Shown here piece after piece: positions 1-64,000 of a stretch of 64,000 nt of DNA. The number at the start of each line of letters is the position of its first letter. Position 1 is the stretch's first letter. The notes under the pieces were generated by a model. That model was given only the letters and a program-made list of their open reading frames with translations. It was not told the origin of the DNA and ran no database searches. Source of the stretch: Bryoerythrophyllum caledonicum (taxonomy: Eukaryota > Streptophyta > Bryopsida > Pottiales > Pottiaceae); NCBI GenBank assembly GCA_963971425.1, contig OZ020521.1:25746012-25810011 (forward strand). Reading direction: 5' to 3'. A program made the translations under genes and the position numbers.

Positions 1-1
1 T

Positions 2-3000
2 GGATTAACTCAATATGTACTTGCCCAATACGGTGGCGCCAAACACATACCTAGAATTAAAAAAAGTGACTGCATAAGATCACCAATAACACGAACATTC
101 TTCTTATTAAAACATATAGCTAAAGCCCACCTTAAAAGTACGCTCCCAAACTTCCTCATTAATCCTATATCACTAGAAATATTATGGCGCCAAGAAACAC
201 TAAACCACAACACACTTAATGCCCAACTCTCCAAAAAACTTCTACAAAAATTCCTCTCAAAAAATATTTTTGAACCAACCCAAATTACTTTACCCAACGG
301 CACACACATCATGAACAATGAGGACTTCAAAACCTACCATTTCACCCCATCCAAGCTAATAAAAAACGCCCTAAATATTGCAAAACAACTATTTTGCCAC
401 CCTACTTGCCCCACTACATGTCACACTCCTGGTTACATACACCCATACTCTCACATACTTAAAGATTCATTCATCACCGTCAACAATAACATCATCCCAA
501 GAAATATCCCCACACCAATCAATCCCCCTAACCCTCCACATACACACCACCCCCGTCCCCCCACATACATCCCCAAAAACCCTACCACATATTCCATTAA
601 TAACATCATACGCCATAAAAATATCCAACACACAGACACAAATAACATACAAACTACCTACACAAAATATTTATGCCAATGGCAACACAATGATAATACA
701 TTCAATAAATGGCTTTCTCAAAGAGACCTTTTTCCACGGCACGACACCAATACCTCCACACATAACACCGAAAAATTAAAACAATACTACCAAAAGATCC
801 AAAACAAAATATACTCAGATATCATCCTTGCCCACCACCCACAAGAACAATTTTCAGACTCAAGATCCGTAACACCACCCATAATTATCCCACTCTTAAA
901 CATCTACACAACAGAATGTAACCCTGAAAAAGATATCCTTACATCTTTAAACACAATTCAAATAAATATCAATCAAGCACATCTATACGAAGAAAATGGC
1001 CGACACTTACACACCATCCCCGTTACTAGACTCAAATGGTTATGGAATCAATATAAAACAAAATTACAAACTCCTGCAAACATTGAACCAAAGACCCAAC
1101 CCTTTGAAACCGAACTAATATGGCTATACCAAAGATATAAATACCGAATACCAAAAACTGACCCCCTAAAAAATGCCCAATACACAATACCCACTTTCAT
1201 TTTAGACTCACTAATCTCATCTTTTAACATCGAACAATCATACTTTTCTTCTCCGGTCACATGTTCCACAAAACTAAAAAAATTCTACTCACCCTTTGAA
1301 AGAGACAAAATATTCGGATTCCTAGGCAAGGCCTTTGATTATAAATGGATAGGTAATGGTATAGCTCACCCCCACAACGAGAAAGACATGGAACAAGCCA
1401 TACATTGGGCTAGACTTGCCGCCAAACATGATCCAAATAACACGAATACAATCATCATCACACCGAACAACAACTGGTACCAAAACAACAACCAACATTC
1501 AAATCCATTTCCAGATTCCCATATCATCGCACTATTTGAGGCAGATACAATATCATATGAAGAACCTACCATTCCACCCGAGCTAAAAAAACCCCGAATC
1601 GAGCCATCTACCTTACAAATACTATGCGTCCATCATCAAAATCAAACCCTTGGCTCACTAGAACAACTTGCTGAACTCACCTTCATAACAGACAACTTAA
1701 ACATATACCGACTATACACAAAACTGGCCCCACCAACACCTATACAAACCCCCGTAAACAGATGCAAAAGCTGGTCAAAACTAAACTATGTCAACAACAC
1801 ATTAAACTACTACGTCATACCTCCCCCCCTCCCAAACTACCCAACTCATACCACACCAAAATTTAATCCCGCACACAGTTATTACACCGACGGCTCCTTT
1901 AAACCACCAGAACAAATTAGCTCGGGATCTTGGCGCAGAGAAAAAGCTGGCTATGGCATATATATAACTCTACCAATGAAATTAATCTAGCCAAAAGACT
2001 ACATGGACTACAAAATATCCTCAGAGCAGAACTCATGGCCATTCACAAAACACTACAAATCATCACAACAAAGTACAACAATGAACCTGCACATATATTC
2101 ACAGATTGTATAAATGCACTCTACCTACTAAACACCCAAATAACCCACCCTACCCTTCACAATAGCCACCCTGACCAAACCATATTAACGTCAATGGTCC
2201 AAATGCTACAAAACCGTACACAAATGACAACCCTCCACAAAGTGAGAGCCCATGCTAACATTGATGGCAACGAGCAAGCAGACAAATTAGCAAAAGAAGG
2301 CCGAGAAAAAACACACAAAAATGCCAAAGACCCGCACGAACATGCACATGCCACCCCTTACTATTTTCAAAAAGAAGATTGGCCTTCCAAAGAAGATACC
2401 CCCGACAAAGGCCCAATCAGATTTTTGGGCAAATATCTCAAAAAACAAGACTTATACAACAACCTTGATACAATCTCAGACAACTTCCCTAACATAGAAA
2501 AGTGGACTAACAACAATGACATAGACAATGAACTCTCTACTAACTTTTGGAAAAATCCCATCATCACCGATTCACAAATCACATGCCTTATCAAATTCCG
2601 TACCGGTCAATACATGGGAAACGCCCGTAAACAACTCTTCTTTGGAACAGAAAGATTCCCATCCATAACATGCCCCATATGCCCCTCAACGGACCCCGAC
2701 ACATGGCTTCATGTACTACTCAAATGCCAAAACCACCACATACACTCCCTAATTGTCAAAAGACATAACAAAGCAGTATGGGAAGTCCGAAAACTAATCA
2801 CCTCCCACAATAAATCGAGATGTTTTATACAAATGAACGCCGGCACTTTCAATAACAATCCACAAGAAAATACGGTCCCCCCGTGGCTACTCACATGCTC
2901 ATGTACGACCCAAAGATGTCATTGCAACGCTAGGCTCAAACCGGACATCCTTTGTGTCAAAGGTTTACTATACAATGACCCACCACCCGATAACGTCAAC

Positions 3001-3345
3001 CAAGACTACACCATTCAATTTATTGAGTTCACATATTGCAATGATAGATTTTCCCCGGAAACAATCCAAAACAAAATAGACAAATACCAACCCCTTATTG
3101 ACGACATCATCGCCCTCGGATGGAATGTCGACCCCCTTATGGTAATCACATCCGGCGCTCGAGCCACCTCCTTTATCCCATCTATGAAAACTCTAGAAGA
3201 CACCTTCAAGATACCCATTGAAATAATTAAAACATCCTTTAAAAACATTAACACTATAGCTATCCAACATGCCATGTCCATTCTTCTACATAAACGCAAA
3301 ATCGAAAACAACCAAGCCCTCCCCGATACACAGGACCCCCCCTAA
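2..3345 (+). pseudogene. LINE copy A, 3' part of ORF2 (post-RT region, RNase H, CCHC knuckle, PD-(D/E)XK-like C terminus), one frameshift
   Basis: The frame is open from base 2, so the protein enters from outside the window. It runs to 1990, and the homologous protein continues in another frame from about 1967 to the TAA at 3345. The first visible residues correspond to the segment just after RT in copy B (11850-11950). Next come a methyltransferase-like segment (about 1246-1570) and RNase H: TDGS near 1885, RAELMAI near 2027, FTDC near 2100, GNEQAD near 2270. A C-x2-C-x9-H-x4-C knuckle follows near 2670-2730, then RHN. The C terminus has KPDIL (near 2940) and IEFTYCNDRF. The only visible lesion is at 1959-1966: copy A has one more TA unit than copy B, which shifts the frame inside RNase H. 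Protein similarity to copy B is high throughout. This is a LINE of the kind that carries RNase H; the rest of the element lies to the left. Confidence 0.85.
1246..1570 (+). other. LINE A domain of unknown function, methyltransferase-like, between RT and RNase H
   Basis: This segment starts at SSPVTC and contains FERDKIFG, AFDYKWIGNGIAHPHN, AIHWARLAA, TIIITP and NWYQ. The order of an aromatic-rich strand, an Asn/Pro-containing turn, an amphipathic helix, a hydrophobic strand ending in P, and W-Y resembles phage Dam-like and PCIF1-like adenine methyltransferases. There the turn would be NPPY or NPPF; here it reads AHPHN, so catalysis is doubtful. Copy B keeps the same residues, which argues for a retained domain. 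The fold assignment is my inference. Confidence 0.4.
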
Positions 3346-3636
3346 ATTCTCCCCCCGCCTCGATTTTCATGACTACTTGGTTTTAAGGTTTTTGACTACT
3401 TGCCTGGTTTGTGGTTAGTTCGTTGGTTAATTGCCTGGTTTTTGATTGGTTGGTTGGTTGGTTGACTTGTGGTTCTTTGGTTCCTTGTTACATAGTTTCT
3501 ACCCTCGAGAGAGGGAAGTAGTTCCAGCTCACTAATTCCTTGTCCTTTGGGCATAATCTTAGTAGTGGAACGAACAGACACTTTATTCACGCCGGCCTCC
3601 TTCGGAGACCGGCGTTCTTCTTCTTCTTTGGTAGCT
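3346..3636 (+). other. LINE A 3' UTR and TTC-repeat tail
   Basis: Non-coding sequence after the ORF2 stop. The stretch from about 3485 to 3630 matches the 3' end of copy B (15368-15513): a CTCGAGAG-centred short hairpin, the phrase GAACAGACACTTTATTCACG, a GC-rich hairpin, then repeated TTC. Between 3375 and 3480 there is GGTTGGTTGG-type low complexity that copy B lacks. The shared block ends at the TTC run in both copies, which fixes the LINE 3' terminus. Confidence 0.75.
3590..3614 (+). other. 3'-terminal hairpin of LINE A
   Basis: An 11-bp stem with a TTC loop immediately before the TTC tail. One position (C opposite A) is unpaired. Relative to copy B (15475-15499), a C-G pair is replaced by T-A with pairing kept. 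LINEs of the stringent type use a 3' stem-loop to recruit their reverse transcriptase, so this is the likely recognition structure. Confidence 0.65.
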
Positions 3637-5462
3637 CTTGATGCATTTACAACAGATATCACCTCAAGACCGAAAGAAGGCCTCAGCAAACCAGATCCAA
3701 TTGCACTTGCACAAAAAAGAACGCACAACATCAGAAGACGAACAAGATAAGGACCGAATCCCAATGGAGGACCATAACGACTACTGCAAGGGCTAAAAAG
3801 AAGACACAAGTAGTTTTTACTACTTACGAATATATCGACAACCTCAGAAGGTGCGACAAAGTTAATGTAGGCGGAGAGACCCAAGCAGAGCACTCAAAAA
3901 AACTACACAAGACACGGCTACACAGAAGACACTCGACACTATCGCTACAGCTACACCGAAGCACACATAGCATCCAGAAAAACAAAGACAAGCACAAGTG
4001 CCAAAGACGACAACCACAGGTACAGGGACATCAAGACAACTACCAGAAGACAGGACGATCTTCACGAGCACGAAGATAGAACGACCCTCCACGAACACGA
4101 AGTCAAGACGACCGCCCACGAACATGAATATAGAACGACCCCCCACGAGCACGAAGACAGGACGACTCTCCACGAGCAGGACGTTCTACCAGAAGATAGG
4201 ACGATCTCCAGGATCAAGACAGCGACCCTCCCCAAAAAACTCGAGCCCCAGCCATAGAAGACAGCGACCAGAGAAGACATCACATAGACCGAGACCGAGC
4301 TCGCAGCCTCCTTCAAACAACCCAACATTCGACGTCTCGCTCGACTCCTCGCTCAACCCCTAGCCCGACCCTACGACCCCTTGCTCGAAGCCTGAGGCCC
4401 CACGGTCGACGTCTGCAACCCCACGCACAAAGTCTCCAATCCTCACCCTCGACCTATACCAGCCAGTGTACCACGCACCCACAACCCAAGGCCCAAGCAC
4501 AAGGGCAGGAATCTGCCCGACTGACAAGACGCGCAATGCAGACCCCAAGAGTATACATCAGATACGTAAACTTAATACAAATCTCTTATGCACGACTCAA
4601 GCTTGGACAACAAAAACCAACACTGAACGTGGACAACACAACCAAGATACAAGAATCTCCGACAACAATACAAAGGAACGAGAGCTCCGCCGTCCCTCAC
4701 CAAAGACATCACACACAGAAGGACGTGCAACATCGGCTAACTCACAAAACACAAGACAACTACTCCAACCTCACCCGCAACATACAAGATCACAAAGGTA
4801 AGCACACTCTTTACACCTCCACTAATCAAAAGCGTGCAGGTGAGAAAAAAACTCCAAGGGCGGCCGAAGTCTAGGAACCCTCAGACGAGAGCCACAGACA
4901 ACCTTATCGACGCAGTACAGGTACAAGAGAATCCACAAGCAGATACAGCAGTAGCTCGCACAAAGCCGCACGCCGAAGATCACATTACGAACTCGAGAGC
5001 AAGAGCCCGGGACCAAGACAGGCGAGACACAAGTCTACAGCTACGCAGGAGAGACACAAGTCGACAGCAACGAAGGCTAGTACAAGGCAACATGCACGAG
5101 CCGAGAAGTAGAGCTACAAGAGAAGAGCAAGGCCCTTGGAGACAGCTAAGGCAGCTCCTGAGAGAAGCCCAGGGCTTTTGAAGGGAGCCAGGAGACAGAA
5201 GATAAGCGACGAGGGAGCAACCCACGGGAGGAAGGCAGATCGTCTCCAACCAGCCCAAGAGCCCCATATTATACCCAGGGCCCCTCCTCTCAAGACGAGA
5301 AAACAACTCACGACATTATACTAGGCCGCCATAGAGGAGCAGCCCTCGAGTACTATAGGCCAAGTCAAGTCACTTCGAATATCCATCAACCCTCCCTCCA
5401 GACCCCAGGTAAGTCTCCTCACACTCAACCACGCTCTTTCACATCCTTGGATCAATCTAATC
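3637..5462 (+). other. Probable 5' leader of LINE B
   Basis: About 1.8 kb without a convincing gene, lying between the tail of copy A and ORF1 of copy B. Short ORFs on both strands have low-complexity translations. The sequence is rich in CAAGACGA-like and CACGAGCACGAAG-like words. I see no TATA box that I would defend. Some of it could be host sequence or another element, because the left edge of copy B cannot be fixed without a second copy. Confidence 0.4.
4045..4190 (+). repeat. Imperfect tandem repeat, CACGAACACGAAG-type units
   Basis: At least five adjacent units of about 21-24 bp, each close to CGACCCTCCACGAGCACGAA, with scattered substitutions. They lie within the probable LINE B leader. 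Tandem monomers in 5' regions are known from some LINE families, where they can act as promoter units; that role is speculative here. Confidence 0.65.
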
Positions 5463-7106
5463 ATGAGCAACAGAAGAGGTATCGTATTCGACGAAGCAAT
5501 GGACGTTGACGACATGACGGTGCATCAAGTAGCAACCCCAAAAGAAAAAGGTTCAAGGATAAATACGGACGAAACCGGCAGCAGTAAGAAGAGCAAGAAC
5601 TTCCAAGAAAACAAAGGTAAGTTCACCAAACCACTACCACTAACTTCATACCTAAATTTATGGCTAGGTTTTGAAGTTATGGAGCGCATAGCGATGGAGA
5701 AAGGTGTGGAAGCCCCTACAAGTAACGAAACCAAAGAAGACAAGGTATCCAGGGGATTCAAAGCCAATGAAGCCGAAGAGGTAATGGAGGCTAGGGAGGC
5801 CTTCCCACGTATCCCCCAACTTCTATACCCTTGCAAGAGAAGAGGAGCACAAGAGCAACACTACAACATCACCCAAATCCCGCAAGACATCAAGATCAAT
5901 GAAGCCACAGGTTTGGCCTTGGACTTCCACATTGCTATCTTTTTCAAACCTCCCACCAATGTTATGTTGCATGATGATGTATACAACATAATAACTAGAA
6001 GATTAGAAGAAATGGACATTAAACTAGGCACAAGTTTGATTGATCCAATCTACATCCAATGTCATAGTGTCAAAAGAGGAGGTCAAAAGGGGGTATGGGC
6101 GGGGATGTTTAAATTGCACCTTCTTAATCCCAACACGGATGGTCTCATGCTACTTAAAGGCCTAAGGCCCTTCATACTAGTGATAGATAATCACAAGATC
6201 ATTGGTAAAGTATGTAAGACCTATCACCACACCGCTAACGCCACTAACCTCTCCGTGCGCATTAGAAGTGATTCCTTGATAGGTACCCCGGCTCACCAAC
6301 TTTTCATGGACATCCTCCACAATAGCTTCAACCGAGGCCAAGACTTCAAGGTCACTGGAGTGCAAAAGGTCACAAGTGATCCTTATGCCTTCGTCTCCAC
6401 CACCACTTTACAACAAGCCTTGAAGATCCAATTACAACACGTTACAATCCAACACGAAGTCCTTCAAGCAAAGAAAACCTACACCGGGGGGCATATGACA
6501 CCTGAAACAAAGGCAAAAAAGGATGCCCTCACTCTTACCCTATCTCTCTTGCCTATTCTCATGAGTGTTGTCGATACCACTAATGCCATCTACAAAGTTC
6601 TAGGAATTGATAATACTAAGAGCATATGGTTTCACAAGGAGAATGGTGAAAGGCATAATGGGAGTGCAAATGTGGAATGTACTAACCCTATCGTGTATAG
6701 GAAGTTCGTGAAGAAGACAATCAAGATTGGAGATAACCATGTGGACTTTGCCCTACACCGAAGAAGCTTGGAAGGAGTGGAACCTCCAACCCAAGAACAA
6801 GTTGAAGGTTTTGGGTTCAACGACATCAACACCGCCATGGTCAATACCGTTGCAACATTCAAGATTCAAGACACCCCCACCTCCACCAACACCAACGTCG
6901 CGAAGAAAGACCTGGAAGATGCATTGGAAGAGAACAACAAGAAGATGAGGAGAGAGAATAGAAAGTACACGGATAAGCTCCACGAAGAACTTGTTGCACA
7001 AAAGGAGAACATACAAAATTCCATGCAAGCCACCATCGAAGCCATAAGAGCCATCAAAGGGAGTGTAAAACCAAGACAAATTGAAGACATACCGCCAAAC
7101 ATGTGA
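5463..7106 (+). CDS. LINE B ORF1 protein, 547 aa, candidate RNA-binding/gag-like
   Basis: An intact 547-codon ORF from an ATG to TGA at 7104-7106, directly upstream of the ORF2 region and in the same phase as ORF2 (frame 0). The N terminus is acidic (MDVDDM) and followed by a Lys-rich stretch. The centre (about residues 130-320) is a globular region I cannot name, with FHIAIFFKPP and FILVIDNHKIIGKVCK. The end (about residues 475-530) is charged and heptad-like, a plausible coiled coil. LINE ORF1 proteins commonly trimerise by coiled coils and bind the element RNA, so position and architecture fit that role. No CCHC knuckle is visible. Base composition is ordinary, unlike the extremely A/C-rich ORF2 that follows. 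It is intact while ORF2 is broken. Confidence 0.6.
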   Translation: MSNRRGIVFDEAMDVDDMTVHQVATPKEKGSRINTDETGSSKKSKNFQENKGKFTKPLPLTSYLNLWLGFEVMERIAMEKGVEAPTSNETKEDKVSRGFKANEAEEVMEAREAFPRIPQLLYPCKRRGAQEQHYNITQIPQDIKINEATGLALDFHIAIFFKPPTNVMLHDDVYNIITRRLEEMDIKLGTSLIDPIYIQCHSVKRGGQKGVWAGMFKLHLLNPNTDGLMLLKGLRPFILVIDNHKIIGKVCKTYHHTANATNLSVRIRSDSLIGTPAHQLFMDILHNSFNRGQDFKVTGVQKVTSDPYAFVSTTTLQQALKIQLQHVTIQHEVLQAKKTYTGGHMTPETKAKKDALTLTLSLLPILMSVVDTTNAIYKVLGIDNTKSIWFHKENGERHNGSANVECTNPIVYRKFVKKTIKIGDNHVDFALHRRSLEGVEPPTQEQVEGFGFNDINTAMVNTVATFKIQDTPTSTNTNVAKKDLEDALEENNKKMRRENRKYTDKLHEELVAQKENIQNSMQATIEAIRAIKGSVKPRQIEDIPPNM

Positions 7107-7691
7107 AGACCAAAGACCACACGGTAAAACATACTTACCATAGTTATAATTCCTTATACCATAGATTATTAGAAATACACAAGTACAGAAATACGCTATA
7201 CCAATACTGTACTGCTATATTTACTCAATACAATCACCGTATACTACACACATGGTCCAAGACATACATAAATACATACATATACACACATATATATACA
7301 TATATATATACAAACATACATACACGCATATACACATACACAAGCATACATACACATACATACACATACACACATACATACACACATATATACACGCACA
7401 TAATCATACACACACCAATAAATATACAAGCATACTCAAATACATACATACAAACAACCACTCATACATACACTCACATAATACAAATAAAAACAAACAC
7501 ACAAACACATACACACAAACACATACAAGGACACAACCACATACATACACCAAATACACATTCAAATACACACTCCACCTCCACACACACAATCACATAA
7601 ATCAACACAAACAACTACACACAAACCCACATACATATACACATTTAAATACATCAAAACAAACATACAAACACTCACACACCCACACTAA
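7107..7691 (+). repeat. CA/TA-rich low-complexity linker between ORF1 and ORF2
   Basis: Mostly ACATACATACACACATA-type words. Long ORFs on both strands are translations of microsatellite (Tyr/Thr/His/Ile on +, Val/Cys/Tyr on -) and are not genes. In the phase shared by ORF1 and ORF2 there are stops at least at 7170, 7269 and 7689. After 7692 that phase stays open to 8795, although the DNA remains A/C-rich until about 8130. Confidence 0.75.
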
Positions 7692-8117
7692 TATAAAAAA
7701 ACACAAAACAAACCCACAAATAAGCATAAACACCCATCCATACAAACACATCTACACAACCAAACACACATACACAAGCCCAAACTCACACATAATATAT
7801 ATACGCACATACACACACAAACAATTACATATCCATACCCACAAACTAAAACCAACACATACACAACCTCAAAGACACATACAAAGCATTACCAAAAAAA
7901 CATATATAAACAAACCCTAAAAAAAGACATAAAAAATACACATCCAAACATAACATTTAAAACCACAAACACGAACAAAACAACAACAAACCCCACAAAT
8001 AAAAATTCATACACATACACAAACAAAAACACTAAAACCAAAAACACAAAAACACGGAAATTCCCAAAATATACACACAAACCTATAACACAAAAACAAA
8101 AACAACATATCAAACCC

Positions 8118-8174
8118 TTATACTATATAACCCTAATAATACTAAGCAGGGATGTAGAAACCAACCCCGGACCC
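8118..8174 (+). other. 2A-like (CHYSEL) ribosome-skipping peptide
   Basis: The 19 codons read LYYITLIILSRDVETNPGP, with a Met codon at 8175 straight after. This matches the 2A consensus D-V/I-E-x-N-P-G-P exactly. It also has the hydrophobic, helix-prone stretch 2A peptides need upstream. In known 2As the ribosome fails to join Gly to Pro, so two proteins come from one frame. It lies in the same phase as ORF1 and the rest of ORF2, in a frame open from 7692. No in-frame ATG is apparent between 7692 and 8175. 2A-like sequences have been reported in LINEs of trypanosomatids and some animals. Confidence 0.85.
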
Positions 8175-8798
8175 ATGGCCAATATACTAAAAAGACACCC
8201 CACAACACATAAAAAAAATGCCAAAACCTACTTTATACCAAACACCATCAAACTACAACCAGAATACAAACATATTGCAGGGACATTTGCACCCCTCCTA
8301 AAAACCACGCACACATTACACCAATTACATAACACAATACATCCAAGCATTGCCCAATATATACAACAAAAAAATACACACCCAACAACACACATACTCT
8401 ACGCCTTAGTGATTACCATACACCCTAATCCCAACGAATGTAATAGAATTATGGAACTACAAAACCCAAATATAACCACATGGACTAACAAACTATTACA
8501 AACTCTATCAAATTTACAAAATCCACCCGAAAGACACATTAACTTCCCACACCCTTACACAACATTTCTGGAAAACAACCTAAACATCATAAACCATAAC
8601 ACATCAATAAACAAAGAATTATATGACTTCATACATAACCAAAATACACCTCCATCAAATGCCACGATAAAACAAAAATTCCCCTACCTCCCAAACACAA
8701 TAATAACTGAATCACTAAAGTGCCTAAACCTCCTCCCGGAATACACTCATCCACCCCCACCGCCGAACCACATCCCATCACAAAACCATACCCCTTAA

Positions 8799-9620
8799 AG
8801 GAACAACAATAACACAAGCATAATAACATGGAACGCCTCATCTCTCAACACCGCACTCCCAAACTTACAAAATATAGTTTTACGCACTAACACACCACCG
8901 GCACTCATAGCTATACAAGAAACAAAAATCTCGGCCACAAAATCCACAAAATATATACAACGACTATTTCCCGACTATAAACTCATCTATAATAACACAC
9001 ATGCTCTAACAAGATGTATACAACAAAGAAGACCATATACACCTGGTCGAGGGGGCCTCTTCACCCTCATACACAAAAACTACGCATTTTTAGGAAATAT
9101 CAAAAAAATCCCCACCCCGATGAACATATCCCCATACTTACAAATTATAGAAATCTCCAACCTTCCACTTCAACCTTGGCTAATCCACCATATATACATG
9201 CCGTCCTACCCCGAAGACATAAGACTCATCGTAGACATCAAAACTAACATCACCACTTATACTACCAACAACCCCAACCCCAACCACATTCTATGTGGTG
9301 ACTTCAACAGAGACATTGCCCTCATAGGAAGACAAAACCGAAACCAACATACACCAACACAAATAATAGACCTACAATGGAAACAATTTACAGAAGACCT
9401 AAACTTTAACTACATACCCACAAACACTACATACTCTAGACAAGGAGGACACAACTATAGTGACTGGAGCCTAATTGATGGATTATACATCCGTGCGACA
9501 AACCATAATACATTCTTTTCCACAACAAATAATGACATCCACCTAAACTCCGATCACTCACCCATACAACTACATATCCCAAACAACACACTCATAAATC
9601 GTACACCAACCACCACAACA
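8799..9620 (+). other. APE-type endonuclease domain of LINE B
   Basis: Begins with ITWNASSLN (8823 on). It contains IAIQETKI with the metal-binding Glu (8916-8930), GRGGLFTLIHK, CGDFNRDIALIG (GDFN at 9297-9308) and SDHSPIQ (9549-9569). These are the ordered motifs of the exonuclease III/APE fold that nicks target DNA for target-primed reverse transcription. The domain is open in one frame after the TAA at 8796. Confidence 0.85.
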
Positions 9621-10079
9621 AGCAACAACCACATACGCATCTTTAACCCAATCCCACAAACCAACATAGAACTATTCAACACAAAATTCTTCGAGAAAAA
9701 CTCAACTCGCATCGATTCCTTAATCAATACATTAGAATCTAATCACCTTTCCCAAACACAATGGCAAGAAGCCTGCCACACCCTAGATATACTCATCAAC
9801 AACATATCCAATATAATAGAACAAACCTGCAAAGCCCAACCCTTACCACAAATGACAAACCGAACGTCACAACAAGGTGGATACTTACCCCGCAAATTAT
9901 CTAAAACATGGAAACAACACCTTACCATATACCACACTATACGGAAAACCATAAGAACCGTAAAAAACAACCCCCAATGGTGAAGCCACCCTATCCTCAA
10001 CGAACTACAAAACCTTCAACACACACAAATCCCAAATCCACCCCCCATACATCTATCCCCCGACACATGGTTAAGTAAT

Positions 10080-11876
10080 ATGGCACTAATTGCAAAAAAT
10101 GCCAACACTCAAGCTCGAAAGATCACCACTAAATATGCTCAAGAAAACATTAGAAAAGCCATTTCAAAATACAGACAACTATGTGAAACCAATCCCAAGA
10201 AAATAAACAGAAGAATATTCAAAACTATGGAATCCCTACCATTGAATTGCATCACAGATCAATACAACATACTAACCAGCCCAGAAGACATTGCAAACGA
10301 AATAGTTAACCAACAAACAAAAAGCAATAGACCTACAATAGAAACATGCTACTATCAACCGGACCACCCCATAATATGTACATGTGCAGTACGACAACCA
10401 TGGCATGACCTCGACGGATTCACATTAGAAAAAAGAGGAGACCCAGATACCCCACTACACACATACTTTACCCAAGCCACATATGACAATTGCCTACTAA
10501 ACCTAGGAAATAATAAGGCTCCCGGACCGGATCGCATACCAAACTCTATACTAAAAAATATGCCCCCAAGGTTCTACAAACTACTAAACCTATTTTTCTC
10601 CCCCTGCTACAAACAAAAAGAAATCCCTGCTTCATGGAAAACAAGTACAACAATCTTACTATACAAAAAAGGAGATCCATCCATACTACCAAATCATAGA
10701 CCCATTGCATTAGCCAACACCATATATAAACTATTCACAAGTACACTCACATCAATACTCTCATCATACGGCGAAAAATAAAAAATACTCCATGATTGCC
10801 AAGAGGGGTTCCGCGCAGAAAGAAGCACCGCTAGACAAATCCAAACACTGATAGCCACATTGGAAGATGCACGCTTTACAAATCAAGACATATTCATATT
10901 GTACATAGACTTTAAAAACGCCTTCGGATCTATCGATCATGCTAGACTCTTAGCCATAATGACGGACCTCGGATACCCCAAAGACGCCACCACACTAGTG
11001 GATAATATATACTCGGAATCCTCAACCTCCTACATAGGAGAACACTTTGGAAAAACTACACTCATAGCCATCCAAAGGGGAACAATACAAGGTGATACCC
11101 TAAGCCCATATTTATTCATCATATTCCTAGAACCACTACTTAGATGGCTAGATAGAGGCAATAATAGATATACATTTGGGACATCACAAACCACCATCAA
11201 CTCCACGGCATACGCAGACGACCTTGCGGCCATAACCAACAAAATTAAAGATATCAAAATACAACTTAACAAAATAGACAGATACTGCAAATGGTCAGGA
11301 ATGGATGTAGGTGTCCCAAAATGTGCAGTCACTGGATGCCCAAATAAATCAAAAACAAATCCCACCGCATTCAAAGCTCTAATACAAATCTCTAACATTA
11401 ATTACCGAAACCAACCAATACCCGTATTACACCAAAATGAACCATACACATATTTAGGAATAAATCTCCTCCCCTCCCTAAAATGGAAAACCCAAATCCA
11501 TACCACCACCAAAAAATTAATCAAACAATGCAAAGAATTAGTAGCTTGCCCGGCCACTATGAAGCAAAAAATAAAAATGATTGACACGGTACTAAGACCG
11601 GGAGTGGCATACAGCTTCTACGCGGTACCATACTCAATGCCCGCCATAAAAAAATTAGACAAAAAATTAACGGCCACACAAAAAACCATATGCGGCATGC
11701 CAAAATGTATGTCTAATATAATAATCCAATTGCCACACAACCGCTTTGGACTAGAAGCTTTTTTGCTAAAAAATGTATACCTTAGATGCATAGGAGAACA
11801 ACTACAGAACGTCCTAAATGACAATGGACGACTCCGAACAATATATAGGGGCCTAATACACCACATCCTTGCCTAA
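10080..11876 (+). other. LINE reverse transcriptase domain
   Basis: Ordered RT motifs are visible: NKAPGPDRIPNSILK (near 10512), PISLAN-like HRPIALANTIYKLF (near 10695), EGFRAERSTARQIQTL (near 10807), YIDFKNAFGSIDHARL (near 10902), GTIQGDTLSPYLF (near 11080), and the catalytic AYADDLA box (YADD 11211-11222). This is a classical non-LTR RT. A TAA at 10779 lies between the finger and palm motifs. Confidence 0.9.
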
Positions 11877-13096
11877 TACGGGGGAGGGGGCCGAAAACAT
11901 ACCTAGAATAAAAAAGACGAGTTGTACAAGATCACCAATAACACATACCTTCTTCTTACTAAAACACGTCGCAAAAGTCCACCTAAAAAGTAACCTTGCC
12001 AACTTTCTCATAGAACGAACAACACTAGAAAAAACCTGGACTCTCGAAACACAAAACCATAATTCACTCAACACACAATTATCTCAAAAGTTATTACAAA
12101 AACTCCTATCAAAAAACATCTATGAGCTAAAACAAATTTCCCTACCTAATGGAACACACATCATGAACAATGAAGAGTTTAAAAAATACCACTTCACCCC
12201 ATCAAAACTAATCAAAAGTGCACTCAAATAGCACGACAACTCTTTTGCCACCCAATATACCCCCCCACACACTAATAATAACAACACACATACATACTCC
12301 CATACACTTAAAAACCCATTCATCACTATAAACAATGACACCACCCCAAGAAATACCCCCCCACCACCGATTCATCCTCTCATCTCCCTCCCACGCTACC
12401 CTTTCCCCCCAAACTACATCCTCAAAAATCCCACCACATATCCCATAGACACCATCATACACCACGAACATAGAGAAAAAATAGATAATAACCAAATTGA
12501 AAATAAATACGCGAGATATTTATGCCAATGGGACCACAATAATAACAAATACAACAAATGGCTCCCCCAAAGAAACCTCTTCCCAAGACACAACCAAAAC
12601 ACCATCACACACACAATATCAACAAATTGACACAATATTACCAAAAAACTCAACATAAATTCTACTCCGAAATTATCCTAGCTCACCATCCACAAAGCCA
12701 ACCCCAAGATACAAGATCCATCACCCCACCCATAAGAATCCCCCTACTAAACATGGATACAACGGAATGTAACCCCGATAAAGACATCCTCACCTCACCT
12801 AATACAATCAAAACAGACAAAGACCAAGTACACCTATACGAAGAAGATGGAAGACACCTCTTTACCATCCCCACCACTAGGCTCATATGGTTATGGAACC
12901 AATATAACACTAAACTACAAAACCCTACAAACATTGAACCTATAACCCAATCATTTGAAACCGAAATCATTTGGCTATACCAAAGATATAAATATAAAAT
13001 ACCAAAAAATAACCCCCTTAAACTTACACAATATACACTGCCAACACCGATACTAAACTCATTAATTTCAACGTTCAACATCCAACAATCATACTT

Positions 13097-13415
13097 CTCC
13101 TCCCCCGTCACATGCCCCATCACTCTTAACAAATTTTACTCCCCCTTCGAAAGAGATAAAATATTCGGTTCACTAGGTAAAGCCTTTGACTACAAATGGA
13201 TAGGCAATGGCATAGCTCACCCTCACACTGAAGAAGAAACACTACAAGCATTACATTGGGCCCGCCTTGCAGCCCAAAATGATCCAAACCACACCTCCAC
13301 TATCATCATAACACCAGACAAAAACTGGTACCAAAACCTTAATCCACACTGAGGCCCTTTCCCGGACTCACACATCATAGCACTATTCGAAGCGGACTCA
13401 CTAACATACGAAGAA
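13097..13415 (+). other. LINE B methyltransferase-like domain
   Basis: The counterpart of 1246-1570 in copy A: SSPVTC, FERDKIFGSLGKAFDYKWIG, GIAHPHTEE, ALHWARLAA, TIIITPDKNWYQ. A TGA follows at 13350. The core residues are conserved between the copies while the flanking sequence differs. The fold assignment is tentative. Confidence 0.4.
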
Positions 13416-13730
13416 CCCACTATCCCAACATAACATAAAAAGCCTAGGCTTGAACCAGCTACTCTACAAATACTATGTGTTCATCACCAAAGCAACACAA
13501 TAGGAACCTCAGAACAACTAGCCACGCTCACATCCATAGCCAAATCTCTAAACATAAATAGGTTACACACAAATATTGCCTCACCCACACCTCTTCAAAC
13601 ACCAGTAAACCGTAGCAAAAAATGGTCTAAACTAGAATACAATATCAACACATTAAACTACTCCGTGACAAATCCCCCTCTCCCTAATTACCACACACTT
13701 ACACACCCGAAATATGACCCCATACATAGT

Positions 13731-14160
13731 TACTACACAGATGGATCCTTCAAAGAACCAGTAGAAAGTAGCCCTGGACACTCGCAGAGAGAAAAAGCCG
13801 GATACGGCATATATAATCCCATCAAAGAAATCAAACTTGCCAAAAGACTACATGGACTTTAAAACATCATCAGAGCAGAGATGATGGCCATACACAAAAC
13901 ACTCCAAATCATCAACAGACAATATGCCAACGAACCCGCACATATCTTTACGGATTGCATCAATGTCCTATATTTACTAAACACACAAATAACTCACCCC
14001 ACTCTCCACAATAGTCACCCCGACAAAATAACACTAATGTCCATGGTACAAATGCTTCAAAATCGAACACAACCTACTACACTCCACAAAGTTAGAGCCC
14101 ACGCTAACATAGAAGGCAACGAACAAGCCGATGCACTAGCCAAAGAAGGAAGAGAAAAAT
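13731..14160 (+). other. RNase H domain of LINE B
   Basis: YYTDGSFK (13731 on) supplies the first Asp, RAEMMAIHKTL the Glu, IFTDCINVLYLL the second Asp, and HKVRAHANIEGNEQADALAKEG the last His/Asp motif. A TAA at 13859 stands where copy A has a Gln codon in LHGLQN. RNase H removes the RNA strand during element replication. Confidence 0.85.
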
Positions 14161-14514
14161 CACATAAAAATGCCAAAGATCCACATGAGCATGCACATGC
14201 CACCCCATACTACTTCCAAAAAGAGGATTGGCCCTCCAAAGATGACACCCCGGACAAAGGCCCGGTCCGATTTTTGGGAAAATATCTCAAAAAACAAGAT
14301 ACATACAACGACATCGAAACAATCTCAGAAAACTTCCCTAACATAGAAAAATGGACCGGCAATAATAATATAGACTATGAATTATCTACAAATTTCTGGA
14401 AAAATCCCACCATTACCGATTCACAAATTACATGCCTCATCAAATTCCGCACTGGTCAATACATGGGAAATGCCCGTAAACAACTCTTCTTTGGAATAGA
14501 ACGCTTCCCATCCA

Positions 14515-15194
14515 TAACATGCCCCAGATATACCTCTACAGACCCAGACACATGGCTGCATGTCCTACTAAAATGCCAAAACCACCACATACACTCCCTC
14601 ATTGTTAAAAGACACAACAAAGCAGTATGGGAAATCCGAAAACTAATTACCTCACATAGTAAATCTCGATGCTTCATACTCATGAATGTCGGCACTTTCA
14701 ATAATAACCCCCAAGAAAACACTGTTCCATCCTGGCTACTCCCATGTACATGTGCAACCCAACGATGTCACTGTAATGCTAGATTTAAACCCGACATACT
14801 TTGTGTAAAAGGCCTACCATACAACGACCCACCACCCACCCATGTTGATCCAAACTATACCATCCAATTTATAGAATTCACGTATTGTAACGACAGATTC
14901 TCACTAGAAACAATAGAACACAAAATAAATAAATATCAACCTGTCATCGATGACATTAAAAACCTCGGATGGAAAATCGACCCCCTCATAGTCATCACGG
15001 TTGGTGCCCGCACCACAACCTACATCCCTCCCATGAACACCCTTGAAGAAACTTTCAAAATTCCCATGAACACAATTAAACATACCTTCAATAATATTAA
15101 CACCATCGCAATCCAACATGCTATGTCCATACTTTTACATAAACGGAAAATAGAGAATAACCAAACCCTCCCCGATCCACATGACACACCATAA
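14515..15194 (+). other. CCHC knuckle and PD-(D/E)XK-like C-terminal domain of LINE B
   Basis: The knuckle region (14515-14580) is followed by VKRHNKAVWEIRKL; R2-like elements carry a comparable CCHC then RH(N/D) arrangement just before their nuclease. Copy B has lost the second Cys (CPRY instead of CPIC). A second Cys/His cluster (CTCATQRCHC) precedes RFKPDILCVKG and YTIQFIEFTYCNDRF, then a Lys-rich helix with KYQPVIDDI, then GWKIDPLIVIT. PD...E-x-T with a downstream Lys/Tyr helix is the outline of a restriction-like endonuclease. The spacing from PD to E (about 26 residues) is longer than in R2-type nucleases, as I recall them. Confidence 0.55.
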
Positions 15195-15513
15195 AAAGCC
15201 CAACCTCCCCGATGCCCCATTCACCTCTTCCCCTTCCCCCCTTCCCCTCCAGTCCATCCATCTTCTTTGTCTGTTCTCTTTTTCTTTCTTTTTTCTTCTT
15301 TTCTCCTCTCCCCACCTCCTTGCTCTGACTGCAGCTCCTTCTTGTTTTGGTTTACATCTTTACAGTTACTTGTTACATAGTGTCTATCCTCGAGAGGGGG
15401 AAGTAGCCCTATACTACTAATTCCCTGCCTGGTGGTCACGGTCTTAGTGGTGGTGCGAACAGACACTTTTTTCACGCCGGTCCCCTCCGGGGACCGGCGC
15501 TCTTCTTCTTCTT
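15195..15513 (+). other. LINE B 3' UTR and TTC tail
   Basis: The first part (15225-15345) is a C/T-rich stretch not shared with copy A. The block from 15368 to 15513 matches 3485-3630. It ends with a GC-rich hairpin and a short TTC repeat, beyond which Gypsy integrase coding sequence resumes on the opposite strand. Confidence 0.8.
15475..15499 (+). other. 3'-terminal hairpin of LINE B
   Basis: Arms CGCCGGTCCCC and GGGGACCGGCG are perfectly complementary over 11 bp with a 3-nt loop. The structure lies directly before the TTC tail. It matches the hairpin of copy A in place and length, with one compensatory pair change. Confidence 0.75.
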
Positions 15514-15515
15514 GA

Positions 15516-16397
15516 GCTTCTTGAAGTTGGAATCTAAGTTCATTCTGAATGGCAGCCATGTGCCCTACAAGGTCTTCAACTGCTGGACTTCCAACCATCT
15601 TTACTTGAATCGGGTCTCCTTTAGGATGTTGACCATAATTTGAAAAAAAAAAAGGAGTTTGTTTAGTTGATGAATGTAAGGAATTATTATAAGCAAACTC
15701 TGCCAATGGTAAAAAAATCTTTCCAATCATCTTGATGGTAATTAATAGTGCAACGTAAATATTGTTCTAAAATTTGGTTTACTCGTTCAGTTTGCCCATC
15801 AGTCTCAGGATGATAAGCTGAAGAAAGATTAATTTTGACTTTTAAAAATTCAAAGAATTTTTTCCAAAACTTTGAAATAAATTGTGGGCCTCGATCAGAG
15901 ACAATATCGCTAGGAAGACCGTGGATACAATAAATATTGTCTACAAACAATTTTGTCGTTTCTTCATCAGTAATTGATTTTTTAGAAGGTATAAAATGTG
16001 ACATTTTGGTAAAACAGTCATCTATTACAAGAATAGAATCAAAATTATGTGAATTTGGAAGATCAGTAATGAAATTCATTGATAATGATGTCCAAGGTCT
16101 TTCTAGAATAGGTAGTGGCTGCAAAAGTCCATATGGGCGATGGCGTGTACATTTAGCACGGGAACAAATATTACATGATTTGATACAATCTTTTATAGAT
16201 TTCGACATTTGTGGCCACCAATAGTCTCTTGATATTAATTTAAGTGTTTTGTTGTACCCAAAATGTCCAGCACTTAGAAAATTGTGACGTGCCTGAAGAA
16301 TTTGTAGTCTTGAAGTTCCAGGAGGAACATATAACAAGCCTTTATAAAACAATAATTCATCTTTAAATTCAAAATCCTTGCTCCTTTCTAATTCCAA
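15516..16397 (-). pseudogene. Gypsy-1 integrase
   Basis: The HHCC zinc-binding module is clear (HNFLSAGHFG, then CNICSRAKC). The catalytic core follows: MNFITDLP (Asp), IVSDRGPQF (Asp) and YHPETDGQTERVNQ (Glu in GQTER). The frame breaks near 15710-15730 and continues in the overlapping frame as FAYNNSLHSSTKQTPFF, then ends at the LINE insertion. Integrase joins element cDNA to the chromosome; this copy lacks its C terminus. Confidence 0.85.
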
Positions 16398-16439
16398 TTG
16401 TGTCTTTACATTTTTTACAAGGGGATCTTGTTTAAGGAC

Positions 16440-17205
16440 TTTTTAATTTCTTCAATACGTGGACAATTTATTGGAATAGAGGTGACTAACAAATGGAGGC
16501 TCAAATGTTGAGGTCGTAGAATGATGGTTTTTTGTTGATGGTATATTTCATCTCCTTCTTTAGGGGCAAGGTAAGAATGATGTTATAAAGCATCAGATTT
16601 TCTTTGTTGACTACCAGGTCGATAAGTAATAACAAAGTCAAATCTTGATAAAAACATACTCCAACGAGCCTAACATCGATTAAAAACCTTAGCAGTCATA
16701 AAATATTCCAAATTCTCGACATCGATTAAAAACCTTGGCAGTCATAAAATATTCCAATTTTTTGTGGTCTCTATAGACGATGATTTGATGTTGAGCACCT
16801 TCCAAAAAATGATGCCGAACTTCAAAAGAAGTCACAATTCTTTATCATGAATTTCATAATTAATTTTTGGTGCTGTAAACTTTCTAGAATGGAATGCAAC
16901 TAGATGAGGATAATTGTCATCACCATATTGAGATAGGATAGCTCCAAATGCATAATCTGAGGCACCACTTTCTAAACAGAAAGGTTTGGTAAAATCAACA
17001 TGCATCAAAATGAGTGCAGGAGAAAAGCTATTTTAAGCTTATCAAAAGCTTCTTGTGTTTGATCATTCCAAGTAGAATTTTCTTTGCCAGTGAGTCGTGT
17101 CAATGGTGCTGCAATTTTAGAGAAGTCTTTAATAAAAATTCTATAAAAGTTGGCAAAGCCAAGGAAACATTGCACATCACGTAGAGTAGAAGGTATTGTC
17201 CATTC
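16440..17205 (-). pseudogene. Gypsy-1 RNase H region
   Basis: With frame changes, the - strand reads FTKPFCLESGASDYAFGAILSQ, then HSRKFTAPKINYEIHDKELL and HHFLEGAQHQIIVYRDHKKLEYFM. These are the usual Ty3/Gypsy RNase H landmarks. The segment just upstream (17005-17271) reads FLGFANFYRIFIKDFS, the RT thumb/connection. Multiple small indels break it. Confidence 0.75.
16679..16757. repeat. Direct duplication in Gypsy-1 RNase H
   Basis: A unit of about 50 bp starting at ATCGATTAAAAACCTT and ending in CATAAAATATTCCAA occurs twice in a row with minor differences. It disrupts the end of the RNase H reading frame. Confidence 0.75.
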
Positions 17206-17207
17206 AA

Positions 17208-18078
17208 CTATAGTTTGTACATTTTTAGGATCCATTGATTGATACACCATATGAGTATATATCCCACCCACTCTACTAGATATTGGTGAAATTCACATTT
17301 TTCTAATTTTGCATAATGGCCCATTTCTCGAAGTTTTTGTAAAACGAAACGGACATGTTTTTCATGGTCTTCTTCATTGTTTGAAAGAATCAAAATGTTA
17401 TCAAGGTAAATTACCACAAAGTTATCAAGATATTCCCAAAAAATGTTATTCATCATATGTTGAAACACGGCGGGGGCATTTGTTAATCTAAATGGCATAA
17501 CAAGATACTCAAAAAGACCATACCTTGTTCGAAAGGCTGTTTTCCATTCGTCACCTTCTTTAATGCGTATTAAATTGTAAGCTCCCCCCTAATCAGTTTT
17601 TGTATAAATTTTAGCACCTCCAACACAATCCAAAAGATTTGAAATTAATGGTAAGGGGTACCGGTTTTTTATTGTCAATTTATTGAGGCCTCTATAATCC
17701 ACGCATATAGAAAGCGAACCATCTTTTTTTTTTTACAAATAATATAGGTGCTCCAGCTGGTGACTTTGAATGTTGTATGAAATTTTTACCAAGATTATCA
17801 TTAATGAACTCCCGTAATTCTACAAGCTCATTTATTGATAAGTTGTAAATTAGTCCAAATGGAGGTTGAGCACCTTGTTGAAGATCAATAGCACAATCAT
17901 ATGGCCGATGTTCTAGAAGTATGTCCGCATTTCTCTTTTCAAATACATCTATAAAATCTTGATATTGAATAGGAATATGATTGCATGATTCACAATTTTC
18001 CTTTATAGGTAAAGCATAAAGTGCAAAAGTTGTCCCACCTTTAGCTGCACGCATAAAAGCTTGAGCTCCAACCATCAA
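17208..18078 (-). pseudogene. Gypsy-1 reverse transcriptase
   Basis: Starts with DVFEKRNADILLEHRPYDCAIDL and contains [32 protein letters not shown], then [17 protein letters not shown] and the catalytic box. The box reads [10 protein letters not shown]: the second Asp of YxDD is Asn, which should abolish activity. There are frame breaks near 17500 and 17700. Its order and sequence are standard for Ty3/Gypsy RT. Confidence 0.85.
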
Positions 18079-18228
18079 AGGGCTTTTGCATTTATTCCTA
18101 TTATGAATATTTTTAAATTGATCTTCCCTTGAACATCTTCTATTTTATATTGCCATTGATTCTTTTTAAAAAAACCCTCTGCATTTTTAAGAGTTGTTTT
18201 GAACATATTCTAGTTTTTTGAAAATATT

Positions 18229-18600
18229 CTAGTTTTTTGAAAATTTCAGTTCTCTTTTTTGCCAATCTTTTTTGGGGTTATAAACTTCTAACCAATTTTG
18301 TCCTAAAATCACAGGATTATTGGGCAGTTTAATGATATTGAAAGAAACTCTACTTAAAAAATTATTCAAACTAATATCTAACGGCGTAGATTCGTGGGTT
18401 ACTATTCCAGATTCAATCATCCTACCATCAACAACTTCTACTTGTGCTGGTTTATTTATGTGCGTCATTGGTATAAAAAAAAATTATAATAAAATCAACA
18501 TCCATAAAAGAAGCCGTAGCTCCAGAGTCTATAAGAGCATTAGCATCAATTTCCTTTTCATTTTTGAAGATTTTAATAGGAATTAAAAAACATTGAAAGG
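18229..18600 (-). pseudogene. Gypsy-1 aspartic protease
   Basis: ALIDSGATASFMD lies at about 18500-18541, with the DSGAT active site at 18512-18529. The C-terminal hallmark VILGQNWLEVYNP is near 18270-18310. The frame is broken between the two parts. The protease processes Gag-Pol in active elements. Confidence 0.8.
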
Positions 18601-18604
18601 GATC

Positions 18605-19734
18605 TTAAGTTACTAGAGAACCTTGTGATTTTTCTTCGTAGTTCAGTTGTAAGGTCCCTATTGAGACTGAACATTTTTGATCAACTTGTGTGTTGAGCTT
18701 GGTTTCTCTAATATGAAATTGAGTTGGCTTTTTAGGGCAATTTGGGAGCTTGTGATTTTTACTTCCACAATAAAAACACAACCCTTCTTTCTTTCGACGC
18801 TCTCTTTCCTCATATGATAACGGACCTTTAATTTGAGTCATATCAATTTGCATAGGATCACCTACTTTAATATCATTAAATTCATGATTTGAAGGTAACG
18901 TTGATGATGATATCTCCGGTGGGTGGTTAAGTAAACTATTTTTTTTTTCTTGTCTTCTTAAAAATAGCCTATTATCACACAAGTTGTAATGTTTTTTATT
19001 TGAGGCCATCACACAAGTTGTAATGTATTTGAGGCCATCACACAAGTTGTAATAACATATTGTGTGATGGCCTCAAATAAAGAGGTAGCATCATTTAAGG
19101 TAACTAACAAATCTTTTACATCTTCACGTAATCCCCACTGAAATTGACTTGTAAGAGCCATTTCCGATCCCCAATCAACATTACATGATAATTGTCTAAA
19201 TTCAGAGGCATAAATTGTGGCTGATAGCCCACCTTGACGCAAACTTCTAATTTTTTGATCTGCAACCTTTTTCTTATCTACTTCCCCAAAGGATGCGGCA
19301 AATTCCTCCACAAATCCTTCAAAATCCTTTAATAATGGTGATTTTTTTTCTGAAATAGGAGAAAATCAATCCAAAGCGGTGCCAGTGAGTAATGTTCCAA
19401 TTAACCCAACTTGTGAGGTTGGGGTTGGATAATGATGTGGTTGCATAAACATAAATAATCGAACATGATTTGCAAAACCTCAAAATTTAGTACAATCTCC
19501 ATTAAATTTATCTGGAAGGCTTAATTTATGTTCTTTATAGTTTGTTCTTTGAAATGTTGTAGGATCAAATTGTTCTTGAGATCCACCAATCCCATAAGAC
19601 ATTGGAATTGCTTGAGATTCTTGTAATTTCTTCATAGCTTCATGAAGTTGTTCAACTTCTAATTTTAAATCTTCTACATATGCCTTGTTGGTTGAAATTT
19701 GATTGTCTTCATTTACCATCTTCACCACAAACAA
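18605..19734 (-). pseudogene. Gypsy-1 gag with CCHC zinc knuckle
   Basis: Starts near MVNEDNQIST with a heptad-rich segment (LKLEVEQLHEAMKKLQ). With stops near 19480 and 19370 it continues to RQGGLSATIYASEFRQLSC and FQWGLREDVKDLL, which are typical Ty3/Gypsy capsid landmarks. The nucleocapsid knuckle CFYCGSKNHKLPNC (C-x2-C-x4-H-x4-C, about 18737-18782) follows a basic stretch. A local triplication near 18973-19050 interrupts the capsid-to-knuckle region. Confidence 0.8.
18973..19080. repeat. Local triplication within gag
   Basis: The phrase ATCACACAAGTTGTAAT occurs three times at about 30-35 bp spacing. It is followed by an inverted copy of part of the unit (TGTGTGATGGCCTCAAAT). Confidence 0.8.
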
Positions 19735-19836
19735 GGTGTTAGTCTTGTCAAACTATCAAGGACAACAAATCATTAATTCAATTAATGTTATTAAAGAATT
19801 AAATACAAGATTCCAACATGGTATGCATAGAAGGAG

Positions 19837-19863
19837 TTGACAAGACTAATTGTCTTGTCAACA
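19837..19863. repeat. Short perfect inverted repeat
   Basis: Arms GTTGACAAGAC and GTCTTGTCAAC with a 5-nt loop. The word GTCTTGTCAA also occurs at about 19741. It lies just outside gag, where the Gypsy leader should be. Confidence 0.7.
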
Positions 19864-19974
19864 TTTTTGGCATTTACCCTTTCACAAGATTGATTGTTTG
19901 TAACTTCCAAAACTAATTCTAAACCTAACCGTATTTTTAAACCTAACCAAAATCTAATCTTGAACTAATCTAAA

Positions 19975-20291
19975 GATATCCGTGACAGTGCATATGTGAA
20001 CCCCTTTTATTCAAAGTACAAAAATTCTTGCAATAATATATTGATGGATATAATAATATACCCTCCAAAGTCCAATTTTTTTTTACCAATATATGGTAAC
20101 TTTAAACAATATAATCTATTCCATTAATCGTTGAATGCTTTGCAAATTTTCCCCACAGTTCAAGTCATGGTTTGAGTTCAATTTTGTAAGATTGGATACT
20201 AAAACTAGGCATTTCCTTTCCATCAAAGTTAGTTCCAAAAAAAATCAGCACATAACTTGCTCTCAAGATACATGACTTGGGCTCTAAAGGG
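19975..20291 (+). mobile_element. Truncated MITE, 652-bp type (copy of 25101-25752)
   Basis: Shares the interior of 25101-25752 (TTCTTGCAA, CCAATATATGGTAACTTTAAACA, GTTCAATTTTGTAAG) and ends with GGGCTCTAAAGGG next to TTAA (20292-20295). The left end is missing. The stretch 19750-19975 holds nothing I recognise. Confidence 0.7.
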
Positions 20292-20997
20292 TTAACCTCT
20301 AAAGGAACGAGCCTACGTTACAAAAACTAAAACTATCTCTCTAAATTGTGACGTCTCAAGGCTAAATGAAATTTTTTTATCATATTTAACCACATGATCT
20401 TCAAGTTTACTACTACAAGGAGACACTCAAAACATTTTGTAAACTTTGAGTACATTGGGTGTAAGATACATGCATTTGAGGAGTACATTATGGTGTTTTC
20501 TTTCCTTGCTTGGACATGGCCAACGTACTTTGACTCAAGATAATGGCATTATTTTCACTCCATTTTAAAAGAACTATGTTCTACCTTGTGTTAGGTCATT
20601 ACAAACCAAGAACCACAAGTAATAAAGATGTTTAGTATAAGAGAAATGGGCTTGCAATGACTAGGAGTATAGATAGTGGTCATTTACATGAGAAAACAAT
20701 TTTATTTTTAAATAGAGAAAAATTTGTCCGATCTAAAATTTGAACATTGGATAGAATTACTATGCCTCAATCTAATGAAAAAAATCCAAACTCTGAAAAA
20801 TATGAAAAAACCAAAATTTGAAAATAATATAATCCTTATTTTCTAATGCATTTTTGAGTGAAAACAATGAGGGTTGTCAAGCACTTTCCTTCACTTCAAC
20901 CCGCCTCCAAGAAGTGCAATAGTCTCCATTAAAATATTACTATTCATCTGTATCGTATCCCGCCCAACTGCCCTGAACTAGAGCTTTTGATGTTTAA

Positions 20998-23900
20998 CCA
21001 AATGGAGCAAGTTTCAAATTTGGCTTTTTGAATGTTCAGTCAAGTTCCTATGTTGTCAATTTCTAACATTCTTCTTTGAATATTTTCTAGTAGAAGGGCA
21101 TTAGTAAAACGTTGGTGGGAGAACAATTTTTTCCTGGATCCGACATTCCATGAAAAAATGATAGGATTTCAGATTTCAAATAAAAAAAGCGGGCACATTG
21201 CTTTTGCTTGTACACTCTATTGAATGTAAGATTTTCAATACTAGCAAGATATATTATTTTCTTGCATATATATTTTTTTTAAATCTTGTATGTGGTGAAA
21301 ATTAGCATATGAACCCAAATCAAACATTAGCACACATTGTCACATAGTGTCAAGTAAGGTACCAAAATAACTTCTTCTTTTCTACATAATAATCAGAGGT
21401 CATCATATTCTTTGCTTTTTACTTTTTCCACAACAATATGTGGTGTAAACCTTCTTATCAACCATTCGACTTCTCAATCTAAAACATATTAAGTTCACAA
21501 ACCTATAAACGCAAAATGGCAATTCTTGAACCTCCACTCCTTGCACAATTGTTTTGCATATTGTAGTATCGAAAACTCTATTGCATAAAATAACCCAACA
21601 AACTCAATTCTATATGCTATAATTGGAAATGGATATGTTTTTTAGCGTGTAAGTAGCTTAAGGTCACATGAAGGTAGTAATTGTATTTAATCTTAAATTA
21701 ATCCAAAGTATGTTCTTTAGGAAATTATATATCACCCACGAATATGTATCACACTCTTAGTCTGATCAATTTGATAGTGTCTTTAGTATCCAATTGATGA
21801 ATCCATGATCAAATTGATAGTCACAACATTTGCAGATTCATTTACCTTAATTCTACCTTGCTAAATTAATCATGTGAATTTGCATAATTCAAATTTGGGT
21901 TCAATGATTTCTCTCAAGCAAAACTCATGTTTCTCTTTACTCCATCATTACTTCCATTGCTCCAATCTCAAATATTCAATTGAGATCATTCTTATACATA
22001 GTACGCTTTTAATTAAAATGATAGACTTAAATCTCAAGTCAAATTACTACAATGACCATACTTCTTCCTCACAATAGCTTGAACTATTACTTCTACATGG
22101 CTCTATCTATTGAATGAAGGTTGATTAGACTAAAATCAGTTGTTGCATCCTCAAATAGAATTCAATTATGTTATGGTACCAGTCATTGCATAATTTATCT
22201 AATTGATATTATGGGCCATGTATATAGCTAATAGATTACACTCTAATAAGTCTTCTATGTTTATTCTTTACAATGACTCCATTCTTTGATCAATCAGTTA
22301 ACCCCTCAAGGCCCAAGGCATGTTAGCACCCAAACTCACTGAAAACTGCCAGTTTCAATGCATTCAACACAAAATGCAAATCAACCCAATTTTTACATAT
22401 CTAACCGCATAATCTTGTGCTAGGATTGTACATGTGTATGTGGTAAAAAAGCTGTTTAGTTTGACCACACGGATTGAAAGATATCAACATTTGAAAGAAA
22501 CATAAACTCTTCTTGAGGTCAAACCAAACACCTTCAACAAGCTTCAACCACCTTCTATGGCATTTTTTTGCATTACGGTGGGTGATTTTCTAATTTGAAC
22601 ATAGAAAGGATCATGTTAGGCACGTGTGCACCAAATTTTAGAAGTAGATGAGGGGTAGGAGATGTCCTTTAAAATTGTGCAATGCAACTATGTGCCGAGA
22701 ATAAAACAATACACTTCAAGTTTTGCATATATCATATCCTTCTCATATTTTTGAAATTCCAAAATCCGTATGGTAGATGCAAAGATTTCCAAAAATATAT
22801 TCCAAGAGGAGTTTTTCTTTTTTTTAAATGGACAAAAAATCAAATTTCTATAAAATTAAGAATTAGCGAAAGTATTGCTACACTATTTGTTATATGTCTA
22901 CACTAAACCGATGCACTATTTGTCTAAGTTTTTTTTTATTTTTTTTGTAATTCTTGAACCATAAGTTGGATTTCTACGAAAATTACGTCTACACGAAGCT
23001 AATCAAAAGTTGCTCATTCATTGAAAAATACCTTAGAAAATCATTCTTGAATTTGAGAATGTGGTACCCTATTCAAATTCAAAATGTCCTCCGAGGGAAC
23101 ACTTAGTTTGTAGGGGTTAAATTAGTGTGTCTCCTCTACATACTGTAACCACACATCCGGTCAATGTCGAGTCATGTCATAGTTAATGCAGGATTGTCAT
23201 TTTTGTTCTAACTTTACACATCGAGTAGGTAATGACGGCTGAAACTCTCAAACAGAGTCGCACTTCTATTGGAGTTCTTTTTCACAATCAAACCACTCAT
23301 GGACTTCTATCGGAGTTCTATTTCACAATCAAACCACTCATCCAATCGATTGTTTTACATACACTGACTCATCGTCACTATGCGCTATGACTTTCTAACT
23401 CTTACTCAACTCAAAATTGAATTCAAGTAGATCTGTGTGTTTATCACGTAAATAAGTTAATATCTACACTTAGCAACAAACATTTCCAACCTCATGTTAC
23501 ACATTTAATTGAACACAATATCGACTTGATATGTCACAACCGTAACCCAATTGATCATCATGATGAAAAACTATCAATAAGTCATACAAAGTTTCTATCA
23601 ACATGTGCTACTACTACAATCAAAATAGATTCATTGCTAAGGTTGTGACTAGCACTGGGTGATGTGCTCGTGGTAGGGAGAGTGTGTCGTGTTTTCATAT
23701 GTCCAACATCATCTACTTTAAATTCAAAGTAGTTATCCTTCACACCTCTTCCTAATGTAGGTCTATTCTTACATTTTTTGAGATCCTAAGCACCAGAACT
23801 ACATTATATATCAATTTAATTTACACTATTATACCAAAAGTGGCTATCAAGTTGATTTGGAGTCCCTATTTATAATAAAGTTCAAAAAACTACATCAAAT

Positions 23901-24285
23901 TGAAAAAGTGCCTACTACAAATATGCTACATTCCTCTTCAACTCTAAAAACTCGTGTATAAAGAATTAACATCATGCTTAACACAACAATAATGCATTTA
24001 GACCTAGTGTAGTGCAAACATTTGACACCAAGCGAAGTCAAAGTCTGTCAATTCACTCAACCCAGGGAAGAGAATAAACCGTTTGCTTGAATGCAAACAT
24101 TATAATATTTCAATCCGTGCGGTCAAAGTTAATGAAATATGGTGAGTATATTACTTAATAAGTCTTATTCGAGATCCTACAATGAAAACTATAAATAAAT
24201 GTTTTTTTTCCTTCTATATTCATTGCACTAGAATCCAACAATTTTGAAGTGTTTTTGGTGTGAAAATGTCACGGTACGTAGCGGT
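20998..24285 (+). mobile_element. Nested TTAA-type element, relative of 30325-31666
   Basis: Follows TTAA at 20994-20997. The interior shares many blocks with 30325-31666 and 25757-26744: the GACATTCCATG segment, the CTCCACTCCTTGCAC segment, the AATCCGTGCGGTCAAAG segment and the 3' end ATTTTGAAGTGTTTTTGGTGTG. It is itself interrupted by 22302-23116. The right TTAA appears mutated to TTGA. Confidence 0.5.
22302..23116 (+). mobile_element. TTAA-flanked non-autonomous element, 815 bp
   Basis: Flanked by TTAA at 22298-22301 and 23117-23120. It begins CCCCTCAAGGCCCAAGG and ends TTAGTTTGTAGGGG, so only the outermost bases are inverted. An inverted, partial copy lies at about 32898-33835. Confidence 0.65.
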
Positions 24286-24720
24286 TGAAGCACCATAACG
24301 TTTTATCCATAAATCCAAGAAAAGGGAAAAAAATGATCCCCGCCAAGATAACCCGTATTCCTATTCTCACTAAAACTTTCAAAAAGATATCTTCAAAATT
24401 GGTTTTTAGGAATGTGCAGAGAATGGATTTGTAACTTGTAGGTACAAATTGTCCTGTAGGAGTTAAAGGGTTAAAACAAAGAGCAATAACAAAATAAGAA
24501 TATGAGACATCTTACTAAGACAACTAAGGTAAGCCCCCCTAAAACCGACAAGTTAAGGAATGTGCATATATGGAGAGAGGAGATAATTATACTATTATTT
24601 TCAGTGATCGCCAATAGAATTACAATTCCAACCCAAGTGATTTCATATTTTTCCGATGAAAATTGAATTAGTTATGAATTTTCAAATTGTGCAGCCATGT
24701 TTAGTGGGTGGCCAGCAGTA

Positions 24721-24877
24721 GGTACCCCCCATAACCAACGACCAAAAGTAAGGGTCTTGACTAATAGCAAACCTCTATTTGGAGCTGAGTTGGTGGTAAT
24801 GGGATGGAAGAGGGTTGGATATACCCCAATTATATAGGCGTTGGCTATGGATTTTTGTTGGTTATGGGGGGCTAACC
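24721..24877. mobile_element. Small MITE-like element, 157 bp
   Basis: The 15-bp inverted ends CCCCCCATAACCAAC and GTTGGTTATGGGGGG are perfect and lie inside slightly longer imperfect arms. No coding potential. The target duplication is not clear. Confidence 0.6.
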
Positions 24878-25100
24878 TTATAGTAAATTAGTTGGTCAAT
24901 TTGCACCACTATGAAAAGAGCCCTCCCTGAAGAACAAGGCCCAATAATAATGAATGCGTTTTGGGCGACAACATTCAAAACAAGAAACAAGTTATTTGAC
25001 TATTTCTTCATGCGAGGATTCACAAGCTCTTAGATAAGCCAAAGACGATTCTCACCACCTCATAATCCACAATTACAACTCACTATTGATCAAGTCTTAA

Positions 25101-25752
25101 CCCTTTAGCGCCCAGGAAGCCCGAAATGGGACTCCGGAGGTGTTGAAACTCAATTTGCATGAAATCCATGAGGAACTAGGCTTCGAGATACGAGGTTTAG
25201 ATTTGCGCACTCATTACACAAACACCCTTTAACAATCAGATCATGATTTGGATTGATAGAACTCTTGGAAAAGCTAGGAATACAACACAAAATACACCAA
25301 ATACACTAAAATACAATGAATATATGGTTGGAACATTTTTGAATACAATCAAGTAGAAAAAGGCAAAAAAATCACCAGTAATTGTGTATAAATATTTTCT
25401 TCTCATATGATATGTCAATGCGAAGCTATCAACCTAGTGCACATGTGAATTGCTCTAATTCAAAGTAAAAAAAATTCTTGCAAGAATCTATTGATGGACC
25501 ATGGTTAAAGTATTACACCCTCCAAATTCCACAGTTTTCACTACCAATATATGGTAACTTTAAACACTATGATCTATTCCATCAACCATTGGATGTTGTG
25601 CAAAATTTCCCCAAAGTTTAGGTCATGGGTTAAGTTCAATTTTGTAAGGTTAGGTATCAATATTAGTCATTGTATTTCCATCGAATCCGGTTCAAAGAAA
25701 AAAGTCAGCAAAAATCTTGGTTTTTTCATAAACATCCCTGGGCGGTAAAGGG
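25101..25752. mobile_element. TTAA-flanked MITE, 652 bp
   Basis: Flanked by TTAA at 25097-25100 and 25753-25756. Ends are CCCTTTAGCGCCCAGG and CCTGGGCGGTAAAGGG, a 16-bp inverted repeat with one mismatch. TTAA targets with CCC-starting ends are the signature of piggyBac-type insertion. It has no transposase. Confidence 0.8.
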
Positions 25753-25756
25753 TTAA

Positions 25757-25888
25757 TCCCTAAGAGCCCAAGTGTACGTGGGGCGTAAGTTTTTGATTTT
25801 GGGAAGGATCCTAAAATTCAAAAAATTCAAAAAAATCTTTTAAAAAAAAACTCTAATACTAGATTGTATGTGATTAGAGAGCTCCATG

Positions 25889-25965
<77 letters not shown>

Positions 25966-26744
25966 CTCGATTCATGGTTTGAAAGTTAGTACCACTCAAA
26001 GTTAGAAATGGGAACTCCAGGTAGCTTCAAAAATTTGCTAGGAGTCTCTATTGATATTGAGATTTTCCACACACGTAGAAAATATTACCTTCTTTGAATA
26101 TGTCAAAAAAAAATATTTTCTTTAGTGCAAAAAGACATTTTAACTCAAGTCAAACATTTTTACACATTTCGGGCAAGCGGGGAAAAAACTTCTTTTCTAA
26201 ATAAAACCCAAAGATCTTCATATTTTTCACTTTTTATTTTTCTACAACAATATGTGGCATAAACATTCTTATTGACCATTTCGATTATCATTCTAATACA
26301 TATTAAACTCTCAAAAAAATTAATTGTGATTTGACAATTTTTGAACCTCCACTCCTTGCACACTTGTTTTGAATATGCTACACCCCTTCTTTACTTCTAA
26401 AAATTAGTATATTAGGAACTAACATCATGCTTAACACAATGGTGAAAGATTTAGACCTTGTGTAGTGCAAAAATTTAATACCAAGGGAAATCAAAGTGTG
26501 ATGATCCACTCAACACAAGGAAGAAAATGAACCACTTTCTTGACTTAATCTTTCAAACACTATAATCTTTTAATCTATGCGGTCAAAGTGTATGAAATTT
26601 TGTGAGTATGTTACTTAGTAAGTCTTAATGGAGATCCTATGTCAGAAGGATATATATGAGGTTTAATTTCCTTCCTTACTCATTGCACTAGAATCAACAA
26701 TTTTGAAGTGTTTTTGGTGTGAAATTGTCCTTGGCTTCTAGGGG
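25757..26744. mobile_element. TTAA-flanked element, 988 bp, abutting the previous one
   Basis: Starts TCCCTAAGAGCCCAAG right after the shared TTAA at 25753-25756 and ends CTTGGCTTCTAGGGG before TTAA at 26745-26748. The ends are imperfect inverted repeats. The interior is the same family as 30325-31666, with an AT microsatellite inside. Confidence 0.75.
25891..25964. repeat. (TA)n microsatellite
   Basis: About 70 bp of almost pure TA, interrupted once by a C near 25920. Confidence 0.95.
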
Positions 26745-26748
26745 TTAA

Positions 26749-27188
26749 GATGCTCATGCGTATGGTGATTACAGCATAATCCATTTGGCTTGTTTTCAAT
26801 TGAAAGGCACAATAGAGTTTTCCTGAAAGTCTAAGTTTTAGAGGGTTTTAAAGGGTAAACCTTGTGTCAGCCAAAAAGACGTGGTGCAGCATCCTTTAAG
26901 GACCTTGTGTCTTTCTCTAGTCACCCTCCATATTTTATGGGCCACGCGCATGGAACAAGCTAATGTAACCAAATTAGTAATTTGGAGTCACCAATGACAC
27001 CTTGCATCTATGTTTGGACGGTGACTGTGCCTAGATGATTAACCCTGTAGCATGTTGGTTGGCTGACAAAGGACCATAATTTATGGAATAAACCTCAAAG
27101 TTAACCAAACCACCATGTTTCTCAAAAACAAGTGGACTTTCAGGTGTACAACCCCTATCAGTGTTTTGGGGTGACAGTCAAGGTTTAA
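26749..27188. other. Intergenic, no gene seen
   Basis: AT-rich sequence between two TTAA elements. The block AGAGTTTTCCTGAAAGT near 26815 recurs inverted near 28030 (ACTTTCAGGAAAACTCT). This suggests the 27189-28010 element sits inside an older repeat. Confidence 0.6.
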
Positions 27189-28010
27189 CCCCTAAAGTCG
27201 AAATCGACCAGAATGTGGTCGATCTGACTCTGGTCAGGCTCTCAGTTACTAAATTTAGATCGTATGAAGTTAAAATTTTGGAAGATTGTAGAGTTTTCCC
27301 AGACCTTCCAAATGACACCATTCATGCTTCAAAATTCCTCATACTTTAGGAGATATTCACGGTCAATGTTTGAAAACACTGTTAGGGCATGCTGAAATCT
27401 GCCCAAAACTGCGGTATATTCTCATTTATTCTCAAAATCTGCCCAAAATCAATTAGATCGCAGTAACTTCAAAAATTCACCAAAAATTGAGATTTTACTT
27501 TTTTCCGAATTTTGTTTTTCGTGCATGTAAAAGAGGTAGTAAAGCATGATCTCACCGTTTGGATTTTCAATCCGATAATTTTTTGCATGCCTTTTTAATT
27601 GTTGAAAATGAGCATTTGTATTTGTATTTCAGCATACCTCCATGTGAAAAATTAAGCATTTCATTAGGTTTTATAGGTCCTATGAGGGTAAAAAGTATAT
27701 GGACATATTCCTTACTCACATAGGAACAAGAATTTGAAGAGCCTCATGTCAAATTTCCTTTCAAAATTGGTTTTTTTGGCCCCCAAAACATTAGTTTTCC
27801 ATTCTACAACAAGGAAAGAATCTTTTTTTTCAACTTTGAACATAACGATCTCACAAATGGAGAGGAATTTGAATCTAAGATTTGGTATGCATGTACATGT
27901 ACAAGTTAGGTACTAGATCTTACGGTTACATACTCGAAAATTTGTCAAAAGTTAAAAAATTTCACCTTGCATTGAAAGAGGGCAGTTTTGAGGGCTTTTG
28001 ACTTTAGGGG
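27189..28010. mobile_element. TTAA-flanked element, 822 bp
   Basis: Flanked by TTAA at 27185-27188 and 28011-28014. Ends CCCCTAAAGTCGAAA and TTTTGACTTTAGGGG are inverted repeats with one mismatch over 15 bp. Only short ORFs are inside. Confidence 0.8.
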
Positions 28011-28014
28011 TTAA

Positions 28015-30320
28015 ACCCTGAGTACTTTCAGGAAAACTCTAATAGCAGCAGCAGCATTGAATTAAAAATAGGGTTTTCATAAGCAGAAGGTGGCCAGATT
28101 TGGACTTGTGTGCATGTTTTTGGTGGTGCATAAAACCAACAGGACATATCTTCAACTCATGCTCCTCTGCTGTGATTGTGTGCTGCTCGTATGATACTCA
28201 CATGTCATCAACTTTCTTTAGCTATGTTCTTTAATTGTGCCTTTTGGGAGAAAGCCAAGCTGCTGCAACATTAATCAACCCAACACATGTAACACCACCC
28301 TTAGATGGAGGCATGTATCACCACCCTTCAATGGAGGCAATTACATTAAATAAATAAGCAAATTTCAAAGTGTGTCCAGAATTTGAGAAATCTTCTTGTT
28401 GTTTCCAAACAACATCCAAGAAAATTCTATTTCAACCTGTAAATGACCGAGGCATTTAAGAGTAATCTCTACTCCGACCAAGGCTCTTAAGAGTAATCTC
28501 TACTTCATTGATCATAAACGGCCAAGATTAATTTTTTGAGAATGTAATTGTAGGATCTTCTTCTAAACTTATATGAGATGACGTGGTACACTTTTTGTGA
28601 ATTTTGACTGTACGGATTGAAAGATAATTGTAGTCAAAATGAAAAATCTTGTACCACGTAGGTACACTTGGTCTTTTGGGGGTTAAATACACATCACTTG
28701 AGAGATTGCTAACCCCAAGTATCTCAATATTTAATCAAATATTATATTTCTGGTGATCCCAGACACTTCTATGCCAGAATCTGTCAGATGCAATTGAGTT
28801 ATTCGTAAAGGGAACCGGTCTTTTGTCCTCCTTTTTTCATGCAAAAGAGAATCTAACCTGTATTGTAGCCACAAAGTAATCCTGTGAAAAAAATTCAGGA
28901 TTTGAGGGTTTTGAGGAGGTGTTATTTATGGGACAAATGGCACAAATCTCCCAAAAACGAACAAGAACAATCATGAACGTCATGACACTCTGGCATGTAT
29001 CCTACAATCCTAGAGTTGTGCATGACTTGAAGGGTCAGAGTTTGCTTAAAATAAAAGCCAAGCACAAACTCGAGTTTGAGAATTCTAGGGCTCAAAAACT
29101 AGTCTATCCAGTGTTCTATTCAAGGTCTACAGTGAAACCCTGCCAGTGGACTCGGCGACCCTGGCTTTTCCATTTTACAGGTTAGAAACTGAGGATTTGG
29201 GGTACTTTGCGGATAACTCTAATATGTGAGGTGAATTATAGCCGCGGGGACAGGGTCTTGGGGACGCCCTTGCCCCAAGGATCTGCAGTTCTAGGAAAAC
29301 TCTTAGTAGGGTGTAAATACTATGGTTGTTGAGGTACCCATGGGTTTGGCAGTTTGAATTCCGCTCACAAAATCTGTAAAAAGTGGCATGTCTGTTTCTA
29401 AAACAAAAAAAACAAAAAAAAGCAAAAAAGGAAAGATTATAACATTTAATATCCAAATCATGTGAATCTTACTTTCCTCATACCCTAACTTACTAGAGAG
29501 CTAATTCCTGGATACATTGCTATCAGCCAGCTTGTGATTGTGAAGGGATATGCTGTGTATGCTAGGTCACAATGATTATCCCTATCCAAAAAAAAGGTTA
29601 CGGGAACGTAATTTGTGGGGCTCCAACAAGGATCTGGTCACTGGTCACTGCAGACAACATATCAAGATCATGGGAACAAGCTATGGCATCCTGACTTTAA
29701 AAATATCTGCAAATACTTGCACAGTTTTCCTCACATGCAAAGTCAAACCACTGCAGTGAAATACGTAATTGGTGGAGAAGAAAATTCAACTTTTTGCGGT
29801 TGGACATATTCAGTGCTTGGAAACATACGTAATGGCATAGTTAATGAAGGCCATAATTAATGGATCATTGTCCGTGGTCATCACCTGAGTGTAATTTGCA
29901 TGGTTAACTCATTATAGTGCAAGTACACTTCATGTGCATAACTTGAAACCTCTTTGTTTATAGTTGTGGCGACACTCATTCTCCTCACATGCGAAGTCTC
30001 TTCAGAGCAGGTGCATTTATAAAGAGCTGCATCATGTTATGATGTTGTAAGGTGTGTGAAATGGTTTGTGATGTTAATGGCTAACTTATTTGTCCTACTG
30101 ACCAATGCTTGTGGACTTGAGAATGCCACTATTAAACAATTTATGGAATGAGATTAATAATATTTGTATACTAGATATTAAAAAATTTAAATGTTTCATT
30201 CACAAGAACTTGTAAATCAATTACCAAATCTCTGTATTAATTCTACAGTAATATTGATATTCAAGTGAGAAAATAAAAGTGCTCAGTTCCTCACACGTTT
30301 GAATTTGTTGTTTTTCTGTC
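28015..30320. other. Non-coding stretch with element remnants
   Basis: No supported gene. A TTAA-type right end (GGTCTTTTGGGGG before TTAA at 28683-28686) marks the edge of another element, whose TIR resembles the start of 25757-26744. Overlapping ORFs of 69 and 81 codons near 29550-29860 have no recognisable motifs. Confidence 0.5.
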
Positions 30321-30324
30321 TTAA

Positions 30325-31666
30325 CCTCTAAAGGCCCAAGAGTTCCCTTGGGGGACTCTTGAAGGTTTGGGCAGGTTCCTGTGGTGTCAATTTGTAACAC
30401 TCCTTTTTGAGATTTCTATAGTAGATGGACATTGCTATAAGCTTTGTGTGAGTCCAACCTTTTCCTAAATCTGACATTCTATGCAAAAGTTATAGGGTTT
30501 TGAATTTCAAACATGGAGAGTGGGCACGTCGGGCACCTCCAAAAACTTCTGCTAGGACACTTTATTGTATGTGATATTTTCAATACTAACAGATAATATT
30601 ATTTCCTTTCATATTGTCAAAAAAAATCTCTTGTCTTAAGTGGAAAATAGCATAATAATCCAAGTCAAATATTTTTACACATTGTCACACTTTGTCGGGC
30701 AAGGTACGAAAAACATTCTTCTTTTCCAAATAAAACTATGAGATCTTCATATTTCTTACATTTTATTTTTTCTACTACAAGATGTGGTCTAAATCTTCAC
30801 ATTAACTATTTGGATTATCATTCTAAAACATATTTAGTTCACAAAAAAATATAACGTGAATTGGCAGATTTTGAACCTTCACTCCCTGCACATTTGTTTT
30901 GAATACATTACACCCCTTCTCTACCTCTAAAAAATGGTGTACGAGGAAATAACATCGTGGTTAACATGATGGTAATCTTTTCAAACCTTGTGTAGTGCAA
31001 AAATCTAACAACAAGTGAAGTCAAAGTCTGCTGATCCACTCAATGCAGGGAAGAAAAAGAACGGTTTTCCTTGCTTCAAACACTATTATCTTTCAATCCG
31101 TGCGGTCAAAGTTTATGAAATTTTGTGAGGGCGTCAATCAACAAGTCTTTATTTAGATTCTATGGTTAGATGTAGAAATAAATTGTTTTGATTGCAGTGG
31201 GCTCTCTTTATAAAAGCATATGATATAATAGCAAATTCATTATAACAGGCGGCGTGGGCCCAAAACATTTAGTTGCTCTCTACAACAACCATTCGCTATC
31301 ACAGCAACTTCCATGAAAGCAAATTGTCACCCCACATAGCATCCATTCAATCTAAGGCATGTCAGAATTGGTCATTATCAAGGAATAGTCTGACCAACCC
31401 CTTGACTTGTGTGCGTCATACAAAGATTACTTGCACCATCATCCTTTGATGCCATACTTTGATAGAATCATTCATTCAACAATACCATTTAACAGCCTTC
31501 CCCACCCTTTCCATTACAACATCCATTCAATATTACAGCGTCTATATATAACAGGCAGAACCAACAGGGCCATTAATAAGGGAGCTGACTGTACCTCATT
31601 ACTCATTGCACTAGATTGAGGAGTTTCGAAGTGTTTTTGGTGTGAAAATGCTTTGGGCCTTTAGGG
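30325..31666. mobile_element. TTAA-flanked element, 1342 bp
   Basis: Flanked by TTAA at 30321-30324 and 31667-31670. Ends are CCTCTAAAGGCCCAA and TTGGGCCTTTAGGG, inverted over about 14 bp. It is the longest apparently whole member here and shares its interior with 20998-24285 and 25757-26744. It has no long ORF. Confidence 0.8.
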
Positions 31667-31678
31667 TTAATCCTTTAA

Positions 31679-32542
31679 CCCCTAAAGAACCGGGCCCTAT
31701 GCTTCGCCAAAACCACCCCAAACCTGCCACTTTGAGATGAGATATTATTAGACTTATTAAAAAAAAAACTATTTTCAACCGTTGGATCATTAAGCCAACT
31801 ACTACAAAAAGACACCCTAAAATTTTCATAAATTTTGACCGATCAAAAGATATAAGCATTTCATGAGTGCAAAATGATTTGTTTCCACTGTGCTCGGATA
31901 GGTTCAGCCTACTTTGACTCAAGATAATGGCATATTTTTCCATTATACATTGCATTAACTCAATGGATCTATGTTCTACCATGTGTTAGGTCATCGCACG
32001 CCAAAAATCACAAGTAATCAAGGTGTTAACGATAAGAAAAATAGACCTCCAATGACTAGGGGTATAGAAAGTGGAACTTTACTTAGGAAAGAGATTTTAG
32101 TTTTTAAATGAAGAAACATTTGTTGGATCTAAAATCCAAGCTCTACATAGAATCATTATGACTTATTCTAAAAATAGATTTTTAAAAAAAAAAACTTAAT
32201 TTCTATGCGATTAAAGGTGAGAACAATGAAGGTAGCATAGAACTTTCCTTTACTACTACCCGCCTCAAAAAGTGCAATTGTCAACTCTACAGAAGCACTA
32301 TTCATCTCAGTAGTACCTTGTCCAACTACCAAAAGAGTCGCCCGATTGCCAAAAGAGTCGAGCTTTTTATGTTTGAAGTACCATAATTTTTCCCTATTAG
32401 TCTTCCAAAAAAAATCCCCACAGAGACAACACGATTTCTTATTTGCAGTAAATATTTCAAGAACTTATCTTCAAAAATGGATTTTTTAGGAACCTACCCA
32501 AAATTGATTTGTCTCTCATAGGGACAAATTGTCCTTTAGGGG
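31679..32542. mobile_element. TTAA-flanked element, 864 bp
   Basis: Flanked by TTAA at 31675-31678 and 32543-32546. Starts CCCCTAAAGAACCGGG and ends AATTGTCCTTTAGGGG; the outer 9-10 bp are inverted. Its left neighbour ends only 12 bp away. The same family occurs split at 20296-24462. Confidence 0.8.
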
Positions 32543-32546
32543 TTAA

Positions 32547-32897
32547 CGACGAAAGGTCCATAAGTGGTCACTTTTGGATGATGTGCAAATTTGGTGGACC
32601 AATACTTCATCTTTGTTTCGTCCGCAACCTCAATTAAGTTCCAAGGATTTGTGCACTTCCAACGAATGCGGTGAGAATGTGCTTTGGAGTCTAACGGACG
32701 AACAACAATGATTTTTGTGAAGTAGGGTTGCCACAAAATGATGGACCAACTACACTCTGTGAAATAGGGGTGCGACAAAATGTACCCTCTTTATAAATGA
32801 TGTTCTACATGATCTACGACACTTGTAGATTCTTCCTAGGCCTCATGAGTTTGTAGGCTTTATAAATACACAATAGGAAATTAGTCATAGAGATGCA
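32547..32897. other. Intergenic, no gene seen
   Basis: AT-rich sequence between two elements. It holds an imperfect internal repeat (GTGAAGTAGGGTTGCCACAAAATG near 32718 and GTGAAATAGGGGTGCGACAAAATG near 32758) and one 80-codon antisense ORF without motifs. Confidence 0.5.
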
Positions 32898-33835
32898 TTT
32901 TCATCTCTAAAGGCCCAATGTTTCTTTGGGGGACATTTAGAGTTTGAATAAGGTCACATGATCTCAAATTTAGGATGACTTTATGAGATTTTGTACTGAA
33001 TATACAACTTTTTATTAGTCTCCAATAAATTTTTTTTTGGTAGAAATCCAACTTATGGTTCATGAATTACAAATTGTTTTAGTAACATTTGCAAATAGTG
33101 CAACGGTTTAGTGTCACATATATCAAATAGTGTAGCAAAACTTTAGCTAACTCTAAGTTCAATAGAAAATTGAGTTTTTGTCCATTTAAAAAAAAAAAAA
33201 ACTCTTCTTGGAAAAAATGGAAGTCTTTGCATCTATTGTATGAATCTTCAGATTTCAAAAATATGAGAAGGATATGATATATGCAAAACTTGAAGTGTAT
33301 TGTTTATTCTCAGCACATAGTTGCATTGCATAATTTTAAACGACATCTTCTACCCCTCATCTACTTCAAAAATTTGGTGCACATGTGCCTTACATGATCT
33401 TTTCTAAGTTCAAGTTAGAAAATCATGGACCATAGTAACACCATATTCATTATATTGGGAGATTGTGAGCCTCCCAATTTAATACGTATGTTGCTCTTGA
33501 GCTCTAAAATGTACCCACTATGCACATTCAGCTCGAGTCGAGCTGAATGTGCACTAGATCAAAATCATGGAAATCTCCCAATATAATGAATATGGTGTTT
33601 AGTGCAGAAAGGTGCCACAGAAGGTGGTTGAAGCTTGTTGAAGATGTTCGGTTTGACCTCAAGAAGAATTTATGTCTCTTTCAAACGTTGATATCTTTCA
33701 ATCCGTGTGGACAAACTAAACAACTTTTTTACCACATACACATATACAATCCTATCACAAGATTCTGAGGTTAGATATGTAAAAATTGGGTTGATTTGCA
33801 TTTTGTGTTGAATGCATTGAAACTGACAGTTGTTC
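32898..33835 (-). mobile_element. Inverted partial copy of the 22302-23116 element, carrying a MITE
   Basis: In reverse orientation it follows 22302-23116 closely: the CTCTAAAGGCCCAATG end, the AGGATATGATATATGCAAAACTTGAAGTG block, the GGTGGTTGAAGCTTGTTGAAG block and TTGATTTGCATTTTGTGTTGAATGCATTGAAAC. The other end is lost near 33835. It is longer than its relative mainly because of the insertion at 33437-33599. Confidence 0.75.
33437..33599. mobile_element. 163-bp MITE with perfect 28-bp TIRs and a TAGT duplication
   Basis: Left arm 33437-33464 (AACACCATATTCATTATATT...) and right arm 33572-33599 are exact reverse complements over 28 bp. TAGT flanks both sides (33433-33436 and 33600-33603). 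Inside is a second perfect palindrome with 15-bp arms (GCACATTCAGCTCGA) near 33522-33552. The related element at 22302-23116 lacks this insertion and shows the single-copy site (CGTAATGCA versus ATAGTGCA). Confidence 0.9.
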
Positions 33836-34940
33836 ATCATGTGGAAGACTTAAGTTGAGAAAGATGAATCGTCCTCAACCACACGTGGAGGTCAGTTGGC
33901 CTCCAAATCCCAAATGAGGTGTCAAAAGACATCCCTCTTGACCTAGCCGTCATGTGGCACTGATCCTAACCCTAATTACTAACTAGGGCTAAGTTCTATG
34001 CCTTTTGGTAACTCCACAAATCCTAGGTGGTTTCTAACCAAAACCCACCTACCCAAATGCCTCTATGCGCACATGCTGATAGCTATCGTGCACAAACACA
34101 TCATGCAAAGATAATATCATGCTAAGGTAGAGGCACCCAATTCCGATCGGCCATCCAATTCCAATCAATGGAGTATGCATGGCATGGTGCATGAAGTGAC
34201 CCAAAACCAATAATTCAAAATCTGAAAACACCAGTCATTATCGACAGTGGGTCATGTGAGTGGCCAAAATGGCCCCCCACTATTTTTCCTTCATTTTTCT
34301 AGTTTTTTGATAGAATTGACCGAGTTTAAGTTAAAATGGTGGAGAATCCATTAATTAGAGTCAAATTTCTAATTAATAGGCCTAGTGCAATGGTTGTGAC
34401 ACTAAAATTCTCTATTCTTCCTCCTCCCTACTAACATGCTCAGAAGCACAGTAGAAATGGAATTGAAATGAAAGATTAAAAAAAATGAAAAAAAAGGCGT
34501 TGAAAAATGACTAAAATTTGAGGAATGAGCCAAAAATTATGAAAAAAATTAGAAGAGTGTCTCCTAGCAGGTAGAACTAGTGGTAAAATTTTGGGAATTT
34601 TCCGAGCTGGAATGTTATTTTATTCTAGGGTTTGACCAGTTGATTGACGGGTTGACCATTGGGGATAAATACTTAGGAAACTTCAAAAAGGCTAGAAATA
34701 CTAAGAGAGGCTAATTAGGGTGCTAGGAATCCAGCTGTGTGGTTAGGGTTTTAATTAAGAAGTATATTTCAAATCACCAGTAGATAGTATTAGATCTAGT
34801 TGAACTAGTTATTAAATAAATAAATAAAAGTTAGTGGGAGGTACTTCTCCATGCACATGACACATGACAAATCTAGTCAACTTGAACCACCATGAATTTA
34901 TTTGTAGAGGCGGCATGTCAGGTGCAAGGCGGCGAGTTGA
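33836..34940. other. Intergenic, no gene seen
   Basis: AT-rich sequence with a few short ORFs on both strands and no motifs. I recognise neither a gene nor a repeat boundary. Confidence 0.5.
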
Positions 34941-35960
34941 ATGCTCATGATAAATTATGAAGATGATGGTTGTTAAAGCAACCAATCTAGCACTACAGGG
35001 GAAGGTCGTGGGCTCCGTGAGAAAAAAGAGCCAGTCTTGTCGAGAAAAAAAAGAGAACAAAGAAAAAAGAAAAAAAGAAAATAACGGCCAGCCCGAATCT
35101 CGAGCGGCTCAAGCGCTGGAAGGAATTGGACGAACGTGGGCTGTGGGGATCGCAAAGTGCAGGGGTGTGAAGTGCGAGCACCAAGTTTTTTTTTCATGGT
35201 AGAGACGGCGTGTGAGTGCAGAGACTGGAGAGGCGGCGTGTGAGTGCCGAGACGGAGGTGCGACGCAGGGCGTGGTATTCGTCCCACCGTGAGCATCCAG
35301 TCCTTGTGGGAGAGCGCCGGCGGAGAGAGGCGGCTGCTCAAGAAGCAACTGGGCGGTGCTGCTGCCGAGAGGCGGCGACGGACTTGCAGCAGGTGCAGCT
35401 GAGCAGAAGCGCAGAAGCGGAGAAGCAGGAAGTGTGTGCAAGAAAGCCGTGAGGAGCGGCGTGGGAGCCTGAGCTGCCTTGCGTTGGGGTTTTTGTTGAT
35501 GAAGGGTTGCGCCAGAGGTCGGTACTGCGGGCAAGTGCTCGTCGTGTGTGGGTGTCTGGACTACAAGCGGTCGGTTCTATGCTCTCTACGTCATTGCGGC
35601 TGTGAGCGAAGCGCGGCGGAAGAGCGAGGTGCGTTACGTGAGAAGGATGAGCTGCGTGTGGGGTCGATGCATCTGAGTGCGAATTCGCAGTTGCAAGCAT
35701 GGTGCGCAAGCGTGCCATTCTGCCGCAGATTGAAATTCGGCACAACCTATGTTGTGCATCCTCAATTTTGTGGAGCTGGAGTTGAAGCAAGTTGAACCCG
35801 GAGCAATTTAAAGTGGCGGATTTGGAGCTAGAGACAAGCTCAAGCTGGATTAAATTGGGATTCAAGTGAAGATGAAGGGAGGAACTTGATATAGAGATGA
35901 GGTGAATCGATCTCTTCTTTTGAATACAACCACCTACGTGCGATTGCAATTATTTTTTGC
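34941..35960. other. GC-rich island, unassigned
   Basis: Clearly richer in G+C than its surroundings from about 34990 to 35840, with several overlapping ORFs up to 203 codons on both strands. None shows a recognisable domain; the longest translate to Ser/His/Ala-rich sequence typical of antisense or non-coding GC-rich DNA. GGCGGCGTGTGAGTG recurs (near 35208 and 35232). It could be the first exon and leader of a gene or an element end. Confidence 0.35.
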
Positions 35961-37773
35961 GGCTTGGTGTGGCTTGGGAAATTTTTTGTGCCTCCAATGG
36001 CGCGGAAGCGCTGCCGAAATTTCGCTAGAAACTCAAGCTAAATAATTAGGGTATTCAAGGTGTGTTAGTGTTAATAATGCATGTTGAGCTTAAGTTAGTA
36101 TTCTCCTAAGCTAGATGTGAAGGCTTGTACAATCAGACTTCACAAGTTGACACTGTGAATGCTTAGAAGTGATTGAGTGTTTGACGTTGCTTGTTGTGCA
36201 TTACTTGGAATTATTGAATAACGTGCAGATGCCTGCTGGACAGTTGATTAGTACATGTTGTGGGCTTCATGCATGATATGTGAATGGTCCACCAAGTTGA
36301 GGATAAAAAATGAGTAAGGTTAGGGAAAAAAAACATCAAAAATAGAGTTAATATGGAAGACTTATGAGGGTTTGAAGTTGGGAAGTATTTGCCATTGTTT
36401 TCTTCGCAGCCCTGTTTTTTTTCTTCCTTGAAACAATCAACCAGTTTTCATTCGACCGTGTCGTCCTCATCTATTTCCTCTCATTCGGTTATTTTGTTTT
36501 GCCAGTCTACGTAAATTTCATTTTTTTGTTTCTTTTGTTTTTTTATTGCTAATTAAGGCTTGAATTAATTCCGCTTAAGGAATTTAAAAAATAAATAAGT
36601 ATAAGATAAATAAAAAATAAAAAAATAAAAAAAATCCAAGAAGGAAAAAATTTGAATTAACGTAAAGGAAAAAGAAGGAAAATAAATAAATAAGATAAAA
36701 TAAATAAATTATAATGATAATAGTAAACAATAATAATTTTAAAAAAAAAATTATGCCTATTAAAATTGTCGGAGTTGAATAATAGATTCAAAGGCTAACC
36801 AAGTAACTTATCTAGGGTAAAAAAAATAAAATAATATTATTAATAATAAATATATAAAAAATCCGAATTCAATAAAAATTAGAAGTTACAGATCAACACA
36901 TGGAGTAGTTTAAAAACATGCAACAATAGGACCTTGTGGGTTTAAAGTTAATCTTCTTAGGAGGTGAATTTTGGGCTTAGAGGTCATGAAGCGTGCAAAT
37001 TGGGTTGCTCCATCTCAATTGAGCTCTCATTGATGGCCTTGCCTCAAAAGTCGAACAAGGCCGATCAGTATTGGGTACCCTCCATGCGTTGGTTATCCAT
37101 GGCATGTCTTCTCTCTTTTACTGACTCTCACCTATTGGCATTGGGTGAAGGATGGCACCAAATCTCACCTACTCTAGAGTTTGATTATGGGCTCCGGTGG
37201 TTTTTGGGCTTTTACATTCTATATCAATTCCAAATCTTTGTGATTAAATTTGAAAAAATGTTTGTTGAATTTCATTTCTAATTCCGCATCTTTCTACATA
37301 AATGTTTTTGACATACAATGTCATTTGAGTCCCCAACTGGCTTAAGAGATCAGAATTGGGTGCGTCTAGTTTAACATGCAAGAGCGCACAATTAGAATCA
37401 AATCTGGAGCAATGGTGACTAGCTTATCACCGTTGCCTTTGTAAACAACAAAAATAATAGTTAAAAAATGAAACTATCAATCACTTAGCGACCTAGGCTA
37501 GGGAAAAGAAATAAATATCTAGATCACAACATATATTAATTGGTCTGTAAGGACCCTTTTACTCGCCCCCTTCGCCCATGCTGAAGCCTTTCACACCGGC
37601 GAATGGCACAAATAATGTCAACTGGAGAGACAATCGATCAAGGAAACCTCTCAAGTCTAGAGAAATCAAATCGAACTACAAAAATGACACTAGTAGACCA
37701 TATAGACAAAGGATAGGCCAAGTGCAATAAGAGCCCCATCTTTTATTGCCTCCAACATTTTAAATGGCTAGAC
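35961..37773. other. Intergenic, no gene seen
   Basis: Includes a strongly A-rich stretch (about 36580-36870) of AATAAATAAA-type words. A 105-codon ORF at 36964-37281 has no recognised domain and I do not call it a gene. Confidence 0.5.
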
Positions 37774-38258
37774 CTAGTCTACGTAAACTCTCAATGTGCT
37801 AAACACTGTAGACACAACCATTGACCCACTGGGACCTCTAAAAGAGGTAGAGTTAGACATTGTAGAACACAAGTCACAAATGACCATTGTGACAGCCCGT
37901 TTGGCACTACCACACAACCAACAACGTAATCCGGTAGAGATGTGAGAAAGACCAAGATGTACCGTGCCATCAATGTGTGGCAAATGGCAAAGCACGCAAT
38001 TGCCATGTGATCCTTCCATACCTTACCATCACGACCTCCCAATAATAGCCCTCTTAAGTTTTTCACCTCACAAACTCCCAAGATCACCCTTCCCGCCGTC
38101 ACATCCAAGGTTGTGGGCATTGCTTGCTGCAAATACACATAGTGTCTAGGAGTAAAACACCACACTTGCGGTCGGTAGCCTCCTCTCCATATTGTAGCAT
38201 AGCACATCGTATCCCAATGTTGAGCAATGGAGAGGTTCTCCAATGCCATATGCATCAC
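37774..38258 (-). pseudogene. Ty3/Gypsy integrase C-terminal relic with a PHD-like finger
   Basis: The - strand reads ALENLSIAQHWDTMCYATIW, then DYVYLQQAMPTTLDV, a pattern I associate with the C-terminal tail of algal Ty3/Gypsy integrases. In one frame there follows CHLPHIDGTVHLGL and CWLCGSAKRAVTMVICDLC. In the overlapping frame it ends LTLPLLEVPVGQWLCLQC. Put side by side, these are the first two and the last cysteine pairs of a PHD finger, split by a frameshift; the His-x2-Cys pair is degraded. No catalytic core or LTR is next to it. Confidence 0.6.
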
Positions 38259-38499
38259 CTATTTGAACAAATTTGCACGTTGCTGACACATTGAGCCCAC
38301 ATGTCTAGATTGTCATGTTAGCCAACACGGTGTCAGCATCTGCCTAAATGGCTGTGGAAATCCGTTCCCACAAGGTTCTGGAAGTTAGCCTAAAAATCTA
38401 GCAAAAAATAAAATAAAATTAGCACTAGAAGTCTAGAACGTTAGGAAGGAGGAATAATGTAGTAGATATATAGAATTTGTAAATATGACATATCGGAGG
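38259..38499. other. Intergenic, no gene seen
   Basis: Short stretch between the Gypsy relic and the TCCGGA-rich element. No features recognised. Confidence 0.4.
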
Positions 38500-38680
38500 C
38501 AGACAACTTCTTTAAAAGCCCTAATGGAGTGCTAAATCTGGATGTTCGGATACAATCGGATCCGGTAAGTCTGTCACGACCGGAACTCTCCGGAAGAATC
38601 CGAAACTCGGAGCATTCCGGAATCCGGAAACGCCATAATGACTGCGACGACACCCAATTGTCATCCGTACGCAGTTAGAG

Positions 38681-38740
38681 GTATAAGAATAGGCATCCAT
38701 TTTTGTCGTCTTCCACTTCTTCGCTCTCTCTCTCTCTCGC
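38681..38740 (+). promoter_or_regulatory. Possible core promoter of copy C
   Basis: AGGTATAAGAATAG near 38680 is followed at about 50 bp by a pyrimidine patch with repeated CTCTCT. Copy D has a matching CT patch before its ORF. This resembles a plant-type TATA plus Y-patch, but transcription is unproven. Confidence 0.35.
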
Positions 38741-38879
38741 TCTCAATCTCCTTCTTGCCTTCTGCCTTCCTCCTGTGGTAGTCCGAAAGTGTTTCCGGTA
38801 GAGAGTTGTTTTTGTGAGGTCAGTGCGTGCAGGTGTGACTGGAGAAGTTGTGAGGTTAAGAATTCATCTTTCTTAAGGC

Positions 38880-40703
38880 ATGGCGAATGAGGGACCTTCC
38901 TGGGGTATCATGATGCTGTCAACAGTTCACCGGATTTCACCAGCAATACCCACGGATCCGGAGGAGCTCGGAGTCCTTGAACACTTCCTCGACGTCATGG
39001 GATGCCACGGACTACTGGATGTTGCATGGGGCATGAAGGACGGGAAGCTGGTGGTGGAGCTCCTCGGAACTCCGGACAACCAATACAATGGCATGATCCG
39101 GGTCCACCTAGAAACCTGGGGTGCATCGGAATGGCGACGCACCGACGCGTTCACAAGCGGAGTTGTGAAGACAGCTGAGCGGAAGGATGAGTTCTTGAAG
39201 AACGAGTTCACAAAGGCAGCCGATCCGAAGGAAGGATTCAGCACCGACGACTTACGGCACAAAGACGTCCAAATCGTGGTAAGATTCCTCAATCCCATCT
39301 TCCATCCAAAAAAGCCAAAGAGGGTAGTCACTAAATGGGCAGCAACGATCATGGGGTCGATGAGAGGGAAGATTTTGGTGGATTGGACGTCGCTTATGAG
39401 CAACATGGTCACCCGGATGGTGAAAGGTTTGCAGAAGATAAAGAAGTCTAGAACTCCCCTACCGTGCTACCTCACTCACCTCTATGCGCGTCACGATGTC
39501 CTTACGCCGGAGGAGCAAGATGAGTATGAGGAACTCCTTAGCATCCGAACCTATGGCGGACCGGAGCTAGCATCCGACGAAGAAGGCACGGAGGTGACAC
39601 AAATTCCAGTGCCAGAACCAATTTCCCATCCCTAGAAAAAGAGCCAGTCGGCATAGAGGAAGTCGGCACCCGAACTAGCTGCATGGAACCAGCAAACAGG
39701 GACGCGAGAAGCACAAGAAATCACCGGGCCATCTTGTAGAGAAGGTCGTGTGCCGACCGCGGAACCACCGACACTCACAAGTCACACATGAACGGATCTT
39801 CTGGAGCTCATCTAGAACGTGGCGTGGCGGACTGCCCTCATCTGCCACTTGAACGTAGATCACGTGAGCATCATCGACAAAATCCGGCAGGAGTTGGAAC
39901 TTGATAGCCTGGCCGACATACCTACTCAGATCAAGGAGCTCAATAAGAACACTCGCCGACTCCGGGCGCTAGAAGATCAGTAGGCGGCCATTCTCCAGAG
40001 TTGCGACAAGTTCGTGCAGCAGTTGGATAAGACGGAGACGGCACTGGCGGAAACCAAGGCTATGCAAAAGGAAGCTGAAGATTGGGCAAATGCTTGGGCC
40101 CGTGCCTTGGCAGAGGTCCGGGCAACTCTGGACTTTCCGGTTGACATTGTCAACCAGAGTCTGCTCTTCACTGAGCGGCTGGAGAGGGAGGACAAGCTGA
40201 ACTGGGTGCAAATCATTAGGTTTCTCCACGATCACGGCAGGAAGATGGACAAGACTTGGAGCCGGATGTAGGAGCTGGTGGGGAACATGTCTTCGAAAGG
40301 ACCAGAGACCCGGAGTACCCAAGCACCGGAGGACCGGTCCTTTCCGGTACGAGTCACGACCATTCCGGATGAAGCAGGGCCCTTGGAGGTGCATCCGGAG
40401 CACTCCGGAAAGGAGACATCGGTCCTGACCACTCCGGATTCCATCGCACCTATGAGCTGGAGTCTCCTTGGCAACCTCTGAGCTGGACTCCGTCACCTAT
40501 GAGCTGGACTCCGTCACCTATGAGCTGGACTCCGCCACCGAAACAGTCCCTCCGGGGGAAACACCGGCACCACCTTCCGGACCCAGATCCCCGAGTCAAC
40601 CGACAGCCTCGATACCCCAGAGGAAGAAGACCGGCAAAGCCAGAGCGGAAGGGTCTACTAGGCCTAGGAGTCCAAGATTCAAGAATGTTGGATCGCCTTC
40701 CTA
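38880..40703 (+). pseudogene. TE-like family protein, copy C, broken by in-frame stops
   Basis: ATG at 38880 opens a 251-codon frame. The family N-terminal block (PEELGVLEHFLDVMGCHGLL, WGMKDGK, LNPIFHPKKPKRVV, VDWTSLMSNM, CYLTHLYARHD) matches copy D. A TAG at 39633 is followed, in the same frame, by further stops (near 39652, 39797, 39810, 39979 and 40268). The intervening peptide still matches D, including VRATLDFPVDIVNQSLLFTERLER (near 40120) and IIRFLHDHGRKMDKTW. The end near 40660-40703 parallels D's Arg/Gly/Ser-rich C terminus but in a shifted frame. No known domain is recognised. Confidence 0.65.
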
Positions 40704-42029
40704 GTTAGATCTAGGATTAGAGTTAGGAAAATCTTAATGATCTAGGTCCGGTAGCGATTAACGATGGGGCTTAGAATTGCACCCGACTACTTAACCAAGA
40801 GACTAAGGAATTTCGTAAATGGCTTAGAGTGAGAGGCTGTATGTCCGGACTTCAGCAAATTTCCAGATTCTCGGATTTCGGACCCGCGAATTTCGGATCT
40901 GAGATTTGATTTCCAAATTTTTGGAGATAAGGCCTTTTTACTGCTAGGATAAGATTTTTCTGGATTTCTCGCGGATAGGATAAGACTAAGATTAGGAAAC
41001 TTAGTTTGTACTTAGTAGATGAGTTTAAGGAAACTCATCATTTTGTTTTCTTACGTTGAATACATTTCAAACCTCCTACTAGATTGGCTCCCTAGTCATT
41101 GTGGCGTGGAGTGTTGTCTTTGTGAGGAACGGATCCATTGTGGTGCGTGTTGTTGTGGAAGAGTTCTTTCGTAGTATTTTGTTTTCCAGAAGGAACCGGT
41201 TGGGGCTTGCACTAGGAGAGCTCCCGAAAGAGCTGGAGACGTACTGCAGTTGTGTTCTTCGTAGTCTCTAGGGTCCAGAAGAAGCCAAGAGGGGAAGAGA
41301 TGTACTGCAGAGGTGTTTCTAGTAATTTCTAGGGCACGGAAGATCCATATGAACCCAGATTCTGGTTGAGGCCGGAGTTTACCCCCACGACAGGAAAAAG
41401 CCTGATGTGTATGTCTAGAAGGAGTCCTCTTTGCAAACTATAAAACTCGCTCAGGAGAATCACAACAATATTTTTCGGAATGTCGTTGTAGTTTGGACTT
41501 ATCTCTGCGTAACCGCGTCCGGATGGCCATTTGGATGTTGTGAAAGTATAGGTCTAGCAGCAGCAATCAATCACCGGTTTGCGGAGTAGGAAGAGTGGGT
41601 GTCCAACCACTGTAAGTTTCAGGGCAATGGGTGTCTAGCCACTTTAAGTCACAAGATAGTGGGGAATCCGTCCACTTACACAAAATAGGATTAGTGGCCT
41701 TCCGGTCACTCATTTTAACCTTCGGGAAAACTCTCTGAGGAGGAATAGAGATAAATCAAACTACCCTCCGGCTGTCCGGAAACTAGTTTCGGAAGTCATT
41801 GCAAGAAATTTGGAACCCAGAAGGATTCGGATCCGTAGCAAACGAATGAATAGAATAGCTAACCTCCGAAAGAGTGATTGATAGTTCTAGTTTTTGTGGG
41901 ATATTCTGAGAAGAACAGTAGGTCTCTGTGGGAACGAAACTAGAGCGGTTTACTTTGGAAGCATTTAGTGACAATTGAGTGCATTCCGGAGGAATAGTGA
42001 CTCAATGACTTGCAACAATGGCCTTCGAT

Positions 42030-42990
42030 AATACATGATGCCTTTTAAACAACAAAAAATAAGAATAAAAGGACGCCAAAGATGCTTGCTTGCTAAACAT
42101 GTAGCCGATGGTTATCCATGCTAAGTGCAAGTCTCAATCTTGGTGATGTCCCTTCTTCAAGCTATATTTTTGAAGCCCCTTCTTAATGGTATGCACCATG
42201 CGTTTCGCCAATACATCCGCTTTGGGGTGATCCCTCTAAGTAGTGTGGTGATTGATCATTGCATGCTTACACAACGTTTGAAACTCATCCAAGAACTCAC
42301 ATCGTTGGTCTATGAACACTTTTGCTGAAGCTCCAAAGCAACTCAGAACACAATAAAGGAAAAAATAAGCGGTTCTTTTACTGAACTTATCAGGCAAAAC
42401 AACCACCACTATTCACTTGGAGAAGTGTTCAATCATCACCAATACATACTGGTGGTGTTGATGTGTCACTGACAATAGACCTCCTGAGTCCAAGCTCCAC
42501 TTGTATTCCAAGCCCATAAACGATAATGAATGCAATTATTGCATTGGAGCGTTAAAAAAATCTCACACACGATCACACACCATGCACCGAGCCACCAAAG
42601 CTTAAACTTGTGACAACATTCCTCGCCACCAATGGTGAAGCTCGAGGAGGCTGTAAGTCCTCTGCACTCCAAAGTGCCCAAGGTCTTCATGCGTGTCGTT
42701 GATAAGCTTCACCCTCTTCAATGGAGTCGGCACAACCTTCCGGGTACCATCCGGCCACACTCTCAAAAGATGAGTCCTCTCGTACATATATCGTTTGGCT
42801 CGTTGTGAGACCCGATCTCTCTCTTGAGCATACCACTTAGGCACCACTTCTCCATTCTTTAGAAATTGCATCACGTTCATGTCTTCATAAATGTCTTTGG
42901 CGCCCCCAAAATCTTTACTGCCATCCTCAACTACTGTAGCCACAATATCTTCTCCGATGTCATCTCCACGCATTGCCAACACACTTCAAA
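42030..42990 (-). pseudogene. Ty3/Gypsy retrotransposon 2, integrase fragment
   Basis: The - strand reads KLINDTHEDLGHFGVQRTYSLL, then HHWWRGM and CMVCDRVC, which is the HHCC module. With frame changes there follow VLVMIEHFSKWIVVVVLPDK, VFIDQRCEFLDEF and DHPKADVLAKRMVHTIKKGL, the integrase core. The final catalytic Glu position is Lys. This is a different Gypsy family from element 1. Confidence 0.75.
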
Positions 42991-44929
42991 AGGCCAAACA
43001 ATGCCAACCTCGTAACAAATTGGCCTCATCCTCACCGTGCCACCTAATGCTCGTAGCATCCGTTTGGTTTGGAATTGGATTGTTGTGTCGTAGTAAAGAG
43101 TTTGTGTTCCAAGAAAATACTCGATTTCTGGCTACCACTTTTACTCAATCAAGTTTTTGATAAGTAAAATTTCAAATATATATGGACTATCTTTTTTAAG
43201 AGACAATCACTTCAATGCACAAGTCTTTATAAGACAAAGAATCCCAACTATCTAAGAAAACTATGTAAAATTTATAAGCCTTGAAAAGGAAAACTAACCC
43301 AAATCCGAAGAGCTTTTATCTCACAATCCAACCGTCTAAATGGATCTTAATTTTACTAATAGTACTAATGCACTATTGATAACTATGACACCAAATCTCA
43401 ATTGTAATTTCCTTACAGATTTTGAGATATTTCATAAATACTCATTGCCTCTTAAGATCCTTGTTCATAAACACCCAAGCACTAAAGTCTTCATGACTCT
43501 CAAGTAAGATCTCTAATGCTACAAAAATTGGAATATAGCTTGTCAGCATGATAATTCATCTTCTTAAAAAATCATATCAAATTTTTTGTCAAGAAACCAA
43601 AGATATGCCCAAAACCATCACCAACATCAAAGTGATATTCTTACAGTCTTGGGAAATATATGTAATCTGTTCAATTCTAAATAATTCCTTCACAAAATCT
43701 CCAAATAACTCTTTCATAAAAATTCCAAATCCTTCAATTCTTCTACGCAGTATGTAGAACTTAAAAACACCTTTTCAATCGCTACTCCGACGTGTTAAAG
43801 AAAAATATTGTAATTTAAGTCGAAGTTGGTTCTATGGCATAAACTTGTAGTGACCACATAAAAATGTAGGTCTTGATGCGCCCCGCGACACTGGATCAAA
43901 AGCTAGTAAGTCAAAAACTAACACGGCGCGCGCCCCGCAGCTTGAAATTCCTCTGTCCCAATTAGCTAAATTCCTTTCCTCCGAGGCTTTCATTCTAAAG
44001 GTAGGAAGACATATTAAATCAAAGTAATTTCTAAAATTTACATCTTGATTCAGTTTTGAAAACTATGGCATAAAAAGTTGTGAAGCTTATTATATCTCAT
44101 ATTAAGAAATTCAAGCAGCACGTTGTGCCTCTACTTCTTTGAGGAAATATGCTCTTTTAAACTCAGTCAACTCTTGAACCTTAATAGGATGACGACTTCT
44201 TCCCAAATTAGTGCAAAAGGTTCAAGGATTAGGATGAACTTAATGTGAATGGGTATAAACTTCATTGCTTAGCTCTTTTAAAACTCATAGAATGCTCAAA
44301 AGAGTGAAAGTGGATCTCCAAATCACACCCTAACTTCAATTGTTTGTAACTCCACCCCAACTCCAAATCCTATGTTTTTAAAGCCAAAATTGTAGCGCAT
44401 AACCTAAGCTTTGCAATTATGGCTTCTTCTCTTCAAATGCCAACCTTAAAGTTGCCAAAAATCTGAAGTATCCTTAGACAACCCTTTACATTTCATTGGA
44501 CAAGACCAATGGCCAATGGGAAGATGACATTCATCCATTTTCCATCCTTTCCCATCTCTTGCCACCTCTTGCCATCTTTTGCCACCTTCGTCATTCCCAT
44601 ATCCCTTATCTTTATCATTCTATCCTTTACATTAGCCTTTCCATGCTTTGTTTTATCTTTATAAGAAAACCTTGGTCTAAATTCTAAATCTATTGCTCCT
44701 AAAACTTTCTCTAAAGACTAAGTATTAAACATTTTGGTCTCATATGATTAAAAGTCTATAACTAACTTAAGACAGACAAATCAAATTAATTTTCTATATC
44801 CTCTTCAATCTAATTACTAACTATCTAATATACTTATGAACTTATAAACATATTACCATTTAACCTCCCCCTTTTCTTCTATTAATTTATCTTTTCACAA
44901 TAAGTAACCAATCTTTCCACGACAATGGC
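42991..44929. other. AT-rich insert separating Gypsy-2 fragments
   Basis: About 1.9 kb without a gene lies between the RNase H end and the integrase start of Gypsy-2, which should be only a few hundred bases apart. The sequence is AT-rich with short ORFs, except for a GC-rich spot near 43880-43940 (GCGCGCCCCGC). It is probably an insertion; its ends were not resolved. Confidence 0.5.
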
Positions 44930-45190
44930 TAAGGGCGTCGGCATCCATGTTCACCAATGCCGCTCTGTGCACCACCTTGAAGTCGTATTCCATCAACATC
45001 AAGGCCCATCACGCTCGTTTCCTTGTCAGCTTGTTAGATTCCATTAACCATTTAAAGGTTGATGATATGTAATCAATTGAAACTCGTTACCATAAAGGTA
45101 ACACCAAAGATGGGCAATTGCCCATATCGCAGCCAAACATTCCCCTTCATACAAGTACAAGTATATTGTAGGAGTCTAAAACTCCCACTT
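44930..45190 (-). pseudogene. Ty3/Gypsy retrotransposon 2, RNase H fragment
   Basis: The - strand reads AIWAIAHLWCYLYGNEF, then FKWLMESNKLTRKRAWWALML and EYDFKVVHRAALVNMDADAL, the usual end of the Gypsy RNase H domain before integrase. Frame breaks are present. Confidence 0.75.
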
Positions 45191-45439
45191 GGTTGTTGTC
45201 GTACCAAGAACTTTGTTTTTTTAATTAGGTAGTGGAGAATGATAAAAGGAGATAAAATAGTTCAGTTTGAGAGTGATCTAAACTAGAATTAGCATATAGG
45301 TAGAAATAACGTAAATAAAATAAAGGAACTAACGGCCCTCTTAAACGGGACAAGGAGTGGCCTTAAATCCGAGCCTTGGAGCTGAGTCCAAGGCCAAGCA
45401 AAGGGGGGCTCGACCCGAGACCAACAACCCCAATCCCGA

Positions 45440-45630
45440 AGGACAGTTCGGAAAGGAGGATAAAGGCAGCTCGGTAAGGAGGAAGGACAGCTCGGAAAAT
45501 ATGAAAGGGAGCTCGGAAAGGAGGAAGGGCAGCTCGGAAAGCAGGAAGGGCAGCTCGGGGAGGAGAAAGGCAGCTCGGAAAGGAGGATAAGGTAGCTCGG
45601 TAAGGAGGATAAGGCAGCTCGAAGGAAGGA
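45440..45630. repeat. Minisatellite, AGCTCGGAAAGGAGGA-type
   Basis: Nine or so units of about 18-24 bp built on GGCAGCTCGGAAAGGAGGA. Long ORFs on both strands here are translations of the repeat and not genes. Confidence 0.85.
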
Positions 45631-45690
45631 GTCCAGGAAAAGGCCCCGAAGCCACCAGCTAACCTCACCAAGCTGGCTACAAAAACCGCC

Positions 45691-45850
45691 AGGGTGCGAG
45701 CTAAAGCCAGGGTTCGAGCTGAAGCCAAGGTGCGAGCTGAAGCCATGGTGCGAGTAGAAGCCAGGGTGCGAGCAGAAGCCAGGGTGCGAGCAAAAGCCAA
45801 GGTGCGAGCAGAAGCCAGGGTGCGAGCAAAAGCCAGGGTGCGAGTTGTCC
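45691..45850. repeat. Minisatellite, 18-bp unit
   Basis: Units of 18 bp close to AAGCCAGGGTGCGAGCAG, repeated about nine times with few changes. The unit length is a multiple of three, which is why long ORFs appear in several frames. Confidence 0.9.
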
Positions 45851-46135
45851 AAACTGATCCGAGCAAGACAACCACGAGGGAGCCCTGTCCAAGCTGATCC
45901 GAGCTGGGAGCTTGAGGGAGCTCCGTCCAAGCAGATCCGAGCTAATCTAAGCTGGAAGGAGCTAGGTAAGAGTAAGTGAACCTTGTGAGACCTCGAGGGA
46001 AGACGACCAAGAGGAGGCCCTGTCCAAGTTGATTCGAGCTGGGAACTCGAGGAAGCTCGGTCCGAGTTGATCCGAGCTGGAAGGAGTCGAGTAAGAGCGA
46101 GTGAGTTCATGAGAATCCAAGGGGATCTTGTGAGA

Positions 46136-46301
46136 GTCCGAGAGAATGTGGTGAGCGCTGAGGCAAGCTTGCCGAGCTAGTCCGAGCCAAGGAAGTGCTG
46201 AGGTAGCCTGCCGAGCTAGTCCGAGAGAATGTGGTGAGCGCTGAGGCAAGCTTGCCGAGCTAGTCCGAGCCAAGGAAGTGCTGAGGTAGCCTGCCGAGCT
46301 A
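46136..46301. repeat. 83-bp tandem duplication
   Basis: A unit starting GTCCGAGAGAATGTGG and ending GCCTGCCGAGCTA occurs twice back to back (46136-46218 and 46219-46301), essentially identical, so recent. Confidence 0.9.
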
Positions 46302-46447
46302 GTCCGAGCTAGTGAGAGCTGAGGGAGACCTGTGCTGGTTGAGGAAACCTTGTGTTAGCTGAGGGTCCAAGCTAGGAACTTACTCACTCGAGCGAGGGTC
46401 AATCAGTGGGTAAGGAAGAATCTCCCGACCATCCTGAAGCAAGAAGA

Positions 46448-47949
46448 ATGGCGGCTTCCCACCCAGCGGACTCCATGGCCAAGGACATCTTTCCGGCTAT
46501 CCCCAAGGACCCCCATGAGTTAACCAAACTCCAAGAAGACCTCCTTCGTATGGGTTGTCTATCCTTCTAGACTTCTATTGGAGTTTCCGTGTAGAGTCCA
46601 CTATACAGGAGCTACGACAAAACCCTTTGCCGATATCGGAAGGTGACAGCATCGGCGCTTGCCCGGACCGATGGACAATAGGAAGGTGGCAGGAGGTGTA
46701 CAGATTTCCATGACAGGGAGCAGATTGGACAAGTTTGAAGAAGGAAGAATATGCCAAGGGACGTTTCGGCACCAAGGACGCCAAGAATGGGTATACGGTA
46801 AGTGATTGCCTAGACCTACGGGCCAAACGGGTCTTCTCCTTCCTCGTACCAATCCTGCATCCGGAGAAGCCTACCCGAGTTATAATCACCCTTGCTAATA
46901 CGGTGTATGGCTCTTATCTTGGAGAACGAGTGGTGAATTGGACGATCATTGTGAAGGATGTGGTTCTCCGTTTGACCAAGAGTATCAACAACACTAAACG
47001 TTCCCCCCTTGCTCCGTTCTTAGTCCACCTCTATCATCATTTCAAGGAGACTACTGCAGAGGAAGCCATGACCTTTGGGACTCACCTCATGATGAAGAAG
47101 TTTGATGGGACGGAGTCGGAATCCGAGACGGGATCAGAAGGAGGGAGCAGCTCCTCACAGTCCGAGGAGGATATTTTACCACTGCCCAAGCGCCAGAGAG
47201 AGAAACATGGAGGAGCCCTCTCCACCTGCACCCGCGCCGCAGCCACCGGGCCGGCACAACTTGGAGGCAAGTCTTATCCAGCCTCTGAGCTAATAGAAGC
47301 CCTTCGCGTATATGTGGAAGACACGGATAGGACTTTGGGACAAGCGAGCAGCTTGGTGGGCAACCCTCCGCGTGAAAGGTTGATCGCTGCGATCAAGGAG
47401 AAGGTCGGAGGAGCTGGTGATCTCCGCATCATGGAGCAGAAGGTCAACAGGCTCACACTCGATATGGCAAAGGTAAAGAGCCGAGCATCAAAGGCAGAGA
47501 GAAGTTGTAAGGTAGCTATTCTCCAAGTCAATGCCTCGGCCACAGCGTTACAGCACATAGACGAAGCCTTACGTTTTTTCGCAGATGCAGTACTGAAGGC
47601 TAAGATGTTAGATGCTCGATTGGAGAGGGATGACTACATTTCCAGCAAGAGAGTGATTGCCTTTGTAATGGAGGAAACCATGAACGTTGAGGCGGCTTAC
47701 GTCAACATGAGATTGTTGGTGAGCAATCTCACTCACATCCTACCCAAGTTTGTGGAAGACTCTGACAACTCCGATAAAGACGGAGACTCGGGTTTGGAGA
47801 CCAATCCGGAAGAGCGTGGCTTAGGTGATCACGGCCCACGGAAGGGGAAGGAAGTGGTGGACCTTGGCAGCCCGGATTTGCCCCCTAAACTCCCAAGTTC
47901 GAGGATCCCAACAAGACCCTCCCCTTCGGAGATCACCACACAGATGTAG
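46448..47949 (+). pseudogene. TE-like family protein, copy E, broken
   Basis: ATG at 46448 begins MAASHPADSMAKDIFPAIPKD and reaches DLLRMGCLSF before a TAG at about 46568. PxxxxEL...L..MGC is the conserved start of the family in copies C and D. The rest continues in another frame: an in-frame stop near 46710, then an open stretch to TAG at 47949 with RVFSFLVPILHPEKPTRVI (like FLNPIFHPEKSKRLV in D), VVNWTIIVKDV, PLAPFLVHLYHH, an acidic Ser-rich patch, and a helical C-terminal half. It is divergent from C and D. The region just upstream is the minisatellite-rich leader. Confidence 0.6.
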
Positions 47950-48284
47950 AGCAGTGGGAAGGACCGCCCGGGTGTTGCAATGGAGCCTCCACTCCCCGGG
48001 CTTCCTTACCAGCTGCTACCCAGTGATCCCTCCCGCACTACAACTATTGTGGCTCCTTCACAGGGCGGACTTCACTTCGGGAAGACAGTAAGTGAGAGTT
48101 CCTCTTACTCGTACACTCCAGGGCCAATATCCGGCCAAAATGGCGTCATGGGAACTCCGAGTCACGTATCGGTCCCCTTGACGCAATCCGGGCTTCATCT
48201 GGGCATAACTACCGTGCCACCCACCCCGGATGGCCCGGATACGTCCTTGCCTTCAAGGCAGGGTTACCAATCCGACGTCCTTGA

Positions 48285-48715
48285 GGGTTTGAGAGCGTCC
48301 TAGGACGTCCTAGGATGAGAGCGTCCTGACGTCACGTCGGACGCAACGTCCGGGGGGGGGGTAAAATGCATTTACGAGAGGCCCTGGTAAGTTTCTGGAC
48401 CGTCAGATTTGACGAAGTGCCACGCGGCGAGATCGCAACCGTCAAAATGCGACAGGTCGTCCGATCGGTCCCTGTCGTCGGAGCAATCGGACAGCATCTC
48501 GACCGTCCGCTTGATCGGACGGCCAGTGGACCGATCGTACGGCCGCGATTTGATCGCGCGGGCGCACGACGGCCTTCCGATCAGGCCGATGGCTTTAGGG
48601 CCGCCCGATCGGACGGCGGTGCGACCGTCCGATCGGACGTCTGATTGGAGGATGGACGGCCGTGGTGGCGGTTGGCCTCATGGCCGTTCGCCACCCTATA
48701 AAAGGCCGTCCGCCG
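48285..48715. repeat. GC-rich GGACGG/CGTCCGATCGGACGG repeat block 1
   Basis: Dense short palindromic words (CGTCCGATCGGACGG, GGACGGCCG, ACGTCC) fill the region. Similar blocks occur at 59590-59870 and around the gap at 63335-63596. A G9 run lies at about 48352-48361. The block sits directly upstream of a TATA box and the kinase-like gene. Confidence 0.8.
48697..48705 (+). promoter_or_regulatory. TATA box upstream of the kinase-like gene
   Basis: TATAAAAGG followed by a pyrimidine-rich stretch (CCGCCCTCTTCTCTC) about 20-30 bp downstream, a good core-promoter layout. The kinase-like frame opens about 240 bp further on. Confidence 0.55.
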
Positions 48716-48935
48716 CCCTCTTCTCTCAGCTTTTCTTTCCCCTCTCAAAATATATTTTTGAGTGGATGCGGAGTGGCTTTGGCTAGCATGTTTCCATCCA
48801 TTGGCTCCTCATCTTTGGGAGGGAAAAAGTGATTCACATTGGGGGGGAGGTTTTGCGGTTTTTTAAAAGTTTTTTTAAAAACTTGTTGGAAACAGTTTTT
48901 CCTAAAAGTTTTTTAAAGAACTTGTTCCAAACTAG

Positions 48936-50393
48936 TTTTTTTCTTTCGGAGTAAAGCTTCATCCAATCCACGACGTTCCATCTGAGGCTTGTAAGAAATT
49001 CCTCATAGAACTGACCGTTAGATTCTATGAGGAAAATTCTATTCGATCATTGGAGAGCAAGTACGTCAGATATAGAGATGAAGGCCCCGAGAAGTTCCGG
49101 ACGGACATGCGACAGCACATGATGGACGCGTTTCAAGCCCCGATTTGGAATACGGAGACCCAAAAGCGCAGGTTTTTGAAGTTCTTGGATGCTAGAGTGC
49201 ACGATTCACTCTGGAATGCCAAGAACTTGTTGACCAAGTTTGGGAGATTCAATCGCACGGCGGATGAAGTTTTCAATGACGTGCTGTTGAAGGCGGATTT
49301 GTTCGTGGCCCAGATGAAGCCATTCGCCAAGAATCGAAATCGGCTTGGCTCCGTAGGATTGTGGAACTCGATAGAGGGGCACCAAAAAGACCTGCTGCGT
49401 AAAGCCCATCTCATTGCCATTCCGCCAACAGCCGTGGCTATACGAATGGACAATGCAAACATGAGAGGTGGATACGCCACCATTTGCAAAGTCCGCATTG
49501 AGGGTGCTCCGGGCATTGAACCATTCTGGGAATTTGCCACCAAATTGTCCAACCAATCGGAGACACGTCCAGATTTGGCAAAAGTGGAGCATCAAATTGA
49601 GTCGATGGCGGTGAGGATTCCACATTCGGGTGTCATCCGTTTCGTGGCCATTCATCCGGACAAGTACAAAGGCTATGCGTATTGGTGGAATGGCGGGACA
49701 ATTCGAGAGATGTTGAACCGGGATATCGAGTTTGGTAACGATGTCATCACACATTTGAATTATGGGAGATTCCCCGATGATGAGATTATTCGAATTCAAC
49801 AGTTGGTTCGTTTTCGCAAAAAATGAACCGAGCTTGCGTGGGCGTTGTTGCGCATCATGAACGAGGTCCACAAGAGCAACAATCTCCACAATGACTTGTC
49901 TCCGGACAATATCCTTTTCCACTTCCCTCTAGATGAATCGCGAGTGTATATTGGAGTATGCGATTGGGGCATGACCACGAAGGTTAACGAACCAATGCAG
50001 TCTCTTTACATGTTCACAAAGCGTGAAGACATGGCCGAGACTCTGCGAAAGCGATGGTGGGTGGATCCGCGGGTTGCGTACTTGCACAAACCAGATGTGG
50101 ATGTGCAAATGATTCCGAAATTATCGATGGCTTTGGAGGAGTTTGCTACGGCCCGAATAGCGCAACGAATCAACGGGCGGACAATGTCCATAGACTATGA
50201 GAATTTGCAACGGGAATCTCGGAGTTCTGTAGTATTCTCAAATCAAGAATTTGCGGATATATTTCATATGTACATGGAGAGAGTCTGCAACGAAAACCGA
50301 GAAAACGCTGGAGGATTGTTTCATATCATTACACGCTTCAGCGACACATACAACTGGCCCACGCCTCATGAGCATTATCGGTCAACGTATTAG
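48936..50393 (+). pseudogene. Protein-kinase-like protein with one in-frame TGA
   Basis: The frame is open from 48936 to 49823, has TGA at 49824-49826, and continues in the same frame to TAG at 50391. The N-terminal region (to about 49440) has no known domain. Then come kinase landmarks: GGYATICKV (glycine-rich loop), FWEFATKLS (candidate ATP-binding Lys), HNDLSPDNILF (catalytic loop with HxD and N) and GVCDWGM (in place of DFG). SPDN instead of KPEN recalls FunK1-type fungal kinases and aminoglycoside kinase-like proteins. No in-frame ATG starts the open part, so an upstream exon is likely; 3' splice-like T-rich sequence precedes 48950. The TGA removes the catalytic loop unless read through. 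Confidence 0.7.
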
Positions 50394-51889
50394 TAATACA
50401 TAGGTTTTACTTTATTCCTTTCGGCATTATAAGACTATACTAGATAGCATGCACATTTTAAATTGGCTATAGCAATAGTCTTAGATTAATATGTACTGCA
50501 TGCCTTTGAAATTTGGGCACAAGAAGTAAAAAAATCTTATTTCATATAGCCGTGCAAAGACCGACATTTTTTGAATTTTATATGGTTTAGGTTGTGGCAT
50601 AGTTCCGATTTTTTAACTTGTCAACGTGTTCTATTTCAAAATTCTTGTATTTCAGATTTTTTTTAAAAATTACCTCAAAATATCCAAATCCAACCTTATG
50701 ATGATATTTCCCTACACACCAATTTTTAGAGGTAGAAAAGAACTGTAGCATATTCAAATCAAGTGCGCAAATACTTGAGTTTAAAAATTATCATTCCAAG
50801 TTTTATTTTTTTGTAAACTGAATAAGATTTCAAATGATAATCCAAATCTAGGTTTAGGAAGGTTTTTTAGTGTTCACTACATGTTGATGAAAAAGCAAAA
50901 TGTGTAGAATATGATGATCTCTAGGTTTTATGTAGAGAAGACGTATATTAAATTTTACGAGTTTGGGTTCGAATTTTTGGGATAGATCATAGTGCCCATG
51001 GCACTAAATCATACATAACCTCAACCATTTTATGTTTCTTGAATATAATTTAGCATTTATAGAAATTACCCCCATTTGAAACGCCTCCTCAGGCCCGACT
51101 CCCTACTCATTCAACATGTCTCCTATATCCCCAAAAATATCGTGACAGTTTTGCACCGAAAACACTTCAAAGTTGTTGGATTCTAGTGCTATGACCATAG
51201 AAGGAAACCAAATGTTTGATTTCTAGTTCTGACCGTTGGATCTCAATTAAGACTTATTAAAAAATATGTTTACAAAATTTCAAAAACTTTGACCGCACAG
51301 ATTGAAAGATTATAGTGTGTGAAGTGAAGCAAATGGTTCATTTACTTCACTGCGTTTAGTGGATCCGCAGACTTTCACTTTATCTCGTGTCAAAATTTTG
51401 AACTACCCAAGGTCTAAATTCGCTACCTTAAGCATGATGTTAGTTCCTTAGACAACAATTTTTTGAGGTAGAGGACAAGTGTAGCGTATTCAAAACAACT
51501 GTGGAAGTAGTGGAGGTTCAAACTTTGCCAATTCAAACTTTTTTTTCTTGTGAACTTAATGTGTTTTGGATTACTAATCCAAATGGTCAATAAGTAGGTT
51601 TACGCCACATATTAATGTGGAGAAAATAAAATGTAACAAATACAAAGATATGTAGGTTTTATGTGAAAATTAATAAGATCTTTTGGTACCTGGCCCGACA
51701 ATGAGTGACAATGTGTGAAAATGTTTGACTTGGGTTGGTATGCTATTTTAAAAAAATTCAATAAAGAGAAGACTTGTTTTTTCAAGGGAACGGTGAAAAA
51801 CATCGTTTCTCATGACGTTTTCCATGACATTGTCATGTACATTCTTCTAAATATTTACATCTGAATCAGGTGCATAGAAAAGTTAAAAA
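50394..51889. other. Non-coding stretch with inverted copies of the TTAA-element interior
   Basis: No gene. Between about 51140 and 51760 it carries, in reverse, the blocks seen in 30325-31666: AACACTTCAAAGTTGTTGGATTCTAGTGC, CTTTGACCGCACAGATTGAAAG and GAGTGACAATGTGTGAAAATGTTTGACTTGGG. Clear TTAA ends were not found. Confidence 0.6.
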
Positions 51890-53281
51890 TTTGATTCAAA
51901 CTTTGCATGTTTAGGGTTCATGCACGCTTTGGCGACGTCCCCTTCCATCCAGTTGTATTCTTTTGGTGCCTGTTGCAGTTCGTAGAGACAGTATTCCTCC
52001 GGAATGCTCCTAATCGTCACTAAGAGCTTCCCAAAGTAACCGCTCCGGTTTCGTTCCCACAGAGACCTAAACATCTTCTTCCAATACTCCGGATTACTAA
52101 GCTTATCTAAGCAGTTCGATTACGAGTTAGCTATAGTTCTTCATCACTTAGGTTGGATCCGGATCTGTCCGGATCCGGATGTTATACAATGGTTTCCGGA
52201 GAAGAGATTCCGAAAATCAGGAGGGTGGTTTGATTAGTCTCTGTTCCTCCTCAGAGAGTCTCCTGGAGTTTTTAAACGAGTGGCCGAAGTCCACTGACCC
52301 TGTTTTGTGCAAGTGGCTGGGTTTCCCACTGCCCTGTGACTTAAAGTGGCTGGGCACCCACTGTCCGGAACTTATAGTGACCAAACACCACTCTTCTTAC
52401 TATGCTAACTGGTAATTCGATTGCTGCTACCGAACTTTGGCTCTCACAACATCCGGAAGGCCTTCCGGATGCGGTCACACAGAGACTAACCCGGCTACAA
52501 CGGCATTCCGAAGGGGGGTATGATTGTAAATCTCCGGAACAGAGACTCACGGTTCGCTATGGTTATTTAATCTAGGTATTGGCATCAGGCTTTTTCCTAT
52601 CTTAGGGGAGAACTCCGGTATTGACCAGAATTCAGTTTAACGCGGTTTCCCCCGCAAACTTAGAGATTACCAGGAACACCTCTGCAGTTCATCTCCTCCC
52701 CTCCTGGCTACTTCCGGACCCTGGGGACTACCAAGAACACCTCTGCAATAGTTCTCTTCAGCTCTCCCGGGCGATCTCCTGACACTACCTTCGATAACTT
52801 CCCCCTCCGGCAAAACAAGTGCGTTACTCTAGACCGGAAGAATTCCTCACACAACCACACCCTCAAGAATGGATCCATCACTCACAGGATTCACACGTCC
52901 CACAATAACACAAGGTAGCAAATCTAGTGAAAAGGGTAACGTATATTTCCGAGTGAAATGAACAAGATGAAAGGGTTTTGCCCAAAACCCTACTACTAAG
53001 TACTTACCAAGTCTTGCCTAAACTTAGATATCTTCCTAACTATCAATGGGAAGTCCGCTAGATCTTATCTAAAAGATCCGAGAAATCCGGAAAAGTTCCA
53101 GATCGGATCTCAGATCCAGAAATCACGGAACAGTTCTGTCTCCGGAATGCCTTTTCTAACTACAAAACTGGCTATTGACTCCGGCAGCAGCCGGGTGCAC
53201 TTGGGGCCCCATCGTTAGTCGCTGCTGATCCGGATTCTAACCCTGAGACAAAAAGAAATGAAGTACAAAAATTAACTAATC

Positions 53282-55342
53282 CTAGGTTGGAGCTCCTGGG
53301 CCCCGGTTTCTCCCATTCCGGCAGGAGGGAGAGATTTCTACTGGAACGCATGCCTTGCCTTTTGCATTCTTCGACGTTGCTGGCAAAAGGGTGGCCTTCC
53401 GGGCCGAGGGTTCGGATGCTGGGGGAACAACTGTCACCGGAGTATTGGCGGCCGGTGGTGGAGGGGGCGGTTGTGGTGATCCTTCCGGAACCGGAGGTAC
53501 CGGGGTCCTTGCCACGGAAGCTGACCCGGTCTCCCGGACCAAGTCCCTGTAGCTTCCGGAAGGGCTCCTGGATCCGTCTGCCAACCTCCGGGATACGGAC
53601 CTGGGTGCAACCGGAAGGGCGCCTTCCGTCGGAGGATCTGGCAGCCTCATATTTGGTGGCGACAGGAGATCCGGAAGCGTCTTCAAAATCTCACTCGTAC
53701 TGGAGTTGGGAAGCACGATACCTTCCGTTGGGGTTTTTGGAGGAGTATCCAGGGACTCCGGATTCGTAGAGGTTGCCGGAGCTGGCGTGGTCTTGGTCGG
53801 TGGTTCCGGAGGAGCTACAGTCCGGGTGGTGGTCGGGGTACCTTCCGGACCAGGTGCTGGGGGTACTTCCGGATATTCCACGACGATGTTGTCGATCAGC
53901 AGATTTATTTGTTCCCAGGTTTGCTCCATCTTATCCGCCTGATCGAGGAAGAATCGGATGATGTTGGCCCGGGTGACCTTCTCCTTCTTCTCCACCAGTT
54001 CGGTGAAGAGCCGGCTCCGGTTGACCACGTCCACCGGAATATCCAGGAAGGCCCGGACCTCCAGTAAGGCGGCTGCGGAAGCGTTGGTCCTTTCCTCGGC
54101 CAATTTCCTAGCCACCACCGCCTGAGCTGCCTCCTCCAGATACTGCTTCGTCATCCGCTCGTTCTCAGTACTGACCTTGTACAGAGAAACGATCTGGGTA
54201 TGCAATGCTTTGTTACCCATCTCCCGGCTCTGGAGTTCCTCCACCCGGTTGATTGCATCCTCCAGTCGTTCGACGCCCAAGCTCCGGAAGATCTGCTCCA
54301 CACTGGTGGTGATGATGTGGTTGGTCTCTTTGAAGATCCCAACTCTCCAGCCAATGTCGCGGGTCAGCTCATCCATTAGCTTGAGCTGACCCTTGGAGTC
54401 GTCCCGGTCCACCTTCCTCTTCTTCCGGCTGGTCCCTTCTGAGGGTCTGGACTCGTCATCTCCGGACGACGCGGAGGAGCTGTGGATGCCCGGGCTCTCC
54501 GTCTCGGGTTCTTTCCCCCGAGTCCTCTTCGGGGCCTTCCGGCCTTCCGGAGTGCTGGTGGTGGCTGCCTCCGGAGCTGGCTCCTCCTCCCCGGACTCTC
54601 TTTCTTCAGACTCGTCCCCTCCATACTTCTGGAAGTTGAGGACTACGTCATACGTCCGGATTTCCGCTGGGGTGAGCTGTTGGTGGTGCGCATAGAGGTG
54701 CACCACGTAGGATGCCAGGGGTGTTGCTGTCTTCTTCACCCTCTGGAGATTGGCCACCAGACGGTTGATCATGTCCGTCATGAGTGTTTCCCAATCCACT
54801 ACTATCTTCTCCCGTAATGCCCCAAGGAAGGTGCAGGCCCACTTCGCTACCAACCGCTTCGACTTTTCCGGATGGAAGATAGGATTTAAAAACCCTAGCA
54901 CGAGTTGGGCGTCCAGGTGCTTGAGGTCCTGCAGGTTGTAGCTGTCCTTTGGGTCCGCCGAGTTACCAAACTTGTCCGCTAGGAACTCGTCCCGCCGTTC
55001 TACTACCTTCGTGCGGCCGGCCCGGAAGTCATATGCCTGGGACCACTCCGGGACTCCCCAACTTTCGGGATGGGCCCTCATCAGCCCCTTGTACTTCTCG
55101 TCCGGGGTGCCTATGAGTTCCCGGACGTAGATCTCCTCCCGCATGCCCCATGGAACTTCGAGTAAACCCTCGCAGCCCATCGTCTTGAGCCTTGACTTGA
55201 GCAGGTTGAACTCTTCCAAGTTTTCTGGAATATCCGGGAGGACGCGTGCCAAGGGTGGGAACGCAACAACCGGTTCTACGTCTCTCCGGCCGCGCCCATC
55301 CCTATCCGTCCTCTTCTTCTTTGCCATAGGCATAGACTTCAT
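53282..55342 (-). CDS. TE-like family protein, copy D, 686 aa, intact
   Basis: A single open frame from ATG (55340-55342) to the stop at 53282-53284. A basic N terminus (AKKKRTDRDGRGRR) could be a nuclear localisation signal. The conserved block (about residues 36-230) has ENLEEFNLLKSRLKTMGCEGLL, VPWGM, ESWGVPEWS, FLNPIFHPEKSKRLV, VDWETLMTDM and YVVHLYAHHQQLT. Then comes an acidic, Ser-rich linker with Lys/Arg clusters (KRTRGK, RKKRKVDRD). A helical, probably coiled-coil region (about 320-470) includes RAFLDIPVDVVNRSRLFTEL. The last 180 residues are Pro/Thr/Ser-rich and look disordered. I recognise no named domain. Three divergent copies in 17 kb and the repeat context suggest a transposon-encoded or gag-position protein; a host family is the alternative. 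Confidence 0.7.
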   Translation of the reverse strand: MKSMPMAKKKRTDRDGRGRRDVEPVVAFPPLARVLPDIPENLEEFNLLKSRLKTMGCEGLLEVPWGMREEIYVRELIGTPDEKYKGLMRAHPESWGVPEWSQAYDFRAGRTKVVERRDEFLADKFGNSADPKDSYNLQDLKHLDAQLVLGFLNPIFHPEKSKRLVAKWACTFLGALREKIVVDWETLMTDMINRLVANLQRVKKTATPLASYVVHLYAHHQQLTPAEIRTYDVVLNFQKYGGDESEERESGEEEPAPEAATTSTPEGRKAPKRTRGKEPETESPGIHSSSASSGDDESRPSEGTSRKKRKVDRDDSKGQLKLMDELTRDIGWRVGIFKETNHIITTSVEQIFRSLGVERLEDAINRVEELQSREMGNKALHTQIVSLYKVSTENERMTKQYLEEAAQAVVARKLAEERTNASAAALLEVRAFLDIPVDVVNRSRLFTELVEKKEKVTRANIIRFFLDQADKMEQTWEQINLLIDNIVVEYPEVPPAPGPEGTPTTTRTVAPPEPPTKTTPAPATSTNPESLDTPPKTPTEGIVLPNSSTSEILKTLPDLLSPPNMRLPDPPTEGALPVAPRSVSRRLADGSRSPSGSYRDLVRETGSASVARTPVPPVPEGSPQPPPPPPAANTPVTVVPPASEPSARKATLLPATSKNAKGKACVPVEISPSCRNGRNRGPGAPT

Positions 55343-55740
55343 GGGCCCTGCCTATTACCTCACAGTCCCTCGAGGTTGTCCCTGCACGCACCAACCTCAC
55401 AAAGACCCTCCCTAACGGACGCACGTCCGTTCTAACCGTCTGAATTCCAAACCCTAACGGCAAGCGGTTAGCAAAACCGTAAGTGTAAGAGCGGGGATGA
55501 GAGCAAAAGGAAGAGAGAGAGAGAGATAGCCTCGACACGAGAAGACGGAGTGAGAAGAAAGAGTGTCCCGCCAAACCCCAGCCTTAAGTAGTCCGGCCGT
55601 TTGTACGGTATCATGATGACAGTTGATGGCGACGGTTCCGGCTGACGGTTCTGGAAAACTGACTGCCCCGGAATTCCGGGAACTGCTCCGGCTCAGATTT
55701 TACCAACTTTTGGCTTAATTAGGGTTTGCAGTCCTACCCA
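55343..55740 (-). promoter_or_regulatory. Leader and likely promoter region of copy D
   Basis: Reading toward the ORF there is a CTCTCTCTCTC patch near 55510-55530 and the block GTGAGGTTGGTGCGTGCAGG near 55375-55400, both matched upstream of copy C. No clear TATA box is seen on this strand. Confidence 0.4.
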
Positions 55741-56240
55741 TCCGCCCTTATTTCTATCTGGAGACTATAGGCTGTATTCTGGCGCGGACTAACATAACTA
55801 TTAACTATTTTTTTTTGTTTTAGCCGGATTTTAAAGTTATCTTCCGGCACCATGTGGAAACGGAGTCCCACAGTGTCCATCATCATATTATTGTTTGAAA
55901 TGAGATTTGAAATGAGACACCTTACATGTCTTGTAAATGAATATCGCCATATATAACAAATTTGAAAACACAACCAACACTAACACACAAAAAACATGCA
56001 TGAGATCAAATGTGATGAACATATTCTCTAGCCATAATCTACATCCAAAGTTTAGTCTCTAAAATGTTATTTTTAAATACACTCCAAATTGTCAAATTTT
56101 CAAAACTTTTGTAACAATTTTTTTGCTTACCTACTCGATGAAAACGCATCTAAAAGCCCAAATCCGAAGTCAGAATTCCAAAAAAATGAATATTTAGGAA
56201 GTTACTAACTCGCTGTTAACTTAATTCTTCCAAAAAAACA
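55741..56240. other. Intergenic, no gene seen
   Basis: AT-rich sequence with no recognisable gene or repeat edge. Confidence 0.5.
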
Positions 56241-56244
56241 GTTT

Positions 56245-56520
56245 CATCCACTGTGGATGAAATTCTATGCGGCGGAAGAAAAATCTCGCAGTGGATGAAA
56301 ATTTCCGCAGTGGATGAAAAACAACGCAACGAATTAAAAACAAGCTGCGGATGAAAAAAAAATTGCGGATGAAAAATCAGAATGCGGATGAAAATCAGAC
56401 TGGGGTTTAAATGTTTGCAGCGGATGAAAACATTCGCAGCGGATGAAAATAAGACTGGGGTTTAAATGTTTGCAGCGGATGAAAACATTCGCAGCGGATG
56501 AAAATAAGACTGCATATGAA
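56245..56520. repeat. GCGGATGAAAA repeat array
   Basis: About a dozen occurrences of (G)CGGATGAAAA or CAGTGGATGAAAA, first irregular, then as two nearly identical units of about 65 bp (starting CAGACTGGGGTTTAAATG or TAAGACTGGGGTTTAAATG near 56396 and 56451). It is followed by a partial unit. Confidence 0.85.
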
Positions 56521-56560
56521 ATTTTGAAAAACTAATTATAATATTAAACTACATTACAAT

Positions 56561-56660
56561 GGTTGGACTAATGCGTTGCAATGCAAGCGCCAACCGCTAG
56601 TTTGCATCTATAGAAGTTTAGTAGTTGTTCGCGCTTGTTTTGCAACGCATTACAACAACC
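56561..56660. repeat. Imperfect inverted repeat with 30-bp arms
   Basis: Arms 56561-56590 and 56631-56660 share AATGCGTTGCAA and AAGCGC cores and pair with a few mismatches around a 40-nt loop. Flanking AT-rich sequence extends the symmetry weakly. It could be a small MITE or a foldback transcript. Confidence 0.65.
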
Positions 56661-57299
56661 ACTTTAATGAATTTTCTATATTATTTAATATTAAGAAAAA
56701 GATTCATTTCAAAATTGCTTTAAAAAAATTGGAAGACTAGAGAAGGAGCGGGTTACAAACATTAAGTGTTTCTTAATAGTGTTCGTGATGATTTTTAACA
56801 CTTAGCATTAGTCATTCGCAGACGATTTTTCTTTTGGAGATTGTTTTTCGTCCAGAGACTGTTTTTTCAACCACGCACTGCTTTTCCATCCTCTAACTAT
56901 TTTCATTTGGAGTGGATGAAATTGTAATTTGGCCAGATTATATTAATAGTGGATATCGGCTCTCTAAGTAGGGTTTTGATTTAGTAGAAAAAATAAATTG
57001 TGTAGAAGGTTTTCCAAAAACCACATTCTTGTGAGTGTTTATAAAGCATTTTAAGGAAGTTCAATGCCTAACTCCGTAGGTAGATTGCTACGACATATTT
57101 ACTCGGACATCTAGAACCATAACAATTTAAAGCAATGAAGTATATGCAATCATTAATACAAACATGCATACATTAAATTGTAGAGGCATTCAAATATGAA
57201 TAGCAAAAATGCTTATAGGAAGATTTTGTTGTATTCATTGATATTGTATAATGTATTTGGTATACCATTTCCTGTACTCTATAGAGTAATTTCCACACA
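56661..57299. other. Intergenic, no gene seen
   Basis: AT-rich sequence. No feature recognised apart from simple repeats. Confidence 0.45.
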
Positions 57300-57580
57300 C
57301 TAAAATATCCTTAGAGCAGAACTTATGGCCATACACAAAACATGACAAATCATCACAACACAATACAACAACAAACCTGCACTGACTGTATCAATGCACT
57401 TTATCTACTAAACATCCAAATAACAAACCCTATCCTCTACAATAGCCATCTCGACCAAACTATTTTAATGTTGTTGGTCCACATGTTACAAAACTGAACA
57501 CATATAACAATCCTTCACAAAGTTTTGCTCAAGCAAATATCGATGGAAACGAACAAGCAAATAAACTTGGAAAAGAGGTC
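57300..57580 (+). pseudogene. LINE fragment, RNase H region, same family as copies A and B
   Basis: The DNA aligns with 2014-2310 of copy A: CCTTAGAGCAGAACTTATGGCCATACACAAAAC, CTGACTGTATCAATGCAC, ACTAAACATCCAAATAAC, CAATAGCCAT, ATCGATGGAAACGAACAAGC. It has several indels and stops, so it is an old, isolated piece. A 21-bp direct repeat (ATTCCACACATCCACTTATAC) follows at 57589 and 57622. Confidence 0.8.
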
Positions 57581-57853
57581 CGCAATTCCATTCCACACAT
57601 CCACTTATACTAAAAATTTCTCATTCCACACATCCACTTATACCAAAAAATTATCAATAAAATTCATTTGGAAACACGTAGCATGCATTGTACATTCATC
57701 ATCCACATTGACATCGCCGCAGCGTAGAAATATTTAATAAACATCAATTTGAAGATCTTAAAGAATGACCTTCTAAATTTACAAAATAGTCAACATTGTT
57801 CTCGCATGAAGACATTATCCACATGGATTACATTACACAAAGACCATGTATGA

Positions 57854-59239
57854 TTAATCGGAATCTGAGTTAGTATCATGTCTTTGACTTGGCCCAGTGC
57901 CACTTGAGTACAGATCGCTTGAATAAACATCATAGAAGTTATTGTATTGTCTGTTCATATAGCGAGATTCGTCTTCGAGCATGCGGATGTACTCGTTTTG
58001 GCTTTGTATTGTGGCTTCATGCATTTGTTTTTCAAACTCGGCATCTTCGTTCTGACGAGGTGGAAACGTTGATGGAGGTGTGTTGTCTCTCCCATCTAAG
58101 CTCCGGCCATATCCATCGTAAAGATGGCCATATCCATCGTAAGGATGGCCATATCCGTCGTAATAGACGTGTCCAGGGTTTGGAGTGTCGTGTTCTTCCT
58201 CTTTTCCGGGGGAATTACGACTAGACTCGTACGTATTCCTTGGATGCGTTCGCGTATAGCTCTGAGGGGTGTTGGTCCCTGTACCACATTGGCCGCCATC
58301 CAAAGAACGGCCATATCCATGGTAAGAACCGCCATATGGGTCGTAATAGACGGGTGCAGAGTTTGGGGTGTTGTGTTCTTCCTCTTTTGTGATAAAATTA
58401 CCGCCAGACTCGTACGTACCCCTTGGATACGTTGGCGTATAGCTTTGAGGGGTGTTGGTCCCTGTAACACATTGGCCGCCTTCGTAGTAATGGCTGCCAC
58501 TCCCCCCACCAAATGATACGGGTGCGGAATTACGACCAGACTCATACGTACCCCTTGGATGCGTTGGAATCTTGCTCTGAGGGGTGTTGGTCCCTGTACC
58601 ACATTGGCCGCCTTCGTAGTAATGGCTGCCACTACCCCCACCAAATGTTACAGGCGCGGAACCCTTATCATTGCCACGGTTGTAGTCGTTGTAGTTATGT
58701 CCCCCGTATTCTTCTGGAGGTGTCGACCGTTGTTGGTGGGCATCGGAATCGTCCCCGGATCTTCGGTTTGACCAACGTGGCCAACAATCACTCGGTTGAT
58801 TCTAGGTGGTTGGTATGAAATGGGCAATTCGATCCATCAGGCTGACATTGCGGCCCGCCATGGTGCGCTAGTCCACATCCTTGTGTAGGACGATTTCCGC
58901 CCAAACCATCGCCATGTTCGAATACAACATGATCTCCGGCCTCGAGTTGCGCACACCCACCGCAGCAGTGACCACATGATATCGATGGCGGAAATGGTCA
59001 CTCAGACAATTGCTCGCTAGACCTTCGCGCCGCGGCCCCGATATCCTCGCTTGTGCCCTGGGCCACAACTTCATGAGGTGCTTCATCTTCACGTACCTCT
59101 TGCACATGATGCAAGTCCACAACCTCTCTTCCTCATCCTGCCATCCGTACTCCGCAACAACATCTGCATCGTCCGTTGCGTCTCAATCCATCTTGGGGGC
59201 TTTCCCCTTTGGAGCAACGAGCCGGTTGGACAGTGGCAT
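57854..59239 (-). pseudogene. Repetitive Gly/Tyr/Asn-rich protein gene, interrupted by three in-frame stops
   Basis: On the - strand one frame runs from an ATG (59237-59239, MPLSNRLVAPKGKAPK) to TAA at 57854. It is broken only by TGA near 59183 and TAG at 58868 and 58802. The first part contains LWTCIMCKRYVKMKHLM, a C-x2-C that might belong to a BED-type finger, as hAT transposases have. The part from 58801 is open for about 315 codons. It has imperfect 45-60-residue repeats: GGQCGTGTNTPQS, THPRGTYESGRNS, GGGSGSHYYEGGQC. There is also a short YDGYGH repeat and a charged helical C-terminal segment (EFEKQMHEATIQSQNEYIRMLEDE). No function can be assigned. A TTAA MITE sits just upstream of the ATG. 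Confidence 0.55.
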
Positions 59240-59284
59240 CTTCCCTAACTAGAACAAACAATTAAATAAATGGATGGGAATTAA

Positions 59285-59499
59285 CCCCTAAAGTTCCTTG
59301 ACAATTTCCCTCAAAAACTATAAGTGATACTAACTTTCAAACCACAAATCGAAAAAATAAAATAAAAATATATCTACGAAGCTCTTATCAACGGCAATCT
59401 AGAATAAAAATTTAAGAGAAAATTGATTTGTTTTCGAATTTTAGGAACCTGCCCAAAAATCAAGGAATCCCCCCGAAGGAGACTCTGGTCATTTAGGGG
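59285..59499. mobile_element. TTAA-flanked MITE, 215 bp
   Basis: Flanked by TTAA at 59281-59284 and 59500-59503, with ends CCCCTAAAGTTCC and GGTCATTTAGGGG. It is the shortest member of the TTAA group here, lying about 45 bp upstream of the ATG of the - strand gene. Confidence 0.75.
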
Positions 59500-59584
59500 T
59501 TAAATGAATTAAGAAATATAAGCCACTCAAGGGGGAGCAAGTGATTCGGCTAGAATATGCCAAAGCGACCAACTCGCCCACTAG

Positions 59585-59940
59585 AGTGTGAGAGAAAGGT
59601 CGGCCGTCCGCCTTTTATGCCGACCGCAAGTGGCGGATGGCCTCGGGCGTATCGCCCGATCGGACGGCCACGATGCCGCCACGGACGGTCGCGGCCGTCC
59701 GATCAGTCGCGACTGTCCGATGGGTCGCGGCCGACCAATCGGACGGCCGTGGCCGTCCACAGCCGTAGTCGTCGGATTGGACGGCCACGATCGTCCGATC
59801 GGATCTGTCTGCAGAGTTCGTCCGCGGCCGACCCCGATCGGTCGGCCTCCCCTCTTCGCTCCTCCACTTCTTTACGCTCCCTCCCCTCCCAACTCTCTCC
59901 CCTCTCATCTCCCTTCCCTTGTCCTCCACTTCGTTTTCTG
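59585..59940. repeat. GGACGGCC repeat block 2
   Basis: Words such as GATCGGACGGCCACGA, CGGCCGTGGCCGTCC and CGTCCGATCGG recur over about 280 bp, then a C/T-rich stretch (CTCCCTCCCCTCCCAACTC). This parallels block 1 plus its pyrimidine patch at 48700-48750. ORFs through it on both strands are Arg-rich translations of the repeat. No gene was recognised downstream. Confidence 0.75.
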
Positions 59941-62497
59941 GGACGGTTGACTTTGCACGTGCAATCCAGATCTGGAGATCCAGTCACGTGCATTAATTGT
60001 CGGAAGAATGTCGGGAAAATTTTGTGCGCATTCACAAGGATATTCCATTGTGCGCGTGGAAGCACAGATTTATATAGTTTCTTAATAATGGTTCCACTTA
60101 AAATATCTTACATAACATGTAAGAGATGCTCGTTTCCTTTTCTAATGTTTGACTCACCACGAGGAAATTGGAATGGCCCACGGGCACAATGTTCCAAGGG
60201 CCAAGGGTACATTGCCCACGGCATAGGCATAACTTTGCATGGGAGGATTTTTGGCCTCTACATGACTAAATCTCCTTTGCGGCGAGTTTTTAATTTTGGG
60301 CAGGTTTCTAGATTGCGAATATGAAGAAACAACTTTCAAAAATTTTATGTTACTTTGTCCCTAGGAAGAGCTATATGAATGTATTAATTTAATTTTTTTT
60401 GTAGATTTGTGGTTTCAAATTTAGTACCACCCATAGTCGAAAAAGGGGAGCACGGGCATCTAAAATCCTTTTATAGAATTGTCTATTGACATTCACTCAT
60501 TGAGGTTTTTCATACTCATCTGAAAATTGGTGTATTGGATATGAACATGATGCCTAACTTTTAAGACAATGGTAAAAGATTTGGAACTTTTGTACTTCAA
60601 ACATTACATAGACACTATAATCTATCGGTTCGTGCGATAGTTTGCAACTAGTACAGTATGGCGTGTTCATATATTTGGTTCCTATCAACTGCATGGATAG
60701 TTAAATCATGGGGTTTACAATCCAAACAACAACTTATTCTCTTCCGTGCGTTGATCCATATTCATGAGACACTGAGACTTTGACAACACTTCAAATCATA
60801 TTTAAGTAATATGCAAGGTCTAAATATTTTAACCTTGTTTGAAACTCTAAAGGAACATGGCCAATTTAGCTAAAAAAGTAGTCCAAAACCGTCACATCAA
60901 AAAAGAGGCATAGCAATCACATTTTTCAAGTGATCTTTAGAATTTAAACCGTAAGATCCTAAAATAGACTTCTATATGAACACACCATGCTCTTATGGTT
61001 GCAATCCACCGCATGGATTGATAGATTATAGTGTGTAAAGTAAAAAAAAATGTTCATTTTCTTCCATCGTTGACTCGTATTCTAGACTTTGACTTTTCTT
61101 TCCCTAAACCCTGATCCAATCCAAAAGTTCATAATTTTATATTGTTCTGTGAAGCTTGATGTTAATTCTATATACACCAATTTATAGAGGTAAGAAACGG
61201 GAGTAGCATATTGAAACAAATTTGTGCAAGGAGTGGAGGTTCAAACATGGCCAATTCACATTTCACTTTTTTGTGCACCCGGCATCTTTTAGAATGTTTA
61301 TCCAAACAATCAATGAGAAGGTTTATAACACATCTTGTACAAGAGAAAACAAGATGTTTCAAATTTAATAAGGTGTACATTTTTAATTGTCCATCCCTCT
61401 CTCTGGTTCTCTTTTCCTTCTAGTTTACTTGACAGTTTAATTTTTATTTGGTTGTCCCTCTCTTCCTTTTGTATTATTTTCTTTCTACTTCTCTCTAATT
61501 TCCTACACTTCTCTTCTACATCTTCCGTCTTACATTTTCTTCTCTTTGAATTTCCATTCTAATCTCCAACATGAACAAAACATAATATCCAATGTGGTCA
61601 TATTAGTAATTGTGTAAGCATGACATAGCATAACATTACACCAAAGTCCAGAAATGTATTACTTAAACAATTTATTAAATGCCATGAATTTATACAAAAA
61701 CCTGAAGGATGCAGACTATGCACTGCCGGAATTGGCATGACAAATCATTTGTTGGATCCTAACAACCCAAATCAACTAAATATTCAAGGGTGCCCACACT
61801 GTCCCACCACATTTTAATCGTCTTCACTAAACCACCATGGTTGGCACTATTTGTAATTTTGTATGTATTTATGTATCATGAGTAAAAAATGTTGATCAAA
61901 ATCTATAATTCAAACCCCGCCATGGTTGAGAGATTCTTCGGTTGATGTACAAAAAAATTGCTACAACCCGAAAATCTTCCATCCAAAGCACGGTACGAAT
62001 TATAGTTTTTAACATTGGAAATTTAATTTTTTTGTCGGAGAAATAGTCAAGGTAATATAGCATCATTTATACATAAAAATTGAACGACCCTGAACGCCTT
62101 CACAGAAACTACAAATTCAATTGGTCCACTATTGAAATTCCTTGCAGTCTCCGGTTCGAATCCTAGAACGATAAAGGTCCGCAATGGCAAGATGAGTTTG
62201 AATTGTAGTTTTGTAGATTTTCATAGTCACCCATGTTTGAAATGGACCCATTTTTTAAAGCAAGTGTATTACAAAATTATCAATGTTTCAATAAAAAAAT
62301 TTCAACAATTTCCACGTGGCATTCACATGGCAAATAATTGGTGTAATGTAGCATATTTCTTACATATAACTTAAAAACTAGCCCCTTCATATATACTAAA
62401 CCCTTAATCCTAAACCTAAGGGTGCTCTTTTCCATCTCCGATTTCGAATCTAGTTTTACTTTTTCAAACATATCTTCAATCCAAATACAATTTAACA
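59941..62497. other. Non-coding stretch with repeat remnants
   Basis: No gene. About 60480-60660 and 60990-61290 carry, in opposite orientations, interior blocks of the TTAA-element family (AATCTATCGGTTCGTGCG; TGGATTGATAGATTATAGTGTGTAAAG; GCAAGGAGTGGAGGTTC). Thus two remnants face each other. Confidence 0.55.
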
Positions 62498-62501
62498 TTA
62501 A

Positions 62502-63219
62502 CCCTTAAACGTCCTTGGGGGGTCAAAACGCTGAAATACAGTAAAAAATCCCTCAAAATTAAATTCCATGTAGAGCTCAATGGGAGAAAAATATTCAAAA
62601 AGTAACCGTAAGATCCTCTTCAAACATAGCCATATATTAAGTGAGCCAATTCTTGTGTACTTTGGACATGATTTGGGCTTCTATCCACTCCAAAAAGTGC
62701 TACGTTTGGGGGCTCAAATTAGTCGGGCAGACCCTAGCAGTTGTTGTTGAGACCCCAATAGCTATTGTTGGGGGCCCCAGCCACTGTTGTTGGGGCCCCT
62801 TTAGCTGTTGTTGGGGTCCCAATTAGTGCGGATGGGGCATAGTATGGACATTGGAATTCAATATGCAACCCGGTTTAGAAGAACTGATTCAAATTTCAAT
62901 TGTTGGATGTTTTTCATTTGTAAAATCATAACGTTCAAATTTGAGTCGAAACTTTCTTTTCCCTTTGCCCAAGAGGCAATGTCTAGATGGTGCGAAGGAG
63001 GACTTGATCATTGTTGCCCCTAAATTTTTTCTCATACTTTTTTCTATGTAGGAGACTAAGTTAACTATGAAATTCTGTGAGTACATTACTTACTAAGTCT
63101 TAATTGAAATCCCATGGTCAGAACTAAAAATAGAAGTTTTTTTTCCTTCTTTGTTCATTTCACTATAATCCAATACTTTTGAAGTGTTTTTGGTGGAAAA
63201 TTGTCACAGTACTTCGACA
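62502..63219. mobile_element. Possible TTAA-flanked element
   Basis: Lies between TTAA at 62498-62501 (followed by CCCTTAAACGTCC) and TTAA at 63220-63223. The right part shares TTTTGAAGTGTTTTTGGTG and GTCACAGTAC with 24240-24280. The two ends are not clearly inverted repeats of each other, so the call is weak. Confidence 0.35.
62738..62822. repeat. Short tandem repeat, TGTTGTTGGGGCCCC-type
   Basis: Four units of about 24 bp, each near AGCTGTTGTTGGGGCCCC, with substitutions. Confidence 0.8.
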
Positions 63220-63243
63220 TTAACACCTTCCATTACTTTTAAC

Positions 63244-63386
63244 AAAGGAAAAAAGAAAAGAGAAAAATGGTAGAAAGAAGGAAAAAAAAGAAAAAAAAAA
63301 AGAAAAAAAAAAGAAAAAAATACCAGGAGGCTGGCGGACGCGAGCCCGGCGGTCGGTCGTATGGCGGACGGCCTGCCGGCGCGGTC
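63244..63386. repeat. Purine-rich run then GGACGG repeat block 3, left side
   Basis: An A/G-only stretch (63244-63320) is followed by GGACGCGAGCCCGGCGGTCGG and GGCGGACGGCC up to the gap. The right side of the gap restarts with CGGACGGCC (63587-63595), so the gap lies inside the repeat block. Confidence 0.75.
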
Positions 63387-63586
63387 NNNNNNNNNNNNNN
63401 NNNNNNNNNNNNNNNNNNNNNNNNNNNNNNNNNNNNNNNNNNNNNNNNNNNNNNNNNNNNNNNNNNNNNNNNNNNNNNNNNNNNNNNNNNNNNNNNNNNN
63501 NNNNNNNNNNNNNNNNNNNNNNNNNNNNNNNNNNNNNNNNNNNNNNNNNNNNNNNNNNNNNNNNNNNNNNNNNNNNNNNNNNNNNN
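63387..63586. other. Assembly gap (200 N)
   Basis: Exactly 200 unknown bases, probably a fixed-size scaffold gap. ORFs drawn across it are not real. Confidence 0.98.
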
Positions 63587-63800
63587 CGGACGGCCACTTC
63601 TTTTTTCCTCACTTCCTCTCTTCTCATGCCGAGTCGGATGTTCTGCAGTTACACTTTTCTGTACTTGCTGCTCTTACTAGGTGAGGAGACGGGGGTCCTT
63701 TTATTGTGACTGGATAAACCGTTTCAGAATTTCCCAAACCATTCATTCACGAATTAATACCGGAGTGTCCGCGCTTGTTTTTTTAAAAGCAAGCGTTATC

Positions 63801-63995
63801 ATGGTGACGGAGAAGGGGATCGTGGTGGAAGATGTGAGTGAAATTGGAACGGGAGAGTCGAAGAAACAGTTCAAACAGAAAGGTGCTACTCATGATCTAC
63901 GGTGGGAGATTTTGGACAATGAAGACATTCAGGCGGAGGAAGGTTGGGAGGTTGAAATGAAGGATTACTGGGTATCCAAGACATGCAAGAAATAG
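63801..63995 (+). CDS. Small ORF or exon, 64 aa, unrecognised
   Basis: ATG at 63801 to TAG at 63995. It is acidic and Lys-rich (MVTEKGIVVEDVSEIG, HDLRWEILDNEDIQAEEGWEVEMKDYWVSKTC). The frame is already open from 63681. Composition looks coding (GAG/AAG-rich), and the position downstream of a GGACGGCC block with a pyrimidine-rich patch parallels the kinase-like gene. No family is recognised; it may be the first exon of a gene continuing beyond the window. Confidence 0.4.
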   Translation: MVTEKGIVVEDVSEIGTGESKKQFKQKGATHDLRWEILDNEDIQAEEGWEVEMKDYWVSKTCKK

Positions 63996-64000
63996 GTGAA

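Follow-up and report, generated by a model that had tools for sequence, protein, structure and literature searches.

The window, by which we mean the whole stretch of 64,000 nucleotides analysed here, carries a LINE whose second reading frame (ORF2) is preceded by codons for a 2A (StopGo) peptide. This raises the question whether the peptide acts as a ribosome-skipping site and, if so, how ribosomes arrive at it. The explanation that best accounts for the comparisons below, and that we consider quite probable, is a working 2A that forms the N-terminal boundary of the ORF2 protein (ORF2p) in an extensive clan of Dualen/RandI-like LINEs, the host being photosynthetic and probably a green alga. 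The features of the element are listed here with their positions in the window; L018 and L024 are related copies in the same genome.

5325..7106, + strand: ORF1, open frame from stop to stop, with the stop codon at 7104-7106; no Pfam family at E 0.001
7085..7600, + strand: frame -1 to ORF1, overlapping the end of ORF1 by 19 nt; broken in the spacer in the window, reaching a 2A in L018 and L024
7094..7100, + strand: candidate -1 shift heptamer GCCAAAC at the end of ORF1 (CCA AAC ATG TGA), a prediction only
7107..8117, + strand: low-complexity spacer from the ORF1 stop to the 2A; 3.5% G, no AUG in the 2A frame
8118..8174, + strand: 2A (StopGo) peptide LYYITLIILSRDVETNPGP, 19 residues, with separation expected between G and the last P
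8175..8795, + strand: post-2A domain of ORF2, about 207 aa, starting with Met after NPGP; closed by an in-frame stop of the decayed copy
8799..9980, + strand: APE endonuclease part of ORF2 (Exo_endo_phos, weak, E 1.2e-5)
9984..11873, + strand: reverse transcriptase (RT) region (RVT_1, E 9.9e-24 on 10782-11873); stops at 9981-9983, just before it, and in frame at 10779-10781
12546..13349, + strand: PCIF1_WW-like domain of ORF2 (E 4.2e-12)
13863..15191, + strand: RNase H (PF00075, E 6.1e-9), followed by KPD...E and RHN motifs

The 2A peptide and its recurrence

The peptide was found at 8118-8174, exactly where the original prediction had placed it, and NPGP occurs a single time across the six frames of the window. 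The codon that follows directly (8175-8177) encodes the first Met of the frame from 7692 to 8795; this frame had been predicted to be open from 7692 with no Met before NPGP, which the translation bears out. The core reads DVETNPGP in the window and DIETNPGP in most copies seen, and the cores of window and copies fit the StopGo motif (D/G/C/N)(V/I)ExNPGP as given in PMC12846837. The activity of 2A peptides is context-dependent. A lead-in rich in Leu and Ile was present at 10 of 12 sampled genome sites, the departures being L040 and the broken L042; in Haematococcus the lead-in is mostly similar to WLLLAAGD.

Recurrence was assessed in the 437-Mb genome (894 contigs). A DNA pattern encoding D[VI]ExNPGP matched 877 + 837 = 1714 sites, compared with 2 + 0 sites for the pattern read backwards and none for a reversed-peptide pattern. 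All 12 sites sampled for codon diversity, which had been chosen by the 2A motif itself, belong to one LINE clan and have the 2A directly before MP[NS] or MRN, followed by the same domain. A less biased tally started from the downstream pattern MPNxLKxHP, which matched 786 + 800 = 1586 sites (control 0). Among the matches listed for contig 1, a canonical core stands immediately before this pattern at 63 of 98 sites (100 were listed, and 2 outside the range of the 2A listing were dropped). Copies of the clan are spread over many contigs. The 2A marks the N-terminal edge of a LINE ORF2, and it is found again in several families and in Haematococcus.

Two families were collected by DNA similarity alone, and these fetched copies were inspected for loss of NPGP and for ancestral stops near it. 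In the window's own family (copies 91.7-95% identical) NPGP is kept in 7 of 7 rows, the window plus L023-L028; L027 equals L028 over the 1300 bases compared, so that six distinct copies are represented. In a young family, which has two 2A sequences per copy, the second is intact in 12 of 14 copies. The ratio pN/pS was 0.053 in the 2A core versus 0.61 before it and 0.28 after it (15 copies), a value biased by the choice of 10 of these copies by motif. A claim of strong purifying selection from these ratios was reduced to weak support, most copies being motif-chosen.

Skipping itself is very likely, judging from the motif itself, from its return in families that have diverged at silent sites, from its position straight before ORF2p and from the open frame upstream of it in well-preserved copies. 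A ribosome in the ORF2 frame that reaches NPG/P would release the upstream product, either a low-complexity leader or ORF1 plus leader, and would continue past this point to make an ORF2p with the defined N-terminus Pro-Met. NPGP could instead be conserved for a structural role at the N-terminus of ORF2p, with no part in recoding, and the same domain does follow it at the 12 sampled genome sites; this reading is very improbable, since the octapeptide, often with its Leu-rich lead-in, recurs across relatives while the flanks change, and since the core fits the published StopGo motif (PMC12846837). Chance or an assembly artefact in a single pseudogene, to which the decay of the window copy might point, is refuted by the 1714 sites versus 2 in the control, by the copies on many contigs and by the relatives in other organisms.

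Each copy of the young family has a pair of modules, separated by about 1.3 kb; the 2A of the first reads DIENNLGP in 14 of 14 copies, that of the second DIETNPGP in 12. DNA identity to the window is 81.5% for the first module plus ORF1 and 75.2% from the second module onward; with its first module nearer to the window than the second, the young family appears to have been joined from two families. A decayed upstream 2A with an intact downstream one was also seen elsewhere (upstream GRDIGTIPGP in L049+L039 and GGDMETNPRP in L051+L044), and in P0003, a database protein, the upstream motif reads NPGE and the downstream one NPGP. Among the 15 module pairs found in those listed, the 2A is kept downstream only in 10, upstream only in 1, in both modules in 1 and in neither in 3, that is, in 2 of 15 upstream versus 11 of 15 downstream modules (Fisher p 0.0025, which overstates independence because 9 of the 15 tandem pairs share a spacing of 509-511 nt and are probably one family). 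The pattern fits a need solely for the 2A that stands directly before a functional ORF2p, and such modules offer a ready-made natural experiment.

Element anatomy and relatives

Decay of the window copy shows in three in-frame stops (8796, 9981 and 10779) and in a frame change farther on. Its domain set is unusual, comprising APE, RT, a PCIF1-like domain, RNase H and a motif like that of restriction-like endonucleases (RLE). In a search of solved structures the window RT matched R2 and then L1. A further fragment of this LINE clan lies at 1-1380 of the window and is 90.9% identical to L018 8621-10000. In a young copy (L030/L018/L029) the ORF1 frame is open to 2607 and the ORF2 frame for 3124 codons; it has a weak chromodomain match (E 0.011, below the cut-off), and its version of the post-2A domain gave sub-threshold Pfam matches only. 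Upstream of the first Met of its ORF1 frame, about 792 codons are open without an in-frame AUG (L030/L018, -1409 to 966 relative to L018).

The C-terminus of the young copy has the CxxC...HxxxxC-like, RHN and KPD...E motifs common to its relatives, and the RH, PDI and E columns are invariant across 6 aligned C-termini. We take the set of KPD...E and RHN motifs to resemble that of restriction-like endonucleases; in comparisons of this region with solved structures a profile reached R2 only at E 0.38, and a single-sequence search gave RNase H alone. Between RT and RNase H, a PCIF1_WW-like domain was seen at 12546-13349 of the window, at 9000-9998 of L018, in P0002, P0007, P0012 and P0023 and in others. 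PCIF1 is a cap adenosine methyltransferase with the motif NPPF; this motif was not seen in the LINE domain, whose activity is therefore doubtful. A literature search pairing PCIF1 with retrotransposons found nothing of apparent relevance.

Dualen/RandI LINEs are described as having an APE plus a PD-(D/E)XK-like endonuclease (PMC3636483) and an RNase H (PMC4640811), with green algae as hosts (PMC8226300). In the window, APE lies N-terminal to RT (Exo_endo_phos and RVT_1) and RNase H (PF00075) is present. As APE, RLE and RNase H together make up the Dualen/RandI set, the element is called Dualen-like here, being set beside Dualen by descriptions rather than by named sequences. The host is a photosynthetic eukaryote, with light-harvesting-complex genes on large contigs (58 matches to PF00504), and its rbcL proteins look streptophyte-like. 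Three rbcL genes were also observed on the small contigs C590, C821 and C894; one is clearly unlike the other two, and they perhaps represent a plastid and a second organism.

Protein searches with this ORF2 and two relatives returned Haematococcus lacustris proteins and database contigs that are mostly metagenomic by source. Among relatives in which an APE was located and is preceded by 650 residues or more (a limit of our choosing), 25 of the 37 from Haematococcus, which include many near-copies, have a 2A core before the APE, as do 10 of the 43 from other sources; the remaining 33 lack the canonical core, so the 2A is not essential to the wider clade. One of the ten, P0089, has the variant core GDVHPNPGP, and a 2A with His at p14 is reported as active in PMC12846837. 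The domain after the 2A varies, being OTU in P0007 and a sub-threshold Josephin match in P0003, and Josephin is annotated in many Haematococcus relatives; in the present clan it is the post-2A domain listed above. Josephin, OTU or PF02902 domains (the last presumably of the Ulp1 type) were seen in the LINE ORF2 relatives P0003, P0007, P0022 and P0048, and lie between 2A and APE in P0007 and P0003; a search for literature linking Josephin with non-LTR retrotransposons gave nothing of apparent relevance.

In a quick RT tree of 118 rows, which came with long-branch warnings and included 8 hand-picked Haematococcus rows, the element groups at SH-aLRT 98 with 100 proteins from Haematococcus and the database. 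Presence of the 2A is scattered over this tree, with at least 9 changes forced by well-supported branches, although absence is often mere truncation. A core SGIESNPGP was also observed at residue 1406 of P0190, a retroelement protein of the pseudoscorpion Cordylochernes scorpioides.

Reading frames and entry into ORF2

The original prediction stated that ORF1 of the window (stop at 7104-7106) and the 2A frame share one phase, which is correct, and proposed that in intact relatives ORF1 and ORF2 could form one frame from which the 2A releases ORF2p, or that the 2A could free a short leader. The release of ORF2p from an upstream translated part is kept here in conditional form; the single frame is abandoned, since L024, the young family and further families have ORF2 in the -1 frame, overlapping the end of ORF1. 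The overlap is 19 nt in L018, 19 in L024, 16 in L049, 37 in L040 and 112 in L050; overlapping ORFs in -1 phase were likewise found in the window, but not in L053. Indels in the spacer are the simplest account of the shared phase of ORF1 and 2A in the window.

From the end of ORF1 through the live 2A, the -1 frame is stop-free in L018, L024, L050+L036 and L040. In the young family, 9 of 14 copies keep it open past the dead first 2A and through the live second; the other 5 are not open through an intact live 2A. The live 2A lies about 1.03 kb from the ORF1 stop in L024 and 2.3 kb in L018. Spacer stops number 0 in the 2A frame versus 29 and 23 in the other two in L018 (counted up to the first, dead 2A; part of the off-frame excess comes from an (AAT)n repeat, which gives TAA codons in one other frame), and 0 versus 15 and 14 in L024. 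In 11 of the 14 young copies the 2A frame crosses the spacer of about 1 kb without a stop; the spacer is about 4% G. In L024 a stop follows about 40 codons past the 2A. Exceptions to the -1 layout are L053 (phase 0, with stops between), L038 (a stop 13 codons past the supposed shift) and L049 and L054, each of which needs an additional shift. A spacer frame free of stops back to the end of ORF1 would be sensible if ribosomes read the spacer.

ORF1, polyQ, 2A and ORF2 stand in a single open frame in L048+L045 (C1:3985800-3990211), where the 3' end of ORF1 is missing and a run of 94 Q lies between ORF1 and the 2A. The sister locus L038 keeps the ORF1 3' end and the -1 phase, so that L045 is read as a secondary deletion. 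An ancestral single frame from ORF1 through the 2A to ORF2, considered from L048+L045 and from 61 of 61 match pairs in the same phase (where the scoring apparently used one frame per candidate, with phase 0 built in, and where the length of an open frame is not the same as a stop-free frame), was rejected: the junction of one such locus, L053, has four stops in that frame. Long CAA, AAC or AAT microsatellites, encoding polyQ, polyN or polyT, were observed before the 2A in L038, L045, L050, L053 and L054.

The sequence at the end of ORF1 was compared between loci. G[CT]CAAAC lies 2-4 codons before the ORF1 stop in 7 of 15 stretches scanned (window, L018, L024, L038, L049, L050 and L054), with 21 occurrences in 51,409 nt overall as background; at the same position L040 has GACAAAC and L053 has CTCAAAC, and each of the nine loci with a visible ORF1 end has CAAAC just before the stop. 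The recurrence is a lead rather than proof, as the families share ancestry. A canonical XXXYYYZ slippery heptamer was not found, and GYCAAAC, GACAAAC and CTCAAAC do not fit that form. Folding after the candidate shift site, calculated for non-pseudoknot folds, is weak in L018 (z -1.73) and L024 (z -0.87); in L040 a hairpin covers the site (z -2.61).

On these sequence features we tentatively favour a -1 shift at the end of ORF1, perhaps at the recurring (G)YCAAAC, as the way in which ribosomes would enter ORF2, with a confidence somewhat short of even. There would then be two serial recoding steps, a non-canonical -1 shift at (G)YCAAAC and StopGo about 350 codons later (770 in the young family), the latter discarding the ORF1-spacer part; this fuller reading we hold a little more loosely. 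If true, it would amount to a strategy of Gag-Pol type but lacking a protease, used by a clan of giant algal LINEs with more than 1700 2A sites in one genome.

Alternatively, ORF2 may have its own AUG upstream of the 2A, which would just trim an N-terminal leader, with no frameshift involved; in the trypanosome element L1Tc the 2A removes an N-terminal leader. We regard this as possible though rather doubtful. In-frame Met codons are indeed found upstream in L036 (-67 codons), in L044 (-77 and -119) and in L018 (one in the spacer, at 3519, 42 codons before the dead 2A and 466 before the live one), and the 2A lies at residue 22 of P0129 and residue 50 of P0138, both predicted proteins. L024 and the window, however, contain no in-frame AUG from the end of ORF1 to the 2A, the position of the upstream Met is not conserved, and a leader begun near the 2A needs no stop-free frame of about 1 kb back to the ORF1 stop.

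It is unlikely that ribosomes ending ORF1 re-initiate on a -1 codon overlapping the stop (GUG in AUGUGA), in the manner of SART1, and then read the spacer and the 2A. The -1 phase and the overlap at the stop codon match the requirement of a stop-start mechanism, a coupling described for SART1 in PMC5972666, but an AUG is lacking and the overlap codon varies (GUG in L018, L024 and the window, UUG in L049, CUA in L050 and L054), whereas the CAAAC before the stop is kept in all nine loci seen. Re-initiation and an own AUG both concern how ribosomes reach the 2A, not whether the 2A skips. LINEs of this kind are a direct route to testing how ribosomes reach a LINE ORF2, a long-open question.

Comparison with known systems

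That LINEs can contain 2A peptides is already known: Heras et al. reportedly described one in L1Tc of Trypanosoma cruzi in 2006, and Odon et al. are said to have found 2A/StopGo peptides in APE-type LINEs of multicellular organisms in 2013. These elements reportedly resemble the present one in being LINEs whose 2A is in frame with the encoded proteins. Unlike them, it combines APE, RNase H, a PCIF1-like domain and an RLE motif in a photosynthetic host, and its 2A closes a spacer frame that is in -1 phase to ORF1. The LINE group and the layout look new; a non-exhaustive search found no report of a 2A in Dualen-like/RandI or green-algal LINEs, and the Rao 2025 survey of eukaryotic and viral 2A could list algal cases.

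According to PMC12846837, StopGo is for the most part restricted to viral decoding and very rare in the coding sequences of cells; the same survey found no evidence that plant viruses use it. With 1714 2A-encoding sites in one photosynthetic genome, and with 2A in chlorophyte and metagenome relatives, LINEs would be a large natural reservoir of 2A in photosynthetic hosts. The element shares APE, RNase H and a putative PD-(D/E)XK-like endonuclease with Dualen/RandI (PMC3636483, PMC4640811); the descriptions given in these sources and in PMC8226300, with which the comparison was made, mention no 2A. Like the theiloviruses (cardioviruses), which use StopGo and -1 frameshifting, two recoding events per mRNA (PMC5009743), the element may combine both. 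The theilovirus frameshift lies just downstream of StopGo (PMC5009743), whereas the supposed shift here precedes the live 2A by about 1 kb in L024 or 2.3 kb in L018 and would serve entry into ORF2. In SART1 and in mammalian L1 re-initiation, ORF2 is likewise reached by ribosomes coming from ORF1 (PMC5972666); SART1 has an overlapping stop-restart site and L1 an ORF2 AUG (PMC5972666), whereas neither L024 nor the window has an AUG in frame ahead of the 2A.
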